Shown here in pieces: positions 1 through 42,238 of a DNA stretch of 42,238 bases. This stretch comes from Desulfobacterales bacterium (GTDB lineage Bacteria; Desulfobacterota; Desulfobacteria; Desulfobacterales; JAOZSB01). A program made the translations under genes and the position numbers. Numbering within the stretch: position 1 is the stretch's first letter; every line of letters starts with the position of its first letter. The stretch lies in NCBI GenBank assembly GCA_029939895.1, contig JAOZSB010000003.1, positions 1 to 42,238 on the forward strand. Direction: 5' to 3'. The notes beneath the pieces are model-generated. The model worked only from the letters and a program-made list of their open reading frames with translations. It searched no databases and was not told the DNA's origin.

Positions 1-27
1 AATTACAGCACGTTGGGTGCTATTCTA

Positions 28-106
28 AAAAGTTAAACGGGACACTACTGACCTTAAATATAAACTAAGGGGTTGGCTTCGACAAAACATTAAAGTTTAT
101 TGGGAG
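28..106 (+). repeat. Truncated copy of the 79-bp SD-tailed repeat
   Basis: This is a single copy whose first half is eroded and whose second half is intact. It contains ATAAACTAAGG, then GGCTTCG, then AAAGTTTATTGGGAG, ending 5 nt before the ATG at 112. Its GGGAG (102-106) is the Shine-Dalgarno of the downstream gene. The middle stretch GGCTTCGACAAAACATT is shared with the copy that precedes rpsE at 36100-36178, so these two look like close relatives. The left boundary is uncertain. Confidence 0.75.
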
Positions 107-111
107 ATTAT

Positions 112-1065
112 ATGCATCTAAAGAAACGTGTACTAATAACAGGCGGCGCAGGGTTTCTTGGTTCGCATCTGTGCGAGAGGCTTCTTGCAGCTGGGAACGA
201 AGTGATTTGTGCGGACAATTTTTATACTGGTTCGAAGGTCAATATCGCGCACCTGATTGACAACCCATACTTTGAGGTCATGCGGCACGACATCACGTTC
301 CCTTTGTATCTGGAGGTTGATGAGATTTACAACCTTGCATGTCCTGCTTCTCCGATTCATTACCAGAACGATCCTGTTCAGACAACCAAGGTTAATGTTC
401 ACGGTGCAATAAATATGCTGGGACTTGCAAAGCGGTTACGGGCAAAGATATTTCAGGCTTCGACCTCAGAGGTCTATGGAGACCCGGAAGTACATCCCCA
501 GGCCGAAGAGTACCGTGGGCGGGTAAATCCAATCGGGCCACGGGCGTGCTATGACGAAGGAAAAAGATGTGCGGAAACGCTGTTTTTTGACTATAATCGT
601 CAGCACAGCCTTGAAATCAAGGTTGCAAGAATTTTTAATACCTATGGGCCACGGATGCACATGAATGACGGCAGGGTTGTTTCAAACTTTATCGTGAGTG
701 CCTTGAAGGGTGAGCCAATAACTATTTATGGTGATGGTTCACAGACCAGATCCTTCTGCTATGTGGACGAGATGGTCGATGGATTTATCCGGTTGATGGA
801 AACGCCTTCGGAGATTACCGGCCCGATCAATCTGGGAAACCCAGGTGAGTTTACAATCCTGGAGCTTGCAGAAACCGTGATTTCCATGACAAATTCCAGT
901 TCAAGTATAATTTTTAAGGATCTGCCCCAGGATGACCCGCAAAAAAGAAAGCCTGATATTACAAAGGCCAGGGAAATTTTAGGCTGGAACCCGGCAATAA
1001 ACCTGGAACAGGGCATAACAAAAACAATCGAATATTTTGACGGAATATTATCCAAAGATAAGTAA
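112..1065 (+). CDS. UDP-glucuronate decarboxylase (UDP-xylose synthase), NAD-dependent SDR epimerase family
   Basis: This cytosolic enzyme probably converts UDP-glucuronate to UDP-xylose for envelope polysaccharide. The 317-residue protein has the NAD-binding GGAGFLG motif (residues 11-17), the active-site serine region in TSEVYG (118-123) and the catalytic YDEGK pair Tyr147/Lys151. PASPIHY and the NTYGPRM stretch are typical of UDP-glucuronate decarboxylases rather than UDP-galactose epimerases. ATG 112 is chosen over the TTG at 100 because GGGAG lies 5 nt upstream and the Rossmann strand starts right after. That GGGAG is the end of a repeat copy. A strong hairpin terminator follows. The exact sugar product is inferred from family resemblance. 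Confidence 0.9.
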
Positions 1066-1075
1066 GTGCCGTTAC

Positions 1076-1114
1076 CTGCCCCCCGGCCGGGGGGCAGCAG
1101 GCAGTATTTTTTTT
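1076..1114 (+). terminator. Intrinsic terminator after the UDP-glucuronate decarboxylase gene
   Basis: A perfect 22-nt GC palindrome (1076-1097, two 11-nt arms around CCGGCCGG) is followed by an eight-T run at 1107-1114. The nine bases between stem and T-run are more than usual, and part of them (GGCAG) can extend or compete with the stem. The T-run orientation fits termination of the + strand gene. The convergent minus-strand gene ends 11 bp further on. Confidence 0.75.
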
Positions 1115-1124
1115 GACCCTGTGC

Positions 1125-2075
1125 CTAGGCGTTTTCAGGCAGGTTGGTCATTTTGTCATAATAGGCAACCACATCATCCTGGTTTTCAGAATCCATATGT
1201 GCCATGGCTGTCCTTGGGTGCTGATTTAAAACACCAGTAACCATGTATGGTATAAAGTATCCCCAGTCGATTTTATCACGCCATGGAAAAATCTCCTGTT
1301 CAATAACTTCAATGAGTGGTCTTACGTTGAACTTTGGGTTTTTCAAAAATGAAATCAAAAGTTCGAGGGGGCAATTTCCAGCACCCCTGCCGATACCATA
1401 AAGGCTGCCGTCCAGGTAATTGATGCCCCGGATGATGCCTGCGATGGTATTTGCAAATGCCAGTTGCTGGTTATTGTGGGTGTGAATGCCTATGGTTTTG
1501 CCTGGCATCCGTTCCATGTATTTTGCAGTCAGCAGATCAATATCCTCTGAATAGAAGGCTCCAAAGCTGTCGACCAGGTATATGATGTCAACCCTGCATT
1601 TTGCCAGATCTTCAAGTGCTTCGTTGAGATCTCTCAGGCCTACGGTTGAAACTGCCATGAGGTTGATGGTTACTTCAAAACCCTTATCAAGGCAATGATG
1701 GGCAAGGGCTATGGCACTGTCCACCTGGTGAACATAACAGGCTACACGAACCATATCAATGGAGCTGTCAGATCTTAGAGGTATGTCATCAAAGTCAATC
1801 CTTCCAATATCTGCCATTACAGACAGCTTGACCTTTTTTTCGACACCACCGATGACACGCTCAATATCTGCTTCAGCACAAAAACGCCATGGGCCGTACT
1901 GTTCTCTGGAAAATGCGCTTTCCGAACTAAGATAGCCGATTTCCATATAGTCAACGCCGGCAGCGTTGTTTGCCTCATAAACCTTGCGTACAAATCCATC
2001 CTCGAATTGCCATTTGTTCATTAGTCCGCCATCACGAACCGTGCAATCCACTACCTTAATTTCTGGTCGAAACAT
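1125..2075 (-). CDS. DRE-TIM metallolyase-type aldolase (4-hydroxy-2-oxovalerate aldolase / HMG-CoA lyase-like)
   Basis: This is a 316-residue TIM-barrel protein. The N-terminal DCTVRDGG (residues 10-17) is the DRE-type metal and substrate site. HTHNN (198-202) supplies the two metal-binding histidines. Together these place it in the HMGL-like or 4-hydroxy-2-oxovalerate aldolase catalytic superfamily, which cleaves or condenses 2-oxo acids with a divalent metal. It lacks the C-terminal communication domain of the dehydrogenase-coupled aldolases. It lies 31 bp downstream of the KDPG-type aldolase gene on the same strand, so the two are probably co-transcribed. Stand-alone members of this family occur in surface-sugar clusters, which would suit the neighbouring nucleotide-sugar enzyme, but the substrate cannot be read from sequence. 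Confidence 0.8.
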   Translation of the reverse strand: MFRPEIKVVDCTVRDGGLMNKWQFEDGFVRKVYEANNAAGVDYMEIGYLSSESAFSREQYGPWRFCAEADIERVIGGVEKKVKLSVMADIGRIDFDDIPLRSDSSIDMVRVACYVHQVDSAIALAHHCLDKGFEVTINLMAVSTVGLRDLNEALEDLAKCRVDIIYLVDSFGAFYSEDIDLLTAKYMERMPGKTIGIHTHNNQQLAFANTIAGIIRGINYLDGSLYGIGRGAGNCPLELLISFLKNPKFNVRPLIEVIEQEIFPWRDKIDWGYFIPYMVTGVLNQHPRTAMAHMDSENQDDVVAYYDKMTNLPENA

Positions 2076-2106
2076 GCTTCTTTCCTTTCGTTAACTTAGA
2101 TTTTTT

Positions 2107-2742
2107 TCAAGTTTTGCTTGAGCATTGTCTGCAATGCTCAATAAAATTTTCAACGCTTTGCGCAAGCGCATTAATATCTTTTTTAACCAGAGCGTTCTGC
2201 CCAAAAAGGGCACTGCTTACACCAACAGCTTTAACACCCGCATCGAAAAATTCGCTCAGGTTTGATCGTGACACACCCCCGACTGCGACCAGGGGAATTT
2301 CATCAAAGGGGCCCAGCAGGCTTTTTATATAACCAGGGCCAACGGCATTGCACGGAAAAACTTTTACCATGTCTGCTCCGGCATTCCATGCCTGGTATAC
2401 CTCCGTGGGCGTAAAGGCTCCGGCAATCACCGGAACCCCGTTTTCTCTGGCATGGTTGATTACGGCTGTATCCAGGTTCGGTGTAACCAGAAACATGGCT
2501 CCTGCATTGATGGCCAGTTTTGCCTCTTCAAGGTTTCGAATGGTTCCCATGCCCAGAAACTGTCCGGGCCGTACCTTGGAACGCAGGGAGGAAACCATGT
2601 CCAGGGCCTTGTCCGTATTTATGGTAACCTCGATTGCCTCCAGTCCCTTTTCATAAGAAGCACTGAGGATTTCGCTGAAAAAAACCGAATCCACTCCTCG
2701 AAGTATACCAATAGCCGGAACATTTAATTGCATCTGGCCCAT
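2107..2742 (-). CDS. eda: 2-dehydro-3-deoxyphosphogluconate / 4-hydroxy-2-oxoglutarate aldolase (KDPG/KHG aldolase)
   Basis: This is a class I Schiff-base aldolase of 211 residues, the normal family length. Visible hallmarks are Arg15 in GILRG, Glu38 in IEVT, the phosphate-binding glycines of GMGTI (64-68) and the Schiff-base Lys127 in MVKVFP. It cleaves KDPG to pyruvate and glyceraldehyde-3-phosphate, or the related KHG to pyruvate and glyoxylate. It is the first gene of a minus-strand pair with the DRE-TIM aldolase, which suggests a shared 2-oxo-acid route. No Entner-Doudoroff dehydratase is visible in the window, so an Entner-Doudoroff role is not established and a KHG or other 2-keto-3-deoxy acid substrate is possible. 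Confidence 0.88.
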   Translation of the reverse strand: MGQMQLNVPAIGILRGVDSVFFSEILSASYEKGLEAIEVTINTDKALDMVSSLRSKVRPGQFLGMGTIRNLEEAKLAINAGAMFLVTPNLDTAVINHARENGVPVIAGAFTPTEVYQAWNAGADMVKVFPCNAVGPGYIKSLLGPFDEIPLVAVGGVSRSNLSEFFDAGVKAVGVSSALFGQNALVKKDINALAQSVENFIEHCRQCSSKT

Positions 2743-3145
2743 GTTGAAGACCTTTGTTTATTTTATTTTTTTTTATCTCAATCCTGTCTACTGGCCTTTT
2801 AGTTTATAAATAAGTCTATAAATTATCAGGATTGTAAACAAAATTCTTTATAGTAATCTATTGCAGTTTTAAAAAAAGTCCAGATTTAAATTCAAATAAG
2901 GGCAAAAAAACCGCAATAAAAAAGCCCTGATATGGTGAAAAAAAGAAAACAACAAACTGCCATGGACAGACCAGTTTATGAGTTTATTTGCTGCCTACTG
3001 CAAATCCGCCATAAAAGGGTGGCATATAAATTTAATGACCAGAACATTATGGAATTATATTTTGAAGAGGTTTGAAAAATTTGCTCACCAGCACATTGGG
3101 ATAAACATGTAACTGATTTTTTTCGAAATAGCTTCAAAATGAGAA
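2743..3145. other. AT-rich intergenic stretch, no gene recognised
   Basis: About 400 bp lie between two minus-strand operons. I see no RNA gene and no convincing reading frame. A short GGGC/GCCC inverted repeat (about 2900-2930) flanks A-rich sequence but is too weak to call a terminator. The minus-strand promoter for the aldolase pair should lie near 2750-2850, but no clean -35/-10 pair stands out. Confidence 0.5.
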
Positions 3146-3186
3146 AGCATCCGGGTTCATGGAAATTTCTTGAGACCGGGGATGCT
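3146..3186 (-). terminator. Probable terminator overlapping the hisA stop codon
   Basis: AGCATCC (3146-3152) pairs with GGATGCT (3180-3186), with an additional internal GG/CC pairing. Read on the minus strand, the second arm is followed by a T-rich but interrupted tail (TTTCTCATTTT). The 3' end of hisA lies inside the stem. The imperfect T-run makes it a moderate candidate. Confidence 0.5.
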
Positions 3187-3913
3187 ATTTTCCCGATGCA
3201 ACCTTTATAGCTTCAACAAGGTCAAGCCCGCCAGTGTAAAGTGCCCTGCCAGCTATCACACCCACCACACCTGAATCTTCGATTTCAAGGAGGTTGGTAA
3301 TATCCTGGATGCCGGCAACACCGCCCGATGCAACTACTGGAGATTTTACAGCTTCAGCAAGTTTTTGTGTCTGCTCAATATTTGGGCCGGTCTGCATTCC
3401 ATCCCTGTGGATGTCTGTAAAGTTGATTGCAGCTAATCCGGCATCATCAAATTTTTGTGCAAGCTCGACTGCCGTGACCTTTGTGGTCTCTGTCCAGCCT
3501 TCCACAGCAACCAGTCCGTCCCTGGCATCTATTCCCACCACAAGGGCCGTGGGGAACTCTTCAGCTCCCTTGAAGATCAGATCCGGGTTTCGGATGGCCT
3601 CTGTGCCAATGATTATACGGCCAGCACCAGCGTCCATGTACATGCGTATTGTATCAAGGTCGCGTATGCCGCCGCCGATCTGTATGGGCACGTTTACTGC
3701 CGCCATGATTTCTTTTATGGTGGCAAGGTTTGTTGGTTTTTTATCTATCGCCCCGTCAAGATCCACAACATGGATTATCTCGGCTCCCATTGATTCCCAT
3801 TTTTTTGCCATGTCAACGGGGGAGTCAGAGAATATTGTTTCTTCATCCATTTTGCCCTGAATCAGGCGCACACACTTGCCGTTCTTAATATCAACTGCTG
3901 GTATTATTATCAT
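3185..3913 (-). CDS. hisA: HisA, ProFAR isomerase
   Basis: HisA catalyses the Amadori rearrangement of ProFAR to PRFAR in histidine biosynthesis. The 242-residue TIM barrel has catalytic Asp8 (PAVDIKNG) and Asp129 (VGIDARDG). It also has the phosphate-binding GGGIR (80-84) and the C-terminal VASGGVAG and GVIAGRALY loops. The ATG at 3913 gives the usual MIIIPAVD start. A longer frame would add 13 unlikely residues. The start lies 23 nt inside the 3' end of the lipoprotein gene, and no strong Shine-Dalgarno is close to it (an AAGGA is about 14 nt away), so translational coupling is likely. hisH, often adjacent, is not in this window. Confidence 0.95.
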   Translation of the reverse strand: MIIIPAVDIKNGKCVRLIQGKMDEETIFSDSPVDMAKKWESMGAEIIHVVDLDGAIDKKPTNLATIKEIMAAVNVPIQIGGGIRDLDTIRMYMDAGAGRIIIGTEAIRNPDLIFKGAEEFPTALVVGIDARDGLVAVEGWTETTKVTAVELAQKFDDAGLAAINFTDIHRDGMQTGPNIEQTQKLAEAVKSPVVASGGVAGIQDITNLLEIEDSGVVGVIAGRALYTGGLDLVEAIKVASGK

Positions 3914-4580
3914 TTTCGTAGGGGAAATCCTTAAAGCAGTCTGCAACACCAAGCTCCATAAGCCGTTGTGCAGTTACCCAGGATCCTTTTCTTTTAATAA
4001 ATTTAACAATATTGAGCAGGTTTTCGCTCAATGGCTTTTGTGTTTCCTCGTAGTATGCTTCCCAGATTGTGCGTCCGGTTTTTGTATCAACCAGATACAG
4101 GCTGAAGGATACAGATGCAGGAGTTTTTGCACCAAGCTCGTTTCCAATCCGCTGTGTAGCCTTATACAGGTAGCCTGCCAGCACTGCGTCGGCGTTTACT
4201 GTGCGTCCAGCATTCACGACTATTTCACGCTCAGACTGGCTGTTCTTCTGACCAGTTGTTAAGTCGGTCATGCCTGTTCTTGTCTGGCTGGGCGGCAGTA
4301 TGCCAATGTCTTTAAGATTGGAAAGCTGTGTCTGTACCTGACTTGTCAAAAAAGTCGGGCCGTTTTTAATTATGGGGCCGGTTTTATAAACTCCGCCACT
4401 AAAGGGCATCCTTACTTCCTTGTTTTCACCATAGACTTCAGCCATGTTTTTGACCTGCATCATCAGGATGCTTTTTATTGGTGGGATTTCAGACTTTGGT
4501 TTTACTTTGCCCTTATGTGGAGTGCATCCACTCAGTAACAGGGCGGCTATTGCCAGTATAACGACTATTTTCTTTTTCAT
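3891..4580 (-). CDS. Conserved lipoprotein of unknown function in the his operon
   Basis: This is a 229-residue protein with a short basic N-terminus, a hydrophobic core and a lipobox LLLSGC with lipidated Cys19. It should be exported and lipid-anchored in the envelope. The body contains a conserved-looking block near the C-terminus (PASVSFSLYLVD, TIWEAYYEETQKPLSENLL), which recalls uncharacterised deltaproteobacterial lipoproteins. I cannot assign a function. ATG 4580 is preferred over GTG 4586 because AGGTG sits just upstream and the signal peptide then has normal length. It lies between hisB and hisA and overlaps the hisA start, so it is expressed with histidine genes even though no histidine role is apparent. 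Confidence 0.8.
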   Translation of the reverse strand: MKKKIVVILAIAALLLSGCTPHKGKVKPKSEIPPIKSILMMQVKNMAEVYGENKEVRMPFSGGVYKTGPIIKNGPTFLTSQVQTQLSNLKDIGILPPSQTRTGMTDLTTGQKNSQSEREIVVNAGRTVNADAVLAGYLYKATQRIGNELGAKTPASVSFSLYLVDTKTGRTIWEAYYEETQKPLSENLLNIVKFIKRKGSWVTAQRLMELGVADCFKDFPYENDNNTSS

Positions 4581-4699
4581 GTTCACCTGATTTCATTTAT
4601 TAAGCCTGGTTTTGAAAAAATTTTATGGTTTAACAGTGTAAAAGGTTTAAAAGTGTATAGTGGTTTAATTCTGTGTTGATGTTTATTGAGGTGCACCCG

Positions 4700-5290
4700 T
4701 TACAGTGCGCCCTTGGACGATCTCACCCCGACAATCCTGTCATCAAAGCTCACCGCCTCGTCAAGTGCCCTGCCAAGTGACTTGAAAACCGATTCAATTA
4801 TATGGTGATAGTTGTCACCATAATCAACATTTATATGCAGGTTTATTCCGCCCTTTACAGAAAAGGCCCTGAAAAATTCCCTGGCAAGATAGGGGCCAAA
4901 GGTATTGTCATCGCCTCCGGGTGCTTCCGGCAGATTGTACACCAGGAAGGGTCGTTTAGACAGATCCAACGCGACTTTACCCAGCGCCTCGTCCATTGGG
5001 GTAATTGCGTAACCGTAACGCTTTATTCCTTTGCGGTCGCCCAGAGCAGCATCAAGAACCTCCCCAAGCACCAGCCCAACGTCTTCAACCGTGTGGTGGA
5101 GATCAACTTCAATGTCGCCCTTTGCCTTTACCGTGAGGTCAAAGAACCCATGAACCGTAAACAGGGTCAGCATGTGATCAAGAAAGGGGATGCCCGTTGT
5201 TACATCTGCCTTGCCTGTACCATCAAGGTCAAGCTCAATCTCAACCTGTGTCTCTTTGGTATTACGCTCTATTTTTGATTTTCTTTCCAT
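4700..5290 (-). CDS. hisB: Imidazoleglycerol-phosphate dehydratase HisB
   Basis: HisB dehydrates imidazole glycerol phosphate to imidazole acetol phosphate. At 196 residues it is the monofunctional form without the HAD phosphatase domain of the enterobacterial fusion. Metal ligands are visible in both repeats of the fold: FLDHM (36-40), DLHHTVED (63-70), and later the [17 protein letters not shown] block. It is the first gene of the hisB - lipoprotein - hisA group. The next gene starts 119 bp downstream. The promoter must lie in the repeat-bearing interval to its right, where it is divergent from the YcaO gene. Confidence 0.95.
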
Positions 5291-5422
5291 TTTATTATGC
5301 CTGACCTGTTTTATTTTGAATTTAAGAAAAAAAGGTTATTAAATAATGATTCAGGAATTATCTTTTGTATATATCCCGCAACCCAGAGGGAGATCAACGC
5401 TTGAGCAGGCCGACACTAAAGC

Positions 5423-5502
5423 TTTTTTGCTTATTTCATAATCAGACCTTCGGGATAGACTAAGCAATCGGCTTCATTGTTACATTTAAGTTAACTATGA
5501 AG
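5423..5502 (+). repeat. Degenerate copy of the 79-bp repeat (no gene attached)
   Basis: This copy has the T-run, GCTTATTTCAT, the apical CAGACCTTCGGG, ATAGACTAAGC and GGCTTC blocks. It ends AAGTTAACTATGAAG, so the terminal Shine-Dalgarno is lost. No start codon follows. The A-to-G change in the 3' arm (ATAGACT) keeps pairing as a T-G wobble. It lies on the same strand as the two further copies that precede the YcaO gene. Confidence 0.8.
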
Positions 5503-5561
5503 AATAAGCAATATTTTCCTTGCCCTTATCACCCGTATAGTTTAAGCCATTTGGCATAAAC

Positions 5562-5583
5562 AATCTGATTTAACTATCAGATT
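5562..5583. other. Perfect inverted repeat between repeat copies
   Basis: AATCTGAT (5562-5569) and ATCAGATT (5576-5583) form a perfect 8-bp stem with a 6-nt loop. It lies in the 131-bp interval separating the degenerate repeat copy from the tandem pair, between divergent hisB and YcaO. It could be an operator or a hairpin. There is no T-run, so it is not an intrinsic terminator. Confidence 0.4.
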
Positions 5584-5633
5584 AAATTGAACTGGTCAAT
5601 TACATTTTGTCGCACAAATATAAATACCTGGAG

Positions 5634-5793
5634 TTTTTTTTGCTTGTTTCATAATCAGGCCATCGGTATAAACCAGGCAATTGGCTTTGATGTTAATTTT
5701 AAGTTTATTAGGAGTTTTTTGCTTATTTCATAACCAGACCACCTGGATAAACTAAGCAAAAGGCTTCGATGTTAATATTAAGTTTATTAGGAG
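5634..5793 (+). repeat. Two tandem copies of the SD-tailed repeat upstream of the YcaO gene
   Basis: The copies are 5634-5714 (81 bp) and 5715-5793 (79 bp), head to tail. The first has GCTTG and CAGGC in place of GCTTA and TAAGC, a compensatory change (A-T to G-C) plus a T-G wobble in the hairpin. The second has a perfect CCAG/CTGG apical pairing. Its terminal AGGAG (5789-5793) lies 7 nt before the GTG at 5801 and is the Shine-Dalgarno of that gene. Confidence 0.9.
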
Positions 5794-5800
5794 ATTAACG

Positions 5801-7528
5801 GTGAAGACACGACTGACGCTAAAGGATTCAAAGAAAACCTATAAATACGATCAAGACAAAACCATGAAGCCAGAGGAAACCGTGGAGAAGTTCATGGGAA
5901 GGCTTCAAAACACAGGCCTTGATATTTTGGAAGAAGTAGTTCGCATAGACAACGGAAGGCTTGGAATCCCGGTCTATTTCAGTGTATGCGGCAAAGATGC
6001 CAAAAGGACGATTGGCACAAAAAAGCAGATGGGCAAGGGCGGAACCATTGAGCAGGCCAAGGCCAGTGCGGTTATGGAACTTGCTGAACGGTTCAGCTTT
6101 TTCAGTTTTGTTAAGGATCTTGAAAATTTTCAACAGGGAACCCACAAAGATTTTGCAAAGGATGCAGTCCCCTATGACATGATAATGAAATCTGTTCACG
6201 ATGAAACAGATGAGGCAGCAAAGCTCAAGGAAATATACGAAAACCTGCCCATGCGCTGGACATGGGGTTACAACATCTCAAGGGATGAAAACATGCTCGT
6301 CCCCTTTGACTGGTTTTTTACAATCAACGAATTCAACGGCCCATCATCGGGCAACACCAACGAGGAAGCAATTGTTCAGGGTATCAGCGAAATCGTAGAA
6401 CGCCATGTATGCTCCATCGTAAGCAGGGAAAAGATAAAGGCGCCGCTTATTGAGCTTGATTCTGCTGACCAGCCACTGGTTGTTGAGATGCTCGAAAAAT
6501 ACAAAAGCAACGGCATAGAACTCTATGTTTCAGATTTTACGCTCGATACGGGGATTCCCACTGTTGGGGTGCTTGCCCTTGATCCATCAACCTTCCCGGA
6601 AACAAGCGAGATTGTCTGGACAGCAGGTACTGCGCCTGATCCACAAAAGGCCTTTTCCAGAGCATTGACCGAAACCGCACAGCTTGCCGGGGACTTCAAC
6701 ACCTCGTCAAACTACCTTGCAAGCGGGCTGCCGAAGTTCGATAATATTAAGGATGCTGCATATATAATGGAGCCGGGCAGCAGTGTAAAAATTTCTGACC
6801 TGCCTGATATTTCCGACGACAATATTAAGGTGGAAGCGCAAAATGCCATTGACGCACTCAAGCAAAGAGGGTTTGATGTCATTCTCATAAACACCCGCCA
6901 CAAAGATCTTGATATACCGGCATTTTATACAATCGTGCCAGGAACCCATTTCAGGGAACGTGCCGTGAATACAAGCATGGGAATGTTCCTCTCACGCCTG
7001 GTCATCGCCAACCTGCCAGTTGATGCTGCGCTGGAACAACTGACACAGATGGATGCAATTATTCCAGGCATGTACTACATAAAATTCCAGACAGGACTGT
7101 GCCGCCTCAATATGGGAGAGATTGATGCTGCGCTCAGCGATTTTTCCTCGGCCCTTGAGCTGTCGCCAGGTGTTGAGGACATACCCAGCATATATTCCTA
7201 CATAGGTGTCTGCTACCGTGAAAAGGAAGATTATACAGCAGCCCTTGAGGCCCTGCAAAAGGGGGAGGAGTACGACACCCAGAGAACAGACATCCATAAC
7301 ATGATGGGATTTTGTCATTTCAAGCTGAAAAATCATGAACAGGCAATAACGCACTTTAAAAAGGTGATAGACCTTGATCCATCCTCAGCCATTGATTACG
7401 CAAATATCGGCATCAACTACAGGGATCTTGGCAATAAGGACGAGGCAATCAAATTTTTCACCACTGCCCTTGAAATTGATCCAACCCTTCATTTTGCACA
7501 GGAGAACCTGATCCGGCTTATGAAATAA
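5801..7528 (+). CDS. YcaO-domain protein with C-terminal TPR repeats
   Basis: This 575-residue protein has an N-terminal YcaO ATP-binding fold (about residues 30-410). ELAER (93-97), with Glu93 and Glu96, and QGISEIVERH (193-202) match the conserved nucleotide and magnesium-binding glutamates of YcaO enzymes. A C-terminal block (about 424-575) holds four TPR-like helical pairs. YcaO proteins activate amide backbones with ATP to form azolines or thioamides, or act with other partners. Here no precursor peptide, TfuA or dehydrogenase gene is adjacent, so the substrate is unknown. The TPRs suggest a protein partner. The GTG start is set by AGGAG, 7 nt upstream, supplied by the repeat. The gene stands alone between divergent hisB and a bidirectional terminator. 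Confidence 0.85.
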   Translation: MKTRLTLKDSKKTYKYDQDKTMKPEETVEKFMGRLQNTGLDILEEVVRIDNGRLGIPVYFSVCGKDAKRTIGTKKQMGKGGTIEQAKASAVMELAERFSFFSFVKDLENFQQGTHKDFAKDAVPYDMIMKSVHDETDEAAKLKEIYENLPMRWTWGYNISRDENMLVPFDWFFTINEFNGPSSGNTNEEAIVQGISEIVERHVCSIVSREKIKAPLIELDSADQPLVVEMLEKYKSNGIELYVSDFTLDTGIPTVGVLALDPSTFPETSEIVWTAGTAPDPQKAFSRALTETAQLAGDFNTSSNYLASGLPKFDNIKDAAYIMEPGSSVKISDLPDISDDNIKVEAQNAIDALKQRGFDVILINTRHKDLDIPAFYTIVPGTHFRERAVNTSMGMFLSRLVIANLPVDAALEQLTQMDAIIPGMYYIKFQTGLCRLNMGEIDAALSDFSSALELSPGVEDIPSIYSYIGVCYREKEDYTAALEALQKGEEYDTQRTDIHNMMGFCHFKLKNHEQAITHFKKVIDLDPSSAIDYANIGINYRDLGNKDEAIKFFTTALEIDPTLHFAQENLIRLMK

Positions 7529-7567
7529 ACTGTGCCTGGGTAGGCTGAGTTGTGGAGTATTAATAAA

Positions 7568-7610
7568 AAAAAGTGCCTGAAGGATTTGAATTTTCCTTCA
7601 GGCACTTTTT
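7568..7610. terminator. Bidirectional intrinsic terminator
   Basis: A perfect 17-bp stem (7568-7584 with 7594-7610, core AGTGCCTGAAGGA) surrounds a 9-nt loop. T-runs lie on the 3' side in both orientations. It sits between the convergent YcaO and transglycosylase genes and should terminate both. Confidence 0.93.
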
Positions 7611-7632
7611 GTTTTAAGTATGTAAGCCTCGG

Positions 7633-9609
7633 CTATTCTACATAAAGTTTCTGGCCGGGGTAAATTGTGTTGTTGTGTGTCATGGAGTTAATTTCCAGGA
7701 ACTTGTTAAGGGGCATGTTGTGCCTTCTTGCTATTGAAAAGGCAGAGTCCCCGGCCTTAACGCTGTAGGTTCTGGAGCTGCCCTTGCGGATAGTTTTTTT
7801 GCCGCCGGGAATTCTGAGAACCTGACCAATTCTAAGATTGGTGGTCATAAGGCTGTTAAGGGACATTATTCTTCTTGTGGTAGTATTATATTTTTTTGCC
7901 AGTATCCACAGGGAGTCGCCCCTTTTGACCAGGTGCCTTGCAGGTGTTGGCCCGGTATACTTTTTTGGGGCGGGCTTTCTGTAGGTTAAAGATCCCTTTG
8001 CCGGGATTTTCAGAAGCTTTCCAGCCACGATGTAGTTACGCTTGTTGATATTATTGGCATAGGCAATGCTCCTGACAGATGTGCGGTAACGTCTGGCAAT
8101 GGTGGAGAGGGCCTCACCGTTTCGTACCCTGTGATAGATAAACGCTGGTCTTGGTGTTGATGCAACCTTCAGCTTGCTGGCAATCAAGGTGAGTTGATTG
8201 GCCTTGGAGCTTGGCACTTTAAGGGGATAACCTTCGCCTGGGATGATGCTGTACCTGAGCTCCGGGTTCATCAGGGACAGGGCTTTTTTGTCAACATTGA
8301 TTGCCGATGCAACGTCCTTGAGATGCACCTGCTTGTCTATCTTAACTATTGAATAATCTTCAGGAGCGTCCACCTTGATGTCTGCCATGCCGTATTTTTC
8401 AAGGTTATTTATAATATGGAGCGTCGCAAGGAACCTGGGTACATATCTTGCGGTTTCCCTGGGAAGCTTCTGGTAAAGGTCCCAGAAATCGTCGAGGTAT
8501 TTTATGTTCTGGGTTCTGATGATGCGTAAAACCCTGCCTTCACCGCAGTTGTATGACGCAAGTGCAGTTGTCCAGTCGCCGAATATCTTGTGAAGCGCAG
8601 TGAGGTAGCCTATCGCAGCGATTGTAGCCTTGTCCGGGTCCATCCTTGAGTCAATGTACAGATCTCGTTTAAGGCCAAACTTGTACCCTGTGGAGGGTAT
8701 GAACTGCCAGAGTCCAAGTGCCCTTGCCTTTGAAAGAGCTTTTACCTTGTAGCCGCTTTCTATTAAGGGGAGCCATGAAAGTTCCGTGGGAAGTCCAGCC
8801 GCCTTAAGTTCCTTTACAATTTTAGGGCGGTACTTGCCAGAGCGTTTATATGACTGGATGAAAAATCTTCTTTCACCACCTGTGGTGAATAGTTTTATTT
8901 CACGTTTAACATATTTATTTATAACGATTGGAATTGCATTGTGATTTCCGTTTACCACGATGTTTCGTGAAGCATAAATTTCAAGAATCCGCTTTGAGAT
9001 CGTGAACCTGACATCTTCCTTTTGCTGTATGAGTTTGGGGTCGTCCATTGTATCAATGCTCAGAATAAAGGAGTATGCCTGGTCAAGAGCCTCGAGTGCA
9101 TTATCAAGGTCGCCTTTTTGCCAGAAATCCTGGGCTGCCTGGCAGAATTCAAGCGCACCGTCAAGTTTTGCCTGCTCTGATTTAACAGGAAGCAGCGCAT
9201 CGTCGGACTGCTTTGCCGTTGTTGAAGATTTTTCCTTTGGCGCAGCAATCTTATTGCAGGTCGCTGGAAGCGCAGCCTTTGAATTATCTTTGTTTTTGGA
9301 AATTGTTGTTTTTGTTGTACTTTCTGACTTTTCTGTAATATCTGATGATTGTGATGGGGCGTTATGATCATCTGATTGAACGGTTTTTTTGCCAAGAAGT
9401 GATCCAAGCTGTGTCCCGCTGAGCTGTTTATTACATCCTGCACTTGGAAGGATTAAGGCAATAATAAAAAAAAGCGCAGCAATATTAATGAAATAAGATT
9501 TAATAGTGAAAAACTTCTGAGATTTTGCATCAGAGATTTTCTTATATTCATTATTTAAGCTGGATTCATTATTGATGGAGGTCAGGGTCGAATTTAAATG
9601 TGTGCTCAT
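7633..9609 (-). CDS. MltD-like membrane-bound lytic transglycosylase with LysM repeats
   Basis: This 658-residue envelope enzyme cleaves peptidoglycan glycan strands to 1,6-anhydro products. A hydrophobic segment (about 41-56) precedes a lipobox PSAGC with Cys59. A low-complexity Ser/Thr/Lys linker follows (about 60-145). The SLT domain spans about 265-400, with catalytic Glu284 in PLIESGY and the GLWQFIPST and YNCGEGRV signatures. Three LysM domains bind peptidoglycan at about 492-536, 559-601 and 614-657. ATG 9609 has AAGGA 8 nt upstream, so the unusually long 36-residue stretch before the signal hydrophobic core seems real. The gene symbol is withheld because several MltD-like paralogues exist in this group. 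Confidence 0.9.
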   Translation of the reverse strand: MSTHLNSTLTSINNESSLNNEYKKISDAKSQKFFTIKSYFINIAALFFIIALILPSAGCNKQLSGTQLGSLLGKKTVQSDDHNAPSQSSDITEKSESTTKTTISKNKDNSKAALPATCNKIAAPKEKSSTTAKQSDDALLPVKSEQAKLDGALEFCQAAQDFWQKGDLDNALEALDQAYSFILSIDTMDDPKLIQQKEDVRFTISKRILEIYASRNIVVNGNHNAIPIVINKYVKREIKLFTTGGERRFFIQSYKRSGKYRPKIVKELKAAGLPTELSWLPLIESGYKVKALSKARALGLWQFIPSTGYKFGLKRDLYIDSRMDPDKATIAAIGYLTALHKIFGDWTTALASYNCGEGRVLRIIRTQNIKYLDDFWDLYQKLPRETARYVPRFLATLHIINNLEKYGMADIKVDAPEDYSIVKIDKQVHLKDVASAINVDKKALSLMNPELRYSIIPGEGYPLKVPSSKANQLTLIASKLKVASTPRPAFIYHRVRNGEALSTIARRYRTSVRSIAYANNINKRNYIVAGKLLKIPAKGSLTYRKPAPKKYTGPTPARHLVKRGDSLWILAKKYNTTTRRIMSLNSLMTTNLRIGQVLRIPGGKKTIRKGSSRTYSVKAGDSAFSIARRHNMPLNKFLEINSMTHNNTIYPGQKLYVE

Positions 9610-10047
9610 TAGCGGGTCCTTTTAAAATTACATAAAAAGCTGTTTAAATTATAAATATAGACGAAACATTCTTCATCAAATTTTCTCTTTTATTTAAAAA
9701 TTATCAATAGGTCAAACAAAAAAATAATAAAATTGTGTCTCAAGTAAAATTTGCATCTATATGTAGTATTATAAACCTAAATTTTATTTATCAGTTAATT
9801 AAATCATTTGTCAAGTAATTATATATAAATTATGATAATTTTATTAAAAAGGGCATCAAGAAAAAGTAGGTAAAAAGTTTAAATTTCGAAAAACCGAGAA
9901 AATGGTTGAAAATAGAAGCTGAAAAGGGTAAAGAGGCTTGTAAGTGGATTTATTTGGAGATAAACAGATATAAATTGAAATTTTCAGGGTTGCCATTGCT
10001 AACCGAAGGGTGTAAGTGTACTGATTCGTTTTGAAGGTAATAGTTTC
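9610..10047. other. Very AT-rich intergenic region, no gene recognised
   Basis: About 440 bp separate the divergent transglycosylase gene and the tRNA cluster. The sequence is dominated by A/T runs and must contain the transglycosylase promoter on the minus strand. A 72-codon minus-strand frame (9856-10074) has no recognisable protein features and is not accepted. No repeat copy is present. Confidence 0.5.
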
Positions 10048-10075
10048 TTTGAAAAAAAAAATGTTTGGGTACAAT
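10048..10075 (+). promoter_or_regulatory. Promoter-like site for the tRNA-tuf operon
   Basis: TTTGAA (10048-10053) and TACAAT (10070-10075) are spaced 16 bp apart. The predicted start falls about 7 nt later, some 15 nt before the first tRNA. The position is right for a stable-RNA promoter, but the -35 match is only partial. Confidence 0.5.
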
Positions 10076-10097
10076 ACACGCCAGAAGTAATTTTTAA

Positions 10098-10174
10098 GCC
10101 AGCGTAGCTCAGTTGGCCAGAGCTACTGATTTGTAATCAGTGGGTCGGGGGTTCGAATCCCTCCGCTGGCTCCA
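10098..10174 (+). tRNA. tRNA-Thr (anticodon TGT)
   Basis: GCCAGCG and CGCTGGC form a 7-bp acceptor stem. The anticodon stem CTGA/TCAG holds loop TTTGTAA with anticodon TGT. GGTTCGAATCC forms the T-arm region, and the CCA end is encoded. It is first of four tRNAs in the same order as the tRNA genes preceding tufB in E. coli (Thr, Tyr, Gly, Thr). Confidence 0.97.
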
Positions 10175-10178
10175 GTGT

Positions 10179-10263
10179 GGTGGGGTTCCCGAGTGGTCAA
10201 AGGGAGCAGACTGTAAATCTGCCGGCGAAGCCTTCGGAGGTTCAAATCCTCCCCCCACCACCA
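10179..10263 (+). tRNA. tRNA-Tyr (anticodon GTA)
   Basis: This is a class II tRNA of 85 nt including encoded CCA. GGTGGGG pairs with CCCCACC. The anticodon stem CAGA/TCTG encloses CTGTAAA with anticodon GTA. A long variable arm (CCGGCGAAGCCTTC region) and T-arm GGAGG/CCTCC are visible. It starts 5 nt after tRNA-Thr, so both are processed from one transcript. Confidence 0.97.
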
Positions 10264-10280
10264 CCCAACAATTATGTTGT

Positions 10281-10319
10281 ATGTAGGAGATTTCGTGACA
10301 GAAATCGCTGGAACTACAT
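10281..10319 (+). other. Two-tier hairpin between tRNA-Tyr and tRNA-Gly
   Basis: ATGTAG (10281-10286) pairs with CTACAT (10314-10319), and inside it GATTTC (10289-10294) pairs with GAAATC (10301-10306) across a 6-nt loop. It lies 18 nt after the tRNA-Tyr CCA in a 200-bp spacer that otherwise holds no gene. It could be a processing or stability structure, or an attenuator between the tRNA pairs. Confidence 0.45.
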
Positions 10320-10463
10320 GACTACTATTCCATGCGATGTATTATAATATCGTCACGTCAAATAATCCTGCAATATGATTTTTATTTATTTATAATGTCT
10401 TTAAATAATAGAGAAATCAAAAACACTTAAAACGAGCGTTTTTTTAATGCTAAAAAAATTGCT

Positions 10464-10539
10464 GCGGGAGTAGCTCAGCTGGTAGAGCTTCAGCCTTCCA
10501 AGCTGAATGTCGCGGGTTCGAGCCCCGTCTCCCGCTCCA
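10464..10539 (+). tRNA. tRNA-Gly (anticodon TCC)
   Basis: GCGGGAG pairs with CTCCCGC. The anticodon arm CAGC-CTTCCAA-GCTG gives anticodon TCC. The T-loop GGTTCGAGCC is canonical and CCA is encoded. It is third of the four clustered tRNAs upstream of tuf. Confidence 0.97.
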
Positions 10540-10669
10540 TTAGCATTAAATAAAAATAAATGAGCAATTTATATTCTGTTCAAAAAATGGGTTCTTAAAT
10601 GGGTTCTATTGGATTCAGGTATGAGCTTTTTTGGGCTGACACACAAATTTGATTTGCAACAGGCACAAT

Positions 10670-10746
10670 GCCCGCGTAGCTCAGTCGGTAGAGCGCTTCC
10701 TTGGTAAGGAAGAGGTTCATCGGTTCAATTCCGATCGCGGGCTCCA
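10670..10746 (+). tRNA. tRNA-Thr (anticodon GGT)
   Basis: GCCCGCG pairs with CGCGGGC. The anticodon arm TTCC-TTGGTAA-GGAA gives anticodon GGT. T-arm ATCGGTTCAATTCCGAT and encoded CCA are present. It ends 81 bp before the tuf start, matching the conserved tRNA-Thr - tuf linkage. Confidence 0.97.
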
Positions 10747-10827
10747 TTTATTGCATTTTTTATGCTTTAAAAAAGTTTAAATTATAAGATTCTTTAGACA
10801 AAAATAAGCAACCAGGAGGACGTAAAA

Positions 10828-12021
10828 ATGGCAAAGGCAAAGTTCGAGAGAAATAAACCCCATGTAAACGTAGGCACAATTGGCCATATTGACCATGGTA
10901 AGACCACGCTTACAGCGGCGATCACAAAGCATAACGGCCTGAAGGGAATGGCAGAGTTTATCCCCTTTGACCAGATCGACAAGGCTCCAGAGGAAAAAGC
11001 CAGGGGCATAACCATTGCAACTGCCCATGTAGAGTATGAGACTGAAAATCGTCATTACGCACATGTTGACTGTCCAGGCCATGCTGACTACATCAAGAAC
11101 ATGATAACCGGTGCAGCACAGATGGACGGCGCAATACTGGTTGTTGGTGCTGACGATGGGCCAATGCCTCAAACCAGGGAACACATCCTTCTTGCTCGTC
11201 AGGTTGGTGTACCAAGGATAATCGTATTTTTGAACAAATGCGACATGGTAGACGACGAAGAACTAATCGAGCTGGTTGAACTTGAGATGCGTGAGCTTCT
11301 TGATAAGTACGATTTTCCTGGCGACGACACTCCGATTATCCAGGGAAGCGCACTCAAGGCACTTGAGAGCGATGACCCGGCCAGCGACGATGCCAAGTGC
11401 ATATTTGAGCTGATGGATGCAATCGACAGCTACATCCCAGAGCCGGAACGTGACATAGACAGACCATTCCTTATGCCCATTGAAGACGTATTCAGCATAT
11501 CCGGCCGTGGAACAGTTGTAACAGGCAGGGTAGACCGCGGAATCGTAAAAGTAGGCGAGGATGTAGAGATAGTAGGTATTCGTGACACGGTAAAGACAGT
11601 ATGTACAGGAGTTGAGATGTTCAGAAAACTTCTTGACGAAGGCCGTGCCGGAGACAACATAGGTGTTCTGCTTCGCGGAACAAAACGAGAAGATGTTGAG
11701 CGTGGTCAGGTAGTAGCCAAGCCCAAATCCATCACCCCCCATACAAAGTTCAAGGCCGAAGTATATATACTCAGCAAAGAAGAGGGCGGAAGACATACGC
11801 CATTCTTTAGCGGGTATCGTCCGCAGTTTTACTTTCGGACAACCGATGTTACCGGTGTATTGAGCCTGCCAGAGGGAGTAGAGATGGTAATGCCTGGAGA
11901 TCACATAACAATATCAGGTGATCTTATTACACCGATAGCAATGGAAAAAGAACTTAGGTTTGCGATCCGCGAAGGCGGTCGTACAGTCGGAGCTGGTGTT
12001 GTCAGCGAAATTATAGAATAA
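10828..12021 (+). CDS. tuf: Elongation factor Tu, first copy
   Basis: EF-Tu is the GTPase that delivers aminoacyl-tRNA to the ribosomal A site. The 397-residue protein has the G1 motif GHIDHGKT (19-26), switch [16 protein letters not shown]3 DCPGH, G4 NKCD and G5 SALKAL, followed by domains 2 and 3. AGGAGG 8 nt upstream sets ATG 10828. It follows four tRNAs as in the E. coli tufB operon and precedes rpmG. From position 10843 to one base past the stop the DNA appears identical to the second tuf at 26352. Only three synonymous differences occur, all in the first 15 nt, indicating ongoing gene conversion. Confidence 0.99.
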
Positions 12022-12051
12022 GTTTTCAGGTAAGTAGCAAGGAGTAACGCC

Positions 12052-12201
12052 GTGAGGATAATTGTAACACTGGCATGTACGGAATGTAAAAGGCGTAATT
12101 ATACCACGACCAAGAACAAACGTACAACGCCCAGTAAACTGGAGTTTAGTAAATACTGTCGATTTTGCCAAAAGCATACGGCACATAAAGAGACAAAATA
12201 A
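12052..12201 (+). CDS. rpmG: 50S ribosomal protein L33, zinc-ribbon form
   Basis: This 49-residue protein is encoded just after tuf. Two CX2C pairs (Cys9/Cys12 and Cys36/Cys39) define the zinc-binding form of L33. The start is GTG 12052, preceded by AAGGAG about 7 nt upstream. [18 protein letters not shown] and the [14 protein letters not shown] block are family-typical. The gene lies between tuf and tRNA-Trp, a common arrangement ahead of secE-nusG. It is too short for simple length-based gene finding. Confidence 0.97.
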
Positions 12202-12318
12202 AAACATATAACGGTTTATTTTTAGCCATTAGTGCTTAATTTGGAAATGATGGCAGGCAGGTGTTAATTATTTTAACCAGCTTAAGAAATAAATAATTAA
12301 ACCAGTTAATCGGAATAC

Positions 12319-12395
12319 AGGCCAGTGGCTCAATTTGGCAGAGCATCGGACTCCAAATCCGGGGGTTGGGGGTTCGATTCCCTCCTGGCCTGCCA
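12319..12395 (+). tRNA. tRNA-Trp (anticodon CCA)
   Basis: AGGCCAG pairs with CTGGCCT. The anticodon arm CGGA-CTCCAAA-TCCG gives anticodon CCA. The T-loop GGTTCGATTCC is canonical and the CCA end is encoded. It lies between rpmG and secE, a frequently conserved position in bacteria. Confidence 0.97.
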
Positions 12396-12486
12396 ATTTC
12401 GATTTATGATTCAGAAATTTTTGAAATTAGGAAGAAAGCAATCTTAAATTCAACAATTTCGAAGTCATATGAAATTTATTAAGAGA

Positions 12487-12723
12487 TTTTTTGCTTATTT
12501 TATAACCAGATCACCTGGATAAACTATGCAAAAGGCTTCATTGTTAATATTAAGTTTATTGGGAGTTTTTTTGCTTATTTCATAACCAGGCCTTCGGTTT
12601 AACTAAGCTAAAAAGCTTCGTTAAAAATCTAAGTTTATTGGGAGTTTTTTTGCTTATTTCATAACCAGACCTTAGGGATAAACAAAAATCATCGCTTCGT
12701 TAAAAATCTAAGTTTATTGGGAG
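12487..12723 (+). repeat. Three tandem 79-bp SD-tailed repeats upstream of secE
   Basis: Units are 12487-12565, 12566-12644 and 12645-12723, exactly 79 bp each, head to tail. Each ends in AAGTTTATTGGGAG followed by T-rich sequence or the gene. The second has an AACC/GGTT apical pairing. In the third the TAAGC arm has become AAAAA, so its main hairpin is lost while its GGGAG still serves secE (GTG 6 nt away). A decayed end of a possible fourth unit (TTCG...AAATTTATTAAGAG) precedes them at about 12456-12486. Confidence 0.93.
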
Positions 12724-12729
12724 TTATTT

Positions 12730-13101
12730 GTGGGACGGTTACAGAAAAAAAAGCCAATAGATAAAAAAAGAAAAAATGGCGTGCGCAATGATGGCAACGG
12801 TGCAGAAGCTTCAGAAAATGGAGCAATAGTACCTGAGTCGTCAAAAAATACAAAAATCCAGACCAAGCCCGGGCCAAAGTCTTTTAAATCCACAAAGATT
12901 AAAAAGACCGATGGAAAGATTGGCAAGGCTTTACAATTTTTCCGCGAGGTAAAAGTTGAGCTGGAAAAAGTAACATGGCCTACAAAACAACAGACAATGG
13001 GCTCTACTGCCGTTGTGATTGTACTTGTTATGATAATTTCAATGTTTCTTGGAATCGTTGATTTTGGGCTGACGGAAGCTGTCCGTTTTATTCTGCAGTA
13101 G
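12730..13101 (+). CDS. secE: Preprotein translocase subunit SecE
   Basis: SecE clamps SecY in the inner-membrane Sec translocon. The conserved amphipathic block FFREVKVELEKVTWPTKQQT spans residues 70-89. One transmembrane helix follows at about 92-112. Thus it is the single-span form. Residues 1-60 are a basic, low-complexity extension rich in Lys, Asn and Ser, unusual for single-span SecE, which is often 60-80 residues in total. GTG 12730 is set by GGGAG 6 nt upstream, provided by the last of three repeats. If a start downstream of the extension were used the repeat SD would be wasted, which favours the long form. Confidence 0.93.
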   Translation: MGRLQKKKPIDKKRKNGVRNDGNGAEASENGAIVPESSKNTKIQTKPGPKSFKSTKIKKTDGKIGKALQFFREVKVELEKVTWPTKQQTMGSTAVVIVLVMIISMFLGIVDFGLTEAVRFILQ

Positions 13102-13162
13102 TGGCTGTTAATATGGTTTTGGAAGAGGCAGTTTCAGGAGCATAATTAAAATTTATTGAAAG

Positions 13163-13322
13163 CTTTTTTGCTTATTTACTAACCAGGCCACATGGATAAA
13201 CTAAGCAGATAGTTTCGATGAAAATTTTAAGTTTATCAGGAGATTTTTACTTATTTCATAACCAGACCTTATGTATAAACTAAGTGAAAATGCTTCGTTG
13301 TTAATGTTAAGTTTACTAGGAG
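13163..13322 (+). repeat. Two tandem SD-tailed repeats upstream of nusG
   Basis: Units are 13163-13242 and 13243-13322, 80 bp each. The second unit has ACTTA and TAAGT where others have GCTTA and TAAGC: the outer G-C pair is replaced by A-T on both strands, a compensatory change. Its AGGAG (13318-13322) lies 6 nt before the nusG GTG. A decayed repeat end (AAATTTATTGAAAG) precedes the array. Confidence 0.92.
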
Positions 13323-13328
13323 TAATAA

Positions 13329-13865
13329 GTGTCGAATAATATGAAATGGTATATTGTTCATGTCTATTCAGGGTTTGAAGGCAAGGTCAAGACCTCCCTT
13401 GAGGAGCGTATTGCTGAATCACCCCAAAAGGAAAAGTTCGGAGAAGTTGTTGTTCCTACTGAACAGATTGTAGAACTGGTAAATGGGAAAAGAAAAACGT
13501 CCTCCCGGAAATTTTACCCAGGCTACATACTTGTTCAACTGGAACTTAATGACGAAACCTGGCATATCGTGAACAACACAGCCAAAGTAACTGGTTTTCT
13601 GGGCGAAAGGAACAAGCCTACCCCAATAACCGAAGCAGAGGCCCAGACGATTCTCAACCGTATGGAAGAGGGTCAGACCAAGCCTCAGCCCAAATTTTAC
13701 TTTGAGACTGGCGATGAAATAAGGGTTATTGATGGACCTTTTACTAATTTTCACGGCACGGTTGAGGAAGTTAATCCTGAAAAGGGCAAAATTAAGGTGC
13801 TGGTAAGTATCTTTGGAAGGTCAACGCCTGTTGAACTGGAATTTGTTCAGGTAACGAAACTGTAA
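13329..13865 (+). CDS. nusG: Transcription termination/antitermination factor NusG
   Basis: NusG binds the RNA polymerase clamp and links it to Rho or ribosomal S10. The 178-residue protein has the NGN domain first (WYIVHVYSGFEGKVK near residue 6, then FYPGYILVQ). A C-terminal KOW domain follows (about 125-178, GDEIRVIDGPFTNFHGTVEEV). The GTG at 13329 is preferred over ATG 13341 because the repeat-derived AGGAG is 6 nt from it. It sits between secE and rplK in canonical order. Confidence 0.97.
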   Translation: MSNNMKWYIVHVYSGFEGKVKTSLEERIAESPQKEKFGEVVVPTEQIVELVNGKRKTSSRKFYPGYILVQLELNDETWHIVNNTAKVTGFLGERNKPTPITEAEAQTILNRMEEGQTKPQPKFYFETGDEIRVIDGPFTNFHGTVEEVNPEKGKIKVLVSIFGRSTPVELEFVQVTKL

Positions 13866-13953
13866 TGAAGTTTATTAAAATATTAACATGCAGGTCAAAA
13901 AAATAAGGGTAGGAAACAAGGCCCGAAAAAAAGCTTAGGAGTCAAAGAAGAAG

Positions 13954-14379
13954 ATGGCAAAAAAAGTAATGTCACAGGTTAAACTTCAGGTAGCGGCGGG
14001 AAAGGCAAACCCCTCTCCGCCAATTGGGCCCGCCCTGGGTCAGCACGGCGTGAACATCATGGATTTCTGTAAAGCTTTTAATGCAAGAACGCAGGGCCAG
14101 GATGGCATGATAATCCCGGTCGTGATAACAATATATCAGGATAGGTCTTTTACCTTTATTACAAAGACGCCTCCGGCTGCGATATTGTTGAAAAAAGCAG
14201 CAAAAGTAGCAAAGGGCGCAGGCGACCCGAAACGTGACAGGGTCGGCAAGGTGACGATGAAGCAGGTTGAGGAAATTGCAGAGTTGAAGAAGGTTGATTT
14301 GAATGCAAATGATCTGGCAGCAGCCTGTAATATTATAAAAGGTACTGCCCGGAGTATGGGAATAGATGTTGTTGAGTAA
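13954..14379 (+). CDS. rplK: 50S ribosomal protein L11
   Basis: L11 forms the GTPase-associated centre stalk base with 23S rRNA and the L10-L12 complex. It is 141 residues, the usual length. It has the N-terminal proline-rich [17 protein letters not shown] helix-loop (thiostrepton-binding side) and the C-terminal rRNA-binding domain ([26 protein letters not shown]). It starts with ATG after GGAG some 12 nt upstream, with nearer purines. No full repeat precedes it, although AAGTTTATTA right after the nusG stop resembles a repeat remnant. Confidence 0.98.
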
Positions 14380-14562
14380 TACGGTTTTTTTTAAAAAGGT
14401 TGATTGATCAAATTTTTTAAAAACAAGTAATGTAAAAAATACTTGAACCACAAAATCTTTATCCCTTTATTAGGAATGCAAGTTTAATATTTCAACGCAC
14501 TTGAACAAAACTTAACATTTCCTGGATTGACAAAAAATAAATTGAAGGAGTGAGTAACTAAA

Positions 14563-15270
14563 ATGCCGAAGCGGGGAAAGAAATATCAGGGAGCGTATAA
14601 TAATCTGGACTTCGATAAGAAATACGGGTTTTCCGATGCAGTGAGTTTTATTATTGAGAATTCCTACGCAAAGTTCGATGAGACAGTGGATGTGGCCGTA
14701 AGGCTCGGTGTTGATCCGAGGCACGCAGACCAGATGGTACGCGGAACGGTAATCCTCCCTAACGGTTTGGGTAAAAAAGTCTCTGTTTTAGTTTTTGCCA
14801 AGGGCGAAAAAGAGATGGAAGCCCAGGAAGCCGGGGCCGACTTTGTAGGCAACGATGACCTGATAGATAAAATTAAGGGCGGCTGGTTTGAATTTGACAA
14901 GGCCGTAGCCACCCCTGATATGATGGGGACTGTCGGAAAAATCGGAAGACTTTTAGGGCCCAGGGGACTTATGCCTAATGCGAAAACAGGGACAGTAACT
15001 TTTGACATAGCCAGAGCTGTGAACGAACTTAAGGCTGGTAAGATCGACTTTAGGGTTGAAAAAACTGGAATCGTTCATGCACCTATGGGAAAGGTATCCT
15101 TTGGCCCGGGAAAAGTTGTTGAGAATATGTCTGCTTTTTTTGAAACTATCATGCGCTTGAAGCCCGCTTCAAGTAAGGGGACTTATCTTAAGAGTATTGC
15201 TATTTCAACTACTATGGGACCTGGAGTCAAGGTAGATTCGGCATTCGCACGGGATCTGATAAAAGAATAA
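14563..15270 (+). CDS. rplA: 50S ribosomal protein L1
   Basis: L1 forms the mobile stalk near the E site and in many bacteria represses its own operon by binding its mRNA. It has 235 residues. The recognised blocks are [14 protein letters not shown] near the N-terminus, [32 protein letters not shown] and the C-terminal [17 protein letters not shown] lies 10 nt before the ATG. The 183-bp gap after rplK is longer than usual and could hold an L1-binding leader, but I cannot point to a specific site. Confidence 0.98.
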
Positions 15271-15338
15271 TAAGGGTTTTTAAAGGCCTGACTAAAAAAT
15301 TTTAATATAAATTTTTTCCTTTGGGTGTTAAACATGCC

Positions 15339-15375
15339 TGGCGAAATTAAATTTCGCCATGGTGTATTTTTGCTT
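15339..15375 (+). terminator. Possible attenuator or terminator after rplA
   Basis: TGGCGAAATT (15339-15348) and AATTTCGCCA (15350-15359) are a perfect 10-nt inverted repeat with a minimal loop. Beyond it the sequence becomes T-rich (TATTTTTGCTTTTTG), offset by about 6 nt. It may partly end rplKA transcripts before the L10 leader. The offset weakens the call. Confidence 0.4.
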
Positions 15376-15454
15376 TTTGTAATTTTGCTAAAAGCATCGT
15401 GTTTAATTAAGGTTTTTCAATAAAAAATTATAAATATATTGTTTAAATTTGTGT

Positions 15455-15550
15455 CAAAGACCGTAGGTGCACAAAATAAGTGCATAATCGGCTGTAGCCG
15501 CCCCTACCGAGACGCTTGAGATTGGTTTATTTGCCGCCTCCTGGTCTTTG
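15455..15550 (+). promoter_or_regulatory. L10(L12) ribosomal-protein leader
   Basis: An outer stem pairs CAAAGACC (15455-15462) with GGTCTTTG (15543-15550). Inside it, GTAGG pairs with CCTAC, and GCCGCCTCCTGG lies near the 3' strand. This resembles the family of mRNA leaders bound by the L10-L12 complex upstream of rplJ, where excess protein represses rplJL translation. It lies 26 nt before the rplJ start and just upstream of its AAAGGAGG Shine-Dalgarno. The assignment rests on position and motif pattern. Confidence 0.82.
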
Positions 15551-15576
15551 TAATACGAAAGGAGGAAGAAAAAAAT

Positions 15577-16110
15577 ATGAATCTGGAAGAAAAACAAGCC
15601 GCAGCTGATGCGCTTCGTAAGAAGTTTGAAGAAGCAAAAATAGTCATTCTTACCGACTATAAAGGGCTTAACGTAGCTGATATGACGGATCTCCGCAGAA
15701 AGTTGAGAGAAGCCGATGTTGAATACAGCGTTGTTAAGAATTCCCTGTTGGTACGTGCTTCTGAAGGCACCTTCGTAGAAGGTATAAAAGGCGATTTTAA
15801 GGGACCCAGTGCAATAGCTTTAAGCTATGACGATCCTGTCGCACCTGCGAAGATACTTTCAAAGTTCGTTGAAACCAACAAAAAACTAGACATAAAGTCA
15901 GGTGTTATTGCTGGTCAAGTTCTTAATGAAAAGGATGTTAAGGCTCTTTCATCGCTGCCTTCACGAGAAGTCCTGCTCGCACAGACACTTTCTACAATGT
16001 TGGCCGTACCTACATCTTTTGTACGTGTACTAAACGGCGTACCGATCTCGCTGCTCAATGTGCTTAATGCGATAAAAGACGACAAAGCAGAAAAAGAATC
16101 TGCCGCCTGA
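15577..16110 (+). CDS. rplJ: 50S ribosomal protein L10
   Basis: L10 anchors the L7/L12 dimers to the ribosome and, with them, autoregulates the operon through the leader just upstream. It has 177 residues. The N-terminal rRNA-binding domain carries VILTDYKGLNVADMTDLRRKLR and YSVVKNSLLVRA. The C-terminal helix (about 140-170) binds L12 dimers. AAAGGAGG lies some 10 nt before the ATG. Confidence 0.98.
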   Translation: MNLEEKQAAADALRKKFEEAKIVILTDYKGLNVADMTDLRRKLREADVEYSVVKNSLLVRASEGTFVEGIKGDFKGPSAIALSYDDPVAPAKILSKFVETNKKLDIKSGVIAGQVLNEKDVKALSSLPSREVLLAQTLSTMLAVPTSFVRVLNGVPISLLNVLNAIKDDKAEKESAA

Positions 16111-16201
16111 TAACAGGCCGGTGCAGACCTTTTTCATATTTGACTGAATTTAAATAAGATTTAAAAAAACAATTTTTTGTATATATGGAGGATTAAAGAA
16201 A

Positions 16202-16591
16202 ATGGCAGATGTAACAAAACAGGATGTAATAGATTTTATAGCTGGAATGAGCGTTCTGGAGCTTTCTGAACTGGTAAAAGAACTTGAAGAAAAATTTGGT
16301 GTATCCGCAGCCGCCCCTATGGCAATGATGGCAGGTCCAATGCCTGGTGCTGACGGTGGAGCTGCAGAAGCTGAAGAGCAGACCGAATTTGACGTAATGC
16401 TCCTTTCACCTGGCGACAAGAAAATAGCAGTTATCAAAGAAGTTCGTGCAATCACTGGTCTTGGCCTCAAAGAAGCCAAGGGTCTTGTTGATGGTGCCCC
16501 AAAGGCTGTTAAAGAAGGCATCGCCAAGGAAGAAGCAGAAAAGATTCAGGCACAACTCGAAGAAGCTGGTGCCCAGGTTGAGCTCAAATAA
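16202..16591 (+). CDS. rplL: 50S ribosomal protein L7/L12
   Basis: L7/L12 is the stalk protein that recruits and stimulates translational GTPases. Its 129 residues include the N-terminal dimerisation domain (about 1-35, [17 protein letters not shown]). An Ala/Gly/Met-rich hinge follows (about 36-58). The globular C-terminal domain has [32 protein letters not shown] upstream sets ATG 16202. It follows rplJ by 91 bp, canonical for the L10-L12 unit. Confidence 0.98.
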
Positions 16592-16683
16592 ACACCGTAA
16601 GCAAAACTTAATATGGTCCGGGTAGCTGTAATATTTGCTGCCCGGCAAAGATTTTTTTAAAACTCAGGTTGCGGGGAGACAGC

Positions 16684-19600
16684 ATGTCGAAAGGTTCAAC
16701 AACCGGTAGGCGTTTGAGAAAAAACTTCGGCAGAATTCACAAGATCATTGAAATACCAGATCTTATAGGAATGCAAAAAGGTTCCTATGACCGTTTTCTG
16801 CAGATCAATGTACCAGCAGAACAAAGGAAGGACGCAGGGCTTCAGTCTGTTTTCAAGTCTGTCTTTCCAATTAAAGACTTTACAGGAAGTGCCTCCCTGG
16901 AGTTTGTTTCCTACTCCTTTGGAGAAGTCAAACACACGGTTGGAGCGTATATAAACCGCGGGATGACTTATGAGATTCCCATAAGAATTACTGTCAGACT
17001 TGTTGTATACGATGTTGACAAGGAAGCAGGTACGTCCAACATCAGGGATATTAAGGAGCAGGAGATATACTTCGGCACTATCCCGTTGATGACAGAAAAA
17101 GGCACATTTATTATAAACGGCACAGAGCGTGTTGTTGTCAGTCAGCTTCACAGATCATCGGGTGTATTTTTCGATCACGATAAGGGCAAGACCCATTCAA
17201 GTAGTAAGATAATATACACAGCCAGGATTATACCTGTCCGCGGATCGTGGATTGATATGGAAGTAGATCCAAAGGGCATCGTATATATAAGGATTGACAG
17301 AAGGCGAAAATTCCCTGTGTCTATTCTTTTCAAGGCCTTTGGTTATACTGCTGATGACCTTCTTTCATATTTTTACAAGTCTGAAAGAATTATAATTAAA
17401 AGCAAGCGGTACTATAAAAAATTCGACGAAACACTATTAAAGGGACAAAGGGCAGCAAGGGATATTAAAGAACCTGGCACCGATGATATTCTTGTTAAAA
17501 AAGGCAGAATAATAACTAAAAGGGCTATCCGCAAATTAAAATCTTCCGAAGCTCAGACCGTACCGGTCAACGTAGAAGATGTTGTGGGCAGAGCTTTTGC
17601 CTTTGCTATTAGAGACAGTAAGACAAATGATGTTATCTTTAAGGCTGGTGAAGAGATCACCGAAGAAACGCTGGAAAAGATTACTGAACTTGGTTTGAAA
17701 GAATTTGACGTTCTTTTTATAGACAACGTAACAAGCAGCGACTCAGTTTTGAGAACCATTGCCAATGACAAGGTTGAAACCAGGGAAGAAGCGCTTGTTG
17801 AGATTTACAGGCGTTTGAGACCCGGCAACCCGGCAACCCCGGAAGTTGCTCAGGACTTTTTAGACAATTTATTTTTCAGGTCTTCATATTACGATCTTTC
17901 TGGTGTTGGACGACAGAAAATAAATCTGCGTCTTAATCTGGATACGCCGGTAAATATTATTACTCTGAGAAAAGAGGACATCCTTCTTACTGCGAAGACA
18001 CTCGTAGAACTAAGGGACACCCAGGGACTTGTTGATGATATTGACCATCTGGGTAACAGGCGCGTCAGGGCAGTTGGCGAGCTTCTGGAAAATCAGTACA
18101 GAATCGGTCTTGTAAGGATGGAACGGGCCATTAAAGAGAGGATGAGTCTCCAGGAAGTGGACGCACTCATGCCCCACGATCTTGTAAATCCCAAACCGGT
18201 TTCTGCGGTAGTAAAGGAATTTTTTGGGACAAGTCAGCTTTCGCAGTTTATGGATCAGACAAACCCGCTTTCTGAAACTACACATAAAAGAAGGCTCTCG
18301 GCTCTTGGGCCAGGCGGTCTTACAAGAGAACGTGCAGGCTTTGAAGTCAGGGACGTACATCCTTCCCATTATGGAAGAATATGCCCCATTGAGACCCCGG
18401 AAGGTCCAAATATTGGTTTGATTGTTTCTCTAAGTACCTACGCACGCGTTAATGACTATGGATTTGTCGAGACACCATATAGAACAGCAGAAGATTCCGG
18501 AGTGACTGAAGAGGTTAAATTTCTGAGTGCATTCCAGGAAAAGGATCATCCCATAGCACAGGCAAATGCGCCGATTGACGAAAACGGAAAATATATTAAC
18601 CCCCTTGTTACATCCAGGGTTGAGGGTGAGTACATGATGGTTGAGCGTGAGCTGATTGAGCTTATGGACATCTCCCCGATCCAGCTTGTGAGTGTTTCTG
18701 CATCCCTGATTCCATTTTTGGAAAACGATGATGCAAACAGGGCACTCATGGGTTCCAACATGCAGCGTCAGGCTGTGCCGCTTCTGGTAAACGAAGCACC
18801 TTTTGTTGGAACTGGAATAGAAAAGGTTGTGGCAAAGGATTCTGGTGTTGCAATTGTAACGAAAAAGCCAGGCCTTGTTGTTGAATCCGAGGCTTCAAGG
18901 ATTGTCCTGAAGCATGAAGAAGACGACAGTAATACCGATAATCCAGTAACAATTTATAATCTTCAGAAGTTTGTCCGTTCAAATCAAAATACCTGCTTCA
19001 ACCACCGTCCCCTGGTAAAAAAGGGCGATTATGTTGGTGTGGGTGAGATAATAGCCGACGGCCCGGCCACCGATAATGGTGAGCTTGCCCTTGGTAAGAA
19101 CGTGACCGTAGCATTTATGCCTTGGGGCGGCTACAACTTTGAGGATTCAATTCTTGTCAGTGAGCGTCTTGTACGTGACGGTGTTTTTACATCCATCCAT
19201 ATTGAAGAGTTTGAGGTGGTTGCCAGGGACACGAAGCTTGGCAAGGAAGAAATAACAAGAGATATACCCAATGTTGGCGAGGAGGCTCTGCGCAACCTTG
19301 ATGACAGTGGAATCATCCGTCTTGGTGCGGAAGTAAAACCAGGAGATATTCTGGTTGGTAAGATCACACCAAAGGGTGAGACCCAGCTTTCCCCGGAAGA
19401 AAAGCTCCTTAGAGCAATCTTTGGTGAAAAGGCCGGTGATGTAAAGGATACTTCCCTTAGAGTTCCACCGGGTGTTGAGGGTATTGTAATAGATGCAAAA
19501 GTATTTTCAAGGCGGGGTGTAGATAAGGATGAGCGTACACTTGATATTGAAAATCAGGAAATAGACGGATACGAAAAAGACAAGGACATCCAGGTCAGGA

Positions 19601-20787
19601 TTATTGATGAAACTGCACAGGAAAAAATCAGCAAACTCCTGATTGGTCAGAAGGCATCTGCTTCCCTTAAAAAAGGAAAGGTAACTATTTTCAACAAGGG
19701 CGAAGAAATTACAGCAGAAATGCTGGAGGGTGTTTCAATCTCCCATATTGAGGGAGTTGTTCTTGAGGATGCAGGGCTTACTGAAAAGGTTCACGATATA
19801 ATTGGCAGTGCTCTTGATCAGAAGGAAAAAAGCAGGCTGATTTTTGAAGAGCAGATGAGCCGTTTTGAAAGAGGCGATGACCTGCCTCCGGGCGTGATAA
19901 AGATGGTCAAGGTCTATGTTGCCATGAAGCGGAAGCTTGCGGTTGGTGACAAAATGGCTGGCCGTCATGGAAACAAGGGCGTTGTATCAAGAATACTGCC
20001 CCTGGAAGACATGCCTTATTTTGAAAACGGAGTACCCGTGGACATGGTTCTCAATCCCCTGGGCGTACCATCTCGTATGAACGTCGGGCAGATTCTTGAG
20101 ATCCACCTTGGATGCGCATCCGCAGGACTTGGAGCACAGATCAACAGTCTTTGGGAGGAAAAGAAGATTGAAGATTTGCGTGAAAAGTTTGAAACAATAT
20201 TTAAAGAGGACAGTGACAAGCAATACCTGAGCAGGCTTGATGAAAAGGGTGTCATGACTCTGGCCAAGCATTACAGGCGTGGCGTTCATGTTGCAACACC
20301 TGTTTTTGACGGGGCCAAGGAAGAGGAGATCAAGAACATCCTCAAGGATTGCGGTCTCAATGAAACAGGCCAGACAATACTTTATGACGGTCGGACAGGC
20401 GACAGATTCAAACAGGAGATTACAGTCGGCATCATGTATATGCTCAAACTTCATCATCTTGTTGACGATAAGATCCATGCCCGTTCAATCGGCCCGTACT
20501 CCCTGGTAACCCAGCAGCCCCTCGGCGGCAAGGCTCAATTTGGTGGTCAGCGTCTTGGTGAGATGGAGGTCTGGGCAATGGAGGCATACGGTGCTGCTCA
20601 TGCACTTCAGGAATTTCTTACGGTTAAGTCCGATGATATGGCAGGAAGAACAAGGATGTACGAAAAAATTGTTAAGGGACAAAATGTATTAGAGCCTGGT
20701 ATCCCCGAATCTTTCAAGGTGCTTATGAAAGAACTTCAGAGTCTCGGGCTGGATATAACCCTTTTGGAAGATAAGGAAGGTGTATAA
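16684..20787 (+). CDS. rpoB: DNA-directed RNA polymerase subunit beta
   Basis: The beta subunit of RNA polymerase has 1,367 residues. ATG 16684 is chosen because GGGGAG lies 5 nt upstream. The TTG at 16669 would start before that Shine-Dalgarno. The rifampicin pocket ([23 protein letters not shown], then LSALGPGG) carries the residues usual in sensitive enzymes (Asp, His and Ser at the common resistance sites). [38 protein letters not shown] and the C-terminal [25 protein letters not shown] block are intact. The stop overlaps the rpoC start in TAATG, implying translational coupling for equal beta and beta' synthesis. Confidence 0.99.
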
Positions 20788-23700
20788 TGGAAACCCTGTA
20801 CGATTTTTTTGCAAAACCAAAGGATCCAAAAGCTTACACCGGAGTCCGGCTTGCGCTTGCTTCACCGGATCAGATCAATAGCTGGTCATGTGGTGAAATA
20901 AAAAAACCGGAAACTATTAATTACAGGACATTCAAACCCGAGAGGGAAGGTCTTTTCTGCGCGAAAATATTCGGGCCGACAAAGGACTACGAGTGTAACT
21001 GCGGCAAGTACAAGCGCATGAAACACCGTGGTGTCATCTGTGAAAAATGTGGTGTTGAAGTAATCCAGTCCAAGGTTCGGCGTGAACGGATGGGCCATAT
21101 AGCGTTAGCTACTTCCGTGGCTCATATCTGGTTCCTCAAGTGCCTTCCAAGCAAGATTGGTAACCTTCTTGACCTGACCTTGAAGAATCTGGAAAAGGTT
21201 CTTTATTTTGACAGCTATATAGTTATTGATCCTAAAGAGACCGGCCTTACAATGGGCCAGCTTCTTTCTGAGGAAAAATACAGGGAAGCAGTAGAGCAGT
21301 TTGGTGCCGGCTTTGACGCTGGAATCGGTGCAGAAGCTGTAAAGGAACTTATCGGCAAGCTCGATATGAACATCCTTTATGATCAGCTCCGTGAAGACAT
21401 CAAGGCTACAAGCTCCGAGGCAAAGAGGAAAAAAATCTCCAAGCGTTTGAAGATTGTGGATTCCTTCAGGCGTTCTGGGCTTGATCCAGCCTGGATGATA
21501 ATGGATGTCATCCCGGTTCTGCCTCCAGACCTGCGCCCCCTGGTTCCACTTGAAGGCGGAAGATTCGCAACATCGGATCTCAACGACCTTTACAGACGTG
21601 TAATTAACAGGAACAACAGGCTTAAAAGACTCGTAGACCTGAAAGCTCCAGACATCATCGTGAGAAACGAGAAGAGGATGCTTCAGGAATCAGTGGATGT
21701 GCTTTTTGATAATGGCCGCCACGGCAGAGTTATAACAGGTACAAATAAAAGGCCCTTGAAATCCCTAAGCGATACCTTGAAGGGTAAGCAGGGAAGATTT
21801 CGCCAGAATTTGCTTGGAAAGCGTGTTGATTATTCAGGCCGTACAGTTATCACCATCGGCCCGAATCTGAGACTGCATCAGTGCGGTCTTCCAAAGAAGA
21901 TGGCCCTGGAACTTTTCAAGCCGTTTATTTATTACAGGTTAGAGAAAAAAGGCCTGGTATCCACGGTTAAAAGTGCGAAAAAAATGGTGGAACGGGAAAC
22001 TCCAGAGGTTTGGGATACCCTTGATGAAGTTGTTAAGGAATATCCTATTCTTCTAAACCGTGCTCCAACCCTGCACAGGCTTGGAATACAGGCTTTTGAG
22101 CCTACCCTCATTGAAGGAAAGGCCATCCAGCTTCACCCGCTTGTCTGTACAGCTTTTAATGCAGACTTTGACGGTGACCAGATGGCAGTCCATGTGCCGC
22201 TTTCTGTTGAATCACAGATTGAGGCAAGGGTCTTGATGCTTTCGAGTAACAATATCCTGTCCCCTGCAAACGGCAGCCCGATCATTGTACCAACCCAGGA
22301 CATCGTCCTCGGTATATACTATATGACCAGGGCATTTCCGAACAAGCGCGGTCATGGTATGCTTTTCTCAAATCAGGATGAGGTTAGATCCGCCTATGAT
22401 GCCGGAGAAATTGATCTCCATGCAATGATTAAGGTGAGAATTAACGGCGAAAGAGTTGAGACAACAGTCGGCAGAATGCTTCTCTGGGAAGTAATACCCC
22501 AGGAGGATGTTGTAGTTCTGCGCCAGATAACAGTATATGATAAGGACGAAGCCGAGGGCATTGTCAAGTCACTTGAAAAGGGAACCGACTATATTGAACT
22601 GGTTCACAAGCATTCAACGAGCTATGACAAGGTCTTTGACGGAAATATCGGCCTTTTCATGAAGGAAGACTTCCAGAGAGTTTTCAGGGCCGATGATGAA
22701 GCCACTGAAGAAATTTTTAACATGGATGTCAACACCCACAGCCAGGCTTGTTTTCTTGACGGGGCTTATCATATTTTCAAAATCTCTGATAAGCGTTTTG
22801 AGATTCCTTTCAATGTAATTAATCACGTCATGGACAAAAAACGCCTCCGTGACCTGGTTGACTATGCCTATAGAAATCTTGGTGCCAAGGCCACTGTAAT
22901 ACTTTCAGACAGGCTCAAGGACATAGGTTACACCTATTCCACAGAGGGCGGCCTTTCCATATCTATTGACGCTATGATTATTCCTGACAAAAAATGGGGA
23001 ATTCTTGGCAGCGCAGAAGATACAGTTACCGAGATTAACAGGCAGTACACAGAGGGTCTTATTACCCAGGGTGAGAAATACAACAAGATCGTTGATATCT
23101 GGTCAAAGGCGACTGATGATGTTGCAAACGAGATGATGGAATGCATGAAGGAAGCCCCCCAGGGGGAAAGCATCAATCCTATCTTTATGATGGCTGACTC
23201 TGGAGCAAGGGGAAGCAAGGATCAGATGCGTCAGCTTGCTGGAATGCGTGGCCTGATGGCAAAACCATCGGGTGAGATCATCGAAACACCGATTACAGCG
23301 AACTTCAGGGAAGGCCTGAGTGTTCTCCAGTACTTTATTTCCACACATGGTGCACGAAAGGGACTTGCTGATACAGCCCTGAAAACAGCTAACTCTGGCT
23401 ACCTGACCAGGCGACTGGCAGATGTTGCCCAGGACTGTGCTGTTACATCAGAAGATTGTGGAACCCTGCTCGGAATTAATATCGAGCCGCTCATGGAGGG
23501 TGGTGAGGTTATCCAGATGCTTGGGGAAAGGATTCTGGGGCGTATTGCCATTGAAGATATTCTTGATCCATTTTCAGATGAAGTTCTGGTTAAACAGGGC
23601 CATGAGATTGATGAATCCGCAGTTAAACGGGTTGAGGATGCAGGCTCGACAAACGTCATGATAAGATCTGTTCTCACATGCCGCTCCAAGATTGGAGTTT

Positions 23701-25181
23701 GTTCCAAGTGCTACGGCAGAGACCTGTCCCATGGTGGACTCGTGGAAATCGGCCAGGCAGTTGGTATCCTGTCGGCCCAGTCCATTGGTGAGCCTGGAAC
23801 ACAGCTTACAATGCGTACATTCCATATTGGTGGAGCCGCAAGCTTTCAGGAGCAGGCAGACATCAGGGCACGCGTAAGCGGAGTAATCAAATATATCGAT
23901 ATTCATGTTGTAAAGAATAAAGAAGATAAAAACATCATCATGAATCGTCGTGGCGGAGAATTCGCAATTATTGGCGAAAAGGGACGTGAAAGGGAACGTA
24001 ACCCGGTTATTTACGGTGCATACATGATGGTTGAAGATGGTCAGGAAGTCAAACCCGGCGATCTGCTTGCAACGTGGGACCCTTTTACAACTCCAATTAT
24101 CACGGAAGTGTCTGGAGTTGTAAAGTTCGGTGACATAACATCGGGTAAGACCATGCAGGAAAAGGTTGACCCTGTAACCGGTAAGTCAAGCCGTATGATT
24201 ATCGAGTTCAAGAGTTCCGAGGTAAGGCCGAGGATTACCCTGAAGGATCCAAACGGCAAGACCATGAAGCTTCCAGATGGTTCTGGTGTTGCACGATATG
24301 TTCTTCCAATTGATGCTATTATCACCGTTGAAGAGGGTGATGAGATCAAGGCAGGAGACATCCTTGCAAGGCTTCCAAGAGCCACAACAAAAACAAAGGA
24401 CATCACAGGTGGTCTGCCCAGAGTTGCGGAGCTTTTCGAGGTTCGCAAGCCCAAGGAAACAACGGTTTTGACCGAGATTGACGGTTTTGTGTCGATCAGC
24501 AAGGGAACCAAGGGAAAACAAAAGGTAACAGTTACTCCTGTTGATGTTGGCGATAAAAAGGAATACCTGGTCGCCCGTGGTAAGCATATCAATGCATACG
24601 AGGGTGATTATGTTCGTGCAGGTGAGCCTCTTATCGGTGGATCTGCAAATCCCCAGGACATACTCAACATCAAGGGTGAGGTTGCTCTGGCACGTTATCT
24701 GGTTGATGAGGTTCAGGAGGTTTACAGGCTCCAGGGCGTTAAGATCAACGATAAGCATATTGAGGTTATCGTTAAGCAGATGATGCGTAAGGTCAAGATT
24801 ACCGACGCAGGAGACACAACGTTCCTCTTTGATGAGCAGGTTGACAGGTTCGATTTTGAGGATGAGAACTCACGTGTAAGACAGAAAGGTGGACAGACCG
24901 CAGTTGCAGATCCGCTCATTCTGGGGATCACAAAGGCTTCTCTGAGTACCGACAGCTTTATCAGTGCGGCATCTTTCCAGGAAACAACCAAGGTGCTGAC
25001 AGAGGCTTGTATTGAGGCCTCAATGGACAAACTGCGCGGGCTTAAGGAAAATGTTATCATGGGTCGCCTGATTCCTGCTGGAACTGGTCTAGCTATGTAC
25101 AGGGACATGGATATTGAGCTTGACTATGAAAAAGAAGAGGCAGCAGAGGCTGTTGGAGGGCTTGATGAATCCCTGGATTAA
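20787..25181 (+). CDS. rpoC: DNA-directed RNA polymerase subunit beta'
   Basis: The beta' subunit has 1,464 residues. The N-terminal zinc ribbon has Cys70, Cys72, Cys85 and Cys88. The catalytic magnesium loop NADFDGDQM starts at residue 458, with Asp460, Asp462 and Asp464. The second zinc site (DCAV...[13 protein letters not shown]) and the trigger-loop region ([23 protein letters not shown]) are present. The C-terminal GLDESLD-type acidic tail is normal. ATG overlaps the rpoB stop by one base. The next gene follows after 119 bp with its own promoter-like site. Confidence 0.99.
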
Positions 25182-25209
25182 CCGAATTATATTAGGTTAA
25201 TAATTTTGC

Positions 25210-25236
25210 TTGACAAGGGAAACTTTTTCATATAGC
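25210..25236 (+). promoter_or_regulatory. Promoter-like site upstream of rpsL
   Basis: A perfect -35 consensus TTGACA (25210-25215) is followed after 15 bp by TATAGC (25231-25236). The short spacer is a weakness. The location, in the only sizeable gap between rpoC and rpsL, is where a str-operon promoter is expected. Confidence 0.45.
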
Positions 25237-25300
25237 TTTCTTTATTTTACCGACCGGAGTTAGTTATCTGGTCAAAATATACAAAAACAATGAGGTAAGT

Positions 25301-25672
25301 ATGCCGACAATAAATCAGCTGGTAAAGCAAGGACGAAAGAGGGCGGTTAAGAAAACTAATACGCCAGCATTGAAGGGTGCACCCCAGAAAAGGGGCGTTT
25401 GCACACGCGTATATACATCGACTCCTAAAAAACCTAACTCAGCCCTTAGAAAAGTAGCAAGGGTGAGGCTTACCACAGGTATTGAGGTAACGGCTTATAT
25501 TCCAGGTATTGGACACAACCTGCAAGAGCATTCAGTTGTTCTCGTCAGGGGCGGCAGGGTCAAGGATCTTCCAGGTGTCAGGTATCATATTGTCAGGGGT
25601 ACACTTGATACCCTTGGTGTGGAAGACAGAAAACAGGGACGCTCCAAATACGGAGCAAGAAAACCTAAGTAA
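25301..25672 (+). CDS. rpsL: 30S ribosomal protein S12
   Basis: S12 sits at the decoding centre and affects accuracy and streptomycin response. It has 123 residues. [11 protein letters not shown] and [13 protein letters not shown] carry the lysines found in streptomycin-sensitive ribosomes. GAGGT a few bases upstream sets the ATG. It heads the str group, followed after 9 bp by rpsG. Confidence 0.99.
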
Positions 25673-25681
25673 GGTGCTGGT

Positions 25682-26152
25682 ATGTCACGTAGAAAAGTGA
25701 TTCAAGAAAGAGACATTATTGCTGATCCCAGATACGGGAATAAGCTGATTGCCAAATTCATAAACTCTATTATGCTTGATGGTAAAAAGAGCAAGGCCGA
25801 AGGCCTGATTTACGAAGCCTTTGATATCATCGAAGCAAAGAGTAAAGAAGACCCAAAGAAAATCTTTGAAAAGGCGATTGACAATTCCCGCCCGGTCATT
25901 GAGGTTAAATCAAGAAGGGTTGGTGGCTCCACATATCAGGTGCCCACCGAGATCAGACCTTCAAGAAAAACAGCCCTTGCATTGCGCTGGCTGATAAAAT
26001 ATGCCAAGGCCCGATCAGAAAAAGGTATGGCAGGCAAATTGGCAGGTGAGTTCCTTGATGCAGCAAATAACAGAGGGGCCACAATAAAGAAAAAAGAAGA
26101 CACCCACAGGATGGCAGATGCGAATAAGGCTTTCGCTCATTACAGATGGTAG
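25682..26152 (+). CDS. rpsG: 30S ribosomal protein S7
   Basis: S7 is the primary assembly protein of the 30S head. It has 156 residues. It starts [20 protein letters not shown] and contains [24 protein letters not shown] and the C-terminal [13 protein letters not shown]. It lies 9 bp after rpsL. fusA is normally next, but here about 200 bp with two repeats lead straight into tuf. Confidence 0.99.
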
Positions 26153-26181
26153 GTAGAGAGCGCAGGTTCGCAAAGTGGGAG

Positions 26182-26340
26182 TTTTTGCTTACTTTATTAA
26201 AATTAACGGCAAAGATAAACTAAGCAATCGGCTTCAAAAAAAAATCTAAGTTTATTAGGAGATTATTTGCTTATTCCATAACCAGTTATCAGGTATAGAC
26301 TAAGCAATTGGCTTCGAAAAAAATTTAAGTTTATTAGGAG
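26182..26340 (+). repeat. Two tandem SD-tailed repeats upstream of the second tuf
   Basis: Units are 26182-26261 (80 bp) and 26262-26340 (79 bp). The second reads GCTTATTCCAT and ATAGACTAAGC: a T-A pair of the stem has become C-G on both strands, a compensatory change. Its AGGAG (26336-26340) lies 11 nt before the tuf ATG. A decayed unit end (GGTTCGCAAAGTGGGAG) precedes the array at 26165-26181. The array occupies the place where fusA would be expected. Confidence 0.92.
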
Positions 26341-26351
26341 ACTAGTAAAAG

Positions 26352-27545
26352 ATGGCTAAAGCAAAATTCGAGAGAAATAAACCCCATGTAAACGTAGGCA
26401 CAATTGGCCATATTGACCATGGTAAGACCACGCTTACAGCGGCGATCACAAAGCATAACGGCCTGAAGGGAATGGCAGAGTTTATCCCCTTTGACCAGAT
26501 CGACAAGGCTCCAGAGGAAAAAGCCAGGGGCATAACCATTGCAACTGCCCATGTAGAGTATGAGACTGAAAATCGTCATTACGCACATGTTGACTGTCCA
26601 GGCCATGCTGACTACATCAAGAACATGATAACCGGTGCAGCACAGATGGACGGCGCAATACTGGTTGTTGGTGCTGACGATGGGCCAATGCCTCAAACCA
26701 GGGAACACATCCTTCTTGCTCGTCAGGTTGGTGTACCAAGGATAATCGTATTTTTGAACAAATGCGACATGGTAGACGACGAAGAACTAATCGAGCTGGT
26801 TGAACTTGAGATGCGTGAGCTTCTTGATAAGTACGATTTTCCTGGCGACGACACTCCGATTATCCAGGGAAGCGCACTCAAGGCACTTGAGAGCGATGAC
26901 CCGGCCAGCGACGATGCCAAGTGCATATTTGAGCTGATGGATGCAATCGACAGCTACATCCCAGAGCCGGAACGTGACATAGACAGACCATTCCTTATGC
27001 CCATTGAAGACGTATTCAGCATATCCGGCCGTGGAACAGTTGTAACAGGCAGGGTAGACCGCGGAATCGTAAAAGTAGGCGAGGATGTAGAGATAGTAGG
27101 TATTCGTGACACGGTAAAGACAGTATGTACAGGAGTTGAGATGTTCAGAAAACTTCTTGACGAAGGCCGTGCCGGAGACAACATAGGTGTTCTGCTTCGC
27201 GGAACAAAACGAGAAGATGTTGAGCGTGGTCAGGTAGTAGCCAAGCCCAAATCCATCACCCCCCATACAAAGTTCAAGGCCGAAGTATATATACTCAGCA
27301 AAGAAGAGGGCGGAAGACATACGCCATTCTTTAGCGGGTATCGTCCGCAGTTTTACTTTCGGACAACCGATGTTACCGGTGTATTGAGCCTGCCAGAGGG
27401 AGTAGAGATGGTAATGCCTGGAGATCACATAACAATATCAGGTGATCTTATTACACCGATAGCAATGGAAAAAGAACTTAGGTTTGCGATCCGCGAAGGC
27501 GGTCGTACAGTCGGAGCTGGTGTTGTCAGCGAAATTATAGAATAA
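26352..27545 (+). CDS. tuf: Elongation factor Tu, second copy
   Basis: The 397-residue protein is identical to the first EF-Tu at 10828. The DNA differs only at three synonymous positions in codons 2, 3 and 5. From base 16 to one base past the stop I see no difference. It lies in the str position directly ahead of rpsJ (10 bp), so the S10 series may be read from the same transcript. Its upstream sequence is completely different from that of the first copy. It carries two repeats and takes its Shine-Dalgarno from the second. Confidence 0.99.
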
Positions 27546-27555
27546 GAAGAATGAT

Positions 27556-27867
27556 ATGATAAAGAACACGAAGATAAGGATCAGACTGAGGGCTTACGAC
27601 CATAAACTGCTTGACCAGTCCGCAATGGATATCGTGGACACAGCCCAGAAAACGGGCGCAAAGGTGGTCGGACCAATACCAATGCCAACAAGGATAAACA
27701 AATACTGTGTTTTGCGTTCCCCTCATATTGACAAGAAGTCCAGGGAGCAGTTCGAGATCAGGACCCACAAAAGACTCCTTGATATTCTCGAACCGACGCA
27801 GCAGACGGTAGATGCCCTTATGAAACTTGATCTTTCTCCTGGTGTGGACGTGGAGATCAAACTGTAA
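27556..27867 (+). CDS. rpsJ: 30S ribosomal protein S10
   Basis: S10 is a 30S head protein and the NusG/NusE antitermination partner. At 103 residues it has the [22 protein letters not shown] start and the [24 protein letters not shown] block. It begins 10 bp after tuf. The Shine-Dalgarno is formed by AAGAA right after the tuf stop, so coupling with tuf translation is plausible. It is the first gene of the S10 group. Confidence 0.99.
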
Positions 27868-27884
27868 AGAAGGTTGTGCAGGCC

Positions 27885-28523
27885 ATGAGTAGAGGACTAT
27901 TAGGAAAAAAAGTTGGAATGACCGGTGTATTTTTACCGAGCGGACAGTATGTCCCGGTAACGGTCTTAGAAGTCGGACCCTGTGTAATTACACAAATAAA
28001 GACACAGGCTACCGATAAATACGATGCGCTCCAGTTGGGATTCGGCAACAAAAAGGAGAGCAAAGTTAATAAGCCCATAAAGGGTCACCTGAAAAAAAGC
28101 GGAGACGCAGCATTTAGTGTACTTCGTGAGTTCCCGGTCGAAGATCCAGGCGAATTCAAGTTAGGTCAGGCTTTGACAGTCGATATGTTTAAGATCGGCG
28201 AAAAAGTTGACGTAACTGGAACATCAAAAGGACGGGGATTCAGCGGTGTAATTAAAAGACATGGATTCCATGGCGGCAGAATGTCCCACGGCGGGCATTG
28301 CAAGAGAATACCCGGTTCCATCGGCTGTAGTGCATGGCCGGCAAGGGTTATTCCAGGCAAAAAAATGCCAGGTCGTTACGGGAATGACAGAAAGACCGTA
28401 AAGAATCTAGAGATTATCGATATAAGGCTTGATGAAGGTATCCTTTTGATAAAGGGCGCTGTTCCTGGATGTAAGACAGGAGTCATTGAGATTAATAAAC
28501 TAAAAGTACCAACAAAGAAATAG
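27885..28523 (+). CDS. rplC: 50S ribosomal protein L3
   Basis: L3 is an early 50S assembly protein that reaches the peptidyl transferase centre. It has 212 residues from ATG 27885, giving the usual [15 protein letters not shown] start. A GTG at 27876, nearer the AAGAAGG Shine-Dalgarno, would add three residues and cannot be ruled out. [23 protein letters not shown] and [18 protein letters not shown] are family signatures. Confidence 0.97.
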
Positions 28524-28536
28524 ACGGTTACAAACG

Positions 28537-29160
28537 ATGGCTGTTTTAAACGTAATAAATACAAGTGGCGACAAGGTTTCAGAGGTAGAATTAACTCCAG
28601 AGATCTTCGAGATACCGGTCAAGTCTTCAGTACTCCATGAGGTTGTGAAAATGCAGCTTGCTGGAAAACGCGCAGGAACTGCGTGTGTGAAGAATCGTTC
28701 GGACGTAAAGGGTAGCACGAGAAAACTATTCCGTCAAAAGGGAACGGGCCGTGCCCGCCGGGGTGATATTAAGGCTCCTCTTCTCAGAGGCGGTGGAGTG
28801 ATTTTCGGGCCTCATCCAAGATCCTATGCTATCAGGGTACCTAAGAAGGTGAAAAGACTTGCCCTGAAAATGGCTCTTAGCAGCAAGCTTGCAAGCGACA
28901 GCATCAAGGTTGTTGATAAGATAGAGATGGATGCCGTGAAGACAAAGAGTTTTGTAGAGATAATGAAGACTCTTGATGTTCGCAATGCCCTTTTCGTAAT
29001 TGATGCTAAAAACGATAACGTTGAATTGTCTTCACGAAATATTCCAAAGGTTAAGGTTTTGAGAGCCGATGGACTCAACGTATACGACATCCTCAAGTAC
29101 GACAACCTGGTGCTACTCTCACCTTCAATAGAGAGCATTGAGGGGAGGCTGAAAAAATGA
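28537..29160 (+). CDS. rplD: 50S ribosomal protein L4
   Basis: L4 is an early assembly protein lining the exit tunnel. In enterobacteria it represses the S10 operon. It has 207 residues. The tunnel loop [20 protein letters not shown] and the [26 protein letters not shown] block are clear. Its stop overlaps the rplW start (ATGA), so the two are coupled. I see no obvious L4-binding leader upstream of rpsJ. Confidence 0.98.
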
Positions 29161-29441
29161 GCAACCATTATGATGTAATAAAGCGACCCATGGTTACTGA
29201 AAAATCAAGCATCCAGAAGGAACTGTACAATCAGGTATCTTTTGAAGTCGATAGATCGGCAAACAGGATTGAGATTAAAAGAGCTGTGGAGAAGATATTT
29301 GACGTGAGAGTTGCCAATGTTTGCACCATGCAGATTAAAGGTAAGGTTAAACGTCGCGGGAAAATTCTTGGCAAGCGCAGAGACTGGAAAAAAGCAATAG
29401 TCAAGCTTATGCCAGGCGAGAGAATTAAGTTTTTCGATTAA
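29157..29441 (+). CDS. rplW: 50S ribosomal protein L23
   Basis: L23 is at the tunnel exit, where trigger factor and SRP dock. It has 94 residues. [14 protein letters not shown] and [27 protein letters not shown] are family-typical. The ATG overlaps the rplD stop by four bases (ATGA). Confidence 0.98.
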
Positions 29442-29504
29442 GATATCTATTTGATAAGGTCATAAGTGATAAGGACATATTCAATAAGTTCTTGGGAGTA
29501 AATA

Positions 29505-30332
29505 ATGGCAATAAAAAAAGTAAAACCGGTTTCACCGGGCAGAAGATTTCAGGAATTTTCATCCTTTGATGAAATTACATCTACAACTCCTGAAAAAAAT
29601 CTTCTTCGGATACTTAAAAAATCCGGCGGTAGAAATAATAACGGAAGAGTTACAAGCAGGCATCGGGGTGGCGGTCATAAGCGCTATTACAGGATTATTG
29701 ACTTTAAGCGTGACAAGCTCAATATACCCGCCAAGGTGGCAACAATTGAATACGATCCTAACCGATCTGCAAGAATAGCCCTTCTCCATTATGCTGACGG
29801 TGAAAAAAGATACATCCTGGCTCCACTTCGCTTAAACGTTGGCGATACTGTAGTCTCAGGCCCGGAATCAGATATTAAACCCGGAAATTCACTTCCCTTG
29901 AGCAATATTCCTCTTGGAACCCATATCCATAATATAGAATTAAAAAAGAATAAGGGTGGCCAGATTGTCAGGAGCGCAGGCGGATATGCTCAGCTCATGG
30001 CAAAAGAAGGAAAGTATGTTCTGGTCAAGCTGCCATCTGGCGAAAACAGGCACGTACTTGCAACCTGTTACGCAACTATAGGTCAGGTAGGAAATGTTGA
30101 GCATGAAAATATTTCTCTGGGCAAGGCCGGCAGAAGCAGAATGCTCGGTAGAAGACCAAAGGTTCGTGGTGTAGCAATGAACCCGGTGGATCATCCAATG
30201 GGTGGTGGTGAAGGACGTTCTTCTGGTGGAAGGCATCCATGTACACCCTGGGGCAAACCCACCAAGGGATACAGGACCAGGAAAAATAAGAGTACTGACA
30301 AGTTTATTGTTAAGAGAAGGACTAAAAAGTAA
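29505..30332 (+). CDS. rplB: 50S ribosomal protein L2
   Basis: L2 is needed for subunit association and peptidyl transferase activity. It has 275 residues. It contains [21 protein letters not shown], the central SH3-like domain and the conserved [39 protein letters not shown] tail, with the functionally important histidine in [13 protein letters not shown] lies 7 nt before the ATG. Confidence 0.99.
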
Positions 30333-30350
30333 ACACACACTTTTATAAAA

Positions 30351-30382
30351 AGCGTAGATGGAAATTTTAAGTTTATTAGGAG
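30351..30382 (+). repeat. Terminal half of the SD-tailed repeat upstream of rpsS
   Basis: Only the 3' part is recognisable: AGCGTAGATGGAAATTTTAAGTTTATTAGGAG, written here in pieces AGCGTAGATG and TTTTAAGTTTATTAGGAG. It closely matches the end of the first nusG unit. AGGAG lies 5 nt before the rpsS ATG. The hairpin half is absent. Confidence 0.75.
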
Positions 30383-30387
30383 ACAAG

Positions 30388-30666
30388 ATGCCCAGGTCGT
30401 TAAAAAAAGGCCCGTTTATTGAAGACAAGCTAATGAAGAAAGTCCTCATGGCCCAAGAGCAGCGGAGCAACAAGGTGATAAAAACATGGTCGAGAAGATC
30501 GACTATAATACCTGAGATGGTTGGGCTTACGCTGGCCGTTCATAATGGGAAAAAGTTTATACCAGTGTTTGTGACAGAAGATATGGTAGGGCATAAGCTG
30601 GGTGAATTTTCTCCGACCAGAACTTTTTATGGTCATGCCAGCGGCAAGAAAACTAAGGTTAGATAA
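30388..30666 (+). CDS. rpsS: 30S ribosomal protein S19
   Basis: S19 is in the 30S head next to S13. It has 92 residues from ATG 30388, giving the typical [15 protein letters not shown] start. A longer in-frame start upstream would translate the repeat and is rejected. [45 protein letters not shown] is the family core. Its Shine-Dalgarno is the repeat AGGAG, 5 nt away. Confidence 0.98.
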
Positions 30667-30684
30667 TTAAAGAAGGTAAACGTT

Positions 30685-31026
30685 ATGGAAGAGGTAACAG
30701 CAAAAGGCAGATTCATCCGTATTTCACCGCAGAAGGTGAGAATGCTGGTGGGCGCAGTAAAGGGCAGGCCTGTTGAGGATGCGTTAAACAGCCTCAAATT
30801 CATGCCTCAGAAGGCTGCGGGAATAGTTGAAAAGATAATGAGGTCTGCGGTTGCAAATGCCGATCAGAAAGCAGACATTGACGTGGACTCACTTATAGTG
30901 AAAAATTTATTAGTTGACCAGGGCCCTTCCTACAAACGTTGGAGAGCCAGGGCACGTGGTCGAGTCGGCAAAATCATAAAAAGGACCAGCCATATAACGG
31001 TAGTGCTGGCAGATACTCCGGTATAA
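30685..31026 (+). CDS. rplV: 50S ribosomal protein L22
   Basis: L22 lines the exit tunnel through a beta-hairpin loop. It has 113 residues. RISPQKVRMLVGAVKGRPVEDALN at the start and the loop region GPSYKRWRARARGRVGKIIKRTSHITVVL are visible. It starts 18 bp after rpsS with AAGAAGG upstream. Confidence 0.98.
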   Translation: MEEVTAKGRFIRISPQKVRMLVGAVKGRPVEDALNSLKFMPQKAAGIVEKIMRSAVANADQKADIDVDSLIVKNLLVDQGPSYKRWRARARGRVGKIIKRTSHITVVLADTPV

Positions 31027-31044
31027 GATAAGGGAGGTTGTAGC

Positions 31045-31695
31045 TTGGGTCAGAAAGTAAATCCGATAGGACTGAGATTAGGAATCGTTAAAACCTGGGA
31101 ATCCCGGTGGTTCGCAAAGAAAGGTAAATATGCAACTTATATCTTTGAGGACTACAATATTAGAAAATTCATTAAGAAGAAACTTTTTCACGCAGGTATT
31201 TCAAGGATTGAAATTGAACGCTCTGCAAAAAAGGTTAGACTTAGAGTTTTCACAGCAAGACCAGGAATCGTTATAGGTAAAAAAGGATCTGAAATTGAGG
31301 TCTTAAGAAAAGAACTTGAGCATTTGACGACCCAGGAAGTCCTTATTGATATAAAGGAAGTTAAGAAACCTGAGCTTGATGCCCAGTTGCTTGCAGAAAA
31401 CATAGCTCTGCAGCTTGAAAGAAGAGTAGCTTTCAGGCGTGCCATGAAAAGAGGCGTAACATCTGCAATGCGTTTTGGAGCAAAGGGCGTAAAAGTTATA
31501 TGCGCCGGCCGCCTTGGTGGAGCAGAAATGGCCAGAACAGAATGGTACAGAGAAGGCAGAGTGCCTTTGCATACCCTGAGGGCCAATATTGATTACGGCA
31601 CGACAGAAGCTAAGACCACCTACGGAATTATTGGAATTAAGGTGTTTGTTTTTAAGGGCGAAATTTTGACAAAAGATGAGATCGAGGCTGCATAA
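31045..31695 (+). CDS. rpsC: 30S ribosomal protein S3
   Basis: S3 is part of the mRNA entry helicase region. It has 216 residues. It begins [19 protein letters not shown] and has the KH-domain GXXG-type loop at [14 protein letters not shown]. The C-terminal domain carries [31 protein letters not shown]. It starts with TTG at 31045, 7 nt after a strong AGGGAGG. Confidence 0.98.
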
Positions 31696-31714
31696 AGCAG
31701 GTTCGTAAGAAAAG

Positions 31715-31794
31715 TTTTTTGTTTATCTTGTAGATTAACCCTTTAAAGTAAGCAAAAATCTAAGCTTCGTAAAAACATTAAAGTTCGACTGGAG
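31715..31794 (+). repeat. Divergent 80-bp SD-tailed repeat upstream of rplP
   Basis: This is a single diverged copy, about 80 bp. It keeps the T-run, GTTTAT, TTAACCC, AAGTAAGC, the GCTTCG block and the end AAAGTTCGACTGGAG. GGAG (31791-31794) is 7 nt before the rplP ATG. A decayed end of another unit (GGTTCGTAAGAAAAG) precedes it. The hairpin arms are less clean here. Confidence 0.7.
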
Positions 31795-31801
31795 ATATAA
31801 T

Positions 31802-32218
31802 ATGCTTAGCCCAAAGAAAGTAAAGCATAGGAAAGTACAAAAAGGAAAAATGAGGGGAGCAGCCTATCGAGGCGGCGACCTTAGCTTCGGAGAATACGGC
31901 CTCCAGGCAGTCGAGTGTGGCAAGATCAGCTCAAAGCAAATTGAAGCTGCCCGTATTGCCATGACAAGGCATGTAAAAAGAGGCGGAAAGATGTGGATCA
32001 GGATTTTCCCGGACAAGCCATATACTAAAAAACCTGCTGAAGTACGGATGGGCAAGGGTAAAGGGCCACCAGAAGGTTGGGTGGCAGTAATCAAGCCTGG
32101 CAGAGTGTTATATGAAATGTCTGGAGTACCGAGGGAAATGGCAAAAGAGGCCTTGAGACTGGCTGCCCACAAACTCCCTGTAAAAACCAAATTTGTCGCA
32201 AGGGATGAAATGATATGA
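31802..32218 (+). CDS. rplP: 50S ribosomal protein L16
   Basis: L16 helps organise the A site of the large subunit. It has 138 residues. [62 protein letters not shown] are signature stretches. It is set apart from rpsC by 106 bp carrying a repeat. Its stop overlaps rpmC (ATGA). Confidence 0.98.
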
Positions 32219-32418
32219 ATGCCGGTGAATTAAGAGATATGCAACCAGATGAACTGGAACGCAAACTTCTTGACCTCAAGGAGGAGTTTTTCAATCTGCG
32301 CTTTCAACAAGAAATTGGTCAGCTTGAAAATACTACCAAGCTCGGCAGTGCTAAAAAAGAGATTGCCAGAGTTAAAACCATATTAAAAGAAAAGAAACTT
32401 ACAGGTACAGCGGTATGA
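32215..32418 (+). CDS. rpmC: 50S ribosomal protein L29
   Basis: L29 is at the tunnel exit beside L23. It has 67 residues, all helical: [49 protein letters not shown]. The start overlaps the rplP stop and its stop overlaps rpsQ (ATGA both times), so the three are translationally coupled. Confidence 0.97.
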
Positions 32419-32681
32419 GCGGTATGAAGAATCGTGGTATGAAAAGACAGCTTATGGGCACCATAGTCAGTGACAAGATGGATAAGACAGTGGTGGTTCT
32501 TGTTGAGCGGATGGTTAAGCATCCACTTTATGGGAAATATATCAGGCGCAGGGCGAAGTTTTCTGCCCATGACGAGCGAAACGAGTGCGGAATCGGCGAT
32601 AAGGTTACGATTACTGAATCCAGGCCAATTAGCAAGACCAAAAAATGGCGTGTCAGCAAGATCGTAGAAAAGGCCGTATAG
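32415..32681 (+). CDS. rpsQ: 30S ribosomal protein S17
   Basis: S17 is a primary 16S-binding protein with an OB fold. It has 88 residues. [40 protein letters not shown] and the [20 protein letters not shown] block are typical. The start overlaps rpmC by ATGA. Internal methionines at codons 4 and 9 are possible alternative starts, but the coupled first ATG is preferred. Confidence 0.97.
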
Positions 32682-32698
32682 CATAGAGGAAAAGAGAA

Positions 32699-33067
32699 AT
32701 GATTCAGTCAGAAACTAGATTGACCGTTGCTGATAATTCGGGTGCTAAAATTTTATACTGCATAAAGGTTCTTGGCGGTTCCCGAAGACGATACGCCGGT
32801 ATAGGGGATGTTATTGTTGTCTCTGTAAAAGAGGCAATACCCAACGCAAAAGTAAAAAAAGGCGACGTTCTCAAGGCAGTAGTGGTAAGGACAAAAAAAG
32901 AGATAAGACGACCCGATGGTTCATACATCAGATTTGACGATAATTCGGCTGTGCTTATCAATCCAACTGGCGAACCAATTGGAACCCGTATTTTTGGGCC
33001 GGTTGCGAGAGAACTCAGAGCTAAAAGATATATGAAAATAATATCACTTGCTCCAGAGGTTCTGTAA
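32699..33067 (+). CDS. rplN: 50S ribosomal protein L14
   Basis: L14 lies at the subunit interface and binds L19 and the silencing factor RsfS. It has 122 residues, invariant family length. [39 protein letters not shown] and [13 protein letters not shown] are signatures. AGAGGAAAAG lies just upstream. Confidence 0.98.
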
Positions 33068-33112
33068 AAGGCCGAGTTATAGAATATAAGAAGATCGGGA
33101 GATTTTTTAATC

Positions 33113-33445
33113 ATGAAAAATATTGGCAGCACCAGACTAAAAAAAGACGACAAGGTAAAGGTTCTTGCCGGCAAAGATAAAGGGAAGATCAGCAAAGTCA
33201 TCAGGATTGATTTTAAGAACAGCAGGGTGCTGATTGAAAACGTAAATATGGTAAAACGTCATATGCGACCCAATGCACAGAATAAGCAGGGTGGCATTGT
33301 TGACAAAGAGGCACCGCTGGCCTGGTCAAATGTTATGCTTGTTTGCAGCAAGTGCTTAAAGCCGACCAGGGTGTCCATTAAAACTTTGGATGATGGTAAG
33401 AGAGTCCGGGTTTGCAAAAAATGCAACGAGGTAATTGATGCCTGA
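33113..33445 (+). CDS. rplX: 50S ribosomal protein L24, with CX2C pairs
   Basis: L24 initiates 50S assembly. It has 110 residues. The N-terminal KOW motif is DDKVKVLAGKDKGKISKV. Downstream are GGIVDKEAPLAWSNVMLVCSKC and VRVCKKC: Cys78, Cys81, Cys101 and Cys104 make a putative zinc-ribbon as in several bacterial L24 proteins. It is followed by a 139-bp gap, unusually long for this operon. Confidence 0.97.
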   Translation: MKNIGSTRLKKDDKVKVLAGKDKGKISKVIRIDFKNSRVLIENVNMVKRHMRPNAQNKQGGIVDKEAPLAWSNVMLVCSKCLKPTRVSIKTLDDGKRVRVCKKCNEVIDA

Positions 33446-33584
33446 TACAAGGCACTGACCGCCTTGGTCGGATATTGTTCTGACCAGTGGCCCTTTAGCA
33501 AAACATGAAAGAACCTTGCATGTTGAAAAAAAAGTTCTTTCATATATAGAAATTAGTTTTTTGGATTCATGACGGAGTAAGAAG
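33446..33584 (+). other. Intergenic region with hairpins between rplX and rplE
   Basis: Two inverted repeats are visible. CAAGGC and GCCTTG lie near 33448-33466, and ATGAAAGAAC (33505-33514) pairs with GTTCTTTCAT (33534-33543). The second is followed by TATATAG rather than a T-run, so it is not a plain terminator. No repeat of the 79-bp family is present. It could be a regulatory or processing site in the spc mRNA. Confidence 0.45.
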
Positions 33585-34124
33585 ATGTCGCAGATTAAGG
33601 AATTTTACGAAACAGATGTTGTTCCCAAACTTATTGAAAAATTTGGGTACACGAACAAATTTCAAGTACCCAAGATCGATAAGATAGTCCTGAACATGGG
33701 ACTTGGAGAGGCGATTCAGAATATAAAAGTGCTTGATTCCGCAGTTGAAGAGATTGCTTTGATCGCAGGCCAGAAGCCTGTTATTACAAGAGCAAAAAAA
33801 TCAATCGCGGCTTTTAAGCTCAGGACAGGAATGCCAATCGGTTGCATGGTGACTCTGAGAAGACAAAAAATGTTCGATTTTTATAACAAATTTGTAAACA
33901 TTGCTCTTCCCCGTGTTAAAGACTTCAGGGGTATTTCTGGCAAATCTTTTGATGGAAAGGGAAACTATTCCCTTGGTATCAAAGAACACATAATTTTTAC
34001 AGAAATCGATTATGACAGGTTAGATCATATTAAAGGCATGAATATATCAATCGTAACCACGGCCAAGACCGATGAGGAAGGCAAAGAACTCCTCAGACTC
34101 CTTGGTATGCCGTTCAAGAATTAA
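33585..34124 (+). CDS. rplE: 50S ribosomal protein L5
   Basis: L5 binds 5S rRNA and contacts the P-site tRNA. It has 179 residues. [50 protein letters not shown] and [29 protein letters not shown] are family blocks. CGGAGTAAGAAG precedes the ATG. Confidence 0.98.
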
Positions 34125-34141
34125 TCGATAAGGAGGCCGGA

Positions 34142-34327
34142 TTGGCTAGAAAAGCGCTAAGAGAAAAGGCAAGTAGAAAACCCAAGTTTGGGGTGCGGGC
34201 ATATAACAGATGCCCAATCTGCGGACGACCGAGGGCTTTCTTGAGAAGATTCGGAATTTGCAGGATATGTTTTAGAAATCTTGCTTCCCAGGGAAAGCTT
34301 CCAGGGGTGATAAAGTCAAGTTGGTAG
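34142..34327 (+). CDS. rpsZ: 30S ribosomal protein S14, zinc-binding type
   Basis: This S14 is the 61-residue zinc form: Cys24, Cys27, Cys40 and Cys43 form a CX2C-CX2C site ([23 protein letters not shown]). The start is TTG at 34142, preceded by AAGGAGG. It lies between rplE and rpsH in standard spc order. Some databases name this short form rpsN. Confidence 0.97.
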
Positions 34328-34358
34328 CAAACGAAAATGTTTTTGGAGTAATTGCAAC

Positions 34359-34757
34359 ATGAAGGTGACAGATTCCATAGCAGATATGCTTACGAGAATT
34401 CGCAACGCAGGCAGAGCAAAATTCAACAGTGTAGATATTCCTGGTTCCAAGATGAAAATCGATATAGCCAGGGTCCTCAAGAGCGAGGGATACATTAAGA
34501 ATTATAAGTTTGTCAAAGATAGCAAACAAGGAGTTCTGCGGGTTTACTTAAAATATGGTCCAGACAGCAGGCACGCTATTTACGGTATTGAAAGAGCGAG
34601 CAAGTCAAGCAGGCGACTGTACTCAAAAAGTAAAAATATTAAACCCGTACTCAACGGACTTGGCATTTCGATCCTGACTACCTCAAGGGGAGTCATGGCC
34701 GACAAGGAAGCTAAAAAGATGAATACAGGTGGAGAAGTTATCTGCCGAGTCTGGTAG
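34359..34757 (+). CDS. rpsH: 30S ribosomal protein S8
   Basis: S8 is a primary 16S-binding protein and in enterobacteria represses the spc operon. It has 132 residues. DSIADMLTRIRNAG and the C-terminal GISILTTSRGVMADKEAKKMNTGGEVICRVW are diagnostic. It is followed by an over 300-bp gap filled with repeat copies. Confidence 0.98.
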   Translation: MKVTDSIADMLTRIRNAGRAKFNSVDIPGSKMKIDIARVLKSEGYIKNYKFVKDSKQGVLRVYLKYGPDSRHAIYGIERASKSSRRLYSKSKNIKPVLNGLGISILTTSRGVMADKEAKKMNTGGEVICRVW

Positions 34758-35075
34758 CCTTTTGCTTATTTACCGCAATAACCAGGTGAATGAACTGAAT
34801 TTATAAAAGGCTATGTTGTTAGATTTAATCATTTAGAGCTTGTTTGCTTTTTTTTTAACCGAAACATCGGGATAAACAAAATCATAGCTCAGTCAAAAAT
34901 TTTGGTTTATTAGAAGCTTTTTGCTTATTTCATAACCAGACCAGCGAAATAAACTAAGCAACCTGCTTCGAAGGTAATTTTAAGTTTATTGGGAGTTTTT
35001 TTGTTTATTTCATAACCAAACCACTTGGATAAACTAAGCAGAAAGCTTCGTTGTTACTATTAAGTTTATTGGGAG
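34758..35075 (+). repeat. Four tandem SD-tailed repeats upstream of rplF
   Basis: Units are about 34758-34838, 34839-34916, 34917-34995 and 34996-35075. They fill the whole rpsH-rplF gap. Divergence decreases towards the gene: the first is badly eroded, the last two are near consensus. The second has a CCG/CGG apical pairing. The fourth has CCAA/TTGG instead of CCAG/CTGG, a compensatory change in the apical stem. The last GGGAG (35071-35075) is 6 nt before the rplF ATG. Confidence 0.92.
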
Positions 35076-35081
35076 TACAAA

Positions 35082-35618
35082 ATGTCGCGAGTTGGCAAAA
35101 AACCGATAGAGATACCTGCAAAGACAACAGTATCATATAAAGATAGGGTTGTGACTGTTAAGGGGGCAAAGGGAAGCCTTGATTTGACCGTGCATCCGGC
35201 AGTCGATCTTTTAGTTGAGGATAGCAAAGTTAACGTCAACCTTATAAAAGATGACAAACAGAGCAGAGCAATTCAGGGCTTGATGAGATCTCTTGTCGCA
35301 AATATGATTATTGGAACAGACAAAGGCTTTGAAAAAATTCTGGAGCTTAACGGGATAGGTTATAAGGCTGAAGTTAAAGGAAATCAAATATTATTCAACC
35401 TTGGCTTTTCACATCAGATTAGTTTTGAGTTGCCAGAAAGCATCAGCGCAACCATTGATAGAAAGCAGATAAAACTTACCGGGATTGACAAAGAAATTCT
35501 GGGAAGAACCGCTGCATCCATTAGAGATCTAAGGCCACCTGAGCCATATAAGGGCAAGGGCATTAAATATCTTGAAGAGAGAATAATCAGAAAGGCTGGC
35601 AAGACCGGCGCAAAATAA
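35082..35618 (+). CDS. rplF: 50S ribosomal protein L6
   Basis: L6 is near the factor-binding site of the 50S subunit. It has 178 residues in two similar domains. MSRVGKKPIEIPAKT and the C-terminal RPPEPYKGKGIKYLEERIIRKAGKTGAK are signatures. ATG 35082 is set by the repeat GGGAG 6 nt upstream. rplR follows after 18 bp. Confidence 0.98.
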   Translation: MSRVGKKPIEIPAKTTVSYKDRVVTVKGAKGSLDLTVHPAVDLLVEDSKVNVNLIKDDKQSRAIQGLMRSLVANMIIGTDKGFEKILELNGIGYKAEVKGNQILFNLGFSHQISFELPESISATIDRKQIKLTGIDKEILGRTAASIRDLRPPEPYKGKGIKYLEERIIRKAGKTGAK

Positions 35619-35636
35619 AAAAGGGAATTTTTAACA

Positions 35637-36005
35637 ATGGGCGCTACAAACCCAAGACTTCTTGCGAGGCAAAAGCGTAAGAAAAGAATCAGGAAGAGAA
35701 TTATCATATCAGCTGACAGACCAAGGTTGAGCGTATTTAGAAGTGCAAAACACATGTACGCACAAATTGTTGATGATATAAGCGGGAATACCCTTGTTGC
35801 TGCATCTTCATTAGAAAAAGAAGTAGCAGAAAATAAAGAGTTGAAAAACAAGACCGATAGAGCCAAGGTTGTTGGCCAGATGGTTGCAGCCAGGGCAAAA
35901 GAAAAAGGTATCAGCCGTGTTGTTTTCGACAGGAATGGATTTCTTTACCACGGCAGAGTAAAAGCAGTTTCTGACGGTGCCCGTAAAGCTGGTTTGGAAT
36001 TATAG
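35637..36005 (+). CDS. rplR: 50S ribosomal protein L18
   Basis: L18 delivers 5S rRNA to the 50S subunit together with L5. It has 122 residues. RPRLSVFRSAKHMYAQIVDD and FDRNGFLYHGRVKAVSDGARKAGLEL are family-typical. AAGGGA lies about 11 nt before the ATG. Downstream a 181-bp gap holds two repeats. Confidence 0.98.
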   Translation: MGATNPRLLARQKRKKRIRKRIIISADRPRLSVFRSAKHMYAQIVDDISGNTLVAASSLEKEVAENKELKNKTDRAKVVGQMVAARAKEKGISRVVFDRNGFLYHGRVKAVSDGARKAGLEL

Positions 36006-36020
36006 GCGAAAGATAAAACA

Positions 36021-36178
36021 TTTTATTTGCTTGTTTGTTAACCGAGCCATTTGAATAAACAAAGGTAATGCTTCGCTAAGAATTTAAGTTTATTAGGAGC
36101 TTTTTTGCTTATTTCATAACCAGACCTTAGGGATAAACTATGGTTTGGCTTCGACAAAACATTTAAGTTTATTGGGAG
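36021..36178 (+). repeat. Two tandem SD-tailed repeats upstream of rpsE
   Basis: Units are 36021-36099 and 36100-36178, 79 bp each. The first reads GCTTGTTTGTT and AATAAACAAAG, which still pair with one bulged A. The second keeps GCTTATTTCAT, but TAAGC has become TATGG, so its lower stem is broken. Its GGGAG (36174-36178), extended by G to GGGAGG, lies 7-8 nt before the TTG start of rpsE. Confidence 0.92.
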
Positions 36179-36186
36179 GAAAGTCC

Positions 36187-36681
36187 TTGATAAGGCGAGA
36201 ACAGGAAGATAGTCAATATATCGATAAAGTCGTTTATATAAACCGTGTTGCAAAGGTTGTTAAGGGCGGACGTAGATTCAGCTTTAGTGCGATTGTTGTT
36301 GTAGGAGATGGCCAGGGCATGGTTGGTTTCGGCCTGGGCAAAGCTGGAGAAGTCCCAGAAGCGATAAGAAAAGGCGTTGAAAAGGCCAAAAAAACTATGG
36401 TCAGTGTTCCTCTTGTAGATGGAACCATACCTTACGAAGTTGTTGGGAGGTACGGCGCTGGCAGGGTACTTTTAAAACCAGCCTCACAGGGAACTGGCGT
36501 TATTGCCGGTGGTGCTGTTCGTGCTGTGCTTGAAGCGGTCGGCGTTCAGAATATTCTTACCAAGTGCCTTGGATCGAACAACCCTCATAATGTGGTAAAA
36601 GCGACTATCAGCGGGCTGAGTGGTTTACAGAGCAAGGAACAAATAGCTGCAAGACGCGGAATTAACCCTGCGGATCTTTAA
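36187..36681 (+). CDS. rpsE: 30S ribosomal protein S5
   Basis: S5 lies on the 30S body near mRNA entry and affects accuracy. From TTG 36187 it has 164 residues, the normal length. [29 protein letters not shown] and the [32 protein letters not shown] block are diagnostic. An upstream in-frame start at 36145 would translate the repeat itself ([11 protein letters not shown]) and place the Shine-Dalgarno inside the coding region, so it is rejected. Confidence 0.95.
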
Positions 36682-36693
36682 AGGTGCGGAAAA

Positions 36694-36876
36694 ATGGCTG
36701 ATAAAATTAAAATTACAATGATTAAATCCATGATAGGCAGACCTGAAAAGCACAGAAAAGTGCTTAGGGGGATGGGCCTTACAAAAATAAATAAAACCGT
36801 GGAACTTGTAGACACACCCTCAACAAGAGGAATGGTCAACAAGGTTTGCCATCTGGTTAAGGTCGAGGAGAACTAA
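36694..36876 (+). CDS. rpmD: 50S ribosomal protein L30
   Basis: L30 is a small 50S protein of 60 residues: [47 protein letters not shown]. It lies 12 bp after rpsE and 3 bp before rplO, in standard spc order. AAGGTGCGG upstream is its Shine-Dalgarno. Confidence 0.98.
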
Positions 36877-36879
36877 AAA

Positions 36880-37320
36880 ATGAAGCTGCATGAACTTTCT
36901 CCTGCAAAGGGATCGACAAGACCAAGAAAGCGTGTTGGAAGAGGACCTGGTTCCGGAACTGGCACATTCGCTGGTCGAGGTTGTAATGGTCAGAACAGTA
37001 GAAGTGGCGGTGGCGTTAGACCGGGTTTTGAAGGCGGCCAGATGCCTCTACAGAGAAGGCTTCCCAAAAGAGGCTTTACAAATATATTTAAGAAAAAATA
37101 CGCCCTGATCAATATTTCAGACCTTGTAAAGTTTGATGGAAGTGCTGTTGTTGATGAGGTTGCTCTTGTAAAAGCCGGACTGGTAAAGGGCAAAAGGGAT
37201 GGCGTTAAACTCCTTGGTAATGGTGAACTTAGCGTAGCTTTGACAATCAAGGTTGACAAGGCAAGCAAGGGGGCGGTCGAAAAAGTTGAGGCTGCCGGCG
37301 GAAAAATAGATTTAAGCTGA
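36880..37320 (+). CDS. rplO: 50S ribosomal protein L15
   Basis: L15 is a late-assembly 50S protein. It has 146 residues with a Gly/Arg-rich extension (SRPRKRVGRGPGSGTGTFAGRGCNGQ-like region) and GFEGGQMPLQRRLPKRGF. GAGGAG lies just before the ATG, overlapping the rpmD end. secY follows after 65 bp. Confidence 0.98.
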   Translation: MKLHELSPAKGSTRPRKRVGRGPGSGTGTFAGRGCNGQNSRSGGGVRPGFEGGQMPLQRRLPKRGFTNIFKKKYALINISDLVKFDGSAVVDEVALVKAGLVKGKRDGVKLLGNGELSVALTIKVDKASKGAVEKVEAAGGKIDLS

Positions 37321-37385
37321 TACACCCTTGGAGTTATTTTTTTTTGTTCAGGCAATAACTAACAATTTTTTAGGATGAAAATAAA

Positions 37386-38678
37386 TTGGTAGGCAGCAGC
37401 GTAAGAAATATATTTAAGATTCCAGAGCTAAAAAAGCGCATACTTTTTACTGCACTGTTACTTGCGGTTTACAGAGTTGGCGTTCATGTTCCAACACCTG
37501 GAATTGATGCAGGAGCTTTGGCAGATTTTTTCGCAAGGGCGCAGGACACGATATTTGGTCTTTTCAATATGTTCTCTGGTGGAGCATTGGAAAGGCTCTC
37601 TGTTTTTGCCCTGGGAATTATGCCTTACATCAGCGCATCAATTATTTTGCAGCTTTTAACCGTTGCAATTCCTCACCTGGAAAGACTTTCAAAAGAAGGT
37701 GAGCAGGGAAGAAAAAAGATAACCCAGTACACCCGTTATGGTACTGTATTCCTGAGTATAATTCAGGGATTCGGAATCAGCGTCGGGCTTGAGCAGATGG
37801 GTGTTGTACTTGATCCGGGATGGTCCTTTAGAGTCATGACGGTGCTTACACTTACTGCTGGAACAGCATTTATCATGTGGCTTGGGGAACAGATTACAGA
37901 ACACGGAATCGGAAACGGCATATCATTAATAATATTTGCCGGTATCGTTGCCAGGTTACCCGCTGCTACATCAAAAACTTTCAAGATGATGACCACTGGC
38001 GATATGGGAATTTTTGGTGTAATTCTTTTGACAGCCTTCATGGTTGGTGTAATTGCAATTATAGTATTTATGGAACAGGGGCAGCGCAGGCTCCCGGTGC
38101 AGTATCCAAAACGGATGGTTGGCAGAAAAATGTATGGAGGACAGGCATCCTATCTTCCATTAAAGATAAACACCTCTGGTGTTATTCCGCCGATTTTTGC
38201 ATCATCTATAATAATGTTTCCTGCAACCGCCGCTGGTTTTATTGATGTACCCTGGATGAAAGCTGTTGCAGATGCGCTTCGTCCTGGCAGTATTTTTTAT
38301 GAAGTTCCATTTATAGCCCTGATATTCTTTTTCTGTTACTTTTATACTGCTGTAACATTTAATCCATCAGATGTTGCGGACAATCTTAAAAAACAGGGTG
38401 GATTTATTCCAGGCATAAGGCCTGGCAAAAGAACAGCCGATTTTATAGATCGTGTTCTTACCCGGATTACACTTGGAGGTGCGATTTACATATCAGCAAT
38501 ATGCGTCCTCCCGTCTATAATGATGACAAAATTCAACGTACCCTTCTACTTTGGCGGCACATCACTTTTGATTGTTGTTGGAGTTGCAATCGACACAGTA
38601 TCGCAGATTGAATCACACATGCTTAGTCGTAATTACGAAGGATTTTTGAAAAAAGGTACTATGAAGGGCAGACGGTAA
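37386..38678 (+). CDS. secY: Preprotein translocase subunit SecY
   Basis: SecY is the channel of the Sec translocon, partner of the SecE encoded at 12730. It has 430 residues and ten predicted transmembrane helices. [39 protein letters not shown], the plug region, and [24 protein letters not shown] are signatures. The start is TTG at 37386 with AGGA about 11 nt upstream. The ATG at 37375 runs into a stop after five codons. adk and map, usual next genes, are missing. Confidence 0.97.
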
Positions 38679-38759
38679 TTTCATTGCTTTGATTCTTAAA
38701 AAATAAGAATCAGAGTGCAATTAAAAATTTAGTAGTTATATTTGAAAAAGGATAAAAGC

Positions 38760-38978
38760 ATGGCTAAAGAAGAAGCAATCAGAGTTGAGGGAACGGTGAG
38801 AGAAACGTTGCCCAATGCCATGTTCAAGGTTGAGCTTGAAAATAAACATCAGGTTTTGGCTCATATATCTGGAAAAATGCGAATGCATTTTATCAAGATA
38901 CTGCCTGGAGATACAGTAACAGTCGAACTTTCTCCCTATGATCTTTCACGGGGCAGGATTGTTTACAGGGCTAAGTAG
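38760..38978 (+). CDS. infA: Translation initiation factor IF-1
   Basis: IF-1 is an OB-fold protein of 72 residues that blocks the A site during initiation. [47 protein letters not shown] and [17 protein letters not shown] are complete. ATG 38760 is chosen because the family starts MAKEE and AAGGA is 8 nt upstream. A TTG 18 nt earlier would precede that Shine-Dalgarno. It lies 81 bp after secY. Confidence 0.98.
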
Positions 38979-38994
38979 TTATTGGAGAGATTTT

Positions 38995-39108
38995 ATGAAA
39001 GTAAGAGCTTCAGTTAAAAAAATGTGCGCAAAATGCAAGATTGTCCGCAGGAAAAATGTTGTGCGGGTCATTTGCGAAAACAAAAGACATAAACAAAGGC
39101 AAGGTTAA
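38995..39108 (+). CDS. rpmJ: 50S ribosomal protein L36, zinc form
   Basis: This 37-residue protein reads [20 protein letters not shown] and continues to HKQRQG. Cys11, Cys14, Cys27 and His32 form the zinc site of the C+ type L36. GGAGAG lies upstream of ATG 38995. It sits between infA and rpsM as usual, and is too short for length-based gene finding. Confidence 0.97.
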
Positions 39109-39119
39109 GGAGGATAGGT

Positions 39120-39503
39120 TTGGCTAGGATCGCAGGAGTTGACTTGCCCAGGGGCAAGCGCGTGGAGATCGGGATAACCTATATCAGGGGCATTGGAAGA
39201 AGTTCCTCCCAAAAGATATTGGACAAGCTCAAGATTGATTACAATACCAAGACTGACGATTTATCTGATGCTGAAGTTAATGCAATTAGACGAGTAATTG
39301 ATGATGAGTACATGGTAGAAGGTGAACTTAGAACTGAAGTATCCATGAACATCAAAAGGCTTATGGATCTTGGTTGCTATAGAGGACTTCGTCATAGAAA
39401 GTCTCTCCCATGCCACGGTCAAAGAACAAGTACTAACGCCAGAACTCGAAAAGGGCCGAGACGAACGGCTGTTAAGAAAAAAGGCGGAGTCAAGAAGAAA
39501 TAA
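39120..39503 (+). CDS. rpsM: 30S ribosomal protein S13
   Basis: S13 is in the 30S head and contacts the P-site tRNA and the 50S subunit. It has 127 residues. [33 protein letters not shown] and [26 protein letters not shown] are diagnostic. The start is TTG at 39120 after AAGGAGG. The C-terminus is a lysine-rich tail ([11 protein letters not shown]). Confidence 0.98.
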
Positions 39504-39566
39504 TCCTTTTTTCGATTTATGATTTTTTGATTATAAATACTAATCAAAATTAAAAAAATCATAATA

Positions 39567-39663
39567 TCTAAGGTTTATCAGGAGTTTTTTATTTTATTGT
39601 CTTCCATATCTTATGGATTAGCTAAATAAAATGCTTCGATGAAAAATTTAAGTTTATTGGGAG
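39567..39663 (+). repeat. SD-tailed repeat and an older unit end upstream of rpsK
   Basis: The first unit survives only at its 3' end (CTAAGGTTTATCAGGAG, 39568-39584). The second unit is complete at 79 bp (39585-39663), but its hairpin is rewritten. ATTTTATT pairs with AATAAAAT, and CCATA pairs with TATGG. At the outer two positions both G-C and C-G became A-T and T-A on both strands. The GCTTCG block and TTTAAGTTTATTGGGAG end are unchanged. Here the start codon is 14 nt after GGGAG, farther than elsewhere. Confidence 0.85.
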
Positions 39664-39677
39664 GCTGCAGGAAAGAC

Positions 39678-40067
39678 ATGGCGAAGAAAAAAGGCCGCGT
39701 AAAGAAAAAAGAGAAAAAGAACGTGCCGAGTGGGGTTGTTCATATACAATCGACGTTCAATAATACAATAGTAACGATAACAGATCCGGTTGGTGGCGTT
39801 GTTTCATGGTCCAGTGCTGGTGTGCAGGGATTTAAAGGCTCAAGAAAGAGTACTCCCTTTGCTGCACAGATGGCTGCTGAAGATGCTGCGAAAAAAGCAA
39901 TGGAGCATGGCATGAGAAGCGTTGAAGTGTATGTTAAAGGCCCCGGTGCCGGACGCGAATCAGCTCTGAGGGCACTTCAGGCGGCTGGATTCACTATTTT
40001 AAATATTAAGGATGTCACTCCGTTACCCCATAATGGATGTCGCCCCCCGAAAAGGCGTAGAGTTTAA
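39678..40067 (+). CDS. rpsK: 30S ribosomal protein S11
   Basis: S11 lines the mRNA exit path on the platform. It has 129 residues from ATG 39678. [30 protein letters not shown] and the C-terminal [18 protein letters not shown] are signatures. An upstream in-frame ATG (39639) would translate repeat sequence and is rejected. Its closest Shine-Dalgarno is AGGAA (39669-39673), 4 nt away. The repeat GGGAG may help less here. Confidence 0.97.
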
Positions 40068-40093
40068 CGATATAGATTCAAAGGAGGCAGGAC

Positions 40094-40723
40094 TTGGCAC
40101 GATATATAGGTTCAGTATGCCGTTTATGCAGGCGTGAAAATATGAAATTGTTCCTTAAAGGGGACAGGTGCTATTCGGACAAATGCTCATTCGACAGAAG
40201 AAGTTACCCACCAGGGCAGCACGGACAGCGCAGGGGCAGAAAAAATTCTGATTACGGTATACAGCTCAGAGAGAAGCAGAAGGTCAAGAGGATGTATGGC
40301 CTTTCGGAAAAACAGTTCAGACTGTTTTTCAAAAAGGCTGACCGTCAGAGAGGTATCACCGGCACAAACCTTTTGGTTAGCCTGGAAAGAAGAATAGATA
40401 ACTTTGTTTACAGAGCCGGCTTTGTTGATTCTCGAACACAGGGACGTCACTTTGTAAGACATAACCATTTTAAGGTTAATGGTAAAAAAGTTAATATCCC
40501 TTCATTTCAAGTAAAAGTCGGCGATATAATAGAAGTAAAAGAAAAAAGCAGGAGTGTGGAGATAATTACTCGCGCTCTGGAAGCGGTAGCAAGAAGAGGC
40601 GTTCCACAGTGGATTGAGCTTGAGAACGAAGCTTTTAAAGCGACTGTTAAGAGTTTTCCTGAAAGGGATGACCTTACAATGCCGATCCAGGAGCAGCTCA
40701 TAGTAGAGCTTTACTCCAAGTAA
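40094..40723 (+). CDS. rpsD: 30S ribosomal protein S4, zinc form
   Basis: S4 is a primary 16S-binding protein and in enterobacteria the repressor of the alpha operon. It has 209 residues. The N-terminal zinc site is Cys9, Cys12, Cys26 and Cys31. The S4 RNA-binding domain has [14 protein letters not shown] and ARQ-type [24 protein letters not shown]. The start is TTG at 40094 after AAGGAGG. Confidence 0.98.
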
Positions 40724-40754
40724 AAATCCGTTAATTTAATTCGGAGAGATAGCA

Positions 40755-41777
40755 ATGACGACGTCCAAAAGTCTAAAGTATATGAATTGGCGTGAGATGA
40801 TTAAACCCGACAAGGTGCAGCTTTCAAGTGCACCTGATTACGGCAAGTTCGTGTGTGAGCCTCTGGAAAGAGGTTATGGAATAACACTCGGTAACGCTTT
40901 GAGGCGCATAATTCTTTCGTCTCTTTGCGGTGCTGCAATAGTTTCTGTAAAGTTCGAAAACGTACCCCATGAGTTCTCTGTTGTGCCTGGTGTCCTTGAA
41001 GATGTATCTGAAATTCTTTTGAACCTTAAAGAAGTAAGACTGAGGATGACCGATGCAGATCCTCAGACAGTAACTATAGATGTTGACACACCGGGTGAAC
41101 TCACAGCAGCAAGCATTGTCAGCGGCAACGGGCGGGTGGAAGTACTTAATCCTGACCATGTAATAGCGACACTTTCAGAAAGTGCTTCGCTTTCAATGAC
41201 CCTGACTGTAAAACTTGGCAGGGGTTTTTCCCTGGCCGAGGCAAACAAAGACGAGGAAGCACCAATAGGTACAATACCCATTGATTCTGTTTTCTCGCCT
41301 ATTAAAAAAGTTAATTATGTAGTTGGAAATGCCAGGGTTGGTCAAAAGACTGACTATGACAAGCTGACTATGGAAGTCTGGACAGACAGCAGTTTACTTC
41401 CAGAGGATGCAGTGGCATATGCAGCAAAGATTTTTAAAGAGCAGATGTCCATCTTCATCAATTTTGATGAAGAGGCAGAGCCGGAACCAGCCAAGCTGAC
41501 CGAAGAAGTAAAGACACCCAAGTTTAATGAGAATCTCTATAGAAGTGTTGATGAGCTTGAGTTGTCGGTCAGAAGTGCCAATTGCCTTAAAAATGCTAAT
41601 ATTAACAAGTTATACCAGCTTGTCCAGAAAACAGAGGGTGAGATGCTCAAGACCAAAAACTTCGGTAGAAAGTCCTTGAATGAAATCAAGGAAGTTCTTC
41701 AGGAAATGGGTCTCTCCCTGGGTATGAATCTTGATGGATTCGAGCCACCGGACGAGATAGAAGATGACGAGGAGTAA
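40755..41777 (+). CDS. rpoA: DNA-directed RNA polymerase subunit alpha
   Basis: The alpha subunit has 340 residues. The N-terminal assembly domain (about 1-235) has [25 protein letters not shown] and the [19 protein letters not shown] region. The C-terminal DNA-binding domain (about 260-325) has [19 protein letters not shown] and [24 protein letters not shown]. The tail is acidic (DEIEDDEE). CGGAGAG lies about 7 nt before the ATG. With rpoB and rpoC this window encodes the whole catalytic core except omega. Confidence 0.99.
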
Positions 41778-41786
41778 CATATAGCC

Positions 41787-42238
41787 ATGAGACACAGAAA
41801 TAAGACAGTCAAGCTGGGCAGAACAAGCAGTCACAGGGAAGCCATGTTCAGAAATATGGTAACATCCCTTTTGAAAAACGACAGGATTAGAACTACAGAC
41901 GCCAAGGCCAAGGCTTTGCGAAAGTGGGCAGATCACATAATCACACTTGCCAAACGTGGGGACCTCCACGCAAGACGGCAGGCTCTGGCTATTGTTCGCG
42001 AAAAAAATGTAGTGCATAAGATTTTTGAAGAAGCTGACGATCGTTTTGGTACAATAAATGGTGGATATACCAGAATAATAAAGCTTGGTATACGTCCGGG
42101 TGATTGTGCTTCCATGTCAATGGTGGAGCTGGTCGAGGTTGAGGCTCCAAAGAAAAAGAAGAAGAAAAAGAAGAAAAAAGCTGATCCGGTTGTAACTGCT
42201 CCAGTTGAAGAAGCAGTTGAGGAAGCAGCCGAAGAAGC
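41787..42238 (+). CDS. rplQ: 50S ribosomal protein L17, 3' end cut by the window
   Basis: The reading frame is open to the last base, so the gene is partial. [20 protein letters not shown] and the [36 protein letters not shown] block identify L17, a tunnel-exit protein. The family core ends near residue 120. Residues 122-131 are ten lysines, followed by an Ala/Val/Glu-rich acidic tail that has not ended at the window edge. GAGGAG overlapping the rpoA end supplies the Shine-Dalgarno. Confidence 0.95.

Follow-up and report, generated by a model that had tools for sequence, protein, structure and literature searches.

Units at the rplF locus and elsewhere in the window

The gap between rpsH and rplF in the window (the whole stretch of DNA analyzed, 42,238 nt) measures 324 nt and is filled by four tandem units on the forward strand, compared with a median of 63 nt (range 15-156 nt) at 15 related loci; the gaps before rplF, rpsE, and rpsK all exceed the medians of related operons. 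The nearest relatives of this rplF belong to Desulfobacterales, the best with 64% identity. The first, gene-proximal unit (34997..35075) carries GGGAG 6 nt before the ATG of rplF at 35082 (Pfam Ribosomal_L6). It is preceded by a second unit near consensus (34917..34996), a third, diverged one (34840..34916) whose Shine-Dalgarno (SD) sequence has decayed to AGAAG, and a heavily decayed fourth (34760..34839) that starts 2 bases past the rpsH stop codon. From the farthest to the nearest unit the nhmmer scores are 5.9, 44.4, 69.3, and 67.6 bits, the third unit giving 34.2 bits with the family model. None of 500 dinucleotide shuffles scores as high as the fourth unit, whose full-profile z is 4.1 and whose body is matched by none of 200 shuffles. 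The gradient given in a preliminary description of this DNA, with the farthest unit barely recognizable, the next one diverged, and the last two near consensus, is thus borne out, and judging from its sequence the fourth unit is probably the oldest of the array.

The unit is 78 to 80 nt long (about 79 nt), with the family-model consensus TTTTTTGCTTATTTCATAACCAGACCTTCGGTATAAACTAAGCAATTGGCTTCGATGAAAAATTTAAGTTTATTAGGAG, and its 3′ end is the SD sequence TTTAAGTTTATTRGGAG, which contains a GGAG of its own. Besides rplF, head-to-tail arrays stand before secE, nusG, tuf2, rpsE, and a YcaO gene (SecE, NusG, EF-Tu, S5, and YcaO by Pfam), and like the other window copies described here they lie on the forward strand. 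Three units starting at 12487, 12567, and 12646 (12487..12723, family model) precede the GTG start of secE at 12730 and show no clear grading (64/60/68 bits), while the two units before nusG (13164 and 13243; 13164..13322, family model) show a slight gradient in the opposite direction (64/58 bits). The far unit is the more diverged of the two before tuf2 (26182..26340, 39/58 bits), where a plain GGGAG lies directly 5′ of the array, and of the two before rpsE (36022..36178, 45/72 bits; TTG start at 36187). The two units before the YcaO-TPR gene at 5801 (5636..5793) score 67 and 77 bits. The paralogous tuf1 gene matches tuf2 at 99% over 300 nt of the repeat found, carries a plain AGGAGG and no unit, and the pair is a filled/unfilled contrast between paralogues. 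Alleles of one locus with and without a unit were not encountered.

Diverged or partial units occur at four further genes. A single strongly diverged unit precedes rplP (31715..31794; 34.8 bits with the window-derived model, 21 bits with the family model), a diverged one precedes rpsK (39585..39663; S11 by Pfam), and the 3′ half of a unit (30349..30382; 16 bits, E = 4e-4) lies before the ATG of rpsS at 30388 (S19 by Pfam). The 3′ part of another (52..106) lies before an NAD-epimerase gene at 112, also assigned by Pfam, and is truncated on the 5′ side where a high-copy repeat, which occupies window positions 1 to 51, comes to its end. The pattern AACGGGACACTACTGACNTT of that repeat, with up to three mismatches, has 150 occurrences in the source genome. 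Of the 100 matches listed, nearly all lie no more than about 60 nt from the end of a contig, the picture that assembly breaks at a high-copy insertion sequence would give. A solitary unit (5423..5501, 62 bits) has a well-preserved body and no qualifying open reading frame behind it, and ends in ATGAAG instead of GGAG, in agreement with the earlier statement that this copy serves no gene and has lost its SD. The automatic starts of rpsS (30358), rpsE (36145), and rpsK (39639) fall within units, so the units can mislead gene calling; better starts lie behind the unit SD at 30388, 36187, and about 39678, respectively.

Eroded ends had also been described just upstream of the secE, nusG, tuf2, rplP, and rpsK copies. 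For nine window loci with an array or a single unit, the preceding 92 nt were scored against shuffles, and the last 17 or so unit positions are recognizable before secE (12473..12485), nusG (13150..13163), and rpsK (39568..39584), with none of 2000 shuffles reaching the observed score in each case. The body of an older unit was not detected at these three places (P =.25,.60, and.24, respectively), and the full-length score upstream of rpsK is suggestive (P =.003). No eroded unit was found upstream of tuf2 (end P =.05, full-length P =.65), where the match is essentially the plain GGGAG, or upstream of rplP (P =.25 and.25), which has only an SD-like or purine stretch. The claim holds for secE, nusG, and rpsK only as short end remnants and fails for tuf2 and rplP.

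A dispersed family in the source genome

The source draft genome comprises 4.70 Mb in 529 contigs and is 94% complete. The pattern TAAGTTTATTNGGAG occurs at 180 places in it, compared with 2 for reversed-pattern controls, and CM matches number at least 168, with 150 of 4421 candidates scored. Sampling the window together with 127 stretches taken around the listed pattern and CM places gave 216 HMM unit matches in 149 arrays, 98 of them single, 40 double, 7 triple, 3 of four units, and 1 of five. As this sample favors high-scoring copies, the numbers of copies and the mean scores carry a bias, and the comparison of near and far units within an array should escape that bias. Judged by eye, the genes behind the units are of very many kinds; ten gene names were tested with Pfam, and the others, like the breadth of downstream functions, come from reading of the sequences. 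The density of units in the translation-gene region of the window is higher than in the genome, with 9 pattern hits compared with 1.6 expected, hits within one array not being independent.

The family appears confined to this genome among those compared. A search of 388 further genomes from the order gave no comparable repeat family, and no genome of the same taxonomic family was among those compared; a 17-base pattern (up to one mismatch) occurs at 183 places in the source genome and in 18 of the 388, at one place each. None of 80 rplF loci of other genomes has a unit match at E ≤ 1, a CM search of 57 other genomes returned one weak match (G047, E = 7e-4), and viral contigs (searched with two patterns), plasmids, and phages gave no unit match. 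Full-text literature searches listed no paper recognized as a description of this element, which does not establish that it is new to the literature.

GGAG as probable insertion target

An exact GGAG forms the 5′ flank of 50 of 131 arrays (38%), compared with a background of 0.7% in the same neighborhoods, and at least three of the four bases agree in 87 of 131 (background 9.9%); at two control offsets GGAG is found in 0 of 130. The remaining 62% of the 5′ flanks are not exactly GGAG, even beside well-preserved units. In 35 of 49 exact GGAG flanks the preceding 12 nt are unlike a unit end (seven matches or fewer) and reveal no remains of an earlier copy, which indicates that this GGAG belongs to the host. 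It is presumably the former SD of the gene, and in 25 of 33 cases virtual excision of the units leaves the old GGAG at a spacing of 6 to 10 nt before the start codon. The preference is equal at sites with no gene behind them, where the flank is within one mismatch of GGAG in 24 of 42 cases (control 3/42), and this suggests targeting of the sequence as such. Single examples look suggestive of a target-site duplication by eye, but among 79 single copies the flanks agree no more than expected from the column composition, and a duplication is rejected. The flank preference supports the earlier idea that insertion takes place next to the start codon.

The SD at the end of the unit is mostly retained where a gene follows. 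Of 78 gene-adjacent units, 68 have kept an intact GGAG, compared with 17 of the 42 that have no gene behind them (P = 1.6e-7); the bodies of the two groups do not differ (P =.47). These counts agree with the proposal that the nearest copy takes over ribosome binding. Distal units have kept GGAG in 39 of 52 cases, not significantly fewer than gene-adjacent ones (P =.10), and this comparison does not help the takeover claim.

Decay and growth of the arrays

We consider the units to be a short non-coding mobile element that inserts 3′ of a GGAG-like site and replaces the SD, with older copies drifting, and we assign this reading, drawn from sequence comparison, a probability of about 70%. The insertion point of a copy would lie immediately 3′ of a GGAG-like site already present, very frequently the SD of the gene, and the GGAG of the element would replace the displaced SD at much the same spacing (5-9 nt) ahead of the start codon. 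As the end of the element recreates the target, later copies could enter at the gene-proximal SD in turn and shift the older ones upstream. Newer insertions would land preferentially at this proximal site, and in the displaced copies the old SD and the body would no longer be selected and would drift. The element would presumably be moved by an enzyme.

Decay of distal copies is seen genome-wide. Of 51 multi-unit arrays, 47 were scored after removal of those that contain N or lack sufficient length. In these 47 the body of the distal unit, SD tail excluded, scores lower than the proximal one in 38 and higher in 9 (Wilcoxon P = 1.9e-5), with means of 52.2 and 71.6 bits, respectively. Where a gene follows the array, the distal body is lower in 29 of 34, as expected if older copies drift, and in 22 of 26 when full-length units before genes are compared (P = 5e-4); in arrays with no gene behind, the trend (9/13) is weaker and not significant. 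Hidden decayed units are also found in the 92-nt upstream flanks, 15 of 112 having z > 3, compared with 1 of 115 downstream flanks, though these are often coding. The decay trend of the preliminary description is therefore strongly confirmed genome-wide, and its details are confirmed in part.

The same gradient could reflect constraint and not age, if the proximal unit were a functional leader under selection and the distal ones decayed as spare copies. Proximal units before genes do keep their SD (30/33) and score high, and arrays with a gene behind show the gradient most clearly (29/34 compared with 9/13). However, the bodies of gene-less units are equally well preserved, with a mean of 73.7 bits compared with 74.1 for proximal units of gene arrays and 67.1 for single units before genes, and it is their SD that has decayed (17/42 intact). 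Only the SD therefore looks constrained by the gene, and age explains the body gradient better than constraint does, although the ascertainment of high-scoring copies blurs this picture and weakens the inference. We regard constraint as an unlikely explanation, if the strongest of the alternatives.

Growth of the arrays through slippage or unequal exchange acting on a single ancestral unit beside the start codon is less probable still. Among the 50 pairs of adjacent units, nine share an identity of 0.88 or more, with full identity in three, and need local duplication or conversion; one contig also ends with three equal-scoring copies. The other 41 pairs fall below 0.88, mostly at values that random pairs also take (mean 0.736, SD 0.077), and this suggests independent insertions. 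Neighboring units in the rplF array have identities of 0.61 and 0.78, compared with the random-pair mean of 0.736. On a loose classification, 18 of 51 arrays, including those of secE and rplF, mix two unit types, and units also form junctions with a different element. Where insertion or duplication had been left as alternatives for array growth, the arrays thus appear to have grown mostly by independent insertion of different family members, with duplication in a minority. A structured regulatory RNA leader, of the ribosomal-protein autoregulation or riboswitch-like kind and duplicated before translation genes, would suit the position in the 5′ leader and the local excess in the ribosomal-protein region (9 hits compared with 1.6, not independent), but it is rejected as highly improbable since shuffles fold as well as the consensus (z = −0.24, RNA), 110 aligned units give no consensus pairs on either strand, Rfam gives no hit, the downstream genes are of very many kinds by eye, and gene-less copies exist.

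The different element is longer, and units abut it exactly at GGAG (counted by eye). The unit is followed by the long element at ten junctions (L152, L167, L173, L182, L185, L236, L237, L245, L261, and L267), and the long element is followed by the unit at three (L160, L194, and L280). It is non-coding, follows GGAG, starts with CATGTAGTCCGCTTTGCGAATTAACC, and ends with ATCGATTAATTTAAGTTTATTAGGAG (L261, L237, L167, L173, and L245). Its 3′ terminus also carries TTTAAGTTTATTRGGAG, so the longer element too brings an SD. Internal modules recur 164 nt apart at several places, and in searches its left end gave 14 matches (two mismatches allowed) and its right box 58 (three allowed). Operons of related Desulfobacterales have palindromic intergenic repeats of their own (L006, upstream of rplF; L004, 1289-1391 and 1736-1857), and the one at L006 is similar to the GGCAGTTTTCATTCAGGCAC box within the long element.

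Comparison with known mobile elements

The reading as a mobile element was compared with described systems. MITEs such as Correia elements are small, non-autonomous, and dispersed, and bring expression signals. The units differ from Correia-type MITEs in having no detected target duplication and no terminal inverted repeats noticed in the consensus by eye, and the same two observations speak against a MITE of a DDE transposon. A reverse-transcribed element (retro-type or derived from a group II intron) is not supported either, with no reverse transcriptase hit (PF00078) in the 94% complete genome, while 3 of 14 control genomes are positive. For the Y2 transposase of IS91-type rolling-circle elements (PF04986), neither the source genome nor any control genome gave a hit. 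No autonomous, enzyme-coding copy was seen by eye in the stretches fetched around the hits, and the mobilizing activity may have died out or may lie outside the assembled sequence.

Two Y1 (RAYT-like) transposase genes are present in the source genome (L268 on contig C76 and L269 on contig C24). They are flanked by other repeats of their own, and no unit lies within the surrounding 2.3 to 3.3 kb, which leaves the Y1 transposases unsupported as the source of the units. Palindromes of the GCCCTGAAGGGGC type, similar to the Y1 flank repeats, adjoin some units, for example at L238.

In layout the units resemble IS200/IS605 (Y1 HUH) insertion sequences and their non-autonomous derivatives. As described in the portion of PMC6006769 drawn on here, these insert 3′ of a short left-flank target, end in a tetranucleotide of their own, and have an orientation fixed to the target strand, and no target duplication is detected for the units either. 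GGAG as left-flank tetranucleotide is strongly preferred here but not fixed (50/131). The units differ in that both the target and the right end are GGAG, the SD core, and in that they have neither a linked transposase nor an above-chance subterminal hairpin, the consensus folding like shuffles with no consensus pairs. Further details of the IS200/IS605 layout used in this comparison are general background. By analogy, the layout may work like a single-strand insertion of the IS200/IS605 type, and we treat this as a candidate likeness.

With REP/REPIN sequences and their RAYTs, as far as the parts of PMC3116915 and PMC6006769 used here describe them, the units share being short, many-copy, intergenic, and non-coding, in a genome with two Y1 genes. 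They differ in being neither palindromic nor inverted doublets and in having GGAG instead of GT[AG]G (PMC3116915, PMC6006769, same parts). Their orientation is tied to genes and they carry what looks like a functional SD. The head-to-tail arrays in one orientation and the lack of a stable fold do not fit REP/REPIN membership. The TAACTGA direct repeats of Beggiatoaceae, in the part of PMC4679880 consulted, also lie directly upstream of start codons, including those of ribosomal-protein genes, in one orientation. Those repeats are 7-nt units, mostly with no SD (about 10% of regions have one), whereas the units here are 79 nt long and end in an SD (PMC4679880, same part).

Implications

Tentatively, and with rather less assurance than for the mobile element itself, the units may represent a class of elements that use the SD core both as target and as their own end, sit between SD and start codon, and heal the start each time, repeatedly. 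Essential genes would then be a safe harbor, arrays would be ordered in time, and at least one longer element with a different body would share the trick. If the proposed reading is true, a mobile element enters essential operons (rplF, rpsE, secE, nusG, tuf) harmlessly by way of a replacement ribosome-binding site, which would provide a concrete route for the growth of 5′ leaders and a genome-wide rewriting of translation starts. The stacked arrays would record the order of insertions in time, and the search for an enzyme that reads GGAG would become a testable one.
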